Source: an uncultured Pelagibacteraceae bacterium (GTDB taxonomy: Bacteria > Pseudomonadota > Alphaproteobacteria > Pelagibacterales > Pelagibacteraceae). From it: 64,000 bases of DNA. The notes under the pieces are model-generated. The model was given only the letters and a program-made list of their open reading frames with translations, was not told the origin of the DNA and did not search any database. Shown here piece after piece: positions 1-64,000 of this stretch. The stretch covers positions 1 through 64,000 of the forward strand of contig CABYQM010000001.1 in the NCBI GenBank assembly GCA_902521075.1. Reading direction: 5' to 3'. A program made the position numbers and the translations under genes. Position 1 is the stretch's first letter, and every line of letters starts with the position of its first letter.

Positions 1-647
1 TTGCTTTTTCCGTAAATTCTTTCATTTAACTTAATTGGTATTTCAATATGGAGTTTTTTTTCTTTATAAGATGCATAGAAATCTAAAAAAATTTTATAAC
101 CATTCAAATAAAGTTTTTTACTTTTTTTAATAAAAGCTTTTCTATCAGCAATAAATATTCCAGTTAAAGGATCTGTTAGCTTTATATTTAACATAAAATT
201 AATAAAACTATTTAATATTTTGCTTAGAATTAATCTAAATTTATATTTAAATTTTTTTGTATTATTTACTGAGTCAATCATAAATCTACTCCCTGAAACA
301 CATTCATAGTTGTTTAATTTGATTGTTTTTAACAGCTTATTTAGTACCTGTGGATCGTGTTGTAAATCACAATCCATGAGAATTATATATTTTGATTTTG
401 ATATTTTTAAGCCTGAATAAAATGATCGAGATAAATCTCTGTCATTTTTTCTGAAAATATACTTAACATTATTATATTTCTTTGCTAGAATTTTTATTTC
501 TTTTTGACTTCTATCAATTGAGTCATCATCAACATATATAATTTCATATGATCTATTTTTAAATTTTTTTCTTACAGCTAAGTACAATTTCTTAATATTT
601 TTTTCTTCATTTAAGCAAGGAACTATTATTGATATTTCTTTTTTCAT
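1..647 (-). CDS. GT2 family glycosyltransferase, polyprenol-phosphate sugar transferase-like (3' end truncated by window edge)
   Basis: Own minus-strand translation from ATG at 645-647: MKKEISIIVPCLNEEKNIKKLYLAVRKKFKNRSYEIIYVDDDSIDRS...ILMDCDLQHDP...; GT2 motifs. Not in ORF track because it is open at the window edge. Confidence 0.85.
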   Translation of the reverse strand, partial: MKKEISIIVPCLNEEKNIKKLYLAVRKKFKNRSYEIIYVDDDSIDRSQKEIKILAKKYNNVKYIFRKNDRDLSRSFYSGLKISKSKYIILMDCDLQHDPQVLNKLLKTIKLNNYECVSGSRFMIDSVNNTKKFKYKFRLILSKILNSFINFMLNIKLTDPLTGIFIADRKAFIKKSKKLYLNGYKIFLDFYASYKEKKLHIEIPIKLNERIYGKS

Positions 648-699
648 TAATTAAATTTATAATATTTTTTTATAGTTTTACTTGCTATATATATTATTT

Positions 700-2301
700 A
701 TGCATTTTAAAAATATTATCGTAGGTTCAGGACCAGCTAGTGTTTCTGCAGCATCTGAACTTTTAATTAATAACAAAAAAGTATTGATTTTAGATGTTGG
801 TAATGAAATTGAAGATGAAAAGGCCGAAATTGCGAGAGAATATATAGAAAATCCTGACATCGCTAAATTTAAAAATAAAGTAGAATTAGCAAAAAAAAAA
901 ATTAAAAAATATCCTGATCCCAACTTAAAGTTTCCTTATGGTTCAGATTTTGTTTTTAGGGTTCTAAAAGATGAAAATATTGAACATTCATCAAAAGTTA
1001 ATACATTATCCTCGCATGCCAAGGGAGGTTTATCAAATATTTGGGGAACATTATCGTCACCATTTTATAAAAAAGATATTGATCATTGGGGAATATCTTA
1101 TGAGGAGTTTTATAAACAAAAAGAAAACGTTTTAAATATTATTCCCATATCTTCATCTAATGACAATCTTGATGAATTCTTTGATACAAAGATAGGAAGT
1201 AATCATACTTTTGATGTTTCGCTTACCTCAAATGAAATTTTGAAATATTTAAGTAAAGAACAAAAAAAATTAAACAAAGATGGTTTTTTTTATGGAAGAT
1301 CGAAATTTGCAGTAAGCAATAAATACTCTCACAAAAACACAAATTGTAAAGAATGTGGCCTTTGTCATTACGGATGTCCTTATGATTGTATGTTTAATGC
1401 TAAACATCTGCTAAATAATTTAATTTTTGATTATAAAGAAAATATTGATTACAAAAATAATATCTTTGTTGTTAAATTCAAAAAAAAAAATAATATTATA
1501 AATTTAGAAACAAAAAATACACTAACAGGAGAAATTCAATTTTATACTTGTGAAAATTTATTTGTCGGTTGTGGTCCAATTTTAACCGCTTCTTTAATTC
1601 TAAGAAGCAAAATCCTGAAAGATAATAAAATTAATATTAAAGAATCACAAAGGTTTTATTTCCCAGCTTTTTATTTAGGAAACGCAGATAATAATTTAAA
1701 AGAGTTAAAAAATACACTTCCAGAGTTATTTTTTGAAATTTACAATGAAAAAATTTCTTCAAAAAGTATACATCTACAATTTTACACTTTTAATGATTTA
1801 ATGCTTAAACCTTTTGAAAAAATATTCGGTAGATTTACTAAATTTTTAATCAAATTATTTCCATTCGTATTTAATAGATTGACAGTCATTGTTGGATATT
1901 TACATTCAGATTTTTCTTCTGAGCTTATATTAAAGGAAGATCAAGACAGAAAAAATAATTATATATTATCTTCAAAACCAAATAGTAAATCTAAAAGTAT
2001 CATTACTGAATGTGTAAATTTTATAAAAAAAATTATGAAAAATAAATTAATTATACTTCCAAAACTTGTAGCTCTAAATTCTCCAGGATCAAGTTATCAT
2101 TATGGTAGCAGTTTTCCTATGTCGAAATCTAAAATTTCTGAAAAATCTACAAACTTAAATGGAGAATTGTACGATTTCAAAAATGTATTTATTTTAGATG
2201 CTTCCGTTTTTCCTGATATTCCAGGATCCCCAACTACTTTTAACATTGCAATGAATTCATCAAGAATAATAAACAATTTAGTAAAAGAAAAAAGGATTTA
2301 A
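700..2301 (+). CDS. GMC-like FAD-dependent oxidoreductase with internal Cys-rich motif
   Basis: N-terminal FAD-binding IIVGSGPASVSAASELL; C-terminal GSSYHYGSSFPM...VFILDASVFPDIPGSPTTFNIAMNSSRI typical of GMC oxidoreductases. ORF opens at 682; Met at 700 fits the dinucleotide-fold start better. Confidence 0.8.
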   Translation: MHFKNIIVGSGPASVSAASELLINNKKVLILDVGNEIEDEKAEIAREYIENPDIAKFKNKVELAKKKIKKYPDPNLKFPYGSDFVFRVLKDENIEHSSKVNTLSSHAKGGLSNIWGTLSSPFYKKDIDHWGISYEEFYKQKENVLNIIPISSSNDNLDEFFDTKIGSNHTFDVSLTSNEILKYLSKEQKKLNKDGFFYGRSKFAVSNKYSHKNTNCKECGLCHYGCPYDCMFNAKHLLNNLIFDYKENIDYKNNIFVVKFKKKNNIINLETKNTLTGEIQFYTCENLFVGCGPILTASLILRSKILKDNKINIKESQRFYFPAFYLGNADNNLKELKNTLPELFFEIYNEKISSKSIHLQFYTFNDLMLKPFEKIFGRFTKFLIKLFPFVFNRLTVIVGYLHSDFSSELILKEDQDRKNNYILSSKPNSKSKSIITECVNFIKKIMKNKLIILPKLVALNSPGSSYHYGSSFPMSKSKISEKSTNLNGELYDFKNVFILDASVFPDIPGSPTTFNIAMNSSRIINNLVKEKRI

Positions 2302-2302
2302 A

Positions 2303-3184
2303 TTGAAATTGCTTATACTTGGAAAAAGTAGTTATACTGCTGAGCTATTCTTAAATCAGAGTAAAGTTGATACATCTATTATTACTTTATACAAAAAAAA
2401 GTTTGATAAAGATGATATCATGAATCTAGACGAAAATTCTTTTTTTTCTAAATACTTTTTAGAATTAAATGAAAATTTTCAATGCACTTTAAATTTTATT
2501 CATATTCATGAAAGTGATCCTGATTTGGAAATTAAAATCAATTCTAAATTATGCACAAAATTTAAATTTGCTTTTAATAGAATGAAGGTACCAAAAAATA
2601 TATTTTTATCTTCGGTAAATTCTTCAAAACATGCAAATACTGCATATGGTAAAGCAAAATTCAATTGTGAGGAGATATATCGAACCATTGAAAATTCGAT
2701 AATAGTGCGATCCTCGACAATTATTGAAATTGATTTTGAAAATAAATTAATAAAAGGTGGAAAAAAAGGACGATCTCTTGGAAGTTTAAACTCTATAATT
2801 GATAGAAATTATTTAATACCAGTTCCAGGTAAAGGAGATTATTTGCAAACGGTTTGTTTTGGTGATGATTTAGGAAAATTTCTAAATTTAATTTTATCAA
2901 ACAATAGATATGAAAATAAAACAGTAAATTTTTTTACTGGGGAATTTTTAACATACAATCAATTTTTAAATATAATTTTTAATTTTAAAAAGATAAAAAG
3001 GTTTAAAATATTTATACCAATTTTTTTTATAAATTACTCTTTAAAAATACTTAATTTTATTATCCCCAGGCTAAACATTTCTAATAAAAATATAGAAAAT
3101 TTGACAAATCAAAAAATAGAATTTGATTACTCTAATGAAATAAAGGAATTTATAAAATTAAAAAAATTTAAAGATCTAACCTAA
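2303..3184 (+). CDS. NAD(P)-dependent sugar epimerase/dehydratase-like protein
   Basis: SDR-like features: MKLLILGKSSYTAELFL, FLSSVNSSKHANTAYGKAKFNCEE (YxxxK), IVRSSTIIE; directly follows the oxidoreductase. TTG start. Confidence 0.6.
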   Translation: MKLLILGKSSYTAELFLNQSKVDTSIITLYKKKFDKDDIMNLDENSFFSKYFLELNENFQCTLNFIHIHESDPDLEIKINSKLCTKFKFAFNRMKVPKNIFLSSVNSSKHANTAYGKAKFNCEEIYRTIENSIIVRSSTIIEIDFENKLIKGGKKGRSLGSLNSIIDRNYLIPVPGKGDYLQTVCFGDDLGKFLNLILSNNRYENKTVNFFTGEFLTYNQFLNIIFNFKKIKRFKIFIPIFFINYSLKILNFIIPRLNISNKNIENLTNQKIEFDYSNEIKEFIKLKKFKDLT

Positions 3185-4900
3185 TTATCTCATAAAATAA
3201 AAAACTTTGTATCCTTTAATTGATTTAAGCTTTATCTCATCCTTACTAAATTGAGAATTTAACATGTGTGTACAAGGTGGTGAGTTATAATAACATAATC
3301 CTTCATTTGAGGAAAAAAATGCAAACTTTTCATCAATAGATATTGGCTCATTAGATTTTATTTTTTTATTCTCAGTCTCTGAATAAATTTTTGGCCATGG
3401 GCTATAACTATAGACTTCATTGTAGTTTTTTATAACCCTAATTGAATTTTTTGATAATAAAACAATTAATAAAAAAAAAGTAAAATAACCTAATACTCTT
3501 CTTAATTTAAAAATATTTATTGAATATAGTTTATTCCATAAAACTATTGTAAAAAAAATTGCTATTGAAGATATTAAATATGAAGAACCATATCGAAAAA
3601 CTGGAAACTTAAAAAACCACATTATAGATCCCAAAATATTTATAAATAATAATGTAAAAAAAATTCTTTTTTCAACAAAATAATTTTTATTTTTAAGTAT
3701 TATATTTTTTTTTTCTTTTTCTAAAAATAAAATTAAAGAAACAAGTGATAAAAAGAATAAAAAAGGTAACAATTTTTTTAAAGTTCTTTTTCCATGATTT
3801 TGTGACCATAATTTTACCCAATTAAGATTAGAAAGATATTCTTCAAAGTTTTTTCTATTTTCTCTTTGGTCACTCCATCCCTTTGTCCAAGCTTCATTTT
3901 CTAGCATTGTCACTTTTGCATTTGAACCTCTTTTTTCCTCAATATCGTACCAAAATACCTTTTTTATACACGTTTGCTCTATTGGAAAAGCGAAACACCC
4001 AGAAATCAAGAAGTTTTTTAAAAAAAAACAAAGACTAAATAATATTAAAAAAATTAAAAACTTTATTTTAAAATAATTAATCTTTTTTTTGAAAAGTAAA
4101 ATCAAAATTGGTGCAAAAGATCCTAAAAATAGAGTAATTTTATTAAAAACTACATAAGCAGAAACCAGAAACATTTCACTCACGTTTGATTTGTTTAAAT
4201 TTTTAAAATTTTTTAAAGCTATAGAAATTAAAAAAAAATAAAAAATATGTGCAGGCGCATCATTACCAAAATCAGAATATCTATTTAACTTTAAACAAAT
4301 AAATGAAATTATAATGTAATTGAAAAAAAGAATAGGTTTATTACTTTCTTTTAAACATTCTAAAATTAAATATAATAAAAAACACGAGAAAATAAATAAT
4401 AATGGTATTAAAATTCCTTTATCATTAAAAATAAAATTATTATTAATCGCCGCTAAATATTGAATTATAGAAGTATGACCATATCTGAAGTGAATATTTG
4501 ATAATCCAATAATAATTTTTTCATTGTTTAAAATATTTGTATAAGGCAAATGATAAAGTCCAGCATCTGGTCTGTAAGTTGTCTCAAATGATAAAAGAAA
4601 AACACCTAGAATTGAGATAAATATTGAATAAACTAATACTGTCTTAATTGGTTTTTTCTGAAAGAAAAATAAATAAATATAAAAAAATATAAAAATTGCA
4701 GTATTAATAAATTTATTTAGTTCATAAAAAAAATTTATGATTAAGGCAAGAAATGATAAAAAAATCACTCCATATAAACCTATCTGAAAAAGATTAACAT
4801 TATGAATTTTTTCAATTTCTAAAACAATTTTTGAAAAATATATTCCTGATGAAAAAATAAGAATTGATGTAAGATATGTATAAAAAAAGATCTCTAACAT
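3185..4900 (-). CDS. polytopic membrane protein, possible lipid-linked glycosyltransferase (GT39/LIC_10190-like)
   Basis: 571 aa with many hydrophobic helices; TYRPDAGLYHLPYTNIL and IHFRYGHTSIIQYLAA segments resemble membrane glycosyltransferases; located among glycan genes. Confidence 0.5.
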   Translation of the reverse strand: MLEIFFYTYLTSILIFSSGIYFSKIVLEIEKIHNVNLFQIGLYGVIFLSFLALIINFFYELNKFINTAIFIFFYIYLFFFQKKPIKTVLVYSIFISILGVFLLSFETTYRPDAGLYHLPYTNILNNEKIIIGLSNIHFRYGHTSIIQYLAAINNNFIFNDKGILIPLLFIFSCFLLYLILECLKESNKPILFFNYIIISFICLKLNRYSDFGNDAPAHIFYFFLISIALKNFKNLNKSNVSEMFLVSAYVVFNKITLFLGSFAPILILLFKKKINYFKIKFLIFLILFSLCFFLKNFLISGCFAFPIEQTCIKKVFWYDIEEKRGSNAKVTMLENEAWTKGWSDQRENRKNFEEYLSNLNWVKLWSQNHGKRTLKKLLPFLFFLSLVSLILFLEKEKKNIILKNKNYFVEKRIFFTLLFINILGSIMWFFKFPVFRYGSSYLISSIAIFFTIVLWNKLYSINIFKLRRVLGYFTFFLLIVLLSKNSIRVIKNYNEVYSYSPWPKIYSETENKKIKSNEPISIDEKFAFFSSNEGLCYYNSPPCTHMLNSQFSKDEIKLKSIKGYKVFYFMR

Positions 4901-4935
4901 TGTCTAGTTATATTTACAATGTATAACAAACTTTA

Positions 4936-5763
4936 ATGAGAATAATAAGTTTTACTAATAGTATAAAATATAGATTAATAAGATTAATAGAAGCCCAACC
5001 TTCTTTAAACTTATTGATTTATAATAATATTTCACTTTTCAAAGCCTTTTTACCTCACGAGAAAGATTATTATGGAATTAGACATTTACTGAAGAATAAT
5101 ATTAATGACACTATAATTGATGTTGGGGGAAACCTTGGGATATCTTCAATGGGTTTTAGACAATTAGGATATGATAATAAGATTCTGATATTTGAACCCA
5201 ACACTTATATTTATAACCAATATATAAAAAGAAAGTTAATCAAAAAATACAAAAATATATTAGGATTTAATTTTGCTTTAGGAAGCAGATTAGAGACGAA
5301 AAATTTTTATTATCCATATTATAAAAATAAATGTATTCACTATTTTTGTAGTTTTGATAAGAATTATATTTTAAATAGCATAAAAATCACTTTTAAAAAA
5401 AAAAAGATAAAAATAATAAAAAGACCAATAAAAATAAAAGTTTTTGATAAACTGAAACTTAAACATACTCCTAAATTGATTAAAATTGATGTAGAGGGAC
5501 ACGATTATGAGGTTATACGAGGAATGATAAGTACAATAAAAAAAAATAAACCAGTTATTTTAGTAGAGTTTAATAAAAATAATTTTTTCAAAATTAAAAA
5601 ATTACTTAAAAATTATAACTCCTGGGTATATTTTTTTGAAAAAAATAAATTTAAAAAATTTAGTAAAAAAATGATAGATAAAGAGATTTCCAGATCATCA
5701 AAACTTAATTTGATGTCAGTGAGAAATATTTTTTTTGTACCAAAAAGTCACAAATGGATTTAG
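4936..5763 (+). CDS. FkbM family methyltransferase
   Basis: NDTIIDVGGNLGISSMGFRQLGYDNKILIFEPNTYIYNQ and LIKIDVEGHDYEVIRGM motifs. Confidence 0.85.
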   Translation: MRIISFTNSIKYRLIRLIEAQPSLNLLIYNNISLFKAFLPHEKDYYGIRHLLKNNINDTIIDVGGNLGISSMGFRQLGYDNKILIFEPNTYIYNQYIKRKLIKKYKNILGFNFALGSRLETKNFYYPYYKNKCIHYFCSFDKNYILNSIKITFKKKKIKIIKRPIKIKVFDKLKLKHTPKLIKIDVEGHDYEVIRGMISTIKKNKPVILVEFNKNNFFKIKKLLKNYNSWVYFFEKNKFKKFSKKMIDKEISRSSKLNLMSVRNIFFVPKSHKWI

Positions 5764-6725
5764 ATAATTATAGAGATAAATATAACAAGAGTTTTAATTT
5801 TAATTCAGAATTAAGAAAATGCCTTTGTGGATCTGACAAATATAAGAAACTATTTAGTTATGATAGATACTTGCTAAGAAATAAAATTGTAGTGTGTAAA
5901 AAATGTGGATTAATTTTTGCTAATCCTATATTGAAAAAAGATTATTTGGAGAATTTTTATAAATCAGATTTTTATAGAAAACTTTATAATTTAGAATTAG
6001 ACAATAACAAGAAAGATATTTTTTCAAAAGAAGGTGATAATTCAAACAATTCTTTTAATTTTCTAAAAAAATTTATTAATGAGAGAAGACAAATAAACAT
6101 TCTAGAGGTTGGAAGTGGGCACAATACTAATTTAATTCACTTTAAAAAAATCGGAAATTTATATGCGGTAGATTATAGCAATGAGTCTAAAAAATTGGCA
6201 AAAAAAATGGGTATAACATTTCATCAAGGAGGTGTTGAGGTAATAAAAAAATTCAATCTAAATTTTGACTGTATAATATTAAGCCACGTCATAGAGCATT
6301 TTCATGATTTTAAGAATGATATTAGAGAAATTATAAAATTTTCAAATCAAAATACTTTATTTTATATTGAGGTTCCATCTATGGATTTGAAATATAATCT
6401 AGATCAATTACAAAACGCACATAACTTCTATTTTACAAAAAATACCCTAATATTTCATTTAAATAAATTAGGACTAGACTGTATAGAACATGGAATTGCA
6501 AGCAATATCCATCAATATGGAATTTTTAAAAAAGGATCAACAAAGCAAGATAATTCTCTTTCAAACGAATATAACAAAATAATCAAAATACATAAAAAAT
6601 TTTGTTACGAATTTTATTGGCTATATTTAGTTAATTTTTATTTTAGAAAATTTATTAAATTAATTATTGGAGAGAAACTGACTATATTAATAAAAAAAAT
6701 TCTTAAAAAACAAAGAAATAAATGA
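5754..6725 (+). CDS. class I SAM-dependent methyltransferase with N-terminal Cys motifs
   Basis: CLCGS...CKKCGLIFANP N-terminus; ILEVGSGHNTNLIHFKKIGNLYAVDYS; LSHVIEHFHD. Confidence 0.8.
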   Translation: MDLDNYRDKYNKSFNFNSELRKCLCGSDKYKKLFSYDRYLLRNKIVVCKKCGLIFANPILKKDYLENFYKSDFYRKLYNLELDNNKKDIFSKEGDNSNNSFNFLKKFINERRQINILEVGSGHNTNLIHFKKIGNLYAVDYSNESKKLAKKMGITFHQGGVEVIKKFNLNFDCIILSHVIEHFHDFKNDIREIIKFSNQNTLFYIEVPSMDLKYNLDQLQNAHNFYFTKNTLIFHLNKLGLDCIEHGIASNIHQYGIFKKGSTKQDNSLSNEYNKIIKIHKKFCYEFYWLYLVNFYFRKFIKLIIGEKLTILIKKILKKQRNK

Positions 6726-7423
6726 TCGTATCAATTGTCATCCCAGTATTTAATGAAGCTAATACAATTCAAAAAATTTTAAAAAAAATAAATAAAATTA
6801 CAAAAATTAAAAAAGACATAATAGTTGTTGATGATGGTTCTACTGACGGTACTAAAGATATAATTAAATATAAGTGTAAAAATTTATACAATACTTTTTT
6901 AAGTCTAAATAAAAATAGGGGTAAAGGTTTTGCATGTAGAGCTGGTTTAAAAAAGATTAAAGGGGATATTGTGATTATTCAGGATGCAGACTTAGAATAT
7001 GATCCAAATGATTATGATAAATTAATTAAGCCTATTCTAAAAAATCAGACAAATATTGTTTATGGATCAAGAGTTTTAAAGGGAGGTAAAAGGACTAGAC
7101 CTAAGACTTTTGATGTTCTTATAAGATTGTCTGCTAATCATTTTCTAACTTTTCTTTCTAATATGCTAAACAGACACAGTTTAACCGATGCTCACACTTG
7201 TTACAAAGTATTTAAGAAAAGTGTTTATAAAAAAATTAAATTAGAGGAAGATGGGTTTAATTTTTGTCCGGAGATAACAGCAAAATTTTCGAAGCTTGGA
7301 GAAAAAATTTATGAAGTCCCAATTAATTATTTTGGAAGAACCCATGGTGAAGGAAAAAAAATTTCATTTTTTGATGGTTTCAGAGCAATATATGCAATAA
7401 TTAAATACAATATTTTTAGATAA
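6722..7423 (+). CDS. GT2 family glycosyltransferase (dolichol-phosphate mannosyltransferase-like)
   Basis: VSIVIPVFNEANTIQKIL, IIVVDDGSTDGTKDII, VIIQDADLEYDP, YGSRV. Confidence 0.9.
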   Translation: MIVSIVIPVFNEANTIQKILKKINKITKIKKDIIVVDDGSTDGTKDIIKYKCKNLYNTFLSLNKNRGKGFACRAGLKKIKGDIVIIQDADLEYDPNDYDKLIKPILKNQTNIVYGSRVLKGGKRTRPKTFDVLIRLSANHFLTFLSNMLNRHSLTDAHTCYKVFKKSVYKKIKLEEDGFNFCPEITAKFSKLGEKIYEVPINYFGRTHGEGKKISFFDGFRAIYAIIKYNIFR

Positions 7424-7450
7424 TTTGAGTAAATCAGCTCAAATAATAAC

Positions 7451-7478
7451 TTTACTATATAATTACATATTGTATAAA
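7451..7478 (+). promoter_or_regulatory. putative sigma70-type promoter of 5S rRNA (TTTACT-16 nt-TATAAA)
   Basis: tttact at 7451-7456, 16-nt spacer, tataaa at 7473-7478, about 5 nt before the apparent 5S 5' end. Confidence 0.5.
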
Positions 7479-7482
7479 ACGC

Positions 7483-7600
7483 TGCCTGGTAATTATTGCG
7501 AAAGGGAAATACCCGATCCCATTCCGAACTCGGAAGTCAAGCCTTTCTGCGCCGATGGTACTTTGTCTTAAGACATGGAAGAGTAGGACATTGCCAGGCT
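7483..7600 (+). rRNA. rrf: 5S ribosomal RNA
   Basis: tgcctggta...gggaaatacccgatcccattccgaactcggaagtcaagcc...gccgatggtact...ggaagagtaggacattgccaggct: canonical 5S core; the two ends pair (gcctgg/ccaggc). Confidence 0.95.
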
Positions 7601-7610
7601 AAATGCCCAG

Positions 7611-8495
7611 ATGAAAAAATATATTGTAGTAACTGGTGGTGCTGGGTTTGTTGGATCTAATCTAATTGACTATTTACTAATAAAAACGAAACTTAAAATA
7701 ATTAGTTTAGATAATTATTCAACGGGAACAAAAAAAAATCATATTATATCCAGAAGAGTAAAATATATAAATTCAAACACCATTGAAGTAGAGAAGGTAT
7801 TATCAAAATATAAAAACAAAATAAATTCGATTTTTCATTTTGGCGAATTTTCAAGAATTTATCAAAGTTTTGAAAAATTTAATGAGTGCTACTTTTCAAA
7901 TATTATTGGTTCAAATGAAATATTTAAATTTTGTTTAAAAAATAAAATTAAATTAATTTACTCCGCTACTTCTGCTACACTTGGTAATAATGGAAAAGAT
8001 AAAAATTTATCACCTTATGCTTTTACAAAATCTAAAAATTTAGAATTACTAGAAAATTTAAAAAAATGGTTTAAATTCAAATTTGAAATAATTTATTTCT
8101 ACAATGTGTATGGAAATAGACAGATAGAAAATGGAGATATGGCAACTGTAATAGGAATTTTTCAATCTCAATACAAAAAAAAAGAACCATTAACAGTAGT
8201 CAAGCCGGGCACTCAATCGAGAAGATTTACACATATATCAGATACTGTAAAAGTCTGCTATAAAGCCTGGAAAGATAATAAGTGTAAGCATTATAGTATA
8301 AGTCACAAAAAATCTCATTCAATCCAAAGTGTGGCAAAAATGTTTAATTCAAAAATTAAGTTTTTGCCTCAGAGACCAGGTGAAAGATATGCGTCTGCTT
8401 TAACAAATATGTCTTTTAACAACAAGATAATTAGATATTATGGAAAAATAAATTTGAAAGATTACATAACATCGTTTATTAAATCGAAAAATTAA
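7611..8495 (+). CDS. NAD-dependent epimerase/dehydratase (UDP-glucose 4-epimerase-like)
   Basis: VTGGAGFVGSNLIDYLL Rossmann motif, SPYAFTKSKN (YxxxK), FYNVYGNRQ. Confidence 0.85.
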   Translation: MKKYIVVTGGAGFVGSNLIDYLLIKTKLKIISLDNYSTGTKKNHIISRRVKYINSNTIEVEKVLSKYKNKINSIFHFGEFSRIYQSFEKFNECYFSNIIGSNEIFKFCLKNKIKLIYSATSATLGNNGKDKNLSPYAFTKSKNLELLENLKKWFKFKFEIIYFYNVYGNRQIENGDMATVIGIFQSQYKKKEPLTVVKPGTQSRRFTHISDTVKVCYKAWKDNKCKHYSISHKKSHSIQSVAKMFNSKIKFLPQRPGERYASALTNMSFNNKIIRYYGKINLKDYITSFIKSKN

Positions 8496-8501
8496 ATAAA
8501 T

Positions 8502-8627
8502 ATGAAAATTGCAAGTTCATTAAAATCATTAAAAAAAAGAGACCTTAATTCAAAGTTGGTTAGAAGAAGAGGTAGAGTATATATTATAAATAAAAAAAAT
8601 CCTAAATTTAAAGCTAGGCAGAAATAG
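8502..8627 (+). CDS. rpmJ: 50S ribosomal protein L36 (Cys-free form)
   Basis: Own translation [41 protein letters not shown]; conserved L36 C-terminal motif. Not in ORF track (short). Confidence 0.92.
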
Positions 8628-8629
8628 GC

Positions 8630-8740
8630 ATGAATAACGAGTCTCATAAAAATACTTGGAATAATTTTACAAAGTTTGTTTTGTGGGGTTCTGTAGCTGT
8701 AGTGGTTATTTTAGTTCTTATGGCAATTTTTCTTCTATAG
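8630..8740 (+). CDS. aa3-type cytochrome c oxidase subunit IV-like small membrane protein
   Basis: Own translation MNNESHKNTWNNFTKFVLWGSVAVVVILVLMAIFLL*; resembles the bacterial aa3-type subunit IV family (W..F.KF..W + one TM). Confidence 0.7.
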   Translation: MNNESHKNTWNNFTKFVLWGSVAVVVILVLMAIFLL

Positions 8741-8741
8741 A

Positions 8742-9842
8742 ATGATTATTGGTTCAGTTTCAGAGGATATCAAAGTAGAAAAAAGAGTTGCTCTGACTCC
8801 AGAAATTTTAAAGAAATATAAAACTTTAGGTTTAAAAATTTGTATTAGCAAAGGTTATGCAAGTCATATTGGTTTTAGTGACAGCGAGTATCAGAACGAA
8901 GGAGTAGAAGTACTTAATAACAAAGAAGAAGTAATTTTAAAATCAAATATATTAATTCAGATGGGAATTCCATCTAATGACGATTTAAAATTACTAAAAG
9001 AAAATCAAACTTTAATTGGAGTTTTAAATCCTTACAACAATGAGGAAAAATTAAAGAATTTAATATCAAAAAAAGTCAATTGTTTCTCTTTAGATCTTTT
9101 GCCTAGGATTACAAGGGCCCAGTCGATGGATATTTTATCATCCCAAGCTAACCTTGCTGGATATAAAGCAGTTGTAGATTCATTCTCTATTTTTGAAAAG
9201 GCAATACCAATGATGATGACTGCAGCTGGTACAATTTCGGCGGCAAAAGTACTTGTTGTAGGTGCTGGAGTGGCTGGACTTCAAGCAATTGCAACTGCCA
9301 AAAGAATGGGAGCAATTGTTTATGCTACAGACGTCAGAATGGCTTCAAAAGAACAAGTAGAGAGTTTAGGAGGAAAATTTTTAACTGTTGAAGGTGCTGA
9401 TAATCTAGAGACAGAAGGGGGTTACGCAAAAGAAGCAAGTATAGAGTTTAAAAAAAAACAAGAGGATCTTTTAAAAGAAACTTTAAAAAAAATCGATGTA
9501 ATTATATGTACTGCTTTAATACCTGGAAAAAAAGCACCAGTTATTATAAAAAAAGATATGATCGAGGAGATGCAAAGTGGATCTATAATCTATGATTTAG
9601 CAGCTTCACAAGGTGGTAATGCAGAATTTACAAAACCAAATGAAGTAGTAGATTATAATGGCGTAAAGATAGTAGGTGAAAAAAATATATTAAACAAACT
9701 TCCAGTTTCATCATCAAATTTATATTCTAAGAATGTATTCAATTTTATAAATAATTTATATGATAAAGAAAAAAAACAAATCGATCTAAATTTTGAGGAT
9801 GAAATAATTGATAAAACAAATGTGAGGTTTAATGGAAATTGA
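8742..9842 (+). CDS. pntAA: NAD(P) transhydrogenase subunit alpha part 1
   Basis: KVEKRVALTPEILKKY, AKVLVVGAGVAGLQAIATAKRMGAIVYATDVR; followed by pntAB and pntB. Confidence 0.95.
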   Translation: MIIGSVSEDIKVEKRVALTPEILKKYKTLGLKICISKGYASHIGFSDSEYQNEGVEVLNNKEEVILKSNILIQMGIPSNDDLKLLKENQTLIGVLNPYNNEEKLKNLISKKVNCFSLDLLPRITRAQSMDILSSQANLAGYKAVVDSFSIFEKAIPMMMTAAGTISAAKVLVVGAGVAGLQAIATAKRMGAIVYATDVRMASKEQVESLGGKFLTVEGADNLETEGGYAKEASIEFKKKQEDLLKETLKKIDVIICTALIPGKKAPVIIKKDMIEEMQSGSIIYDLAASQGGNAEFTKPNEVVDYNGVKIVGEKNILNKLPVSSSNLYSKNVFNFINNLYDKEKKQIDLNFEDEIIDKTNVRFNGN

Positions 9843-10134
9843 TCCATTTATATTTAGAATAAGCATTTTTATATTGTCTATATTCGTTGGTTATTACGTA
9901 GTATGGAGTGTTACTCCATCTCTTCACACACCATTGATGTCAGTAACAAATGCGATATCATCAGTGATTATTGTTGGTGCAATAATTGCAGCTTTAGCAG
10001 GATCTGATAATGAAATTTTCCAAATCTCAAGTATTTTTGGATTTCTAGCAATTATTTTAGCAGCTATAAATATATTTGGTGGATTTCTGGTAACTCAAAG
10101 AATGCTTCAAATGTACAAGAAAAAGAAAAAATAA
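9832..10134 (+). CDS. pntAB: NAD(P) transhydrogenase subunit alpha part 2
   Basis: 100 aa membrane protein, YYVVWSVTPSLHTPLMSVTNAISSVIIVGA; between pntAA and pntB. Confidence 0.95.
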   Translation: MEIDPFIFRISIFILSIFVGYYVVWSVTPSLHTPLMSVTNAISSVIIVGAIIAALAGSDNEIFQISSIFGFLAIILAAINIFGGFLVTQRMLQMYKKKKK

Positions 10135-10136
10135 AT

Positions 10137-11531
10137 ATGTCTGCAAATTTATCAGCAACATTTTACCTTATATCTGGGATATTATTTATATTAGCATTAA
10201 GAGGACTTTCTTCTCCAGAGACTTCAAGGCAAGGAAATTATTTTGGTATAGCTGGCATGGTAATTGCTATAGCAGTAACGTTTCTGGCAATTGGAAATTT
10301 TGGATTGGGTTTTATAGTAGTTTTAATTTTCCTTTTAGTTGGTGGATCAATTGGAGCATTTATAGCATTTAGAATTCCGATGACTGCAATGCCAGAACTA
10401 GTTGCAGGTTTTCATAGCTTAGTTGGTTTAGCAGCGGTATTTGTTGCAATTGCGGCATTTTTAAAACCCGAAGCATTTAATTTGGGTATCGTGGGAAATA
10501 TTAAATTAGCAAGCTTAATCGAAATGTCCCTGGGTGCAGCTATTGGTGCAATAACGTTTTCTGGTTCTATTATAGCATTTTTAAAATTAAGAGGAATAAT
10601 GAGTGGAGCACCAATAACATTTAAAGGGCAACACATTTTAAATTTATTTTTAGGAATATTAATTTTGGTTTTAATATTTTATTTGTGCAAAACACAAATG
10701 AGTAACATTTTTTGGGCTATTGTAATTATTTCATTTTTAGTGGGAGTTTTATTGATCATACCAATTGGTGGAGCTGATATGCCAGTAGTAATATCAATGC
10801 TAAATTCATATTCAGGATGGGCCGCGGCTGGAATAGGATTTACTCTTGAAAATACTGCTCTAATCATAACAGGAGCATTAGTTGGTTCTTCAGGCGCTAT
10901 ACTTTCTTATATAATGTGCAAAGGAATGAATAGATCATTTTTTAATGTCATATTAGGGGGATGGGGAGCTTCTGAACAGAATTCAACTTCTACATCAAAA
11001 GAACAAAAACCAGTTAAAAATGGTAATGCAGATGATGCAGCTTTTTTAATGAAAAATGCTTCCTCAGTAATAATTGTACCTGGTTACGGAATGGCAGTAG
11101 CACAAGCCCAACATGCTTTAAGAGAAATGGTTGATGCACTTAAAAAAAATGGTGTTAAGGTTTCTTATGCAATTCATCCAGTGGCAGGCAGAATGCCTGG
11201 TCATATGAATGTATTATTAGCCGAGGCTAATGTTCCATATGATGAGGTGTTTGAATTAGAGGAAATAAACAACGATTTTTCTAATTGTGATGTAGCATAT
11301 GTTATTGGAGCTAACGACGTAACAAATCCAGTGGCTAAATCAGATCCACAGAGTCCAATTTATGGTATGCCTGTTCTTGATGTTGAAAAAAGTAAGTCTG
11401 TATTATTTGTAAAAAGAAGTTTATCACCAGGATATGCAGGTATTGATAATGATTTATTTTATAGAGACAATACTTTAATGCTATTTGCAGACGCCAAAAA
11501 AATGACTGAGGAAATTGTAAAGAGTTTGTAA
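10137..11531 (+). CDS. pntB: NAD(P) transhydrogenase subunit beta
   Basis: RGLSSPETSRQGN, IPGYGMAVAQAQHALREM-like segment, HPVAGRMPGHMNVLLAEANVPYDEVFELEEIN. Confidence 0.96.
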   Translation: MSANLSATFYLISGILFILALRGLSSPETSRQGNYFGIAGMVIAIAVTFLAIGNFGLGFIVVLIFLLVGGSIGAFIAFRIPMTAMPELVAGFHSLVGLAAVFVAIAAFLKPEAFNLGIVGNIKLASLIEMSLGAAIGAITFSGSIIAFLKLRGIMSGAPITFKGQHILNLFLGILILVLIFYLCKTQMSNIFWAIVIISFLVGVLLIIPIGGADMPVVISMLNSYSGWAAAGIGFTLENTALIITGALVGSSGAILSYIMCKGMNRSFFNVILGGWGASEQNSTSTSKEQKPVKNGNADDAAFLMKNASSVIIVPGYGMAVAQAQHALREMVDALKKNGVKVSYAIHPVAGRMPGHMNVLLAEANVPYDEVFELEEINNDFSNCDVAYVIGANDVTNPVAKSDPQSPIYGMPVLDVEKSKSVLFVKRSLSPGYAGIDNDLFYRDNTLMLFADAKKMTEEIVKSL

Positions 11532-11532
11532 T

Positions 11533-12225
11533 TTGACAAAAATATTTTGTGATATAGCCGACCTAAAATCTATAAGAAAATTTGAAAAAAAAAAGATAGT
11601 AAAAGGATTTACCACAAACCCAAGTCTTATTAGGAATGCAGGTGCAAAAGATTATGCTTCATATTGCAAAAAAATTCTTAAGATAACAAAGAAGCCAGTT
11701 TCGATTGAGGTTTTTGCAGATGATGTTGAAGAAATAATTGATCAAGGTTTCAAAATAAATAATTGGGGGAAAAATGTATTTGTAAAAGTCCCTGTAATTA
11801 ATTCAAAAGGCAAGTTTATGGGAAAAGCAATTAAACATTTCAATGAAAATAATATTAAAATAAATATTACAGCAGTTTATAAAATTGGTCATGTTAAACA
11901 AATATTGAAAAATATAAATAAAAAATCTAGTGTTCTAATATCAATATTTGCTGGCAGAATGGCTGATAGTGGAAAAGACCCATTACCAATTTTTAAAAAA
12001 AGTTTATATTATGCCAAGAACTTCAAAAATGTAAAAATTTTATGGGCAAGCGTAAGAGAGCCATATAACTTTTTGCAATCAAAAAAAATTGGGTGTCACA
12101 TTATTACAGTCCCGCCTAACATTATTGAAAAAATAGAAAGTTTTGGTAAATCATACAAATCCTTGACTCAACAAACTGTAAATAATTTCCTTTTGGATAG
12201 CAAAAAATCAAAATTTAAACTTTAA
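11533..12225 (+). CDS. transaldolase family protein (short, Fsa/TalC-like)
   Basis: VKGFTTNPSLIRNAGAKDY, VSIEVFADD, VFVKVPVIN, KINITAVY, ILWASVREPYNF. TTG start. Confidence 0.85.
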   Translation: MTKIFCDIADLKSIRKFEKKKIVKGFTTNPSLIRNAGAKDYASYCKKILKITKKPVSIEVFADDVEEIIDQGFKINNWGKNVFVKVPVINSKGKFMGKAIKHFNENNIKINITAVYKIGHVKQILKNINKKSSVLISIFAGRMADSGKDPLPIFKKSLYYAKNFKNVKILWASVREPYNFLQSKKIGCHIITVPPNIIEKIESFGKSYKSLTQQTVNNFLLDSKKSKFKL

Positions 12226-12925
12226 TCTTATTAAAATATCTAAACCTAAAATCTAGTCCTTCCATAATATAAGATATTATTGAACGTATATTAACTTTAG
12301 AATTTAGATTGTCATTTCTTACATTTACAGATACACTTGTAATATTATTTTTAAAAATCTTTGACATTATATAAAACTCAGTTTCAGCAAAATAATTATA
12401 ATTATTAAGTTTTGACAAAAATTTTACATCAGATTTAAATATTTTTATGCATTGTGTATCTTGCTCAATTAGATTCCCAAAAAGTAATTTGATATATACT
12501 TTTGAAAAATTTGAAATTACCTTTCTGACAAAATTTGTATTGACTTTCGACTTAGGATGACTTTTTGGTCCATAAATTATTTCGTAATTTTTTTCTTTCA
12601 ATAAGCTATATCCTTTTTTATAAAAATTAAACGACCAAGCATTATCTACTGAACATACAGCAAAATATCCCTTTTTCTTTTGTTTAAAAAACTTATTTAA
12701 TCCATAACCTCTATTTTTTTTATTCGATTTTATTATTTTAATTGGATAAATTTCTAATCTTTTTTTTATTAATAATTCGGTATTGTCTGAGCAGTTGTTT
12801 AATAGAAAAACAAAGACATTTTTATTATTTTTAAAATTTTTTAATACCCACAGTATAAATAATTTAACATTTAAAATTCTTTTTTCTTCGTTGTGAACAG
12901 GGAATAAAAAATAAATTTTATTCAT
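12215..12925 (-). CDS. GT2-like glycosyltransferase
   Basis: IYFLFPVHNEEKRILNV, FLLNNCSDNTELLIKK, AVCSVDNAW. Confidence 0.75.
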   Translation of the reverse strand: MNKIYFLFPVHNEEKRILNVKLFILWVLKNFKNNKNVFVFLLNNCSDNTELLIKKRLEIYPIKIIKSNKKNRGYGLNKFFKQKKKGYFAVCSVDNAWSFNFYKKGYSLLKEKNYEIIYGPKSHPKSKVNTNFVRKVISNFSKVYIKLLFGNLIEQDTQCIKIFKSDVKFLSKLNNYNYFAETEFYIMSKIFKNNITSVSVNVRNDNLNSKVNIRSIISYIMEGLDFRFRYFNKIKV

Positions 12926-12929
12926 TTTT

Positions 12930-13820
12930 TTAAGAAACTAAGCTTCTGATCTTATAGACTACATCTCTAACAAATCTTATGTTCATCAGATTTGACAAAA
13001 AGCTTAAATTTTTTAAATATATTTTAGAATAAATTTTTGCTTGTCTCGTAATTAGTTTCTCGTGCAACTTTTTTGAGTTTAATTCACCTACATCTAGTAA
13101 ATTTCCCTCCTTTTTAAAAAAGTTGTACCTATCGTTACCACTAACCAAAGTAGCATAATTATAATAAAGATTTTCATTGATTTTATTATCTGGAGTTAGG
13201 TATCTTATTGAGAACAAAAAACGGTGACTATCTGAGTTATTTATCTCAGAACCATGCACAATGTTTCCATGAAAAATACAAAATTCACCAGGTTTTAAAA
13301 TAATATTTTCCAGTTTTTTATGTTCTAAATTATCCAATTTTACTTCCTGTCCTCTTGCTAACAGATTGTTAGTATCTTTCTTATCATGATGTAAATAATT
13401 ATTTTTATGAGATTCTGGTAATATTTGAAGACATCCATTTTCTAATGTTGACTCGCTTAATGCGACTTGAACAGTTAAACCCTTATCCATCTTGATTTTC
13501 CAATAATTTTGATCTTGATGGTAAGAAACAAATTTTTTTGAATTTGGCGGTTTTAAAAAAATAAGAGAATTCCAAGCAACTATATCGTTTCCTAAAATTT
13601 CTTTTACAACTTTTAATATATTTTCATTATACACAATCATATTTGCCCACTTGAATAATAAATGAGATTTTGTTTTATGTTCAATGCGGAAACTCTCAGA
13701 TTTTATATTTTTATAAAATTTTAAGTATTCATCATTAATATTTTTGGCTACACCAGGTTCCATCGCTTTAAAAGGATACAAAAATCCTTTTTCAAAAAAT
13801 TTATTTTTAATTTCACTCAT
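12930..13820 (-). CDS. phytanoyl-CoA dioxygenase (PhyH) family protein
   Basis: SYHQDQNYWKI (HxD), GCLQILPESHKNN, FHGNIVHGSEINNSDSHRFLFSIRYL (distal His and Arg). Confidence 0.85.
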   Translation of the reverse strand: MSEIKNKFFEKGFLYPFKAMEPGVAKNINDEYLKFYKNIKSESFRIEHKTKSHLLFKWANMIVYNENILKVVKEILGNDIVAWNSLIFLKPPNSKKFVSYHQDQNYWKIKMDKGLTVQVALSESTLENGCLQILPESHKNNYLHHDKKDTNNLLARGQEVKLDNLEHKKLENIILKPGEFCIFHGNIVHGSEINNSDSHRFLFSIRYLTPDNKINENLYYNYATLVSGNDRYNFFKKEGNLLDVGELNSKKLHEKLITRQAKIYSKIYLKNLSFLSNLMNIRFVRDVVYKIRSLVS

Positions 13821-14733
13821 GTCTTTTAAAAAAATTCAAAGTATCATATATCGTTTTATCCACAACATATTTATTTTTATATCCATTGTCTGTAACGGAT
13901 TCACTTTTTGGATTTAATTTTAAATATTTGTATGTTGAGATAGGAAAGTAATTTTTTTTAATAAATTTAATTTTTTTGAAAAATAAATTTACTAAATTAA
14001 ATATTGCATAAATCCAATTATAAATTTTTATTAGTATAAATTTTTTATTGAATGATGACATTTTAACATATTTTCTCATGTGAATATCACCGTTGATTAT
14101 TAATTTTTTATGCATTCCAAGATTTTTTTTTATTATAAAATCGATATATAATGAAATTTCTCTTACATCAGTTATTGGATAATTAATATCAAAGAAAAAC
14201 TTAACCTTTTTTTTGGACATATTTAATAAAAATTCCCCATTAGGTGATACTCTGTTATCGTTCGGACCAATTACATGACATGGATAAATTATTATTAATT
14301 CTTTTTTATACTTTGAAACAAGTTTTTTAAAAAACCTTTCTGTTATATATTTTGATTTTTTATAAAAATTATCTTGTTTATAAATTTTTAGATAATTTTG
14401 TTCTGATATTTTATTTTTTTTATAATTAATAAGATTAATAAAAGATGAAATTAAAATAATTTTTTTACTTTTTTGAAATAACTTACTTAATTTTGCTAAT
14501 AATTTTATATTTTCATGAAAAATATTAATGTTATCTAAATCTTGTCTTGTTGGATGAATTCCAGCAGCATGTATAAAGTAATCAAAGGTAGTATCATCAA
14601 TTTTATTGTTTATATCAATTTTACTTTTCCTTAAATCAATTGTTGTTAAACTTATTCCATTATTTTTAATTAATAAATTTTTAATTTCTGATCCAATAAA
14701 ACCAGTGCTTCCAGATAGTATTATTTTCTTCAT
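13813..14733 (-). CDS. NAD-dependent epimerase/dehydratase
   Basis: MKKIILSGSTGFIGSEIKNLLI, FDYFIHAAGIHP, IILISSFINLINY, VIGPND. Confidence 0.8.
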   Translation of the reverse strand: MKKIILSGSTGFIGSEIKNLLIKNNGISLTTIDLRKSKIDINNKIDDTTFDYFIHAAGIHPTRQDLDNINIFHENIKLLAKLSKLFQKSKKIILISSFINLINYKKNKISEQNYLKIYKQDNFYKKSKYITERFFKKLVSKYKKELIIIYPCHVIGPNDNRVSPNGEFLLNMSKKKVKFFFDINYPITDVREISLYIDFIIKKNLGMHKKLIINGDIHMRKYVKMSSFNKKFILIKIYNWIYAIFNLVNLFFKKIKFIKKNYFPISTYKYLKLNPKSESVTDNGYKNKYVVDKTIYDTLNFFKRHE

Positions 14734-14850
14734 TTAATTAATATATTTTATTTTGATTCAAAAAAAATTAAATTTATCTAATTAGTATCACATTAATTCT
14801 GACTAAAATTAAAATAGTTTTTGATTTATTTTAGTGTAAAAATTTATCTC

Positions 14851-16353
14851 ATGGTAAATAAAAATTTTGGAGTTCAAATAAAAATTTTAAGTCTTCTATT
14901 ATTGAGTTTTCTGTGGAGTTCATTAATTTTTTTTTATTGGAGTTATGATTATGGGCTTTATTATAATCAAGCCGTAAATTTATCTAATGATTACAAAATA
15001 TACTCAAACTTTTTTGATACTAAAGGGCCATTATATTACTTATTTATAAAAATAATTAGTCAATTTATTGGAATCGGTAAAATACAAAGTTATATAACTT
15101 TGGGTCTAACAACATTTTTATTTTTCTTATCTATTTTTTTAATAATAAACCAAAGAACAAAAAAAAATTTTTTATTACTATTTTTTTTCTTGATATCAAT
15201 TCTTCATCAACAAAATATCAATATAAGTTTAGTTTTATTTCAATTTTCATTACAGATTACAAGTTTTTTTTTTCTTTTACAATTTCTTGAAAAAGAAAAT
15301 AAAAAGTATTTTTTAATTTCAACTCTATTTTATGCATTAAGTCTATTTTCCAAGATTGATGTCATCATTTATTTACCTATTTATTTATTAATAATTTTTT
15401 TTATAAATAAAAACAAAAAATATATAATTAGTTTTATTCTATTTTCGTTAATTATGGTTTACTTAATATTAAGTTACCTTTTAGATTTTGACTTAAGGGA
15501 TTTCTGGTGGCATAATTATTTATATAATTCTCAATTTTCATCAGGTTTTTGGAATAGAGAACCATTTTTAAAAATATTTAACTCTCCTTATCATATCTAT
15601 TTAATTATGTTTACTGGTGTTGGAGTTTTATTTTTTGAAATTGTTGATAAAATTTTTACTAATGCAAAAGTAGATTATAAAAATTATTTTAATGTTGTAT
15701 TTAGGAATAGAGTTAATTTTTTTCAAATTTTAATTTTATTAGCAGGAATATTTGTCTGGCTATATTCTGGATCTGATAAAAATTATCACGTTTATATGGT
15801 ATTTTTACCTTTAATTTTAATTATTTGTTACAATTTTAATTTGTTAGATAAGTTTAATTATCGAATATTCTTTTATTACTTGCTAACTTTTTTCTTTTTT
15901 TTAATTACACTTTACCCTGATACTAAAAACGTAATATCTAATAAGTGTTGGAAAAAAAATATTTACTGTTATCAAATTGATAACTATGGTGAGATAGTAA
16001 ATGAAATTAATAATCTTAAAGACTCACAAGATATTATAATTTTAGGATCTGCTGGTTGGCCATATCTATTATCTGGTGCGAAATTAAAAATATCATTAGC
16101 AAATTACACAATGTATTCAGATATAATGAATGACGGAAAAAGGGCTATATTTGATAGACCCAAGGCATTAATAGCAGACCATAATAATTTGATGAAAAGA
16201 GAAACAGATTTCATTTTTTGGGTCGAAAAAAGTTTGATTAACAATTTTGAAAATTCAACAGGCCTTGTGCCCTCCATTTATCTGAGAGAATTATTGGAAA
16301 AGTCAACAAAAATTAAATTACAAGGAAACTTTTATAAATATAAAATAAACTAA
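14851..16353 (+). CDS. polytopic membrane protein, GT39-like glycosyltransferase candidate
   Basis: ~500 aa with many hydrophobic helices; YDYGLYYNQAVNLSNDYKIYSNFFDTKGPLYYLF resembles the GT39 first-loop Asp/KGP region. ORF opens at 14821; Met at 14851 likely. Confidence 0.55.
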   Translation: MVNKNFGVQIKILSLLLLSFLWSSLIFFYWSYDYGLYYNQAVNLSNDYKIYSNFFDTKGPLYYLFIKIISQFIGIGKIQSYITLGLTTFLFFLSIFLIINQRTKKNFLLLFFFLISILHQQNINISLVLFQFSLQITSFFFLLQFLEKENKKYFLISTLFYALSLFSKIDVIIYLPIYLLIIFFINKNKKYIISFILFSLIMVYLILSYLLDFDLRDFWWHNYLYNSQFSSGFWNREPFLKIFNSPYHIYLIMFTGVGVLFFEIVDKIFTNAKVDYKNYFNVVFRNRVNFFQILILLAGIFVWLYSGSDKNYHVYMVFLPLILIICYNFNLLDKFNYRIFFYYLLTFFFFLITLYPDTKNVISNKCWKKNIYCYQIDNYGEIVNEINNLKDSQDIIILGSAGWPYLLSGAKLKISLANYTMYSDIMNDGKRAIFDRPKALIADHNNLMKRETDFIFWVEKSLINNFENSTGLVPSIYLRELLEKSTKIKLQGNFYKYKIN

Positions 16354-16360
16354 AATTCAA

Positions 16361-17047
16361 TTATTTTTTATAGTCTGCAATGTAAAAAATATTTATATCG
16401 TGAAATGGTAAAAAAGTTGGAAAATTTATTCTAGAAATTTTTGTCAGTTTATTATTTAATATTGTTTCTAGGTTAAATATTGAATTTACGTGTTCTATAG
16501 CATTTATGTAATCATATTCCTCATTTTTAAGATTATAACTTTTCTTTTGAATAAAATTTTTTGTAATATATCTACATAATCTCCATAAAATACCAGGATC
16601 GGTTGGCAGACTGATACTAAGTATACATTGATCGTTCATTACCCTTATAACTTCATCTAAGTAAATCTCAGGTTTTGAGATGTGTTCTAAACAATGTGAA
16701 ATAATTATCCTATCAAATTTTTTATCATTAAATGGTATTTTAATGCCATCATATTTTGTAAACTCAATATCAAAATTATTTTTTTTATAATATTCTTTAA
16801 GCATATTCCCTTCATCAATGTCTATTATGTCATAGCTTTTAAACTTGTGCTTAATATGATTTATATGAGGATAAGTACCAGCCCCGATTTCTAAAATTTT
16901 AGTGTTCTCATCAAATAGGTTATTATTTTTTTCCATTAAATTGTGATTTATTTTCATTAATTTGCCAATTAAACCACTATAAAGATGGGTGTTGTAATCT
17001 TTATTTAAATATGAATATTTTTTTTTAAACATATCACTAAATTCCAA
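16361..17047 (-). CDS. class I SAM-dependent methyltransferase
   Basis: ILEIGAGTYPHINHI, FDRIIISHCLEHISKPEIYLDEVIRVM. Confidence 0.85.
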   Translation of the reverse strand: MEFSDMFKKKYSYLNKDYNTHLYSGLIGKLMKINHNLMEKNNNLFDENTKILEIGAGTYPHINHIKHKFKSYDIIDIDEGNMLKEYYKKNNFDIEFTKYDGIKIPFNDKKFDRIIISHCLEHISKPEIYLDEVIRVMNDQCILSISLPTDPGILWRLCRYITKNFIQKKSYNLKNEEYDYINAIEHVNSIFNLETILNNKLTKISRINFPTFLPFHDINIFYIADYKK

Positions 17048-17054
17048 AGGAAAT

Positions 17055-17131
17055 TGGTTGCGGGGGACGGATTTGAACCGCCGACCTCAAGGTTATGAGC
17101 CTTGCGAGCTACCAGGCTGCTCCACCCCGCG
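17055..17131 (-). tRNA. tRNA-fMet (CAT), initiator
   Basis: Minus strand cgcggggtggagcagcctggtagctcgcaaggctcataaccttgaggtcggcggttcaaatccgtcccccgcaacca; unpaired position 1-72 (C:A) as in initiators; encoded CCA. Confidence 0.95.
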
Positions 17132-17135
17132 ATAT

Positions 17136-17342
17136 TTAAATCCTATTTTTGAGTTTGTTAAGTTTTTTTACTCTCTTAATGTTTTCTTGAAGAATCCTTT
17201 TCTTTTTTTCAGATGGTTTCTCATAATTATTTTTTAATTTAATTATTTTAAAAAAGCCATCTCTTTGGAGTTTTCTTTTTAAAACTCTAAGGGCTTGCTC
17301 AACATTATTATCTTTAACTTCTATTTTAATAACAACCTCCAA
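17136..17342 (-). CDS. rpsU: 30S ribosomal protein S21
   Basis: MEVVIKIEVKDNNVEQALRVLKRKLQRDGFFKIIKLKNNYEKPSEKKKR. Confidence 0.93.
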   Translation of the reverse strand: MEVVIKIEVKDNNVEQALRVLKRKLQRDGFFKIIKLKNNYEKPSEKKKRILQENIKRVKKLNKLKNRI

Positions 17343-17387
17343 AAAATGCGATTAGTTAGCATTTTACACTTTATTTGTCTATATTTA

Positions 17388-17969
17388 TCAAATTTCAATT
17401 TTATTCGTTAAACTTGATTTTTCTTTATCCTTCTTTTCTTTTAAAATCTTTTTTTCGGCTTTTTCTAAAGATTTTAATAAATCTTTTTGAGTAAAAAGAC
17501 CCATAGCAACAGGATCTTTTGAATTTAAACTATTGTAATTCCAATAACTTTTGTTTCTTATTGCGCTCACAGATGATTTTGTTATTCCAACTAATTTAGC
17601 AATTTGAGAGTCCTTTAAAATTGAATGATTTTTTATTAACCATAGTGCTGAATCAGGTTTGTCTTGACGTTTCGATAAAGGAACATATTTCTTTATTTTT
17701 TTTTCAGTATTTTTAATTTCAATATCTTCATTTATTATATTTAAAGGTCTATCTTCATCTCCTGAGGATAATTCTATTTCTTCTCTTGTTAATTGACCTG
17801 AATTAATAGGGTTGTACCCAACAATTCCTTTTGCAACTTCTCCATCTGCTATACCCTGAACTTCTACTTCATGTAATTTACAAAAATCAGCAATTTGTTT
17901 AAAAGTTAATGATGTATTTTCTACAAGCCAAACCGCTGTAGCCATTGGCATTAAAGGAGCTTTTGACAT
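17388..17969 (-). CDS. trcR: DUF1013 / TrcR-like cell-cycle transcriptional regulator
   Basis: [55 protein letters not shown] and second HTH-like repeat PDSALWLIKNHSILKDSQIAKLVGITKSSVSAIRNKSYWN. Confidence 0.85.
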   Translation of the reverse strand: MSKAPLMPMATAVWLVENTSLTFKQIADFCKLHEVEVQGIADGEVAKGIVGYNPINSGQLTREEIELSSGDEDRPLNIINEDIEIKNTEKKIKKYVPLSKRQDKPDSALWLIKNHSILKDSQIAKLVGITKSSVSAIRNKSYWNYNSLNSKDPVAMGLFTQKDLLKSLEKAEKKILKEKKDKEKSSLTNKIEI

Positions 17970-18199
17970 TAATTTTTATTCTCAGATCTAAAATTTTGGA
18001 ATTTCTTGTTAAATTTACTTATTCTTCCCTTGTCTAATATTTTCTGTTTTCCACCAGTCCATGCCGAATGTGATTTTGGATCAATTTCTAACTTTAGAAC
18101 TTCGTTCTCTTGTCCCCAAGTTGATCTAGTCTCAAATTGACTACCGTCAGTCATCTCGACTTTTATTTTATGATATTTTGGGTGTATATTTTTTTTCAT
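17969..18199 (-). CDS. rpmE: 50S ribosomal protein L31 (Cys-free form)
   Basis: [52 protein letters not shown]. Confidence 0.93.
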
Positions 18200-18234
18200 G
18201 CGCTGCCTTATAGCAAAAATGACTTTAAAAACAA

Positions 18235-18981
18235 TTAAAACTTACCTATTTTTTTTACCATTTTTTCATAAATATTTGGATTTCCAGCTCTAATATCAAT
18301 TTTATTTATTTTATAATTGTAAATATTATTTACTTTACCACCAGCCTCTTCAATAATAATTTTTCCAGCCGCGACATCCCATAAATTTATTTTGTCATGA
18401 AAATAACCATCAAACCTACCACAACCTACGTAAGCCAGATCTAATGCCGCGCATCCAGTATTTCTTAAATTCAACTTTGGATAAATTAATTTTATGCCTT
18501 CACAATTAGAAGCAAACAAGCATTCATCAAGATTTGATTTATTTGAAACTCTTATTCTTAGGTTATTTATGTAAGCTCCATTATCTTTTTCGGCGTAAAA
18601 TACTTCATTTTTAATAGGATCATATATTAAACCAATTATTATTTCATCATCAGCTTGTAATGCTACTGATATTGCGAAATGTGGAATTCCGTGTAAAAAA
18701 TTAGTTGTTCCATCTATTGGGTCAATTATCCAAAAAATATTCTTATTTTTATTTATTATTTTACCAGTTTCTTCTGTTATGAATGAATAATTTTTTTTTG
18801 ACTTTGATAGCTCGTCTATAAGAATTTTTTCTACTCTTTTGTCAGTTTTTGTTACAAAATCTTTTGGACCTTTTTTTGATACTTGTAAATTTTCAATTTC
18901 TCCAAAATCTCGTATTATCACCTTTGCAGCTTTTTCACATGCTTTAATCATTAAATTTAAGTTTGGCGATATTGAATTCAT
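18235..18981 (-). CDS. suhB: inositol monophosphatase family protein
   Basis: [52 protein letters not shown]. Confidence 0.9.
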
Positions 18982-18982
18982 A

Positions 18983-19543
18983 TTAAATTTTTTTTACATA
19001 TTCCATTGTTCTTGTATCTATTATAATTGTGTCGTCGTTTTCTATGAATGGTGGAACTTGAATCTGTAATCCATTATAAAGAGTCGCTGGTTTATATGAA
19101 GATGAAACAGTTTGTCCTTTTATTGAAGCATCAGTAGTCTCAATTTTACAATTTATTTGGTTTGGAAGTATAATATTTAATGCTTTTTCATTGTGGAAGT
19201 TTATTGAAACTTCCAAATTTTCACTTAAAAGTTTGCCTTTTTCGCCAATAGTGTTTTTATCTATATCAATTTGATCAAATGTTTCTGGATTCATAAAGTG
19301 ATAGCTAGTTTCATCACTATACAAATAATTAAACTTTATTTCCTCAAGTGACGCCTTTTCTACTGTCTCACTTGATCTAAATCTTTCATTGAGTTTAGTA
19401 TTTTTGTTTAAACTTTTCATTTCAACTTGTGCAAAAGCACCCCCTTTTCCGGGTTTAACATGATTTGTTTTCAACACTTCCCATAAATCTTGTTTGTAAT
19501 CTAATATCATTCCAACTCTTATTTCTGTAGCATTAATTTTCAT
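18983..19543 (-). CDS. efp: elongation factor P
   Basis: MKINATEIRVGMILDYKQDLWEVLKTNHVKPGKGGAFAQVEMKSL... Confidence 0.95.
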   Translation of the reverse strand: MKINATEIRVGMILDYKQDLWEVLKTNHVKPGKGGAFAQVEMKSLNKNTKLNERFRSSETVEKASLEEIKFNYLYSDETSYHFMNPETFDQIDIDKNTIGEKGKLLSENLEVSINFHNEKALNIILPNQINCKIETTDASIKGQTVSSSYKPATLYNGLQIQVPPFIENDDTIIIDTRTMEYVKKI

Positions 19544-20157
19544 TTTAAATTTTTAATTGCTTCGTGCGGTTTTAATTTTTTATTTTTCCAAATGTAGCCT
19601 GAGATAGCCAAAAAATCTGCATTATTCAATAATAGTTTTTTATAATTATTTTGATTAATTCCACCTATTGCAACAATAGGCATATTTATGATTTTCTTAA
19701 TTTTTTTTAATCTACTTACACTTGCTTTGTGCTTAACTTTTTTCGTATTTGATTTAAAAAATGCCCCTAAAGCAATATAATTTGCTCCATTTAATTTTGC
19801 TTTTTTTGCAAGTTTAAGTGAATTGTGACATGTTACACCTATAATTTTTTTATTTAAAATTTTTTTTGCTTGTGTAATATTCATATCTTTTTGACCTAAA
19901 TGACATCCATCAGCTTGAACTTTTAAAGCAAGGTATGGATCATCATTAATTAAAAATTTGACACGATATTTTCGACAAATTTTTAATATTTTCTTAGCAT
20001 TTAAAATTTTTTTATTTAAAGCTTCTTTTTTTTGTCTCAATTGAAAGAATTTAACTTTCCTAGTTTGAAAAATTATTTCTAGAGTTTTAAAAAAAGATTT
20101 TTCGATAATTTTATTTGGAGATATTAAATAAATGAATTTTTTTTTCTTAATTTTCAA
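19540..20157 (-). CDS. thiE: thiamine phosphate synthase
   Basis: FFQLRQK, KFLINDDPYLALKVQADGCHLGQKDM, VTCHNSLKLAKKAKLNGANYIALGAFF, PIVAIGGI. ORF opens at 20232 inside fba; TTG at 20157 gives a more plausible start. Confidence 0.85.
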   Translation of the reverse strand: MKIKKKKFIYLISPNKIIEKSFFKTLEIIFQTRKVKFFQLRQKKEALNKKILNAKKILKICRKYRVKFLINDDPYLALKVQADGCHLGQKDMNITQAKKILNKKIIGVTCHNSLKLAKKAKLNGANYIALGAFFKSNTKKVKHKASVSRLKKIKKIINMPIVAIGGINQNNYKKLLLNNADFLAISGYIWKNKKLKPHEAIKNLK

Positions 20158-21154
20158 GATTTTCTGACCACTTTCCCTGTGCTGCCAAGGTACACATTTT
20201 AGCTCGATGATCGAATATTTTCTGAGTTCCACTTATGTTATTGATATCTTTAGACCAAAATTTTAAAGCACTTTGCTGAAGAGCTCTTCCGTATGAATAG
20301 GTCATAATAAAATTAGTATTATTTTTTTTATTTATTTTGTTAAGGTTTGCTGTAGCTTCAATTTCTGTCTGACCACCTGAAAGAAATGCTATTCCAGGCA
20401 CTTCACTTGGTACACAATTTTTCAAACAATCTAATGTAAGTTCAGCTATTTCGTCATTTGAAATCTTCTCTTTTGAACTTGCTCCAGGAAGTACCATATT
20501 TGGTTTTAAAATTATCCCACTTAGGTCAACTTTATTTAAATATAATTCTTCAAAGCATTTCTTAATTACCTCTGATGTTTTGTTGAAGCAAGTTTTTGCT
20601 GAATGATTTCCATCCATTAAAACTTCCGGTTCTATAATAGGCACCATACGGGTTTCTTGAACTAATGCTGCATATCTTGCTAGTGCATGTGCATTTGATG
20701 ATATAGATAATTTACTAGGATAATTATCCGATATTATATAAACCCCTCTCCATTTTGTAAATCTAGCACCTAAATTATAATAGTTTTTTAATCTCTCTCT
20801 CAAACCATCTAATCCTTCTGTAATTTTTTCCTCTATTGATCCAGCCAAATCTTTTGCCCCTGTATCAACTTTAATCCCAGTAACCCCCCCGTTATACTCA
20901 ATTAATTCTGGTATTGATTTACCATCAGATGCTTTTTGTTTAATAGTTTCATCATATAATATAACTCCTCCTATACATTCTTTCATTGAACGAGAAGAGA
21001 AAAGTGTTTCTCTAAAAACTAATCGATTTTTTTCGTTAGACTCAACATTGACAGATGCAAGTCTTTTTGTCATTGTTGCCGTGCTCTCATCAGCAGCAAG
21101 AATACCTTTTCCATTTGATAATATTTTAAGAGCTATACCGTTTAATTCTGACAT
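20147..21154 (-). CDS. fba: class I fructose-bisphosphate aldolase
   Basis: GKGILAADESTATMTKRL, FTKWRGVY, PIIEPEVLMDG, GIILKPNMVLPG, GIAFLSGGQTE. Confidence 0.95.
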   Translation of the reverse strand: MSELNGIALKILSNGKGILAADESTATMTKRLASVNVESNEKNRLVFRETLFSSRSMKECIGGVILYDETIKQKASDGKSIPELIEYNGGVTGIKVDTGAKDLAGSIEEKITEGLDGLRERLKNYYNLGARFTKWRGVYIISDNYPSKLSISSNAHALARYAALVQETRMVPIIEPEVLMDGNHSAKTCFNKTSEVIKKCFEELYLNKVDLSGIILKPNMVLPGASSKEKISNDEIAELTLDCLKNCVPSEVPGIAFLSGGQTEIEATANLNKINKKNNTNFIMTYSYGRALQQSALKFWSKDINNISGTQKIFDHRAKMCTLAAQGKWSENLEN

Positions 21155-22327
21155 TTAATTTAATGCTTTTATACCAGGAAGAACTTTGCCTTCAAGATAT
21201 TCCAAAAAAGCTCCACCAGCAGTTGAAACAAAATTGAATTTTTTTTCAATATTCAAAGTGTTTATTACAGCAACTGTATCACCTCCACCAACAACGGAAA
21301 ATATTTCTTCTCCTTTGTTGGCGATATGTTTTGCAACTTCAAAGCTTCCGTTAGAAAAATTAGAATTTTCAAAATAACCCAATGGCCCATTCCATAATAA
21401 AGAAGAGGATTTATCAATTATACTCAGTATTTCCTTTAAACTTTTAGGGCCAATATCAAGTATCATATCATCATCTTCAATATCGCTGAATTCTTTTTCT
21501 GTTGACCTATCATTTAGTTTTTTCCCAACTTTTGTGTCTATTGGAGTATAGATTTTACAATTATTGTTTTTTGCATGTGAAAATATTTCTTTAATAACAC
21601 TATTTAGATTTCTTTCATAAATTGATTTGCCAATTTTTAAACCATTATATTTAAATATATTATTTGCCATTGCTCCTACAATAATAATGTTGTCAAACTT
21701 AGGTATTAAATTTTTAATTATGTTTATTTTTGAAGATATTTTTGAGCCACCTATAATACATGTGATTGGTTTTTTTATGTTTAAAGTAATTTTATTCAAT
21801 GCCTCAACTTCAGTGTTGATTTGTATTCCGCAATAGGAAGGAATATACTTCGTAATTCTTGTAATTGATGCATGTTCTCTATGCGAACATGAGAATGCAT
21901 CATTTACATAAATCTCACCTAAACCTGCCAATTTTTGCGAAAACTCATCATCATTATTTTCTTCCTCTGGGTAAAATCTAATATTTTCAAGCAATACAAT
22001 TTGCAATTTTGAATTTTTAAAAATATCCTCTTTTTTTAAATTATAAATATTTTCTTTTATAAGAAGAATTTTTTTATTTATTTTTTGCTTTAAATAAGAA
22101 GTAATTGGTTCTAGTGATAGATCATTGCATACTTTCCCTTTTGGTCTACCTATATGAGAAATAATTATGATTTTAGCTTTTTTCGATAAAAGAAATTTTA
22201 TAGTTGGTAAAATTTTATCTATTCTATTAGTATCAGTAATCTTTCCATTTAATATCGGGACATTCAAATCTAATCTTAAAAGGATTTTTTTATTTTCAAT
22301 ATGGTTTAAGTTTTCAATGGACTTCAT
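21155..22327 (-). CDS. pgk: phosphoglycerate kinase
   Basis: KILLRLDLNVPI, IIISHIGRPKG, VLLENIRFYPEEENND, SSLLWNGPLGYFE, VVGGGDTVAVI. Confidence 0.96.
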   Translation of the reverse strand: MKSIENLNHIENKKILLRLDLNVPILNGKITDTNRIDKILPTIKFLLSKKAKIIIISHIGRPKGKVCNDLSLEPITSYLKQKINKKILLIKENIYNLKKEDIFKNSKLQIVLLENIRFYPEEENNDDEFSQKLAGLGEIYVNDAFSCSHREHASITRITKYIPSYCGIQINTEVEALNKITLNIKKPITCIIGGSKISSKINIIKNLIPKFDNIIIVGAMANNIFKYNGLKIGKSIYERNLNSVIKEIFSHAKNNNCKIYTPIDTKVGKKLNDRSTEKEFSDIEDDDMILDIGPKSLKEILSIIDKSSSLLWNGPLGYFENSNFSNGSFEVAKHIANKGEEIFSVVGGGDTVAVINTLNIEKKFNFVSTAGGAFLEYLEGKVLPGIKALN

Positions 22328-22329
22328 TA

Positions 22330-23334
22330 TTAGATTTTGCTTATATACTTAGCAATATCACACATTCTATTGGAAAAACCCCATTCGTTATCGTACCAAG
22401 CAGATATTTTTCCCATATTATTTCCCATCACATTTGTTAGAGATGCATCTATGACTGCAGATGACGCATTATGATTAAAGTCGATAGAAACTAGTTTCTC
22501 TTTACTAACACTTAAAATATTTTTTGGATAACTATTAGAAGCTTTTAAAAGAGCATCATTGATTTTATTAATTGTAATATTTTTTTTTACATTGAATATA
22601 AATTCAACTAAAGAAACATTTGCTATTGGCACTCTCATAGCTACTCCTTGTAGCTTGCCTTTTAATGAGGGTATAATTTCTCCAATTGCTTTGGATGCAC
22701 CAGTAGAAGTAGGAACTATTGATTGGCTTGCTGATCTTGCTCTTCTTGGATCTTTGTGAGAATTATCTAATATCCTTTGATCGCTAGTAAATGCATGTAT
22801 CGTTGTCATGAACCCATTTAAAATTACAAAATTTGTATTAATAACATCTGCGACAGGAGCCAAACAATTAGTAGTGCATGATGCTGCAGAAATAATTTTA
22901 TCATTCTTACTTATTCGTTTATGGTTAACTCCAAAAACAATTGTTTTATCTGCCATTTTACATGGAGCTGATACTATCACCTTTTTTACACCATTTTTTA
23001 AATGAGGAAGTAATTGTTCTCTTGCGTTAAATTTGCCTGTGCACTCAAAGACATAATCAACATTGAATTTTTTCCATTTTATATCATTTATATTGGTATG
23101 TTGAGTATAGGATATTTTTTTTTCATTTATTTTTATAAAATTTTGGTCGGATTTTATTTGAGCATCAAATCTGCCATGAATTGAATCATATTTTAACAAA
23201 TTTGAACAAATTTCAGAACTTGATCTATTATTAATATGATTAATTGTTATTGTTTTTTTATGATTTTCATATACAGACCTGGCTATCATTCTGCCAATTC
23301 TTCCCATACCATTAATACCAATTTTAATTGTCAT
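22330..23334 (-). CDS. gap: glyceraldehyde-3-phosphate dehydrogenase
   Basis: MTIKIGINGMGRIGRMIAR, ISAASCTTNCLAP, AWYDNEWGFSNRM. Confidence 0.97.
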   Translation of the reverse strand: MTIKIGINGMGRIGRMIARSVYENHKKTITINHINNRSSSEICSNLLKYDSIHGRFDAQIKSDQNFIKINEKKISYTQHTNINDIKWKKFNVDYVFECTGKFNAREQLLPHLKNGVKKVIVSAPCKMADKTIVFGVNHKRISKNDKIISAASCTTNCLAPVADVINTNFVILNGFMTTIHAFTSDQRILDNSHKDPRRARSASQSIVPTSTGASKAIGEIIPSLKGKLQGVAMRVPIANVSLVEFIFNVKKNITINKINDALLKASNSYPKNILSVSKEKLVSIDFNHNASSAVIDASLTNVMGNNMGKISAWYDNEWGFSNRMCDIAKYISKI

Positions 23335-25286
23335 TTTTTAATATAAGAATTTATTTTTTTACTAATTTTATCACTACTCAAACCAAAATGATCATAAATT
23401 TTTTTAAAAGGAGCACTCTTACCAAAGTCTTCTATAGAAAAACATAAGCCCTTTTTAATATATTTATTCCAAGACATTTTTGATCCTGCCTCTATTGCAA
23501 ATATATTTTTGCTTTCATTTAAAATTTTGTTCTTATAGTTATTGCTTTGATTTTCGAATAATTCTTGGCAAGGCATAGATATTACTTTTGAATAGATCTT
23601 TTGTTTGGCCAATTTGTGACTAGTCTCAATTGCAAGATTTACCTCAGAACCAGAAGCAAGAATAGTGACTTTAATTTTTTTACCAGTTCTTAATACTTCG
23701 TAAGCGCCCAAAGAGCATTTATTATTTTTACTAAAACTAGTCCTAATTGGCTTCAAATTTTGTCTTGTCAAAGCTAGAATGCTAGGTGTTTTTTTACTTT
23801 TTAAGGCTATATCCCAACATTCTATCGTCTCAGTTTGATCTGCAGGCCTCAAGATGTTCAAATTGGGGACAGATCTTAAGGATGCAAGTTGTTCAATTGG
23901 TTGATGAGTTGGTCCATCTTCCCCTAAGCCTATTGAGTCATGTGTCATAACATAAATTACTCTTTGCTTCATTATTGAGGATAACCTTATTGAAGGTTTG
24001 CAATAGTCCGAAAATATTAAAAAAGTCCCCCCATAAGGTATAAAATGACTATGAAGTGCCAATCCATTCATTATACCACTCATTCCATGTTCTCTCACAC
24101 CATAGTGAATGTAATTACCGTCAAAGTTATTTGACTTGATAATTTTATGTAATTTAGTTTTTGTATTATTTGATCCAGCTAAATCTGCAGAACCACCTAT
24201 TAAAGTATTTCTCTCTTTAAGTATTGCTGACAAAAATTCTTCTGATGACTTCCTTGTTGCTAAAGATTTTAGATTTTTTACCGCATCTTTTTTTTGTCTT
24301 ATAACTGAATTTGAAATATTATTTTTTATGAAATTTTTAAATTTAAATTTGTGTTTATTAAAACTTTTATTCCAATTTTTTTCTTTTTTTAATCCGTTTT
24401 TACCTATTTTTCTCCACTCATTTAGAATCTTTTGAGGTATTTTAAAAGGTTTGTGTCTCCAATTTAAATTTTTTCTTACTAATTCAATTTCCGCTGTTCC
24501 AAGTGGACTTCCGTGTGAGGATGCTTTTCCACTTTTATTTGGAGATCCAAAACCTATTTTTGTTTTACACGAGATAACTGTTGGTTTTTTTGAATTTTGG
24601 GCTTTTTTTAATGCATTATAAATTTGTCTATTATTGTGACCGTTAATTAAAATATAGTTCCATCCATAACTCTTAAACCTATTTTTAAAGTCATCCGACA
24701 CCGCTAAACTTGTCGGACCATCAATAGAAATTGAATTATTGTCAAAAAGCATTATAAGATTTTTTAGTTTTAAATGACCAGCAAGACTCATTGCTTCGTG
24801 GCTAATTCCCTCCATTAAACAACCATCACCGGCTAATACATAAGTCTTATGATTAATTAAATTTTTACCTAATTTTTTTTTCAAAATTTCCTCTGCTATT
24901 GCAAATCCTACTGAATTAGCAATTCCTTGACCAAGAGGACCTGTGGTAGTTTCAATACCTGAATTAGGATGATACTCAGGATGTCCAGCACAAATTGAAT
25001 TTAATTGTCTAAATTTTTTTATGCTATTAATTCCTACACTCTTATATCCAGTTAGATATAAGAGAGAATACAGTAGCATCGAACCATGCCCTGCTGATAA
25101 AACGAATCTATCTCTATTTAGCCAGTTAGGATTTGCAGGGTTAAATTTTAAGAAATATTTAAATAATATTGTTGCAACGTCTGCCATACCCATTGGCATT
25201 CCTGGATGACCAGAATTGGCTTTTTGCACCGCATCTATTGATAAAAAACGAATAGCATTCGATAAATTTTTTTCTTTGTTTTTCAA
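23331..25286 (-). CDS. tkt: transketolase
   Basis: IDAVQKANSGHPGMPMG, GDGCLMEGISHEAMSLAGHL, THDSIGLGEDGPTHQPIEQLASLR. Confidence 0.96.
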   Translation of the reverse strand: MKNKEKNLSNAIRFLSIDAVQKANSGHPGMPMGMADVATILFKYFLKFNPANPNWLNRDRFVLSAGHGSMLLYSLLYLTGYKSVGINSIKKFRQLNSICAGHPEYHPNSGIETTTGPLGQGIANSVGFAIAEEILKKKLGKNLINHKTYVLAGDGCLMEGISHEAMSLAGHLKLKNLIMLFDNNSISIDGPTSLAVSDDFKNRFKSYGWNYILINGHNNRQIYNALKKAQNSKKPTVISCKTKIGFGSPNKSGKASSHGSPLGTAEIELVRKNLNWRHKPFKIPQKILNEWRKIGKNGLKKEKNWNKSFNKHKFKFKNFIKNNISNSVIRQKKDAVKNLKSLATRKSSEEFLSAILKERNTLIGGSADLAGSNNTKTKLHKIIKSNNFDGNYIHYGVREHGMSGIMNGLALHSHFIPYGGTFLIFSDYCKPSIRLSSIMKQRVIYVMTHDSIGLGEDGPTHQPIEQLASLRSVPNLNILRPADQTETIECWDIALKSKKTPSILALTRQNLKPIRTSFSKNNKCSLGAYEVLRTGKKIKVTILASGSEVNLAIETSHKLAKQKIYSKVISMPCQELFENQSNNYKNKILNESKNIFAIEAGSKMSWNKYIKKGLCFSIEDFGKSAPFKKIYDHFGLSSDKISKKINSYIKK

Positions 25287-25338
25287 AAAGTATCCTATCT
25301 AGACTTCGGTAAATCAATTTATTAATATAGATATATAT

Positions 25339-25662
25339 ATGAAAAACATTGATGAAAAAGAAAAAAAATTAACAGAAACTTTACAAAAATTGAGAGAAAT
25401 AAATATTAAAGATAATAAAGAAATAGATGAAACTATTATTTTAAAAGATCAAAAAAATCAATTAGAAATTGAAAAAAATCAGATTACTAAATCCATCCAA
25501 CACTTAGAGGAAGAAAATTTAAAACTTAAAAGTCAATTAAAAGAATTAAAAAAAGATTACGAAATTTCAAAAAGAAAAGAACATAAATTTACTGAAAAAA
25601 TTGATGAATTAAATCAAGAAACAGATAGTTTATTGGAAGAAATAGATAAATGGCAAATGTAA
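25339..25662 (+). CDS. small coiled-coil protein upstream of zapA (DUF4164-like)
   Basis: Glu/Lys/Leu-rich heptads over 107 aa; position directly upstream of and overlapping zapA. Confidence 0.55.
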   Translation: MKNIDEKEKKLTETLQKLREINIKDNKEIDETIILKDQKNQLEIEKNQITKSIQHLEEENLKLKSQLKELKKDYEISKRKEHKFTEKIDELNQETDSLLEEIDKWQM

Positions 25663-26096
25663 ATATAAATTTTAATGGTAAAGAATATTTACTGTCTTGT
25701 GAAGATGGCCAAGAAGAACATTTGGAGCAATTATCATTGAGTTTAAATAAAAAGTTCAACAATTTAAAATTTGAACTTGGTAATATTGGCGAAAATAAAT
25801 TATTATTAATATCATCCATCAAAGTTATGGATGAATACTTTGAAACTAAAAAAAAAGTAGAACAGCAAATAAAGGAGCTTCAAGCAATAAAAGAAAGATT
25901 TAAAGAATTAAAATCTTTGGTTTATCAGTACAAAGAAAACAAAGAAAATGAAATTAAAAATTTAAGCTCAACACAAGAAGAACTTAAGAATGATATTGAA
26001 AACTACAAAATAAGTTATGAAAATTTAATAGACAAAGTAACTTTAGAAATAGAAGACTTTGTCAAAAAAAATAGTACAAATACTTCTGTTTCATAA
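25650..26096 (+). CDS. zapA: cell division protein ZapA
   Basis: MANVNINFNGKEYLLSCEDGQEEHLEQLSLSLNKKFN; followed by a 5-FCL gene. Confidence 0.8.
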   Translation: MANVNINFNGKEYLLSCEDGQEEHLEQLSLSLNKKFNNLKFELGNIGENKLLLISSIKVMDEYFETKKKVEQQIKELQAIKERFKELKSLVYQYKENKENEIKNLSSTQEELKNDIENYKISYENLIDKVTLEIEDFVKKNSTNTSVS

Positions 26097-26103
26097 AATA
26101 TCA

Positions 26104-26643
26104 GTGTCAAAATTTAAATTAAGAAAAAAAATTATTATCTTAAGAAAAAAAAAATATTTTGAAATCAAAATAGGCAATAATATTATAAATAGTTTTTACA
26201 ATAAAATTAATCTATCAAAAAATAAAATTATTGGAGGTTATTTTCCAATAAATTTTGAATTTGATTGTTTGAAAATTCTAAAAAAATTTTATTCTAACGG
26301 TTATAGTATTTCGTTGCCAATTATAAAAAGAAATCATCAAATGGATTTTTATAAATGGGTTCCAAATGATCCTTTAACAATAAGCTCATTAGGAATTCCT
26401 CAGCCACTAAAATTGGAAAAAGTATACCCAGATATAATATTTGTACCAATAGTGGCTTTTGATAAATTCAGGAACAGAATTGGCTATGGTGGTGGATTTT
26501 ATGATAGATATTTAGAAAAAATTTCTCAAATTAAAAAATGTACAACAATTGGACTGGCTTTTTCACATCAAAAAGTTAATAAAATTAATGTTGAAAATTT
26601 TGATAGAAAATTAGATTTAATTTTGACTGAAAAATTAATGTAA
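26104..26643 (+). CDS. 5-formyltetrahydrofolate cyclo-ligase
   Basis: IIGGYFPINFEFD, PDIIFVPIVAFDKFRNRIGYGGGFYDRYL. ORF opens at 26059 inside zapA; GTG at 26104 more likely. Confidence 0.9.
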   Translation: MSKFKLRKKIIILRKKKYFEIKIGNNIINSFYNKINLSKNKIIGGYFPINFEFDCLKILKKFYSNGYSISLPIIKRNHQMDFYKWVPNDPLTISSLGIPQPLKLEKVYPDIIFVPIVAFDKFRNRIGYGGGFYDRYLEKISQIKKCTTIGLAFSHQKVNKINVENFDRKLDLILTEKLM

Positions 26644-26645
26644 AA

Positions 26646-27452
26646 ATGAAGATTTTATTTTTAGGTGATATAGTTGGAGACGCAGGTTTTAAATCAGTAA
26701 AAAAAAACTTGCCAAATATAGTCTTAAAAAAAGGTATAGATTTTGTTTGTGTTAACGGTGAAAATGCAGCCAGTGAAGGTGTGGGTCTAACTGAAAATAT
26801 TGCTAATGAACTTTTTAATGTAGGTGTAGATGTAATTACGACAGGCAATCATGTTTGGGATCAAAAAGAAATTTATGAATATATAAAAACTGAAAAAAAA
26901 TTATTAAGACCAATTAATATGAGTGGAAATTTACCTGGTAAAGGTTTTTCCATATTCAATTCGAAAAAAAATCTAAAAGTTGGTGTACTAAATCTTATGG
27001 GTAACGTATTTATGAAAAAGTGTGACGATGTTTTTAAAATTGCTACTGAATTTATTGCAGAAAAAAAAAAATCAAAAGATTATGATTTTTTAATAGTGGA
27101 TTTTCATGGAGAAATAACAAGTGAAAAAATGGCTATAGGCAATCTATTTGATGGATATGCAACTTTAGTTGTAGGTACCCATACGCACGTGCCAACAAAT
27201 GATGCAAGAGTCCTAAAAAATGGAACTAGCTATATTACTGACGCTGGAATGTGTGGAGACTATGACTCGGTAATTGGTATGAATGCACAAAATTCAATTA
27301 ATAGATTTCTAAAAAAAGAAGCTGTAAAACATTTTCCTGCCAATGGAGAAGCATCTCTTAGTGGGGTAGTTGTAGATTGCGATGTAAGAAATGGACTAGC
27401 AAAAAATATAGAAAGTTTCATTTTTGGTGGGAGTTTAAATAACGTAAATTAA
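26646..27452 (+). CDS. YmdB family metallophosphoesterase
   Basis: MKILFLGDIVGDAGFKSVKKNLP, CVNGENAASEGVGLT, TTGNHVWDQKE, VVGTHTHVPTNDARVLKNGTSYITDAGMCGDYDSVIGM. Confidence 0.93.
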   Translation: MKILFLGDIVGDAGFKSVKKNLPNIVLKKGIDFVCVNGENAASEGVGLTENIANELFNVGVDVITTGNHVWDQKEIYEYIKTEKKLLRPINMSGNLPGKGFSIFNSKKNLKVGVLNLMGNVFMKKCDDVFKIATEFIAEKKKSKDYDFLIVDFHGEITSEKMAIGNLFDGYATLVVGTHTHVPTNDARVLKNGTSYITDAGMCGDYDSVIGMNAQNSINRFLKKEAVKHFPANGEASLSGVVVDCDVRNGLAKNIESFIFGGSLNNVN

Positions 27453-27454
27453 TT

Positions 27455-28177
27455 ATGGCTGGACACTCACATTGGGCGGGTATTAAACATAAAAAAGGCA
27501 AAGCTGACAAACAGAGATCAAAAATTTTTTCTAAACTCTCCAGAGAAATCACTGTAGCTGCAAAATTAGGAGATAAGAATCCCGATATGAATTCGAGATT
27601 AAGATCAGCAATACAAGCAGCCAGATCAGCTAACATGCCAAAAGATAATATTGAGAGAGCAATTGAAAAGTCTTCTAACAATGATCAATCAAATTTTGAA
27701 AATATTAGGTATGAAGGTTTTGGACCTAGCAAATCTGCTGTAATAGTTGAAGCATTGACTGATAATAAAAATAGAACTGCTTCTAATATAAGAACAATAT
27801 TTTCAAAAAATAACGGTTCTTTAGGAACCCAGGGCTCTGCATCACATAATTTTCAAAGATTGGGCGTAATTAAAATAGATAAAAATGAAATTGAACAAGA
27901 TAAAATTTTTGAATTAGCAATCGAGTCGGGTGCAAATGATTGTATTTCTCGTGATGAATTTCATGAAGTACATACGGATATCGATGAAATATATGAGGTA
28001 AAAAAAAAATTTGAAAAAGTTATTGCAAATTTTCTTTCTACTGAAATCGAGTGGTTACCCATAAATAAGGTATCTCTTAAAGGTGAAGAAAATCAAAATA
28101 TGGTAAAATTTTTAGAAACTCTTGACGATGAGGATGATGTACAAAATGTTTATACAAATGTTAACTTTGAAGATTAA
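27455..28177 (+). CDS. yebC: YebC/PmpR family protein
   Basis: MAGHSHWAGIKHKKGKADKQRSKIFSKLSREITVAAKLG, SANMPKDNIERAIEK, YEGFGPSKSAVIVEALTDN. Confidence 0.95.
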   Translation: MAGHSHWAGIKHKKGKADKQRSKIFSKLSREITVAAKLGDKNPDMNSRLRSAIQAARSANMPKDNIERAIEKSSNNDQSNFENIRYEGFGPSKSAVIVEALTDNKNRTASNIRTIFSKNNGSLGTQGSASHNFQRLGVIKIDKNEIEQDKIFELAIESGANDCISRDEFHEVHTDIDEIYEVKKKFEKVIANFLSTEIEWLPINKVSLKGEENQNMVKFLETLDDEDDVQNVYTNVNFED

Positions 28178-28675
28178 ATGATAATTGTTGGAATTGATCC
28201 AGGAATAGCAGGTGCTATCTGTTTTTTTTCTAATGGGAATGTTATTAATGTAATCGACATGCCTACAATGGCTGAAGGAAAAAAAAATAAAAAACAAGTT
28301 AATGGTAGGCAAATTTATAATGAAATAATGCTAATAAAAAATAAATTTAAGAACGAAAAAATGAGTGTAATAGTCGAACAAGTTTCTGCTATGCCAGGAC
28401 AAGGTGTAACAAGCATGTTTAATTTTGGACAATCATTTGGAGTAATTAAAGGCATATGTTCTGCAATGGAGCTTCCTATTTTTTATGTTAGACCAGCAAA
28501 ATGGAAAAAGCATTTTAATTTGATCAATTCTGAAAAAGATGCCAGTCGAACTAAAGCAATAAATATGTTTCCTAGAATTTCTAATGAGTTATCAAGAAAA
28601 AAAGACAATAATAAAGCAGATGCTATTTTAATTGCTCAGTATTTTGAAAACACAAGGGAAAACAACGATAACTAG
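28178..28675 (+). CDS. RuvC-like Holliday junction resolvase, phage-type variant
   Basis: MIIVGIDPGIAGAICFF, VEQVSAMPGQGVTSMFNFGQSFGVIKGICSAM, VRPAKWKKHF, DNNKADAILIAQYF; RNase H-like acidic residues; lies between yebC and tolQ. Confidence 0.8.
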   Translation: MIIVGIDPGIAGAICFFSNGNVINVIDMPTMAEGKKNKKQVNGRQIYNEIMLIKNKFKNEKMSVIVEQVSAMPGQGVTSMFNFGQSFGVIKGICSAMELPIFYVRPAKWKKHFNLINSEKDASRTKAINMFPRISNELSRKKDNNKADAILIAQYFENTRENNDN

Positions 28676-28731
28676 ACTATTAGAGTTTTTTGAAGACAAA
28701 TTAATGACATATTTTAATGGGAAACGATTGA

Positions 28732-29406
28732 ATGGAAGCAGATATTGCAACGCAAAGTTTAGGTTTAGCAAGTAACACAGATTTTTCTTTAATTAGTTTA
28801 TTTTTACGTGCGGATATAATTGTCAAGTCAGTAATCATAATATTAATTGTAAGTTCTATTTATTCATGGGCAATAATATTTGAAAAAATAAGAATGTTTA
28901 GAAAAATTAATAAAAGCGCTGAGGAATTTGAAGAGAAATTCTGGAAATCAAAGTCTGCTGAAACATTTTATAACAGTCTGCCTTCAAATATTGAGGATCC
29001 TATGGCAAAATTATTTAAAAGTTCTATGCAAACAGTTATGAAAACTAGATCAAAATCAAATTTATCTGAGAGACTATCTAGTGTTTTAGAAGTAAATATT
29101 GAAAAACAAATGGTAGCAGTTGAAAAGTATAATAGTTTTTTAGCAACTGTTGGATCGACAGCTCCATTTATAGGATTGTTTGGAACTGTTTGGGGAATTA
29201 TGAATTCATTTCAATCGATTGCAATTTCAAGAAACACTAGCCTTGCAATAGTTGCCCCAGGTATTGCAGAAGCCTTATTTGCAACTGCACTTGGATTATT
29301 AGCTGCAATTCCTGCTGTAATTGCGTATAATAAATTTAATTCAGACTCTAGAAAATACTCTCAAAAATTAGAAAATTTTTCAAAAAGATTCTTATCAATT
29401 ATTTAA
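28732..29406 (+). CDS. tolQ: Tol-Pal system protein TolQ
   Basis: FLATVGSTAPFIGLFGTVWGIMNSFQSIA, APGIAEALFATALGLLAAIPAVIAYN; tol gene order. Confidence 0.95.
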   Translation: MEADIATQSLGLASNTDFSLISLFLRADIIVKSVIIILIVSSIYSWAIIFEKIRMFRKINKSAEEFEEKFWKSKSAETFYNSLPSNIEDPMAKLFKSSMQTVMKTRSKSNLSERLSSVLEVNIEKQMVAVEKYNSFLATVGSTAPFIGLFGTVWGIMNSFQSIAISRNTSLAIVAPGIAEALFATALGLLAAIPAVIAYNKFNSDSRKYSQKLENFSKRFLSII

Positions 29407-29823
29407 ATGGGATTTAAGCTCAAAAGTTCAAGAAACGATCCAATGAGTGAAATTAATGTTACACCATTTGTTGATGTAATGTTGGTTTTGCTAATTATAT
29501 TCATGGTCACTGCGCCATTGCTTACAGTTGGAGTCCAGGTAGATCTGCCAGAAACTTCAGCTGACACACTTCCTGAGGAAAATGAACCATTAACTTTAAC
29601 AATTAATTCTAAAGGTGAAATTTTTATTCAGGAAACAAAAGTTGAGTTTAACAATTTGATTGTAAAAATATTGGCAGTTTCAAATAATAGAACTGATACA
29701 AGAATTTATGTTAGGGGAGACAAAGCTATTAACTATGGAAGGGTTCTTGAAATTATGGGAATGCTTTCAGGGTCGGGATTTACAAAAGTTGCTTTAATAT
29801 CTGAACCGAATAAAGAGAGATAG
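29407..29823 (+). CDS. tolR: Tol-Pal system protein TolR
   Basis: MSEINVTPFVDVMLVLLIIFMVTAPLLTVGVQVDLPE. Confidence 0.95.
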   Translation: MGFKLKSSRNDPMSEINVTPFVDVMLVLLIIFMVTAPLLTVGVQVDLPETSADTLPEENEPLTLTINSKGEIFIQETKVEFNNLIVKILAVSNNRTDTRIYVRGDKAINYGRVLEIMGMLSGSGFTKVALISEPNKER

Positions 29824-29828
29824 AGATT

Positions 29829-30797
29829 ATGTATCGAGGTCTTTTAATCTCATCTGGATTTCATGTCGCTATTGTTATGGTGAGTATTTTGGCTTTACCA
29901 TTTGTTGCCAAAAAACCTCTGGATATTCCACCTCTTATTTCTGTTGAGCTTATTCAAATAGCTGAAAAGACAAATATTCCTTTCGCACCAAAAGCATCAA
30001 AAATAATTGAGAAGGCAAAAAAAGAAAATGAAAAGCTTTTGTCTGAACAGGCCCCTCCTAAAAAAGTAAAAAAAGATGAAAAAAAAGAAGTTCAAACAGA
30101 TAAAAAAAAAAATGAAATTTCTAAGGTTGCATCAAAAAAAACACCAACCAGTGAAAATAAAATAGAAAAGTTAAAAAAAGAAAAATTAAACGCTGTACCT
30201 ATGCCAGATGAAGATAAACAAAAAATTCAACCTAAAGAAGAAAAAAAGCAGAAACCTTCAAAAGAAATCAATGACGAAAATATCAAAAAAATTGTTCAAA
30301 CTAAAAAACCTATTTTGGATGAAAAAAAAGTTAAACAAGTTTCTGAATTTGAAAAGAAAGAAAAATTAGATTTAAATGAAATTGCAGCTTTAATTGATAA
30401 AAAAAAAGAAAATTTAGCAGAAACAAAAAAAGAAGTTGATAAGATTTCTCAATCAACTGATGAAACTATGGATTATTCAAAATTAACCCTAAGTGAAGAG
30501 GACGCATTAAAGGCTCAAATATTTACATGCTGGAGTGTTCCTATAGGTTTGCCATTTAGTGAAGATTTATTAGTTAGAGTTAAACTCCAATTAAAACCAG
30601 ACGGAACAATTGAAAAACTCGAAATGTTAGATCATGTAAAAATGAATACACCTGGTAAAGAAAAATTTAGAACACTAGCAGATAGTGTAAGACGAGCTAT
30701 TCAGTTGTGTAATCCATTAAAAGTTCCCACAAGTGGTTATGAAAGATGGAAAAATATGATTTTAAATTTTGATGCTCGTGATATGCTTGGAGGATAA
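29829..30797 (+). CDS. tolA: TolA-like protein
   Basis: One N-terminal TM, long Lys/Glu-rich linker, C-terminal TonB/TolA-like domain ([26 protein letters not shown]); position between tolR and tolB. Confidence 0.8.
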
Positions 30798-32143
30798 TGA
30801 TTAGAATATTTAATTTATTTTTTATTATATTTTTTTTATTATCAGCCAAGGCTTATTCTTTAATAGAGATTGATATAACCAGGGGCAATTTAGATCCTTT
30901 ACCAATTGCAGTTTCTCCACTGTTTCAAGATGATAGTTCAAAAAGAAATTCAATTAATGAAATTAAAATTGAAAATGTTGGATCTGAGATTTCATTAGTT
31001 GTAGAAAATAATTTGAAAATTTCAGGTTTATTTAATCCTCTTAATAAAGAAGCATTTTTACAAAAGCCAGATATTGCTCATTTAAAACCAAGATTTGAGG
31101 ATTGGGCATTGATTAAAGCTCAAGCTTTAATTACAGGCAAAGTAACAATTGAGGACAAAAAATTAAAAGTTGAATTCAGACTATGGGATATTTTAGCTGG
31201 AAGAGAAATGATGGCTTTAGCATTTACAACGGTTCCAAGTAATTGGAGGAGAGTTGGACATATAATTTCTGATAAAGTTTATGAAAGATTAACCGGAGAA
31301 AAAGGATATTTTGATACCAGAATTATTTATGTATCTGAAGAAGGACCTAAGACTGCAAGAGTTAAGAAATTAGCAATTATGGATCAAGATGGTTTTAACA
31401 CAAAATATTTAACATTAGGAAATGAATTAGTTTTAACTCCTCGATTTAATCCGACAAGTCAAATGGTGACTTACCTATCTTATTTTAAAAATCTACCAAG
31501 AGTATATTTATTAGATATTGAAACTGGTACTCAAGAAGTAGTTGGTGATTTTCCAGGAATGACGTTTGCTCCACGATTTTCACCAGATGGAAAAAAAATT
31601 ATTATGAGTTTTGCAAAAGATGGAAACTCAGATATTTATACAATGGATTTAGAAAATAGAATTGTTGAAAGAATAACTAATCATCCATCAATTGATACAT
31701 CGCCTTCTTACTCACCTGATAATCGATTTATAACTTTTAATTCTGATAGAAGTGGGTTTCAACAAATCTATGTAATGAAATCTGATGGTTCAAATGTAAA
31801 AAGAATTTCATTTGGCAAAGGATTGTATGGCACGCCTGTATGGTCTCCAAGAGGTGATTTAATTGCGTTTACAAAATTACATAAAGGAAAATTTTATATC
31901 GGTGTTATGCGAACCGATGGTTCTGGAGAAAGATTATTGACTGAAAATTACTATCAAGAAGCTCCTTCTTGGTCTCCAAATGGAAGAGTATTAATTTTTT
32001 ATAGAGAGACCAAATCTAACGATAAAGGTGAAGGATTTAGTGCCAAGTTATGGTCTATAGATCTTACAGGTTATAATGAAAGGCAAGTTCAAACAGAGAC
32101 GGATGCCTCGGACCCATCTTGGTCGTCTTTATTAAGTAATTAG
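30797..32143 (+). CDS. tolB: Tol-Pal system beta-propeller protein TolB
   Basis: Repeated [55 protein letters not shown]. Confidence 0.95.
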
Positions 32144-32242
32144 GGCTTTTTTATTAATTTTTAATATAAATTAAGTTGATTTTTATGCTTGAAACATCTA
32201 ATTAGTTGTGAAAAAGTTCTAATAAATTATTAAGGAGCATTA

Positions 32243-32731
32243 ATGAATTTTAGCAAATCATTTAGAAATACTTTTCTAGTTATATTATTAAGTTTAATCG
32301 TATCGGCTTGTGCTACGAAAAAAACCACTACGACAGTTGAGGGTCAAATGCAAGGTGATGTCTACACAGGAACTGATACAGTTAAATATTTAGCTGACGG
32401 TGTTCCGGACAGAGTATTTTTTGCGACAAACGAATCTATTTTAACAACTAAATCAAGAGACACATTAAGAAAACAGGCAAATTGGTTAAGAGAGAATTCT
32501 AGCATCAATGTTGTGGTAGAAGGTCATGCCGATGAAAGAGGAACAAGAGAATATAACTTGGCATTAGGTGAAAGAAGAGCAAATGCTGCCAAAGATTATC
32601 TGATCACCTATGGAATATCTGCTGATAGAATTTCAGTAATAAGTTATGGAAAAGAAAGACCAGTTGACTCAGGTTCAAATCCGCTTTCTTGGTCTAAGAA
32701 TAGAAGATCTGTAACTGTAAAAGCTAATTAA
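32243..32731 (+). CDS. pal: peptidoglycan-associated lipoprotein Pal
   Basis: Lipobox VSACA; OmpA-like VVEGHADERGTREYNLALGERRANAAKDYLITYGI. Confidence 0.95.
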   Translation: MNFSKSFRNTFLVILLSLIVSACATKKTTTTVEGQMQGDVYTGTDTVKYLADGVPDRVFFATNESILTTKSRDTLRKQANWLRENSSINVVVEGHADERGTREYNLALGERRANAAKDYLITYGISADRISVISYGKERPVDSGSNPLSWSKNRRSVTVKAN

Positions 32732-32748
32732 AGCTATTTTAAATATTT

Positions 32749-32792
32749 AAAGACCCTGAAATTATTGTAAATAATTTAAGGGTCTTTTTTTT
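32749..32792 (+). terminator. Rho-independent terminator after pal
   Basis: aaagaccctgaaattatt-gtaa-ataatttaagggtcttttttt: long inverted repeat followed by T tract. Confidence 0.8.
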
Positions 32793-32820
32793 GCCATCAT
32801 TATAATTAAAGAATAATTTA

Positions 32821-33825
32821 ATGTTTAAAAAGTTTATTAATATTTTTATTTATATAATTTCAATTTTTTTTATTACATTTAGTGCAGGTTCTGAGGAATT
32901 GAATATGAGAGAAATCTTAGAAATTATTCAAAAAGATCTTAGAACATTGGAAAGAGCAGTTTATTCAGAGTCATTTCAGAAAAAAACTGGAGCAGAAACC
33001 TCTTTGTCAAATAAAGAAACAGAAGATGCTTTGACAAGACATTTGTTAAAATTATCTGAAATAGAAAAACAATTTCAAAATTTGACTAACAAATTTGAAG
33101 AAATTAATTTTAAAGTAGATAAATTATCATCTAGACTGTCTAAAACACAAGCAGATAACCAATTAAGATTTCAAGATTTAGAAAACAATTCTAGCCTTGT
33201 TCAAAAAAATGAAATTAATGAACAAAATTTATTAACAAATGAAAATTCAGAGACAAATCTAGCCAGCAAAAAAATTATGCCAGGTACATCTCAGCCTCAA
33301 GATTTAGGAACAATATCTTATAAAGACATGACAGACACAAGTGAGACACAAGCAATTAAATCTGTTGAGACAACTAAAACTATTTTAACAGAAAATTTTA
33401 TTAGTGAGGAAAAAATTTTACCTGATGCATCTCCATTAGAACAATATGAATTTGCAACAAGTTTTTTAAAAGTTGGAGATTATAATATGGCAGAAAGAGC
33501 GTTTAGAGAATTTGTGGACACAAATCCAGATAATGATCTTTCTGGAAATGCACAATATTGGTATGCAGAGACTTTTAGAATAAGACAGCTCTACACAGAT
33601 GCAGCATCTGCTTATTTAGAAGGTTATCAAAAATATCCAAAGAGTGAAAAAGCACCTATTAACCTTTTGAAGCTTGGTGTATCTTTAGTTCAAATAGGAG
33701 AGAAAGATCAGGGTTGCTTGATGATTGCTGGTGTTAAAAAACAGTATCCAAATGCTACTCAATCAGTTCTTCAAAAAGCTAAATATGAAGAGAAAAAGTT
33801 TGAGTGTAACAAAGAAAACTCTTAA
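32821..33825 (+). CDS. cpoB: Tol-Pal associated protein CpoB/YbgF
   Basis: Signal-like N-terminus, coiled coil, TPR-like YEFATSFLKVGDYNMAERAFREFVDTNPDNDLSGNAQYWYAET; follows pal. Confidence 0.85.
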   Translation: MFKKFINIFIYIISIFFITFSAGSEELNMREILEIIQKDLRTLERAVYSESFQKKTGAETSLSNKETEDALTRHLLKLSEIEKQFQNLTNKFEEINFKVDKLSSRLSKTQADNQLRFQDLENNSSLVQKNEINEQNLLTNENSETNLASKKIMPGTSQPQDLGTISYKDMTDTSETQAIKSVETTKTILTENFISEEKILPDASPLEQYEFATSFLKVGDYNMAERAFREFVDTNPDNDLSGNAQYWYAETFRIRQLYTDAASAYLEGYQKYPKSEKAPINLLKLGVSLVQIGEKDQGCLMIAGVKKQYPNATQSVLQKAKYEEKKFECNKENS

Positions 33826-34837
33826 TTTTTACCTAACAAAATTAAAGGATCCACAGGTAAGAAAATTATATAGCTTATTTGCAAATAATCTCGCATCTAT
33901 GGATTTGTCCAATAAAAAGATTATGGTTGGGGTATCTGGTGGTGCTGATAGCTTAGCTGTTTTATTTTTCTCTAAGTGCTATGCTTTAAAACATCATACT
34001 AAATTGTACCCTGTAATAATAGATCATAAACTAAGAAAAGAATCAACAATTGAAGCTAAAAACCTAAAGTATAAACTTAAAAAAAATTTTAAAATTAATT
34101 GTAAAATTCTCTCAAAAAAAATTGTTAAAATTAATAACAATATACAGTCTTATGCAAGAGACTTAAGATATGATTTATTTTTTGAAGAGTGCAGTAAACA
34201 AAAAATAGACTATCTTATATTAGGTCATCATAAAGATGATCTAATTGAAAATTTCTTTATAAGATTTCTTAGAGGCTCTGGTTTAAAAGGACTTGTTTCT
34301 TTTGACAAAAACGTAATAATTTATAATGGAATTAATGTTATTAGACCATTTCTATCTATTTCAAAAAAAGATCTTCTTAAAATAAATAAAAAAACATTTG
34401 AATTTTTTATAGAAGATCCCACAAATAATGATGATAAATTTTTAAGGAGTAGAATTAGAAAACTTCTAATAAATTTAGACAAAGAAGGACTAAAGTTTAA
34501 TAAATTTTATTTAACTTTAAAAAATTTGTCAAAAAGTGATCAAGTAATAGAATTTTATGTTGATAAAAATATTTTTGAAAACTCAAAGTATTTTGAGAAA
34601 GATAAAAAAATAATATTAAACCAATCTTTTTTTAATAATCCTGAGGAAATTATTATGAGAAGTATTATACAAGTAATTAAACGCATTAGTTCGAAAAAAA
34701 ACTATCCAAGAGGCAAAAAGGTGAATAGTCTTATAGATTCTATAAAGTCTTCAAACAAAAACGTGAAATTAACACTTTCTGGATGTATTATCGAGAAAAT
34801 TCAAGATTCGGTGATTATTTACCCAGAAAAACGATAA
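33725..34837 (+). CDS. tilS: tRNA(Ile)-lysidine synthase
   Basis: MVGVSGGADSLAVLFFSK (PP-loop), LILGHHKDDLIENFFIRFLRGSGLKGL. True start uncertain: the ORF overlaps cpoB by about 100 nt. Confidence 0.9.
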   Translation: MLVLKNSIQMLLNQFFKKLNMKRKSLSVTKKTLNFYLTKLKDPQVRKLYSLFANNLASMDLSNKKIMVGVSGGADSLAVLFFSKCYALKHHTKLYPVIIDHKLRKESTIEAKNLKYKLKKNFKINCKILSKKIVKINNNIQSYARDLRYDLFFEECSKQKIDYLILGHHKDDLIENFFIRFLRGSGLKGLVSFDKNVIIYNGINVIRPFLSISKKDLLKINKKTFEFFIEDPTNNDDKFLRSRIRKLLINLDKEGLKFNKFYLTLKNLSKSDQVIEFYVDKNIFENSKYFEKDKKIILNQSFFNNPEEIIMRSIIQVIKRISSKKNYPRGKKVNSLIDSIKSSNKNVKLTLSGCIIEKIQDSVIIYPEKR

Positions 34838-34901
34838 TTTTCTTGTTAAATGATCAAATTGACACTTGTTAATTTACTAATAATTCTTAATTTAGTGCTC
34901 T

Positions 34902-36794
34902 ATGAATTTTAAAAACTTAGCTATGTGGGGAATAATCGTTATTTTAACGATTGGTCTTTATAATATGTTTAAGAACCCACAAGGTTCGATTTCTCAAAAA
35001 AATAAAATTATTTTCTCAGAATTCTTAACCGAAGTCGATAATGGAAGAGTCGTTAAAGTAGAGATACAAGGAAAAAATATAAAAGGAGTATTATCAAATG
35101 GAAATCAATTCACTACTTATGCTCCTGAAGACCCGAACTTAATCCAGAAACTAAGCGATAAAGGTGTAAGCATCTCAGCAAGTCCATTAGAAGAAAAAAT
35201 GCCTTCATTATTGGGAATACTTCTTTCTTGGTTTCCAATGCTTTTATTAATTGCTGTTTGGATCTTCTTTATGAGACAAATGCAAGGTGGAAAAGGTGGG
35301 GCAATGGGATTTGGAAGATCGAAAGCAAAAATGATGAATGAAGTAAAAGGAAAAGTTACTTTTAATGATGTTGCCGGTGTTGAGGAAGCTAAAGAGGAAG
35401 TAGAGGAAGTAGTTGAATTTTTAAAAGATCCAAGAAAATTTAGTAGATTAGGTGGTAAGATACCAAGAGGTTGTTTATTAGTGGGTCCCCCAGGAACTGG
35501 TAAGACCTTACTGGCAAGAGCAATTGCTGGTGAAGCAGGTGTGCCATTTTTTACAATATCTGGGTCAGATTTTGTAGAAATGTTTGTTGGTGTTGGAGCT
35601 TCCAGAGTTAGAGACATGTTTGAACAAGGAAAGAAACACTCTCCATGTATAATATTTATTGATGAGATTGATGCAGTTGGAAGAAGTAGAGGAGCTGGAC
35701 TTGGTGGTGGAAATGATGAGAGAGAGCAAACACTTAATCAGTTATTAGTTGAGATGGATGGCTTTGATACAAATGAAGGTGTAATTATTATTGCTGCAAC
35801 TAATAGACCAGATGTATTAGATCCTGCTCTTTTAAGACCAGGAAGGTTCGATAGACAAGTTGTAGTTTCCAATCCAGATTTACTTGGAAGGGAAAAAATT
35901 TTAAAAGTACACGCAAAAAAAATATCAATGGCACCAGATGTAAATTTAAGAACAGTGGCAAGAGGAACACCAGGGTTTTCTGGAGCAGATTTAGCTAATC
36001 TTGTAAATGAAGCAGCATTGCTGGCAGCAAGAAAAAATAAAAGAATTGTAACTTATCAAGAATTTGAAGAAGCAAAAGATAAAGTAATGATGGGTTCTGA
36101 AAGAAGATCAATGGTAATGTCCGAAGAAGAAAAAAGACTCACAGCTTATCACGAAGCTGGACACGCTATTGTAACAATTAATGAAAAAGCAGCTTATCCT
36201 ATTCACAAAGCAACGATTATACCAAGAGGCAGAGCTTTAGGAATGGTGATGCAATTACCAGAAAGAGATGAAGTTTCCCAAACAAGAGAGCAATTACATG
36301 CTCAAATGGCAATAGCTATGGGAGGTAGAGTTGCAGAAGAAATAATTTTTGGAGATGATAAAGTCACAACTGGAGCAGTAAGTGATATTGAACAGGCTAC
36401 GAAAAGAGCAAGAGCAATGGTTATGAGAGCTGGTTTAAGTAAAGAAATGGGTCCTGTTGCTTATGGGGAAAATGAAGAAGAAGTGTTTTTAGGTAGATCA
36501 GTTGCCAGACAACAGAACATGTCAGAAGAAACTGCTAAAAAAGTTGACAGTGAAATTAAGAAATTTGTTGAAATGGGCTATGAAAGAGCAAGAAAAGTTT
36601 TAACTGAAAAAATTGATGATTTGCATAAATTGGCAAAAGCCTTACTTACTTATGAAACTTTGACAGGAGAAGAAATAGAAGATTTAATAAATAAAAATAT
36701 ATATCCAAAAAATAAAGAGGATCTTAAAGTTGAAGATGATGATCAAAGCTCAGCACTCGGCTCAATGGGCTTAAAACCAAAGATTGTGCACTAA
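34902..36794 (+). CDS. ftsH: ATP-dependent zinc metalloprotease FtsH
   Basis: [58 protein letters not shown]. Confidence 0.97.
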
Positions 36795-36800
36795 GCACTA

Positions 36801-37851
36801 ATGAATAAATATTACACTAGAGCGTGTAATTTTTATTACGGAAAAACTTCAAAGAAAAAACTAAAAGAAAAAAGTTCAATCCCTCTTAATGGCGATAATT
36901 TTATTTCTTTTGATAAAATTGAAATTTTAACAAGAAAGGGAAGCAAACTAGTTGACATTAAATACATAAACAAATTATCAAATAACTTAAAGCTTAAAAT
37001 TAGTAAAGACATAAAAAATATAAAAAAAAAGAAAATTTTCAAACAATTAAATTTATCTAATACTCCAGTGTTAATGGGTATAGTTAATTTAACCCCTGAT
37101 AGTTTTTCAGACGGGGGCAAATATAACAAAAGAAAATTATCCATAAATCATATTAATAAATTATTATCAAGTGGAGCAAAAATAATTGATGTTGGTGGAG
37201 AGTCCACAAGACCTGGAGCAAAAGATATTAGCTCTAATAAAGAATGGGATAGAATTAAGACAGTTTTAAAATTTTTAAAAAATAAAAAGTGTATTGTATC
37301 ATTGGATACAAGAAAAAGTTTTGTAATGAAGAAAGCTTCCAAAATAAAAATAGATCTTGTAAATGATGTATCTGGATTAAGTTTCGATCCTGAAACTATA
37401 AATTATTTAAAAAAAACAAAAAAAACCTTTTGTTATTCATCATATGCAAGGGACACCAAAGAATATGCAAATTAAACCCACTTATAAAAATGTGCTACTT
37501 GATATCTATGACTTCTTTGAAACAAAATTAGAATATCTGAGAAAAAAAGGTATAAAACATAATAATATCATATTAGATCCTGGAATTGGGTTTGGAAAAA
37601 ATTTGAAACATAATATTACCCTCCTTAAGAATATTTCTATTTTTCATTCATTAGGACTTCCTGTAATGTTAGGTTTGTCTAGAAAAAGATTTATTAAAGA
37701 TATTTCAAAAGAAAATGATACTAAAGATAGAATTGGAGGAACTGTATCTTCATGCATTCAAGCATATCTTCAAGGTGTTCAAATTTTAAGGATTCATGAT
37801 GTTAAAGAAATTAACCAGGCATTTAAAGTTTTTAAAGAATTACAAAATTAA
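36801..37851 (+). CDS. folP: dihydropteroate synthase, split by an apparent +1-nt frameshift at a poly-A run
   Basis: N-terminal part (36801-37475) has GIVNLTPDSFSDGGKYN and DVGGESTRPGA; C-terminal part continues in another frame (MQGTPKNMQ...NIILDPGIGFGKNLKHNITLL...LGLSRKRF...). Dropping one A from the 8-A run at 37418-37425 restores KKTKKPFVIHHMQGTPKNMQ. Confidence 0.9.
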
Positions 37852-37853
37852 AA

Positions 37854-39185
37854 ATGATTAAAAAATATTTTGGTACAGATGGAATTAGAGGAAAAGTTAA
37901 TGGATCTAAAATAAATGGGGAAATGTTTTTTAAATTTGGTTTAGCTGCTGGAACATATTTTAAAAATTTAAAAAAAAGTAAACAAACAGCAATTATTGCA
38001 AAAGACACAAGGCTATCAGGTTATACGCTTGAACCAGCATTAGTGTCAGGATTGGCTTCAGCAGGAATGCATATCTTTACTTTGGGACCGCTTCCAACAA
38101 ATGGTTTAGCAATGTTAACAAAAAAAATGAGAGCTAATATGGGAATAATGATTACTGCATCACATAATCCATATCATGATAATGGATTAAAGCTATTTGG
38201 ACCTGATGGACTTAAACTTTCAGATAAAATTGAAAAAAAAATTGAAAAATTAATTGACTCAAATATTACTAAAAATCTTTCGAAACCAATTGAGTTAGGC
38301 AGAGTTAAAAGATTAGAAGATGCCAATGAAAGTTATATAAAAATATTAAAACAAAATTTTCCTTCCTCTTTTAGTCTAAAAGGAATTAAAATTGCTTTAG
38401 ATTGTGCTAATGGAGCTGGTTATAAAGCTGGTCCAGATTTATTTAAATCACTAGGTGCTAAATTATATAAAACTGGTACTTCACCAAATGGTTTAAATAT
38501 AAATCTTAAATCCGGATCTACTTATCCAATTAAAATTTGTCAAATGACAAAAAAAAATAAAGCTCACATAGGCATTTCATTAGATGGTGACGCGGACAGA
38601 ATAATTGTCTGCGATGAAAAAGGAAAAATTATTGATGGAGATAAAATTCTTGCAATGTTAGGTGAGAGATGGAAAAGAAAAAAGATTTTAAAAGGAGGTG
38701 TTGTTGGTACATTAATGTCAAATTATGGTTTAGAAAATTTCTTTAAAAAGAATGGAATTAAATTTTTAAGATCAGATGTAGGAGATAGATACGTAAAAGA
38801 AAAAATGAAAAAAAATAAATTTAACTTAGGTGGAGAACAATCAGGACATATAATTCTTGGTAAGTTTGCAACTACGGGAGATGGATTATTAGTTGCATTA
38901 GAAATCCTTTTTTCTTTAAGAAAAAGAAAAAAAGCAAGTGAACTTTTTAATAAATTTAAACCAACTCCTCAAATATTGGAAAATATAGAAGTTAAAGATA
39001 AGTCAATCATTAATAGTCCAAAATGTAAAAAAGCAATTAATAAAGCAAATAAAATAATTAAAAATAAAGGTAGAATATTAGTTAGAAAATCTGGTACTGA
39101 GGCTAAAATAAGAATTATGAGTGAGTCCGAAGACTCAAGTATAAATAAATTGTGTGTTAATATTATTAAAAAATCTATTCAGTAA
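37854..39185 (+). CDS. glmM: phosphoglucosamine mutase
   Basis: KYFGTDGIRGKVN, GIMITASHNPYHDNGLKLFG, SLDGDADRIIVCDEKGKIIDGDKI, GGEQSGHIIL. Confidence 0.96.
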   Translation: MIKKYFGTDGIRGKVNGSKINGEMFFKFGLAAGTYFKNLKKSKQTAIIAKDTRLSGYTLEPALVSGLASAGMHIFTLGPLPTNGLAMLTKKMRANMGIMITASHNPYHDNGLKLFGPDGLKLSDKIEKKIEKLIDSNITKNLSKPIELGRVKRLEDANESYIKILKQNFPSSFSLKGIKIALDCANGAGYKAGPDLFKSLGAKLYKTGTSPNGLNINLKSGSTYPIKICQMTKKNKAHIGISLDGDADRIIVCDEKGKIIDGDKILAMLGERWKRKKILKGGVVGTLMSNYGLENFFKKNGIKFLRSDVGDRYVKEKMKKNKFNLGGEQSGHIILGKFATTGDGLLVALEILFSLRKRKKASELFNKFKPTPQILENIEVKDKSIINSPKCKKAINKANKIIKNKGRILVRKSGTEAKIRIMSESEDSSINKLCVNIIKKSIQ

Positions 39186-39186
39186 A

Positions 39187-39999
39187 TTGAAAATTAAATC
39201 TAAAATATTAATTATAGCAGGGTCAGACTCATCTGGTGGAGCTGGCATTCAAGCAGATATTAAATCAGTTACTTCTCTTGGTTCTTATGCTATGACAGCA
39301 ATAACTGCAGTCACAGTCCAGAATACTACAGGTGTTAAGTCCATAATACCAATGCCAAGTATAGAAATTTCTAATCAAATCGAGTTTACATCAAAAGATA
39401 TTAAGCCAGACTCAGTAAAGATTGGAATGCTACATTCTACACAAGTTATAAATTCAGTATTAAAATCAATAAAAAAATCAAAATTAAAAAAAATAGTATT
39501 AGATCCTGTTATGGTAGCTAAAGGTGGTGCAAAGCTTATTGATAATAAAGCTATTTCAGTTTTGAAAAAAAAACTAATAAAAAAAGTAGATTTAATAACA
39601 CCAAATATTCCTGAAGCAGAAATACTAACTAAAATAAAAATAAAATCTATGCTGGATATGAAAAATGCTGCTCAAATATTATTAAATTTGGGTGCTAAGA
39701 ATGTTTTAATTAAAGGTGGTCATTTAAGTTCCAAAACTTTGAAAGATATTTTTGTAAATAAAAAAGAAACTGCAATATTTACAAATAAAAAAATTAAAAC
39801 AAAAAACACTCATGGAACTGGATGTACATTATCAACTGCAATTGCAACATATTATGGATGTGGAAAAAGTCTAAAGAAATCTTGTGAGTTGGGTATTAGA
39901 TATGTAAACAATGCCATTAGGACAAGGCCAAACTTTGGAAAAGGAAGTGGACCAATTAATCACTTAAACAGTTTTATAATAGAAAAAAAATTTAGATGA
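39187..39999 (+). CDS. thiD: hydroxymethylpyrimidine (phosphate) kinase
   Basis: [70 protein letters not shown] start at 39187 preferred over 39154. Confidence 0.94.
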
Positions 40000-41288
40000 A
40001 TAATGTAGTAGTTGTTGGATCGCAGTGGGGAGATGAGGGAAAAGGGAAAATAGTTGATTGGTTATCCAGCGAAGCAGATGTAGTTATAAGATTCCAAGGA
40101 GGACATAATGCTGGTCATACCTTAGTTATAGATGGTATTACTTATAAACTAAGACTGTTACCGTCAGGGATTGTTAGAAAAAATAAAATTTCAATCATAG
40201 GAAATGGAGTTGTTGTAGATCCTTGGGCGCTTTTAGATGAAATTGAAGAAGTGAAATCTAAAGGTGTAGAAATCAATGAAAATAATCTGATTTTATCCGA
40301 GGCTGCCACATTAATTTTACCATTTCATAGAGAGATGGATGAAATAAGGGAAGACTCTGCTGGTAAATCAAAAATTGGAACTACTAGAAGAGGTATTGGC
40401 CCGGCCTATGAGGATAAAGTAGGACGAAGATCTATAAGAGTAATGGATCTTGCATCAAAACAAAATCTTGAAAATCGATTATCATTAGTACTTGAACACC
40501 ATAATGCAATCCGAAAAGGATTGGGTAAGCCAATATATGAAAAAGATAAACTGGTTGAGGACTTGTTAAAAATAGCTCCAAATATTTTAAAATATTCAGC
40601 ACCTGTTTGGAGAAAGATAGATCAATTTAAATCAGAAAATAAAAAAATATTATTTGAGGGAGCTCAAGGAATATTACTTGATGTAGATCACGGAACATAT
40701 CCATATGTAACTTCTTCCAATACAGTAGCAGCTTCAGCAGCAACAGGATCTGGATGTGGTCCAAATTCAATAAACTATGTATTAGGAATTACAAAAGCAT
40801 ATACAACAAGGGTAGGCGAAGGACCTTTCCCAACAGAATTAACAGATGATATTGGTAATCATTTAGGTGAAAAGGGACATGAATTTGGAACTGTAACTAG
40901 TAGAAAAAGAAGATGCGGCTGGTTTGATGGAGTTTTAGTAAGACAAACAATAAAGATTTCGGGTATTGATGGAATAGCATTAACTAAATTAGATGTATTA
41001 GATGAACTTGATGAGATAAATCTTTGCGTAGCTTACGAACTAAATGGCAAAGAAATAGATTATTTCCCTGCTGCTGTTGAAGATCAATTAAATGTCAAAC
41101 CAGTATATAAAACATTTAAAGGCTGGAAATCTAAAACCCAAGGTGTTAAAAAATTTGATGATTTACCCAATAATGCAAAAATTTATGTAAAAGCTATTGA
41201 AGAGTTTATTGAGACAAAAATATCAAGTATTTCAACAAGCCCAGAGAGAAAAGATACTATTCTTTTAGTAGATCCGTTTGACTATTAA
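39996..41288 (+). CDS. purA: adenylosuccinate synthase
   Basis: [57 protein letters not shown]. Confidence 0.97.
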
Positions 41289-41300
41289 AAAATAGCAGTA

Positions 41301-42191
41301 TTAATTTGCAGGTAGAAGATTTTTTGATTTAGCAGAGTTAAGCATATGTTTTTGAAGTTTTTCAAATGCTTTATTTTCAATTTGTCTTATTCTTTCTCTA
41401 CTTATTTTAAATTTTTTACTTAAATCTTCTAGAGTTATTGGATCATCTGTTAATCTTCTTGAGTAAAGAATTTCTTTTTCTCTTTCATTTAAAATTTTAA
41501 TAGAATCTTGAAGAAGATCTTTTCGTTGCTCCATTTCTTCATTTTGAGCAAATTTAAGTTCTTGATCCATATCATTGTCTACAACCCAATCTTGCCATTC
41601 ATCACCGTCTTCTCCAATTGGTGCATTTAATGACTGCTCTTTTCCTGAAAGCCTTCTATTCATAGATACAACTTCTTGTTCACTAACATCTAATCTGTTT
41701 GCTATATCTTTTACGTGTTCATCACGTAAGTCACCTTCAGTTCTAGGTGCAATTTGATTTTTTAACTTCTTCAAGTTGAAAAAAAGCTTCTTCTGAGCTG
41801 TTGTGGTTCCAATTTTTACTAAGCTCCATGATCTTAGAATATATTCTTGAATAGAAGCTTTAATCCACCACATTGCATAAGTTGCGAGTCTAAAACCTTT
41901 TTCTGGTTCAAATTTTTTAACAGCTTGCATTAAACCTACGTTACCTTCTGAAATCATTTCATTAAGAGGCAAACCATAACCTTTGTACCCCATTGCTATT
42001 TTAGCAACTAGTCTAAGATGACTTGTAACGAGTTTTTCAGCTGATTTAACATTTCCTGTAGTTTGCCAGTTTTTAGCAAGCATATATTCTTCTTCAGCAT
42101 CTAGCATAGGAAATTTTTTTATCTGAGCTAGATACGCAGCTAAACCACCTTCATTTGAAAGAGTAGGCAAATTGTATGTATTATTACTCAT
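41301..42191 (-). CDS. rpoH: RNA polymerase sigma-32 factor
   Basis: LVTSHLRLVAKIAMGYKGYGLPLNEMISEGNVGLMQAVKKFEPEKGFRLATYAMWWIKASIQEYILRSWSLVKIGTT. Confidence 0.95.
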   Translation of the reverse strand: MSNNTYNLPTLSNEGGLAAYLAQIKKFPMLDAEEEYMLAKNWQTTGNVKSAEKLVTSHLRLVAKIAMGYKGYGLPLNEMISEGNVGLMQAVKKFEPEKGFRLATYAMWWIKASIQEYILRSWSLVKIGTTTAQKKLFFNLKKLKNQIAPRTEGDLRDEHVKDIANRLDVSEQEVVSMNRRLSGKEQSLNAPIGEDGDEWQDWVVDNDMDQELKFAQNEEMEQRKDLLQDSIKILNEREKEILYSRRLTDDPITLEDLSKKFKISRERIRQIENKAFEKLQKHMLNSAKSKNLLPAN

Positions 42192-42234
42192 AGGAAGTAT
42201 TTATGTAATAGAGAAATTTTTTTTTACAATCGTT

Positions 42235-43215
42235 TTATTTACTTAATTTTCTTAGTTTTTTTAAGATATCATTTAATTCGTTTGGGATATTTGATGAAAA
42301 TTCTAATCTTTCCCCTGTCCTTGGATGGTCAAAACCTAGCTGTTTTGCATGTAAAAATTGTCTCTCAAGATTGGAAATTTTATTATTAAGATCTTCATCA
42401 ATGTTTTTAAATTTTTTAAATTTTTTTTTATATTTTTTATCTCCAAGAATATTGTTACCTTTGTATGACATATGAACTCTTATTTGATGAGTTCTCCCAG
42501 TTTCTAATTTACATTGTATAAAACTAAAAGTTGGAACATTATCATTCTCAAAAAGCTCTAATGTTTCATAATGTGTAATTGCCTTTTTACCTTTGCTTGA
42601 TGATACTTCCATCATCTGTCTATTTTTCGAACTTCTGGTTATGAATGTTTCAATTGTTCCTTTTTGAGGCCTTAATTTTCCCCAAATTAAAGTTTGATAA
42701 ACTCTAGTTATAGAATGTTCAGAGAATTGAAGTGATAATTTTTCATGACTTGAGTTATTTTTTGCTACTACAATTAATCCAGAAGTATCTTTATCAATTC
42801 TATGAATTATACCAGGTCTCAGTTCATCTCCAATATCAGATAAATTTTTGCTATCATAATTCATTAAAGCATTAACTATCGTATTATCATAATTACCAGC
42901 ACCAGGATGCATTGAAATTCCAGATGGTTTGTCAATTACAATTAAATCTTCATCTTCGTGAATTATGTTTAATTTAAAATTATAAGGTTTTAAGCTTTGT
43001 TTCTTAGGTTCAACAATTTCAAGCTCAATTTTGTCATTTAATTTAGTTTTAATTGAAGGGTCTTGTATAATTTTCTCGTTAATTTTTAATTTACTATCTA
43101 ATATTAAATTTTTTACTCTAGTTCTGCTTAAACTCTTATCATGATTTGCTAATATTGTGTCTACTCTCTTGTTATTATCATCCTCTTTAATAATAAAATT
43201 GATGATATTTTTCAT
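42235..43215 (-). CDS. rluD: 23S rRNA pseudouridine synthase, RluD-type
   Basis: N-terminal S4-like domain, VIDKPSGISMHPGAGN, RPGIIHRIDKDTSGLIVVAKN, ETGRTHQIRVHMSYKGNNILGD. Confidence 0.93.
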   Translation of the reverse strand: MKNIINFIIKEDDNNKRVDTILANHDKSLSRTRVKNLILDSKLKINEKIIQDPSIKTKLNDKIELEIVEPKKQSLKPYNFKLNIIHEDEDLIVIDKPSGISMHPGAGNYDNTIVNALMNYDSKNLSDIGDELRPGIIHRIDKDTSGLIVVAKNNSSHEKLSLQFSEHSITRVYQTLIWGKLRPQKGTIETFITRSSKNRQMMEVSSSKGKKAITHYETLELFENDNVPTFSFIQCKLETGRTHQIRVHMSYKGNNILGDKKYKKKFKKFKNIDEDLNNKISNLERQFLHAKQLGFDHPRTGERLEFSSNIPNELNDILKKLRKLSK

Positions 43216-43238
43216 AAATTATTATATTAAATTATTAT

Positions 43239-43315
43239 GCGTTCGTAGCTCAACTGGATAGAGCGCCAGATTTCGGCTCTGGAGGTTCAGGGTTCGACTC
43301 CTTGCGGGCGCACCA
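43239..43315 (+). tRNA. tRNA-Arg (TCG)
   Basis: gcgttcgtagctcaactggatagagcgccagatttcggctctggaggttcagggttcgactccttgcgggcgcacca: full cloverleaf; anticodon stem ccaga/tctgg, loop tttcggc; encoded CCA. Confidence 0.93.
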
Positions 43316-44107
43316 TTATTCGCCCATATTAATAAGCGTTCCTTTATTTTTTGCGACATTGAAAGAATAATAGAATAATGCAATTGATAATACAAAGTAA
43401 ACTCCATTCCACATGAAAGCATAATAGATATTTTGAATATCTACAGTTTGATTAATCAAAATATTTCTTGCTTCTTCAAATATATATACCAATGGTAGTA
43501 GATAAGCTATCTTCTGGAAGACCTCTGGCAATATTTCAATTGGATAATAAATGCATCCAAATGGAGCTAGTAAAAACATTGTAGACCATGCTATATTTTC
43601 AAAAGAGGGTCCATATCTTAATAGACCAGCAGATACCAGGATGCCAAGTGTTATTCCAAATAAATATAGGCTCAAAAATAAAAAGAATAAAAATATTCCT
43701 AAATCTAAAATAGAAATACCAAATAATGGAGAAGTTAAAAGCACTGCTGGTATTAAACCTATAAGAGCTCTAATTAAAGCTGTAGCAACAAGTGAAGTTA
43801 ATATTTCACCAATTTTCATTGGCGCAATAAATAAATTTGTAAAGTTCCTACTCCAAATCTCTTCAAGAAATAGCATATTAAATCCAATACTTGTTCTGAA
43901 AAGAAAATCATAAAGGATCGCGCACGTTAATATAACTCCTACAGCATTATTATAATATGTTGTATGTGTTGCAAAAAAATTTGAGATAAATCCCCACAAA
44001 GTAATTTGAATAGTTGGCCAATAAACAAGATCTAAAACTCTTGGGAAAGATCTGGTAATTAAATAAAAATGTCTTAAAAAAAGACCATACATTCTAGTTA
44101 AGCTCAT
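43316..44107 (-). CDS. ABC-2 type transporter permease
   Basis: LVYWPTIQITLWGFISNF, LFLEEIWSRNFTNLFIAPMKIGEILTSLV; six-helix pattern; overlaps an ATPase gene. Confidence 0.88.
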   Translation of the reverse strand: MSLTRMYGLFLRHFYLITRSFPRVLDLVYWPTIQITLWGFISNFFATHTTYYNNAVGVILTCAILYDFLFRTSIGFNMLFLEEIWSRNFTNLFIAPMKIGEILTSLVATALIRALIGLIPAVLLTSPLFGISILDLGIFLFFLFLSLYLFGITLGILVSAGLLRYGPSFENIAWSTMFLLAPFGCIYYPIEILPEVFQKIAYLLPLVYIFEEARNILINQTVDIQNIYYAFMWNGVYFVLSIALFYYSFNVAKNKGTLINMGE

Positions 44108-44831
44108 TTTTACTCCTTGACAATTTTAAAAAAACTTCCTCAAGGTTTTTTCTACCGTGTTTGTTGATTAATTCTTCAGGATTTCCTTTATCGATAATAA
44201 TTCCGTCTTTCATCATAAGAATAGATTTACAAAGCCTAGTGACTTCATTCATATTATGAGAAGCAAGAAGTATAGATATTTTTTTTTCTTTTTTATAATC
44301 TTCCAAAAAAGATCTAACAAAATCACCTACTTCTGGATCTAATGATGCAGTTGGTTCATCTAATAGCAATACTTTTGGTTCATTGATTAATGCTTTTGCC
44401 AAACTAACTCTATTTTTTTGTCCAGATGATAATTCACCTGTAATGCTATTAAGTAATCCTCCCAATCTTAATTTTTCCGATAAAAATTCAATCCTCTCAT
44501 TAATATTATTTATTTTATATAATTTTCCATAAACTGTTAGATTTTGTTTAACTGTAAGTTTTTTTGGTAATTCAATATATGGAGATATAAAGTTTATTTG
44601 TTCCAAGATTTCAATTCTATTTCCCTCCAATTTTTTACCATTAATAAAAATTTCTCCACTAGTTGGTTTTAAAAGTCCCAATAACATACCAATGGTGGTT
44701 GTTTTGCCTGAGCCATTAGGACCTAATAGGCCTAAAATTTCGTCTTCTTTTATGTTAAAGCTTATACCTTTTACAGCCTCATTCTTTCCATAATTTTTTT
44801 TAATATTTTTTACTTCAACCAAATTTTTCAT
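44094..44831 (-). CDS. ABC transporter ATP-binding protein
   Basis: LLGPNGSGKTTTIGMLLGLL, LSSGQKNRVSLAKALINEPKVLLLDEPTASLDPEV. Confidence 0.95.
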   Translation of the reverse strand: MKNLVEVKNIKKNYGKNEAVKGISFNIKEDEILGLLGPNGSGKTTTIGMLLGLLKPTSGEIFINGKKLEGNRIEILEQINFISPYIELPKKLTVKQNLTVYGKLYKINNINERIEFLSEKLRLGGLLNSITGELSSGQKNRVSLAKALINEPKVLLLDEPTASLDPEVGDFVRSFLEDYKKEKKISILLASHNMNEVTRLCKSILMMKDGIIIDKGNPEELINKHGRKNLEEVFLKLSRSKNELN

Positions 44832-45763
44832 TTTTTTGATGCTCTAAGAAGTCTATCGTTAATCACTAATCCAAAGTTTCGGTTTGGTATTTTTTGTACA
44901 GCTATTTTTCTGTAACCTAACTTCTTAATTTTTCTTAATGTTTTATACAAATTTTTACTACTCTCCATTAGATTATTTGTCTTACTTAAATAAAAATAAT
45001 TCTTATTATTTTCTTTTTTCTTCTTGATTAGGATAAAAGCCTCATCTTTTTTTATTTTAATTGCGTTTAATCTAATGGGTATACCTGGTGAATAATGAAC
45101 CCTCCCTCTTCCTGGAGAATTTATATTGTTCTTACCATGCAATTTAGTTTTTAAATTTATTTTTAATTTTTTTTTTAATATAGAAATATCTAAACCGCCC
45201 AATCTTAAAATTTGGGGTTTTTTTACTAAACTTATTATCGTAGATTCGACCCCAACTTTTGATCTTCCACCTTCTAGAATAAATTTAATTTTTTCTCCAA
45301 ATTCATCATATACATCATCTTTTGTCACTGGACTTATCCCTTCAGAAATATTTGCGCTTGGTGCTGCCAAAGGATATTTTAAAGATTTTAATAATATTCT
45401 AGCGGTTCGGTGACTTGGAAATCTTACACCTAATGTTTTTTTGTTATTAGTAACGTTTTTTGAAATTTTGCTTTCATTTTTAAGTTTTAATATAAAGGTA
45501 ATTGGTCCAGGGCATAATGAATTATAAAGTTTATAAAACAAAGTATTTGTCTCACAATCTTTTTCCAAATCTTTAATATCATAATAATGAACTATCAAGG
45601 GGTTATTAGAAGGCCTTCCTTTTAATTTAAATATTTTTTTAGTGCCTTTATCAGAATAGGCATTAGCAGCTAATCCATAGACAGTTTCTGTAGGTATTCC
45701 AATACATTCGTTATTATTTAAATATTTTAATGCTTTTTTAATATTTGAATCATTAATTTTCAT
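44828..45763 (-). CDS. L-threonylcarbamoyladenylate synthase (Sua5-type)
   Basis: GIPTETVYGLAANAYSDKGTKKIFKLKGRPSNNPLIVH, GVRFPSH, LAAPSANISEGISPV; C-terminal extension. Confidence 0.94.
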   Translation of the reverse strand: MKINDSNIKKALKYLNNNECIGIPTETVYGLAANAYSDKGTKKIFKLKGRPSNNPLIVHYYDIKDLEKDCETNTLFYKLYNSLCPGPITFILKLKNESKISKNVTNNKKTLGVRFPSHRTARILLKSLKYPLAAPSANISEGISPVTKDDVYDEFGEKIKFILEGGRSKVGVESTIISLVKKPQILRLGGLDISILKKKLKINLKTKLHGKNNINSPGRGRVHYSPGIPIRLNAIKIKKDEAFILIKKKKENNKNYFYLSKTNNLMESSKNLYKTLRKIKKLGYRKIAVQKIPNRNFGLVINDRLLRASKK

Positions 45764-45783
45764 ATAATATTACAAACTATTAT

Positions 45784-46038
45784 ATGAATGAAAAAATTTT
45801 GCCAGATGATATTGAATTAAAATCTTTGAGTGAACTCACAGATATAGCAGATCGTTTAATTCAAAAACTAGAAAATAAAAAAAATTTGGAAGAATCCATT
45901 GAAGATTATCAATATTTAATGAAGTTAAACAATATAATAGAAAAAAAATTTCAAAAGGACTCAAAAAATATATCTGAAAGTACCAAGCTAAAAATAGAAG
46001 AATTAACCTCAAAAAAAAATGAAAAAAAAATTAGTTAA
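45784..46038 (+). CDS. xseB: exodeoxyribonuclease VII small subunit
   Basis: 84 aa with SLEESIEDY-like motif (NLEESIEDYQYLMKLNNIIEKKFQK); upstream of ispA-dxs, the usual location. Confidence 0.75.
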   Translation: MNEKILPDDIELKSLSELTDIADRLIQKLENKKNLEESIEDYQYLMKLNNIIEKKFQKDSKNISESTKLKIEELTSKKNEKKIS

Positions 46039-46888
46039 AACTGTTAATGAAGTAAATAAATTTTTAAAAAATTACTTAGCAAAACAAAAAAAAACAGATC
46101 TAATTATACCTATTAAGTATGGTTTATTTCCTGGAGGAAAAAAAATAAGATCTAAGCTTATTTTTGATGTTGGAAAAATTTTTAATGTAGAAAAAAAATA
46201 TCTTTTATATTTAAGTTCAGCCGTTGAATGTATACACGCTTATTCACTAATACATGACGATTTACCGTGTATGGATGATGATGATATTAGAAGAGGTAAA
46301 CTAACTACTCATAAAAAATTTGGAGAATCAACAGCTGTTTTAGCTGGAAACTCCCTTTTGACATTAGCTTTTGAAATTTTATCTGATCCAAAGTTTAATA
46401 TAAATAACAATAAAAAAGTATCCCTAATAAATTTAATATCTCAATCATCAGGTCACCAAGGAATAGCTGGAGGTCAATTTTTGGATTTAAATTATGAAAG
46501 AAAAAAAGTTTCTAAACAAAAAGTTATAGATATGGAGATTAAAAAGACTGGAAAATTATTTTCTTTTAGCTGTTTGGCTCCAGTTATTTTGACAAATAAA
46601 AAAGATCAAATAAAAAAATTCTCAATTATTGGTGAAAAAATTGGTTTACTTTTTCAAATTGCAGATGATTTAATTGATTATAGCAGTACATCAAAAACTG
46701 CAGGAAAAAAAACAAATAAAGATTCAAAAAGGGGAAAAGCAACATTAATAAGTTTACTAGGATATAAAAATGCTATTAAATATGCCTCTAAACTAAAAAA
46801 AGAAATATTTAATAGTTTAGTTAGCTATGGAAATAATGCTAGTGATTTAAAAGAGACAATTGAATTTATATTAAGTAGAAATAAATAA
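46019..46888 (+). CDS. ispA: polyprenyl (farnesyl-type) diphosphate synthase
   Basis: YSLIHDDLPCMDDDDIRRGKLTTHKKFGE, GLLFQIADDLIDY. Confidence 0.93.
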   Translation: MKKKLVKTVNEVNKFLKNYLAKQKKTDLIIPIKYGLFPGGKKIRSKLIFDVGKIFNVEKKYLLYLSSAVECIHAYSLIHDDLPCMDDDDIRRGKLTTHKKFGESTAVLAGNSLLTLAFEILSDPKFNINNNKKVSLINLISQSSGHQGIAGGQFLDLNYERKKVSKQKVIDMEIKKTGKLFSFSCLAPVILTNKKDQIKKFSIIGEKIGLLFQIADDLIDYSSTSKTAGKKTNKDSKRGKATLISLLGYKNAIKYASKLKKEIFNSLVSYGNNASDLKETIEFILSRNK

Positions 46889-48799
46889 ATGCAAAATTAC
46901 AAATATTTAAATAATATTAATTTTCCTTCAGATATAAAAAAACTCAACAATGAAGAATTAAAAGTTCTATCAGAAGAAGTAAGAAGCGAAATGATTGATG
47001 CTGTTTCAAAAACAGGTGGTCATCTAGGTGCAGGTTTAGGTGTTGTAGAATTGACAGTTGCACTTCATCATGTTTTTGACACACCTAAGGACAAATTGAT
47101 ATGGGATGTTGGTCATCAATCATACCCTCATAAAATTTTAACAGGAAGAAAAGATAAAATACGAACTTTACGACAAGGAAGTGGATTATCTGGTTTTACA
47201 AAGCGATCGGAAAGTGAATTTGATCCTTTTGGTGCAGCTCATAGTTCCACTTCTATTTCTGCTGGACTTGGTATTGCGACAGCAAATAAATTATCAAATA
47301 AATCAGATCAGGTTATAGCAGTTATTGGTGACGGTGCCATGAGCGCAGGAATGGCATATGAAGCTATGAATAATGCTGGAGACTCAAAAACGAAAATGAT
47401 CGTAATTTTGAATGACAATGATATGTCAATTGCAAAACCAGTTGGCGCAATGAAATCTTATCTTGCTAAAATTTTTTCAGGTAAGATTTATTTTAGTTTC
47501 AGAGAAACAGTTAAAATGATTATTTCATCATTTTCAAAAAGATTTAGCAAAAAGGCTGGAAAGGCTGAAGATTTTTTGAGATCGGCTGTCACAGGTGGTA
47601 CATTATTTAATTCATTAGGTTTTTATTATGTTGGTCCAATTGATGGTCATGATTTAGATGTACTATTGCCAATTTTAAAAAATGCAAAAGAAAGCAATCA
47701 TAATGGTCCAATACTAATTCATATAAAAACTCAAAAAGGTAAAGGATATAGTTTTGCTGAAAAATCTGATGATAAGTATCATGGAGTTACAAAATTTAAT
47801 GTTCAAACTGGAGTTCAACAAAAATCAACAACTAAAGCTCCAGCTTTTACAAAGGTATTTGCGAACACATTAATTGAGCACGCTAAGAAAGACAGTAAAA
47901 TTGTTGGAATTACTGCAGCTATGCCATCTGGAACAGGAATGGACGCATTTAGTAAAGTTTTCCCGGATAGAACTTTTGATGTTGGAATTGCAGAACAACA
48001 TGCCGTTACTTTTGCTGCAGGTTTAGCAACAGAGGGTTTTAAGCCTTATGCAGCAATTTATTCAACATTTTTACAAAGAGCTTATGATCAGGTAGTTCAT
48101 GACGTTGCAATTCAAAGTTTACCAGTAAGATTTGCAATAGATAGAGCTGGTTTAGTCGGCGCTGATGGAGCCACTCATGCAGGTTCTTTCGATATTACAT
48201 ATTTATCAACTTTACCTAATTTTATTGTTATGGCAGCAAGTGATGAAGCAGAATTGGTAAGAATGGTCAATACGTCAGTAGATATTAATAACCAACCAAG
48301 TGCATTTAGATATCCAAGAGGAAATGGAGCAGGTTTAGAATTACCTGATATAAACGAAACAATAGATATTGGAAAAGGTAGAGTTATAAAAGAAGGAAAG
48401 AAAGTTGCCTTAGTAAGTTTTGGAAACAGATTAAAAGAATGTCTATTGGCTGAAGAAGGTTTAAAAAAAATGGGAATTAATCCAACAATTGTAGATGCTA
48501 GATTTGCAAAACCTCTGGATGAAAATCTGATTTGGCAAGTTGCAACAAATCATGAAGTGCTAATTACGTTGGAAGAAGGCTCTATAGGAGGTTTCGGAGC
48601 CCATGTAAATCATTTCTTAAATGAAAAGAATTTATTAGATAATAATATAAAATTTAGATCAATGATTTTGCCAGATAAATTTTTAGACCAAGATAAACCA
48701 GAAGAAATGTATAAAGAAGCTGGTCTAGATGCTAAATCTATTGAAGCGAAGGTTTTAGAAACTTTAAATTCTAAAGTTGTAATCAAAAAAACTAATTAA
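46889..48799 (+). CDS. dxs: 1-deoxy-D-xylulose-5-phosphate synthase
   Basis: [66 protein letters not shown]. Confidence 0.97.
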
Positions 48800-49881
48800 T
48801 TGCCACATTGAGCTTTATTCATTAAGTAGTGATCAAGAATTACACAATGCATCATTGCTTCGCCAATAGGTACTGCTCTAATACCTACACATGGATCATG
48901 TCTGCCTGTGACTGAAATTGAAGTATTTTTTCCAAATTTATTAATTGTTTTTCTTTGAGAAAGAATTGATGAAGTTGGTTTTACTGCAAAAGAAACTATT
49001 ATTTCTTGACCACTAGAAATACCTCCAAGAATTCCTCCAGCATTATTCGATTTAAATTTTGTTTTCTTTCCTGTTTGAGACATTTCATCAGAATTTTGTT
49101 CACCAGAAAGTTGAGCAGAGTTCATTCCTGATCCTATATTTACACCTTTTACGGCATTAATACTCATCATGGCAGATGCCAAATCCATATCTAATTTTGA
49201 ATAAATTGGAGCTCCTAATCCGACAGGAACACCTCTTGCTCTTACTTCAATAATAGCCCCACATGATGAGCCAGCTTTTCTTATACCAAGTAAATATTTT
49301 TCCCATAATTTTAAAACTGTTTTATCAGGACAAAATAAAGGGTTTTTTGTGATGAAACTGTCATTCCATTTTTCTGTGTCACATCCTAGTATTCCTAATT
49401 GTGTTACGGCTCCAATTACACTGTACTTTTTCCCAATAATATTTTGCAAAACTTGTTTTGCTATTGCTCCTGCTGCTACTCTTGAAGCAGTCTCTCTAGC
49501 TGACTGTCTGCCTCCACCTCTATAATCTCTAATTCCATACTTTTTAAAATATGTATAATCAGCATGACCAGGTCTAAATTTATCTTTAATATTTTTATAA
49601 TCCCTAGAACGCATATCTTTATTGAAGATAATCATTGAGATAGGTGTACCAGTTGTTTTGCCTTCAAATATTCCTGATAAAATTTCTACTTTATCATCCT
49701 CTTTTCTTTGAGTTGTGAATTTAGACTGACCAGGCTTTCTTTTATTTAATTCTAACTGAATGTCTTTGATATTAAGCTTAATATTTGGAGGACATCCATC
49801 AACAACACACCCTATTGCTGGACCATGAGACTCACCCCATGTAGTAAATCGAAAAAATTTTCCAAATGTATTAAAAGACAT
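48796..49881 (-). CDS. aroC: chorismate synthase
   Basis: [63 protein letters not shown]. Confidence 0.97.
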
Positions 49882-49913
49882 TATATTATTATATAAATTA
49901 TTTTGGTTAAATT

Positions 49914-50537
49914 ATGAACGAAAAAAATTCTTTAGGATTAGATAAATGCTTTCTTGAACTTGATAATCCAATATTATTATTCACTGAATGGTATAAAGAG
50001 GCAAAGAAAACTGAAATTAATGATCCAAATGCATTAGCTCTAGGCACTATTGACAAAAGAGGTTATCCAAATGTAAGAATGGTATTGCTCAAAGACTATG
50101 GAGAAAATGGATTTGTCTTTTACACTAACTTTAATAGTAATAAAGGAAACTCTATAAAGCAGAATCCAAACATTTCAATGTGCTTTCATTGGAAAAGTTT
50201 ACTCAGACAAATCCGTATTGTTGGTACAGCTGAAAAAGTTTCAGATGACGAAGCGGATAGTTATTATAATTCCAGAAGTTATGGAAGTAGAATTGGTGCT
50301 TGGGCCTCAAATCAAAGTTCAATTTTAAAAGATAGAGAAGAACTAAACCAATCAATAAAAAAATTTAAAGATCTCTATAAAGATGAAAATAATGTTCCAA
50401 GGCCTAATCATTGGTCAGGCTGGAGGTTAAAACACCACGAAATTGAATTTTGGTTAGATGGTGAAAATAGAATTCACGAAAGATTAAAATATATTAAAGA
50501 AGATAATGCTTGGAAAAAAATTCTCTTATCACCTTAA
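49914..50537 (+). CDS. pdxH: pyridoxamine 5'-phosphate oxidase
   Basis: NVRMVLLKDYGENGFVFYTNFNSNKG, HWSGWRLKHHEIEFWLDGENRIHERLKY. Confidence 0.95.
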   Translation: MNEKNSLGLDKCFLELDNPILLFTEWYKEAKKTEINDPNALALGTIDKRGYPNVRMVLLKDYGENGFVFYTNFNSNKGNSIKQNPNISMCFHWKSLLRQIRIVGTAEKVSDDEADSYYNSRSYGSRIGAWASNQSSILKDREELNQSIKKFKDLYKDENNVPRPNHWSGWRLKHHEIEFWLDGENRIHERLKYIKEDNAWKKILLSP

Positions 50538-51547
50538 AATTTTCTATTAATACTAAAAGCAGTTAAATTTTTAAGTATATTTTTTTCTTCACAATCTTGA
50601 AATATACTTAATGAATTTGATGCTAAACTTATATAGTGTTCTGCTTTTTTGTAACACTCATTAATTATATTATATTTTTTTACTAACTTAAGCACATAGT
50701 CAAATTGTTCTTTAGATCTAATATTTTGTTCAAATATTTTTTTTAAAACTAATTTTTCATCTGAAGATAATTTTTGATTTAATAGAATAATTGGGAGAGT
50801 TACCTTGCCCTCAAAGAAATCTTTCCCTATCTCTTTACCAAACATTTTTAATTCTGAGTTATAGTCAAGTGTGTCATCTGCAATCTGAAATGTTAATCCA
50901 AGGTTCTTTCCATAGAATTCCAGTGCATCTTTAAATTTATTGCCTTTATCGGTAATTATCGATCCAACTTTTGAAGATGCCGAAAATAAAGCTGCAGTTT
51001 TAGAAGAAATTATATTCAAATATGTTTCCTCTAACATTTCAGAGTCACCTTTATGTTGTAACTGCAAAACTTCTCCTTGAGCAATAGTTGATGATGTAGA
51101 AGATAAAAGTTTTAATACTTCAATACTTCCATCCTCAACCATCATTTCAAAACATCTACTTAATAAATAGTCTCCAACAAGAATTGATGACTGATTTCCC
51201 CAAATTTTATTTGTGGTTTTTTTGCCTCTTCTTAAATCTGCGCTGTCAATTACATCATCATGCATAAGAGTTGCAGCGTGTATAAGTTCAACACATGCAG
51301 CTAGGTTCACATCTCTACTACCTTTTGTATATCCACACAATTTAGCACACTCCAGAGTAAGCAATGCTCTTAATCTTTTACCTCCACTAGTCATGTGGTA
51401 AGCTGTCATTTCTTTAACAAGCTCAACTTTACTATCTAATTTATAAGAAATTTTATCTTCAACTAAACTTAGTTTTTCATCAACAGAATTTACTAAATCT
51501 GTATATGCATTAGTTATTTGCTTTTTTAATTGAACTACTGAACCCAT
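50534..51547 (-). CDS. ispB: octaprenyl/polyprenyl diphosphate synthase
   Basis: GGKRLRALLTLECAKL, ELIHAATLMHDDVIDSADLRRGKKTTNKIWGN, GLTFQIADDTLDY. Confidence 0.92.
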   Translation of the reverse strand: MGSVVQLKKQITNAYTDLVNSVDEKLSLVEDKISYKLDSKVELVKEMTAYHMTSGGKRLRALLTLECAKLCGYTKGSRDVNLAACVELIHAATLMHDDVIDSADLRRGKKTTNKIWGNQSSILVGDYLLSRCFEMMVEDGSIEVLKLLSSTSSTIAQGEVLQLQHKGDSEMLEETYLNIISSKTAALFSASSKVGSIITDKGNKFKDALEFYGKNLGLTFQIADDTLDYNSELKMFGKEIGKDFFEGKVTLPIILLNQKLSSDEKLVLKKIFEQNIRSKEQFDYVLKLVKKYNIINECYKKAEHYISLASNSLSIFQDCEEKNILKNLTAFSINRKF

Positions 51548-51655
51548 AAATTCAAAATATTACATTAAGTTTATTAATATACTTATCAATTGACGCACCT
51601 ATTTCTTCAACTATAAGTAGCTTTATAATTAAGTAAAATTTTTATAATCATTTGT

Positions 51656-52462
51656 ATGTTTTCATTTTTTAAAAAAAAAAAAATTGTTAGTCATTTAAGA
51701 CTTACCGGCGTCATTGGAAATGTTGGAAAGTTTAAACAAGGAATAGAATATTCCTCTCAAGAAGAAATGATAAAAAAAGCTTTTTCAGTAAAAAAAGCAG
51801 AGGCTGTTGCAATTTCAATTAATTCACCGGGTGGTTCACCCGTTCAATCACATCTAATATATAAATTTATTAGAGAACAATCCAAGAAAAACAAAAAAAA
51901 AGTAATAGTTTTTGCTGAAGATGTTGCTGCATCTGGAGGCTATCTAATTGCATGCGCAGGTGATGAAATTTATGCTAATGCAAGTTCTATAATCGGATCA
52001 ATAGGAGTGATTTATTCTTCTTTTGGTTTTAAAGATTTAATTCAAAAAATTGGGGTTCAAAGAAGGGTTTATACAGCCGGAAAAAATAAAAGTACTCTAG
52101 ATCCATTTTTAGACGAGAAAGAAGAGGACATTCAAAGATTAAAAAATATTCAACTGGAACTTCACCAAGAATTTATTAATGTTGTAGAGGAAAGTAGATC
52201 AACAAAACTAAACAAAGCTGATGTTGAACTTTTTTCTGGAGAATTTTGGTCTGGCAAAACATCCTTAAAACTTGGTTTAATAGATGGAATAGGGAATGCA
52301 GAACAGATATTGAGAGAAAAATTTGGTGAAGATGTTGAAATTAAAAAATTTGAAAAGTCTAAAGGATGGCTTGCCAAAAAACTTTCGTCTTCAGAAGACC
52401 ATGCGGATAAATTGATAAGTGTTTTAGAAGAAAGATCTATTTGGCAAAAATATGGTTTCTAA
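51656..52462 (+). CDS. S49 family peptidase (SppA-like)
   Basis: [60 protein letters not shown]. Confidence 0.93.
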
Positions 52463-53336
52463 AAAAAAAACAAAAAATTCAAAATCATTTATCTCTTTTC
52501 AGGATACAATTTTAAATCTTCAAAAGTTCTGGTCAAAAAAAGGTTGTGTCATTTTACAACCTTATGATTTAGAAGTTGGAGCAGGAACATTTCACCCAGC
52601 AACAACTCTAAGATCATTAGGTTCTAAACCATGGAAAACAGCTTATGTTCAACCATCAAGAAGACCAACAGATGGAAGATATGGAGAAAATCCTAATCGT
52701 TTACAACACTACTATCAATTTCAAGTTTTAATAAAACCTTCACCAAAAGATATTAAAAAAATGTATCTTAATAGCCTTTCATCAGTAGGTATTAAATACG
52801 AAGAGCACGATATCAGATTTGTAGAGGATGATTGGGAAAGTCCAACCTTAGGTGCTGCTGGTCTTGGATGGGAAGTATGGTGTGATGGTATGGAAGTTAC
52901 TCAATTTACTTATTTTCAACAAATGGCAGGGATGGAATGCAATCCAATATCTGTTGAAATTACTTATGGTTTAGAGAGATTATGTATGTTTATTCAAGGT
53001 AAAAAAAATGTTTTTGATTTAATTTGGAATGATGAAGGAGTGTTATACAAAGATGTTTTTCATCAAGCTGAAAAAGAATTTTCAGCCTATAATTTTGAGT
53101 ATGCAAACACAGATAAATTATTTAAAATTTTTGATATGCTCGAAGAAGAAGCAAAATCATTAATTGAAAAGAAAATTTCTCTTCCAGCATATGATCAATG
53201 TTTAAAATCAAGTCATGTGTTCAACATTTTAGATGCTAGAGGAGTTATAAGTGTTGCTCAAAGAGCAGAATATATCGCAAGGATAAGAGATTTAACAAGA
53301 GAAATTGGAAAAATTTGGGTAGAAACACAAAATTAA
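52452..53336 (+). CDS. glyQ: glycyl-tRNA synthetase alpha subunit
   Basis: [69 protein letters not shown]. Confidence 0.97.
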
Positions 53337-53337
53337 A

Positions 53338-55401
53338 ATGTCTGAATTTTTCCTTGAATTATTTAGTGAAGAAATACCTTCCAGATTACAAATCAATGCT
53401 AGAAATGATTTAACACAAATTTTTAAAAAATTTTTTGATGATAATGAAATTATAATTAAAGATAAAATTAATACTTATTCAACTCCAAATAGGCTCATTG
53501 TTCATATAAATAAAATACCTAAAGATGTAATAAAAAAAGCAGAGGAAATTAGAGGTCCTAATATAAATGCTCCAGAAAAGGCTTTAGATGGATTTTTAAA
53601 ATCCAATAAAATAAGTAAAGAAAAAGTTTTCAAAAAAAGCACTGAAAAAGGCATATTCTACTTCTACAAAAAACCATCACAAAAAACAAAAACATACGAT
53701 TTATTAAAAGAAAATATCGCAAGTTTGCTTTTAAAAATTTCATGGAAAAAATCAATGAAATGGGGCAATCATGATTTATATTGGGGAAGACCGTTAAAAT
53801 CAATATTAGCTTTATTTGATAAAAAAATAATTGAATTTAAACTAAACCATTTACATAGTTCAAATAAAACTTTTACAGATAAAGATCTAGAAGATGAAGT
53901 AAAAAGTTTTGTTGAATTTAAATCTTATATAAAATTTTTTAAACAAAAAGGTGTAACAATTGACCAAAATAAAAGGAAAGAATTTATAATTAAAGAAATA
54001 AATAAGGCAACTAATCAAAAAAAAATTCATATAAACGTGAATGAAAAACTTATAGATGAAATAATAAATATTGTTGAAAAACCAAAAATTTTAGTATGTG
54101 AGTTTAATAAGAAATTTTTAGAAATTCCACAAGAAATACTTATTATAACAATGCAACATCACCAGAAATATTTTCCTACATTTGATAGTAAAAACAAAAT
54201 AACGAATAATTTTATAGTTGTAGCAGATTGTAAAGATAAAAAAGGATTAGTTAAATTAGGAAATCAAAATGTTGTAGATGCAAGGTTGGCAGATGCGGAA
54301 TTTTTTTGGAACAGAAATAAGTCTCAAAATTTAGTTAAACAGGTATCTAGATTGAAGCAAATTAATTATTTTAAAGGATTGGGAAGTTATTTTGATAAAA
54401 TACAAAGAGTAAGAAAACTAAGCGGAATAATATCAGATGAACTTTTAATAAGTAAAGAAAAGATAGAAATTGCCTCCTCAATTTGCAAAGTAGATTTGAT
54501 GTCAGATTTAGTTGGAGAGTTTCCCGAATTACAAGGCGTGATGGGTGGATACTTTGCAAGAGAGCAAGGTTTTGACGAAGAAATAAGTTTAGCTGTTTCA
54601 GAGCATTACTTACCAAGTGGTATTGATAGTAAAGTTCCAAAAAAACCATACAGCATAGCATTATCGTTAAGTGATAAAATAGACTCTTTAGTTGGATTTT
54701 TTGGAATTAATCTCAAACCAACTAGTTCAAAAGATCCTTATGCTTTAAGAAGAATGGCAATTAGTTTATTAAGGTTAATAATTGAAAATCAAAAAAAAAT
54801 AAAATTAAGAGATCTAATAAATTATTCAATAAATTTATACAAAGAACAAAATTACACTTTTGATTCAAAATTGATAAATGATGAATTGGGTGATTTTATT
54901 TTAGATAGATTAAAAAATTATTTGAAAGAAAAAAATATTAGGCCAGATATTATTGAATGCTCCACTAATTCTTATGGAATAGATGATTTACTAAAAATTT
55001 TTAATAAATCATTAAATTTGAATAAAAATATTAAAAAAGATTTTGGTCTTGATGTAATTGCAATTTATAAAAGATCTGCAAACATTTTAAATAGCGAAAG
55101 CAAATCAAAATTAGAATTAGTAGGTTCTGCCGATCCTGGTCTCTTTAAAAATGATTATGAAAAAAATCTTTATAAAAAAATACATGCTATAAGAAAGTAC
55201 TTTTCAAGTATAGGTAGAGACGAGGATTATGATGAAAGTCTTAAAACACTCTCAAGTGCCAAAATAGAGGTTAATGAGTTTTTTGATAATGTAATAGTTA
55301 ATGATCAAGAAGAATTAATTAAAAAAAACAGACTAGAACTTTTAAAAATGTTGTGTAAAAGCTTCGATAATTATTTTAACTTTTCTAAAATAGAAGCATA
55401 A
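53338..55401 (+). CDS. glyS: glycyl-tRNA synthetase beta subunit
   Basis: FFLELFSEEIPSRLQINA, ADAEFFWNRNKSQNL, YALRRMAISLLRLI; follows glyQ. Confidence 0.96.
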   Translation: MSEFFLELFSEEIPSRLQINARNDLTQIFKKFFDDNEIIIKDKINTYSTPNRLIVHINKIPKDVIKKAEEIRGPNINAPEKALDGFLKSNKISKEKVFKKSTEKGIFYFYKKPSQKTKTYDLLKENIASLLLKISWKKSMKWGNHDLYWGRPLKSILALFDKKIIEFKLNHLHSSNKTFTDKDLEDEVKSFVEFKSYIKFFKQKGVTIDQNKRKEFIIKEINKATNQKKIHINVNEKLIDEIINIVEKPKILVCEFNKKFLEIPQEILIITMQHHQKYFPTFDSKNKITNNFIVVADCKDKKGLVKLGNQNVVDARLADAEFFWNRNKSQNLVKQVSRLKQINYFKGLGSYFDKIQRVRKLSGIISDELLISKEKIEIASSICKVDLMSDLVGEFPELQGVMGGYFAREQGFDEEISLAVSEHYLPSGIDSKVPKKPYSIALSLSDKIDSLVGFFGINLKPTSSKDPYALRRMAISLLRLIIENQKKIKLRDLINYSINLYKEQNYTFDSKLINDELGDFILDRLKNYLKEKNIRPDIIECSTNSYGIDDLLKIFNKSLNLNKNIKKDFGLDVIAIYKRSANILNSESKSKLELVGSADPGLFKNDYEKNLYKKIHAIRKYFSSIGRDEDYDESLKTLSSAKIEVNEFFDNVIVNDQEELIKKNRLELLKMLCKSFDNYFNFSKIEA

Positions 55402-58059
55402 ATGCCAAAATTAGTTTTTAATTTTAAATCTAAAGACACAAAAAAAATAAAAAACCCGAAAAATATTTTAGGAGGCAAAGGTGCAAATCTATCAGAAATG
55501 GGAAGGATGGGTTTACCTGTCCCACCTGGATTTACGATATCTACTGAAGTTTGTGATTTATTTTATAAAAATAAAAAGAAATTAAAGACTAAAATCATAA
55601 ATGAAATAAATAAAGAATTAAAAAATATTGAAAAAGATTCTGGTAAAAAATTTGGAGATTTAAAAAATCCTTTGTTGTTATCTGTAAGATCTGGCGCGAG
55701 AGTATCCATGCCAGGAATGATGGATACTATTTTAAATCTTGGACTAAATGACAAAACTGTGATTGCTTTAGCAAATAAAACATCAAATATGAGATTTGCA
55801 AAAGATAGTTATAGAAGATTTATACAAATGTATGCAAATGTTGTTATGGGTGTTGAAAGTTATAATTTTGAAGAATTAATTGAAAATTACAAACTTACAA
55901 AAGGTGTTTTGCTAGACACTGATTTGGATGAAAATGATTGGGATGGATTGATTAAAGACTTTAAAAATATTGTAAAAGAAAAAACAAAAAAAAATTTTCC
56001 TCAAAATATTAATGAACAATTACTAGGTGCAATTAGTGCAGTCTTTTTGTCATGGGAGAGTAACAGGGCAAAGGTTTATAGAAAATTAAATCATATCCCT
56101 TCAGAGTGGGGAACTGCAGTAAATGTTCAGTCCATGGTTTTTGGTAATATGGGAGTTGATTGTGCGACAGGTGTTGTGTTTACACGTAATCCATCCAATG
56201 GAGTCAATGAAATCTATGGTGAATATTTAATAAATGCTCAAGGAGAAGATGTTGTTGCAGGGACAAGGACGCCCCAACATATAACTATGAAAGCTAGAAA
56301 AGATGCAAAAGAAACACTTCTTTCAATGGAAGAGTCTATGCCTAGAGTTTACAAAAATCTGAAAAATATTCTTATAAAGCTGGAGAAACATTATAAAGAT
56401 ATGCAGGATGTGGAGTTCACAGTTGAAAATAATAAGTTGTGGATGTTGCAAACTAGATCAGGAAAAAGAACTGCAAAATCATCAGTCAAAATTGCTGTAG
56501 ATATGGAAAGAGAAAAACTCATCACAAAAAAAGAGGCTGTGCTTAGAGTACAACCAAATTCATTAGATACTTTGCTTCATCCAACTTTAGATGAAACAGC
56601 GAATTTAGAAGTAATAGCCAAAGGCCTTCCAGCTTCTCCGGGAGCAGCTAGTGGAAAAGTAGTATTTACATCTGATGAGGCTGAAAGATTAAATGGAATG
56701 ATGCAAAATACAATCCTAGTAAGAGTAGAAACATCACCTGAAGATATCAATGGAATGCATGCAGCTAAAGGAATTCTTACTGCAAGAGGTGGGATGACCA
56801 GCCATGCTGCAGTAGTTGCAAGAGGAATGGGTAGACCTTGTGTATCTGGCTCAAGCGAAATAGAAATAGATTACCAAAATAAAATTTTTAAAACAAAAAA
56901 TAATGAAATTAAAGAAGGTGATTTAATTACAATTGATGGATCAACTGGTAGAATTATAAAAGGAGAGGTTAAAACTGTTAAACCTGAAATTTCGGGAGAT
57001 TTTTCTAAACTTATGAGCTGGGCTGACAAATTTAGAAAATTAAAAATTAGAACTAATTCTGAAACACCTCTTGATAGTAAAACTGCTAGAGAATTTGGAG
57101 CTGAAGGTATAGGTCTTTGTAGAACAGAACATATGTTTTTTGATGAAGAGAGAATTTTATCTGTAAGAGAAATGATTTTATCAAAATCAAAAGAAGATAG
57201 GGCTAGTGCTTTAAAGAAACTACTTCCTTTTCAAAAAAAGGATTTTATTGACATCTTTAAAATTATGAATGGTCTACCTGTTACAGTTAGATTATTAGAT
57301 CCACCACTTCATGAATTTTTACCAAAAAATCAAAAAGAAATTAGCGATGTAGCAAATGCTTTAAACATCAAAAGTTCTGAATTAGAGGGTAGAATAACAG
57401 AACTTCATGAACAAAATCCAATGCTTGGTCATAGAGGTTGTAGATTAGGTATATCATTCCCAGAAATATATGAGATGCAGTGCACAGCGATTTTTCATGC
57501 TTTAGTCGAATGTAAAAAACTCAAGATAAAATCTATTATTCCTGAGATCATGATACCTTTGGTATCAACAGAAGCAGAGATAAAAATAATGAAAGACTTA
57601 GTAATTAGAGTTGCAAAAGAAGTAGAAAACAAAACTAAAACAAAACTAAATTTTTTAGTGGGTACAATGATTGAGCTCCCAAGAGCAGCAATCAAAGCAG
57701 ATGATATATCTAGACATGCAGAATTCTTTAGTTTTGGAACAAATGACTTAACACAAACAACTTTTGGCATAAGCAGAGATGATAGTGGTAAGTTTTTAAA
57801 TGATTATATTGATAATAAAATTTTTGATATTGATCCATTTGTTTCTATAGATGACGGAGTTGGAGATTTGATAAAAATAGCAACAAAAAAAGGTAGAAAA
57901 ATTAACAAAAAAATCAAACTCGGTATATGTGGCGAACATGGAGGTGATCCGAAAAGTATTAACTTTTGCGCACGTGCTGGTTTAGATTATGTATCCTGTT
58001 CTCCTTATAGAGTGCCTATTGCAAGACTGGCTGCTGCTCAAGCTCAATTAAAAAAATAA
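55402..58059 (+). CDS. ppdK: pyruvate, phosphate dikinase
   Basis: LGGKGANLSEMGRMGLPVPPGFTISTEVC, GMMDTILNLGLND, GGMTSHAAVVARGMGRPCVSG, EFFSFGTNDLTQTTFG. Confidence 0.97.
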   Translation: MPKLVFNFKSKDTKKIKNPKNILGGKGANLSEMGRMGLPVPPGFTISTEVCDLFYKNKKKLKTKIINEINKELKNIEKDSGKKFGDLKNPLLLSVRSGARVSMPGMMDTILNLGLNDKTVIALANKTSNMRFAKDSYRRFIQMYANVVMGVESYNFEELIENYKLTKGVLLDTDLDENDWDGLIKDFKNIVKEKTKKNFPQNINEQLLGAISAVFLSWESNRAKVYRKLNHIPSEWGTAVNVQSMVFGNMGVDCATGVVFTRNPSNGVNEIYGEYLINAQGEDVVAGTRTPQHITMKARKDAKETLLSMEESMPRVYKNLKNILIKLEKHYKDMQDVEFTVENNKLWMLQTRSGKRTAKSSVKIAVDMEREKLITKKEAVLRVQPNSLDTLLHPTLDETANLEVIAKGLPASPGAASGKVVFTSDEAERLNGMMQNTILVRVETSPEDINGMHAAKGILTARGGMTSHAAVVARGMGRPCVSGSSEIEIDYQNKIFKTKNNEIKEGDLITIDGSTGRIIKGEVKTVKPEISGDFSKLMSWADKFRKLKIRTNSETPLDSKTAREFGAEGIGLCRTEHMFFDEERILSVREMILSKSKEDRASALKKLLPFQKKDFIDIFKIMNGLPVTVRLLDPPLHEFLPKNQKEISDVANALNIKSSELEGRITELHEQNPMLGHRGCRLGISFPEIYEMQCTAIFHALVECKKLKIKSIIPEIMIPLVSTEAEIKIMKDLVIRVAKEVENKTKTKLNFLVGTMIELPRAAIKADDISRHAEFFSFGTNDLTQTTFGISRDDSGKFLNDYIDNKIFDIDPFVSIDDGVGDLIKIATKKGRKINKKIKLGICGEHGGDPKSINFCARAGLDYVSCSPYRVPIARLAAAQAQLKK

Positions 58060-58068
58060 AATTAAATC

Positions 58069-58905
58069 TTAAATTTCCAATTTTAAGTCTAATGCATTAA
58101 TTGAGTGAGTTAAAGATCCTATGGAAATCCTATCAACACCAGTAGAGGAAACATTTTTAACATTCTCTAAGTTAATTCCTCCTGATGCTTCAGTTTCATA
58201 AAGTTTTCTAGACATTTTGACTGCTTTTTTTAAATTTTTTGAACTCATATTATCTAATAAAATCCTATCAAATTTCAGACCCAAAATTCTCTTTAACTGA
58301 GATAAATTATCAACCTCAACTGTAATTTTTTTTCCTCCCTTTTTTTTGATAGCTCTTTGAATTAAATTTTCAAAATTTTTTTCAGAACTTATATGGTTAT
58401 CTTTTATTAAGTATTCATCACTTAAATTAAATCTGTGGTTTGTTCCACCACCTAATTTTACAGCATATTTTTGGATCACTCTAAGATTTGGGATCGTTTT
58501 TCTTGTGCAGCAAATTTTTGTTTTTTTTCTAACTTTTTTTACAAACATATTTGTTTTCGTTGCTATTCCAGAAATATGGGAAACAAAGTTCAATGCTACT
58601 CTCTCACCGATTAGAATACTTTTTAGGTTACCTTCAATAGTCGCAACTATCTCGCCTTTCCTTATTCGAGATCCATCTTTTTTTTTATTTTTAAAATTTA
58701 TTTTTTTATCTACTAATTTAAAAGTCTCTTTAGCAAAATCTATCCCACCTAAAATACCATTTTGGTTACATATCATTTTAACTTTTTTTTTAATGTTTTT
58801 GTCAATTAGTTCTGAAGTAATATCGCCTGATGGATATAAGTCCTCATTCAAAGCCAATTTACATGATGATTTTATAAAATTTTTACTTAATTGAATTTTA
58901 GACAC
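58069..58905 (-). CDS. nadC: nicotinate-nucleotide pyrophosphorylase (carboxylating)
   Basis: GDITSELI, ERVALNFVSHISGIATKTNMFVKKV, TRKTIPNLRVIQKYAVKLGGGTNHRFNLSDEYLIKDNH, EASGGINLENV. Confidence 0.95.
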   Translation of the reverse strand: MSKIQLSKNFIKSSCKLALNEDLYPSGDITSELIDKNIKKKVKMICNQNGILGGIDFAKETFKLVDKKINFKNKKKDGSRIRKGEIVATIEGNLKSILIGERVALNFVSHISGIATKTNMFVKKVRKKTKICCTRKTIPNLRVIQKYAVKLGGGTNHRFNLSDEYLIKDNHISSEKNFENLIQRAIKKKGGKKITVEVDNLSQLKRILGLKFDRILLDNMSSKNLKKAVKMSRKLYETEASGGINLENVKNVSSTGVDRISIGSLTHSINALDLKLEI

Positions 58906-58910
58906 AGATT

Positions 58911-59900
58911 TTATCTGCCTATTTCTGCCATTCTCTCTACAGATTTTCTTGCTTTTTCGATTGTCTCATTGTCCATTATTAATTCATTAGTTTCATTTTC
59001 TAAACAATCTAATATTTTAGGCAAAGTTATTCTTTTCATATGAGGACAAAGATTACATGGTCTAATAAATTCAACATTTGGATTATCAATTTGTACATTA
59101 TCGCTCATTGAGCATTCCGTAACCATCATGACTTTTTCTGGTTGATTATCTCTTACATATTTAATCATTCCACTTGTAGAACCTGCAAAATCAGACGCTT
59201 GTATCACATCAGGTGGACATTCTGGATGTGCTATTATTTTTATACCTGGATTAGCTTTTCTAATATCATTAATTTCTTGATCATTGAATTGTTCATGCAC
59301 TTCACAAGTCCCCTTCCAAGAAATAATTTCTATATCAGTTTGCGATGCCACGTATTTAGCTAGAAAATCATCGGGTAAAAATATTACTTTTTTTACTCCT
59401 AATGACTCTACAATTTTTACTGCATTTGCAGATGTGCAGCAAACGTCAGTTTCGGCTTTCACATCAGCAGATGTATTTACATACGAGACCACTGGAACAC
59501 CAGGGTATTTTTTTTTGAGATTTCTAACATCATCGCCTGTTATAGACGAAGAAAGTGAACAACCTGCTTTCATATCTGGTAATAAAACTTTCTTTTCTGG
59601 ACTCATTAATTTTGCAGTTTCAGCCATAAAATGAACTCCACACATGACTATTATATCTGCTTTTGTTTTAGCAGCCTCTACTGCTAAAGCTAAAGAATCT
59701 GCAGAAAAGTCTGAAATGCCGTGATAAATCTCTGGTGTTTGATAATTGTGTGCAAGAATTACTGCATTCTTCTCTTTCTTTAATTTATTAATTTTATAAA
59801 TATAAGGCGCATGTGTAGCCCATTCTACCTCAGGAATTTTTTTTGATACTTTGTTATAAATTGAGCTTGTTGCTTTTTTTATTTCATTAGTAAATTCCAT
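58911..59900 (-). CDS. nadA: quinolinate synthase
   Basis: AVILAHNYQTPEIYHGISDFSADSLALA, VMCGVHFMAETAKLMSPEKKVLLPDMKAGCSL, PCNLCPHMKRITL. Confidence 0.96.
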   Translation of the reverse strand: MEFTNEIKKATSSIYNKVSKKIPEVEWATHAPYIYKINKLKKEKNAVILAHNYQTPEIYHGISDFSADSLALAVEAAKTKADIIVMCGVHFMAETAKLMSPEKKVLLPDMKAGCSLSSSITGDDVRNLKKKYPGVPVVSYVNTSADVKAETDVCCTSANAVKIVESLGVKKVIFLPDDFLAKYVASQTDIEIISWKGTCEVHEQFNDQEINDIRKANPGIKIIAHPECPPDVIQASDFAGSTSGMIKYVRDNQPEKVMMVTECSMSDNVQIDNPNVEFIRPCNLCPHMKRITLPKILDCLENETNELIMDNETIEKARKSVERMAEIGR

Positions 59901-59958
59901 AAAAAAAACTTATCAACTTGAAATAGAATTGTCATTCATTTAATCTGCCGCATAACTT

Positions 59959-60044
59959 GCGGTCATGCTGAAACTGGTAGACAGGCACGGTTGAGGGCCG
60001 TGTGGGCCTAGCCCATGAGAGTTCGATTCTCTCTGACCGCACCA
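59959..60044 (+). tRNA. tRNA-Leu (GAG)
   Basis: gcggtcatgctgaaactggtagacaggcacggttgagggccgtgtgggcctagcccatgagagttcgattctctctgaccgcacca; long variable arm; loop ttgaggg; encoded CCA. Confidence 0.95.
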
Positions 60045-60061
60045 AAAACAAATATTTATTA

Positions 60062-60305
60062 AGGGGCGTTCTGTTGCCAGGTGCCCCGGACCCCGTAACT
60101 TAATTAATAAATTAATTAAGCTGCAAGTGCGTAACTTTCGTTAGCATTTATAAATTAGCCCTTCACGGCGGAACAATACCGAACGAAAGAATAACTTTTA
60201 GTCATCCGTCGATCCTAATTCACCCCCATAAGTTGAAAATGGTGGAGGTGGTGGGTACTGCCCCCACGTCCGTAATGGTTATTACGAAATTCGTTTATCG
60301 TCATA
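60062..60305 (-). ncRNA. ssrA: transfer-messenger RNA, circularly permuted (two-piece) form
   Basis: Minus strand, 5'-3': T arm gtggg-ggcagta-cccac, then cacctccacca (acceptor 3' strand plus ACCA), short spacer ttttcaacttat, then gggggtgaattaggatcgacgg (5' tRNA-like half), then tag ORF GCT AAC GAA AGT TAC GCA CTT GCA GCT TAA. gggggtg pairs with cacctcc. Outer boundaries approximate. Confidence 0.9.
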
Positions 60306-60363
60306 GTTGGAAAACCAACATTAATAATATAAAACCAAATTCAACAGATTCAATAAATTATTC

Positions 60364-61311
60364 ATGAAGTTAACTGACGAACAAATAAAAGAAATAAAAG
60401 ACCAGCAATCTCAGCAAAATTCAACAAAAAGAGTGACAGCCCCAGAACTTGAAAAAATTCTATACGATGCAATTCCAATATTAGACCACGGTTTTATAAG
60501 AGTTGTTGACTATATGGGTGATGATACCTCCGTAGTTCAATCAGCTCGAGTTTCTTATGGAAAAGGAACAAAAAAAGTTTCAACAGATGCTGGTTTGATA
60601 AAATATTTGATGAGACATTGGCACAGCACTCCTTTTGAAATGTGTGAAATAAAATATCATGTAAAGCTACCTATATTTATAGCAAGACAATGGATTAGAC
60701 ACAGAACAGCAAATGTAAATGAATATTCTGCAAGATACTCGATTTTAGATAAAGAATTTTATCTACCAGAGCCGCAACATCTTGCTGCTCAATCACAGAG
60801 TAATAGACAAGGTAGAGGTGATATTTTAGATGGAGAAAAAGCAAAAAAAGTTTTGAATTTATTAAAAGGAGATGCTGAACAAACTTATAATAATTATGAA
60901 ACTATGCTTAATGAAAGATATGATGGATCAACTATAGATGAAAATGCTGTAGGTTTAGCAAGAGAGCTTGCTAGAATGAACTTAACATTAAATACTTATA
61001 CTCAATGGTATTGGAAAACAGATTTGTTAAATCTAATGAATTTTTTGAGGCTCAGAGCAGATCATCATGCTCAGTATGAGATTAGAGCTTATGCAGATGC
61101 TATGCTTGATACTGTAAAAAAATGGGTACCAATAACTTATGAGGCTTTTATGGATTATAGGGTTGGTGGAACAGAAGTTTCTGCAAAAGGAAAAATTATT
61201 ATTCAAAAACTTATAAAAGGTGAAAATGTTTCTATCGATGATACAGGTTTATCGAAAAGAGAATGGAACGAACTTATGGATGCTTTTGATCTTAAAGATA
61301 AATTGATTTAA
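60364..61311 (+). CDS. thyX: FAD-dependent thymidylate synthase
   Basis: [42 protein letters not shown] (RHR motif). Confidence 0.96.
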
Positions 61312-62116
61312 TTTTTTCAGCAAACTTAAAATATATTTTAGATATCTCATGATTCGGTTTGCTCTCCACTATTGGTGAACCCAAATCTCCCTGCTTTCCA
61401 ACCTCGGGATCAATTGGTATTTCTCCCATAAAATCTTTTTTAAATTCTTCAGCAGTCTTCTTTACGCCACCTTCACCGAAAATTGCATATTTTTTTCCAT
61501 CATCTCCAATGAAATGACTCATATTATCTATAAGTCCTAATATTTTTACTTTAAGTTTATCAAACATTCTAATTCCACGCTTTACGTCCTGTAACGCTAT
61601 CTCTTGCGGTGTAGATATAATTATTACTCCATCCATATTTATTTCTTGTGCAAATGTAAGTTGAGTATCGCCAGTACCTGGTGGCATATCAACAATTAAA
61701 ATATCTAAATTTTCCCACAAAACTTTTTGCGTAAAAGTTTTTATTGCAGATATAACCATAGGACCCCTCCAAATCATTGGTGTTTGCTCATCTGTTAAAA
61801 ATCCTATAGACATACATTGAATTCCATACTTCTTAATTGGCTTTAGTTTTTGCCCATCACTTTCAGGCTTTTCATTTATCGAGAATAATTTTGGCAATGA
61901 TGGTCCATATATATCTGCATCAAGCAAACCAACATTTAAGTCCATTTTTTTTAATGCCAAAGCAAGATTTGAGGCAAATGTTGACTTTCCAACTCCTCCT
62001 TTTGCACTTGAGATTGCAATTGTAAACTTTGTTCCAATAATAGGGTTTCTTCTAAAGGTTTTTGGCTCAGTTTTTGCCTTTGTTGTGTCACTTAAACCTA
62101 CTTTTTTACTGTCCAT
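61292..62116 (-). CDS. Mrp/NBP35 family Fe-S carrier ATPase
   Basis: [73 protein letters not shown]. Confidence 0.93.
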
Positions 62117-62170
62117 AATTTACCATTACCTTGTTTTTACTAATAAAGACACTATATAGAGTGTCGTATT

Positions 62171-63262
62171 ATGAGTGATTTTAAAAATCAAAGCCCATGG
62201 GGAGCACCTCCAGGTGGAGGTGGTAGCGGAAATGGTGGATTTAGAAAAGGTCCTACTCCTCCAAATATTGATGAAGTTATTAGTAAACTACAATCAATAA
62301 TAAACAGGTTTTTGGGCGGTGGAAAAGGTGGCGCTAAACCAATAATAATTGGTATTATAATTCTTCTAATTGTTTGGACTTTAAGTGGTCTTTATAGAGT
62401 TTTACCTGATGAACAAGGTGTTGTTTTAAGATTTGGAAAATTTGTTAAAACTACACAACCTGGATTAAATTATCACCTTCCTTTTCCGATTGAAAATGTA
62501 TTAACCCCTAAAGTTACAAAAGTTAATCGAATGGATATTGGATTTAGGTCAGAGAGGGACAGTGGATTTTCCTCAGGCGGAGTTGCAGATGTTCCAGAAG
62601 AAAGTTTAATGCTAACAGGTGATGAAAACATAGTTAACATAGATTTTTCAGTATTTTGGGTAATTAAAGATGCTGGTAATTTTTTATTCAAAATTCAAGA
62701 TCCAGAAGGAACAGTTAAAGCAGCAGCAGAAACAGCTATGAGAGAAGTTATTGCGAGATCTGATATTCAACCAATTTTGACAGAAGGTAGATCTATCATA
62801 GAAGCTGATACTCAAGAAATAATTCAGGAAATTTTAGACGAATACACAAGTGGAATTCAAATTACACAAGTTCAAACACAAAAAGCCGATCCACCAGACC
62901 AAGTTATTGATGCGTTCAGAGATGTCCAAGCTGCAAGAGCAGATATGGAAAGATCTAAGAACGAAGCAGAAGCATACGCTAATGATGTAATTCCAAGAGC
63001 ACGAGGAGAGGCCGCAAAAATTCTCCAAGCAGCAGAAGCTTATAAAAAAGAAGTTGTTGCTAAGGCAGAAGGAGAAGCAAGTAGATTTTTATCAATTTAT
63101 AATGAGTATGCAAAAGCTAAAAAAGTAACTCAAGAAAGAATGTATCTTGAGACAATGGAAGAAGTATTAGCCGATATTAATAAAATAATAATCGACAAAA
63201 ATTCAGGCGAGGGTGTAGTACCATATTTACCTTTGCAAGAGTTAAAAACAGGGACAAATTAA
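62171..63262 (+). CDS. hflK: FtsH protease modulator HflK
   Basis: Gly-rich N-terminus, one TM, SGLYRVLPDEQGVVLRFGKFVKTTQPGLNYHLPFPIENV (band-7/SPFH); followed by hflC. Confidence 0.95.
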   Translation: MSDFKNQSPWGAPPGGGGSGNGGFRKGPTPPNIDEVISKLQSIINRFLGGGKGGAKPIIIGIIILLIVWTLSGLYRVLPDEQGVVLRFGKFVKTTQPGLNYHLPFPIENVLTPKVTKVNRMDIGFRSERDSGFSSGGVADVPEESLMLTGDENIVNIDFSVFWVIKDAGNFLFKIQDPEGTVKAAAETAMREVIARSDIQPILTEGRSIIEADTQEIIQEILDEYTSGIQITQVQTQKADPPDQVIDAFRDVQAARADMERSKNEAEAYANDVIPRARGEAAKILQAAEAYKKEVVAKAEGEASRFLSIYNEYAKAKKVTQERMYLETMEEVLADINKIIIDKNSGEGVVPYLPLQELKTGTN

Positions 63263-63263
63263 A

Positions 63264-64000
63264 ATGAAAGCTGGAAAATTTTTACTACCAATAATCATAC
63301 TAATTGCTGCAACAATTTACTTTTCAGTTTTTATTGTCAAAGAGGTTAACCAAGCAATTGTTCTTCAATTTGGTGATCCTAAAAGAATTATATCAAAACC
63401 TGGAATTAATTTTAAAATTCCATTCATACAAAACGTTGTATTTTTAGATAAAAGAATTTTAAATCTTGATACACCACCGGAAGAAGTAATTGCATCAGAT
63501 CAAAAAAGACTGATCGTCGATGCTTTTGCAAGATTTCAAATAATTGATCCTCTTAAATTTTATATATCTGTTGGAAACGAAAGAGTTGCGAGATCAAGAT
63601 TAGCAACTATTATAAATTCAAGAATAAGAAACGTACTTGGTCAACAAGAACTACAAACACTTTTATCAGAAGATAGAACTAAACAAATGTCTCTAATTCA
63701 AGAAGGTGTAAATAATGAAGCAGAAAATTTCGGTATAAGTATTGTTGATGTTAGAATTAAAAGAGCAGACCTTCCTCAAGCAAACAGTGATGCAATTTTT
63801 AGAAGAATGCAAACTGAGAGGGAAAGAGAGGCAAAAGAATTTAGAGCAAAAGGTGCAGAGATGGCAGTAACAATTACCTCAACTGCTGACAAAGAAGTTA
63901 CAGTTATACTTGCAGATGCACAAAAAAAATCTGAGATTATGAAGGGTGAAGGTGATGGTTTGAAAAATAAGATTTTTGCTGATGCCTTTGGACAAGATCC
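63264..64000 (+). CDS. hflC: protease modulator HflC (3' end truncated by window edge)
   Basis: Own translation from ATG 63264: MKAGKFLLPIIILIAATIYFSVFIVKEVNQAIVLQFGDPKRIISKPGINFKIPFIQNVVFLDKRIL...; follows hflK; open at window end. Confidence 0.94.
   Translation, partial: MKAGKFLLPIIILIAATIYFSVFIVKEVNQAIVLQFGDPKRIISKPGINFKIPFIQNVVFLDKRILNLDTPPEEVIASDQKRLIVDAFARFQIIDPLKFYISVGNERVARSRLATIINSRIRNVLGQQELQTLLSEDRTKQMSLIQEGVNNEAENFGISIVDVRIKRADLPQANSDAIFRRMQTEREREAKEFRAKGAEMAVTITSTADKEVTVILADAQKKSEIMKGEGDGLKNKIFADAFGQD

Follow-up and report, generated by a model that had tools for sequence, protein, structure and literature searches.

A predicted promoter of its own for the detached 5S rRNA gene in the split rRNA operon of Pelagibacteraceae

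Bacterial rRNA genes are most commonly joined in one operon. In SAR11, published work describes a split operon, in which a surface-glycan island tens of kilobases long (hypervariable region 2, HVR2, with its O-chain biosynthetic cluster) separates 5S from 16S–23S in genomes with a single rRNA set (PMC2217521, PMC4053759, PMC3815206, PMC11898729). The locus analysed here is a member of this class, so the location of its 5S gene is not new. The portions of these four papers that were available describe no 5S promoter, lost processing stem or 5S–rpmJ unit, and among open-licence literature we found no paper on a 5S promoter or a 5S–rpmJ unit in SAR11. The ‘pntA element’ of Candidatus Pelagibacter ubique lies in the same gene order, with 5S or rmlB mostly annotated upstream of the rpmJ–pntA interval, but that paper says nothing of a promoter or of 5S and rpmJ forming a unit, and its proposed RNA structure lies over a small protein-coding ORF (PMC2704228). 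Borrelia, Wolbachia and Buchnera resemble SAR11 in placing parts of the rRNA operon on separate promoters; there, however, 16S is detached and 5S stays with 23S, whereas in SAR11 it is 5S alone that is detached (PMC3037291, PMC7761764).

The window, by which we mean the whole 64 000-nucleotide stretch analysed, carries a 5S rRNA gene at 7485–7599 on the plus strand (Rfam RF00001, 5S_rRNA, full length, 94.2 bits). The gene called in the first-pass annotation is thus real, and it is the sole 5S of the draft genome (1.09 Mb, 27 contigs, 78.5% complete); complete relatives likewise carry one. Its first 38 bases are common to five named genomes, all uncultured Pelagibacteraceae, which places the host in this family. 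In a subset of 5S genes from the same genus (L034, L037, L040, L058 and others), the terminal helix is one base shorter and recoded by compensatory change, helix I reading GCCGG...CCGGC rather than GCCTGG...CCAGGC. The glycosyltransferase and methyltransferase neighbours proposed upstream were recovered by Pfam as an FkbM methyltransferase (4936–5763), a methyltransferase (5754–6725) and, as the final island gene 5′ of 5S, a GT2 glycosyltransferase (6722–7423, plus strand; PF00535, E = 4.3e-33). Downstream, the start codon of an NAD-dependent nucleotide-sugar epimerase/dehydratase (SDR; 7611–8495, plus strand; PF01370, E = 1.7e-29, with related NCBIfam models scoring below their cut-offs) lies 11 nt past the end of 5S. 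It is followed on the plus strand by rpmJ, encoding type B ribosomal protein bL36 (8502–8627; PF00444, E = 2e-16; NCBIfam NF002021 above cut-off), and by pntA, the transhydrogenase alpha subunit gene at which the core-genome side begins (8742–9842; PF01262/PF05222), with pntB next to it. Past pntB and transaldolase, at 12215–17047, is another small block, again of glycan-type genes (GT2, PhyH, SDR, a 510-aa protein without a family and a methyltransferase); it ends at a tRNA-Met (17055). A search of a phage collection gave no match.

No 23S was found within 1.5 kb 5′ of the window 5S. The 16S–23S genes that the first-pass annotation suggested looking for are on another contig of the same genome, with 16S at C13:22957–24381 (minus strand) and the 23S ends at approximately C13:22527 and 19775, flanking a 2500-base masked run. 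Downstream of 23S, C13:1–15000 holds sugar-biosynthesis genes and not 5S, and a second complete 16S–23S–5S operon was not found in the 78.5%-complete draft. The proposed separation of 23S from 5S by the SAR11 hypervariable island therefore holds for this genome, although in the draft the contigs (C13 and C1) break inside the island; the whole 23S-to-5S island was seen on a single contig in relatives such as G017, G074 and G003. Where both markers lie on one contig and the same strand, they are approximately 21–62 kb apart (G140, 21 kb; G009, 46 kb; G017, 46 kb; G074, 55 kb; G003, 62 kb). Searches with LSU families missed 23S in G000, where the masked run was the cause, and in several complete genomes, so 16S positions were substituted where available. 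In G051, 5S lies approximately 437 kb from 23S on the opposite strand and retains both promoter and rpmJ; comparable relocations are reported for strain uisw_092 (PMC12421898) and genomospecies Ib.4 (PMC11898729).

On the 3′ side of 23S (loci L173–L192), TGCACTGAAAAAAATTTT is nearly invariant and gives way at once to unrelated island sequence; it pairs with the 5′ flank of 23S as a processing stem (−16.7 kcal/mol in G003), and the island has a sharp left edge at this stem. The 5S gene was expected to mark the other edge. It does sit at the edge of the island, but the island has no clean stop there, since a nucleotide-sugar SDR gene often lies between 5S and rpmJ, as in the window.

Immediately upstream of 5S, the −35 element TTTACT (7451–7456; family consensus TTTACA) and the −10 element TATAAA (7473–7478), both on the plus strand and separated by a 16-nt spacer, match the claimed promoter exactly. 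Such a match means little in itself: across the whole window, TTTACT-16-TATAAA with at most one mismatch occurs three times against 4.4 expected, and a generic sigma-70 scan gives as many sites as in shuffled sequence. As neither search did better than chance, both were left out as promoter evidence. What makes the promoter convincing is its conservation. When 115 non-redundant family loci were aligned on the 5S start, information reached 0.5–1.3 bits in the strongest −35 columns and approximately 0.4–0.5 bits in most −10 columns, while the control stretch from −158 to −61 averaged 0.03 bits and nowhere exceeded 0.16. We then scored 67 held-out loci from the window's genus with a two-box −35/−10 model trained on other genera only, using shifted positions as the null. 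The median score was 11.7, versus −3.0 for the null, and 57 of the 67 loci exceeded the 95th percentile of the null (45 the 99th), with the proviso that the genomes are related and the loci therefore not independent. The promoter block is thus conserved across SAR11 genomes, the comparison called for at first pass; approximately 10 of the 67 same-genus loci fall below the 95th percentile, some with degenerate boxes. The window site, with a score of 14.6, ranks second among approximately 640 000 placements on both strands of the 64 kb, and none of 402 null stretches reached it. Five further named genomes all score above 11, four with TTTACA and one with the weaker TTTGCC as −35.

The distance from the promoter to the gene is also conserved. 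From the end of the −10 element to position 1 of 5S there are 6 or 7 nt in most loci, and position −1 is G in 96 of the 115. This near-fixed spacing, with the G at −1, suggests that transcription starts where mature 5S begins or within 1–2 nt of that point, in keeping with the original proposal; in the window the predicted start is 7484–7485 (plus strand), 6–7 nt past the −10 element. The same evidence bears on whether A+T-rich sequence merely mimics a promoter here, as the behaviour of the generic window scans might suggest. The held-out cross-genus test and the fixed spacing to 5S speak against this reading, and unless the alignment anchoring is wrong the held-out test has already refuted it; we give it almost no weight. 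The 16S promoter (CTTGATTT ... TATAAG) is similar to that of 5S in its −10 element and spacing, but its −35 (CTTGATTT) differs. It was accordingly rejected as a regulatory signature shared with 5S, and co-regulation of 16S and 5S is without sequence support. That the dedicated 5S promoter might keep rRNA stoichiometry, as put forward at first pass, is a conjecture.

Another family of the same taxonomic order, with 23S linked to 5S, provides a comparison, although it comprises a single clade of 12 loci. Here 23S ends 90–97 nt before 5S in all 12 loci. The flanks of 5S form a long stem (mean −16.2 kcal/mol, versus −6.8 when shuffled), and no locus of the 12 has a promoter above threshold, even though the sequence upstream of 5S is A+T-rich there too, a further point against a compositional artefact. 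The flank duplex of the split family is no stronger than in shuffles (−3.5 versus −3.9 kcal/mol), and the window locus itself (L001; −2.7 kcal/mol) has neither of the standard-operon traits, a processing stem and a nearby 23S. With a stem and no promoter in the linked family, and a promoter and no stem in the split family, the two are alternatives. Which of the two states came first we infer from the commonness of the joined operon among bacteria and from reports of joined operons within SAR11. The latter concern subclades IV/V and HIMB59 (PMC7318151, PMC3815206).

Pairwise homology around 5S (INDEPENDENCE from neighbours) mostly ends between −40 and 0, yet runs for at least 300 nt downstream, and only 115 of 1957 pairs have homology extending more than 200 nt upstream. 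One might suppose from this that the conserved block is maintained not as a promoter but to anchor recombination when island cassettes are exchanged, as homology between genomes ends about here and Wilhelm 2007 proposed the flanking rRNA genes as sites of homologous recombination (PMC2217521). However, only two hexamers are conserved; they sit at sigma-70 spacing, and the spacer separating them varies. Such a pattern is too short and too interrupted for a recombination substrate, and 5S and the downstream genes could serve that purpose without a promoter block. We regard this explanation as very improbable, although the two roles could go together. A more serious alternative is that 5S is supplied mainly by read-through from island genes followed by excision by RNases, with the promoter secondary. 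In 78 of 109 loci the closest long ORF 5′ of 5S shares its strand, so read-through could contribute to 5S supply, and no intrinsic terminator was found at 6500–9000. Yet in 29 of the 109 this ORF is on the opposite strand, and 27 of those 29 have a promoter above threshold; in addition, the upstream genes vary among genomes and the processing stem is lost. We therefore consider read-through unlikely to be the main source, and favour transcription of 5S from its own promoter.

Of 119 family loci, 79 have rpmJ directly after 5S, with a gap of 7–31 nt; another 37 have an SDR gene in between, beginning approximately 6–38 nt after 5S, with rpmJ approximately 0.9–1.05 kb further on. One or other arrangement thus accounts for 116 loci. 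Because rpmJ follows either directly or past one glycan gene, it is rpmJ, rather than 5S, that forms the constant downstream anchor. Three loci have other genes right after 5S (L047, L132 and L036), a convergent glycosyltransferase in two and a GDP-mannose-dehydratase-like gene in one, and the island can therefore reach beyond 5S. The gap from 5S to the next start codon is too short for a terminator. This, together with the order of rpmJ, suggests that 5S leads a 5S–(SDR)–rpmJ unit and is made with its 5′ end already mature. The earlier description of a ‘lone’ 5S is right in that the gene is detached from 23S, but it overlooks rpmJ, which follows with no space for a terminator. A promoter within 5S driving rpmJ was also considered and rejected, as only 6 of 116 loci had one above threshold. 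All 18 genomes tested gave a match to RNase E/G (the window's own draft as two pieces on different contigs), and retention of this enzyme makes a 3′ cut of 5S possible.

Between rpmJ and pntA, the gap is filled by a 36-aa single-helix ORF (8630–8740, plus strand; COX4_pro_2, PF07835, E = 4.9e-11). Homologues are present in 83 of 119 loci. Of the differences among them, 30/13/57% are at codon positions 1/2/3, as is typical of coding sequence. Meyer 2009 proposed the structured ‘pntA element’ RNA for the same interval (PMC2704228); since a conserved small ORF lies there, the RNA motif may instead reflect a gene for a small protein.

We propose the following explanation, to which we assign a probability of about 0.82. 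In Pelagibacteraceae the O-chain island splits the rRNA operon, and the detached 5S would have a sigma-70-type promoter to itself, TTTACA-16/17-TATAAa, with transcription starting within approximately 1–2 nt of the mature 5′ end. Little or no 5′ processing of 5S would then be required, and with such a start the flanking stem for cutting a 23S–5S precursor has been lost. RNA polymerase would continue without an intrinsic terminator into rpmJ, here across the inserted nucleotide-sugar SDR gene, so that 5S and rpmJ would be co-transcribed, and the 3′ end of 5S would probably be generated by cleavage of the RNase E type within the short A/U-rich spacer. A bolder extension, which we put forward tentatively and at somewhat less than even odds, is that SAR11 5S is a primary transcript, whose 5′ end never arises by cleavage of a larger rRNA precursor and which heads a conserved 5S–rpmJ unit. 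One promoter would then couple the supply of 5S and bL36 and set it apart from the 16S–23S promoter, and 50S assembly might be tunable at a control point of its own.

Separate transcription of 5S is familiar elsewhere. Archaeal and eukaryotic 5S genes have their own promoters, and their transcripts begin at the mature 5′ end or close to it, but with a different polymerase and promoter class, and the arrangement is not homologous to that of SAR11. In some mycoplasmas, a lineage unrelated to SAR11, 5S lies away from 16S–23S and so presumably has its own promoter; we know of no island or 5S–rpmJ unit there. For SAR11, among the most abundant bacterial groups, the analysis predicts a bacterial route of 5S maturation that lacks 5′ processing, and a link between 5S and bL36. 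It would also explain how these organisms tolerate, within their only rRNA operon, a hypervariable island that spans tens of kilobases: with the 5S side an autonomous unit, the content of the island would be free to change.
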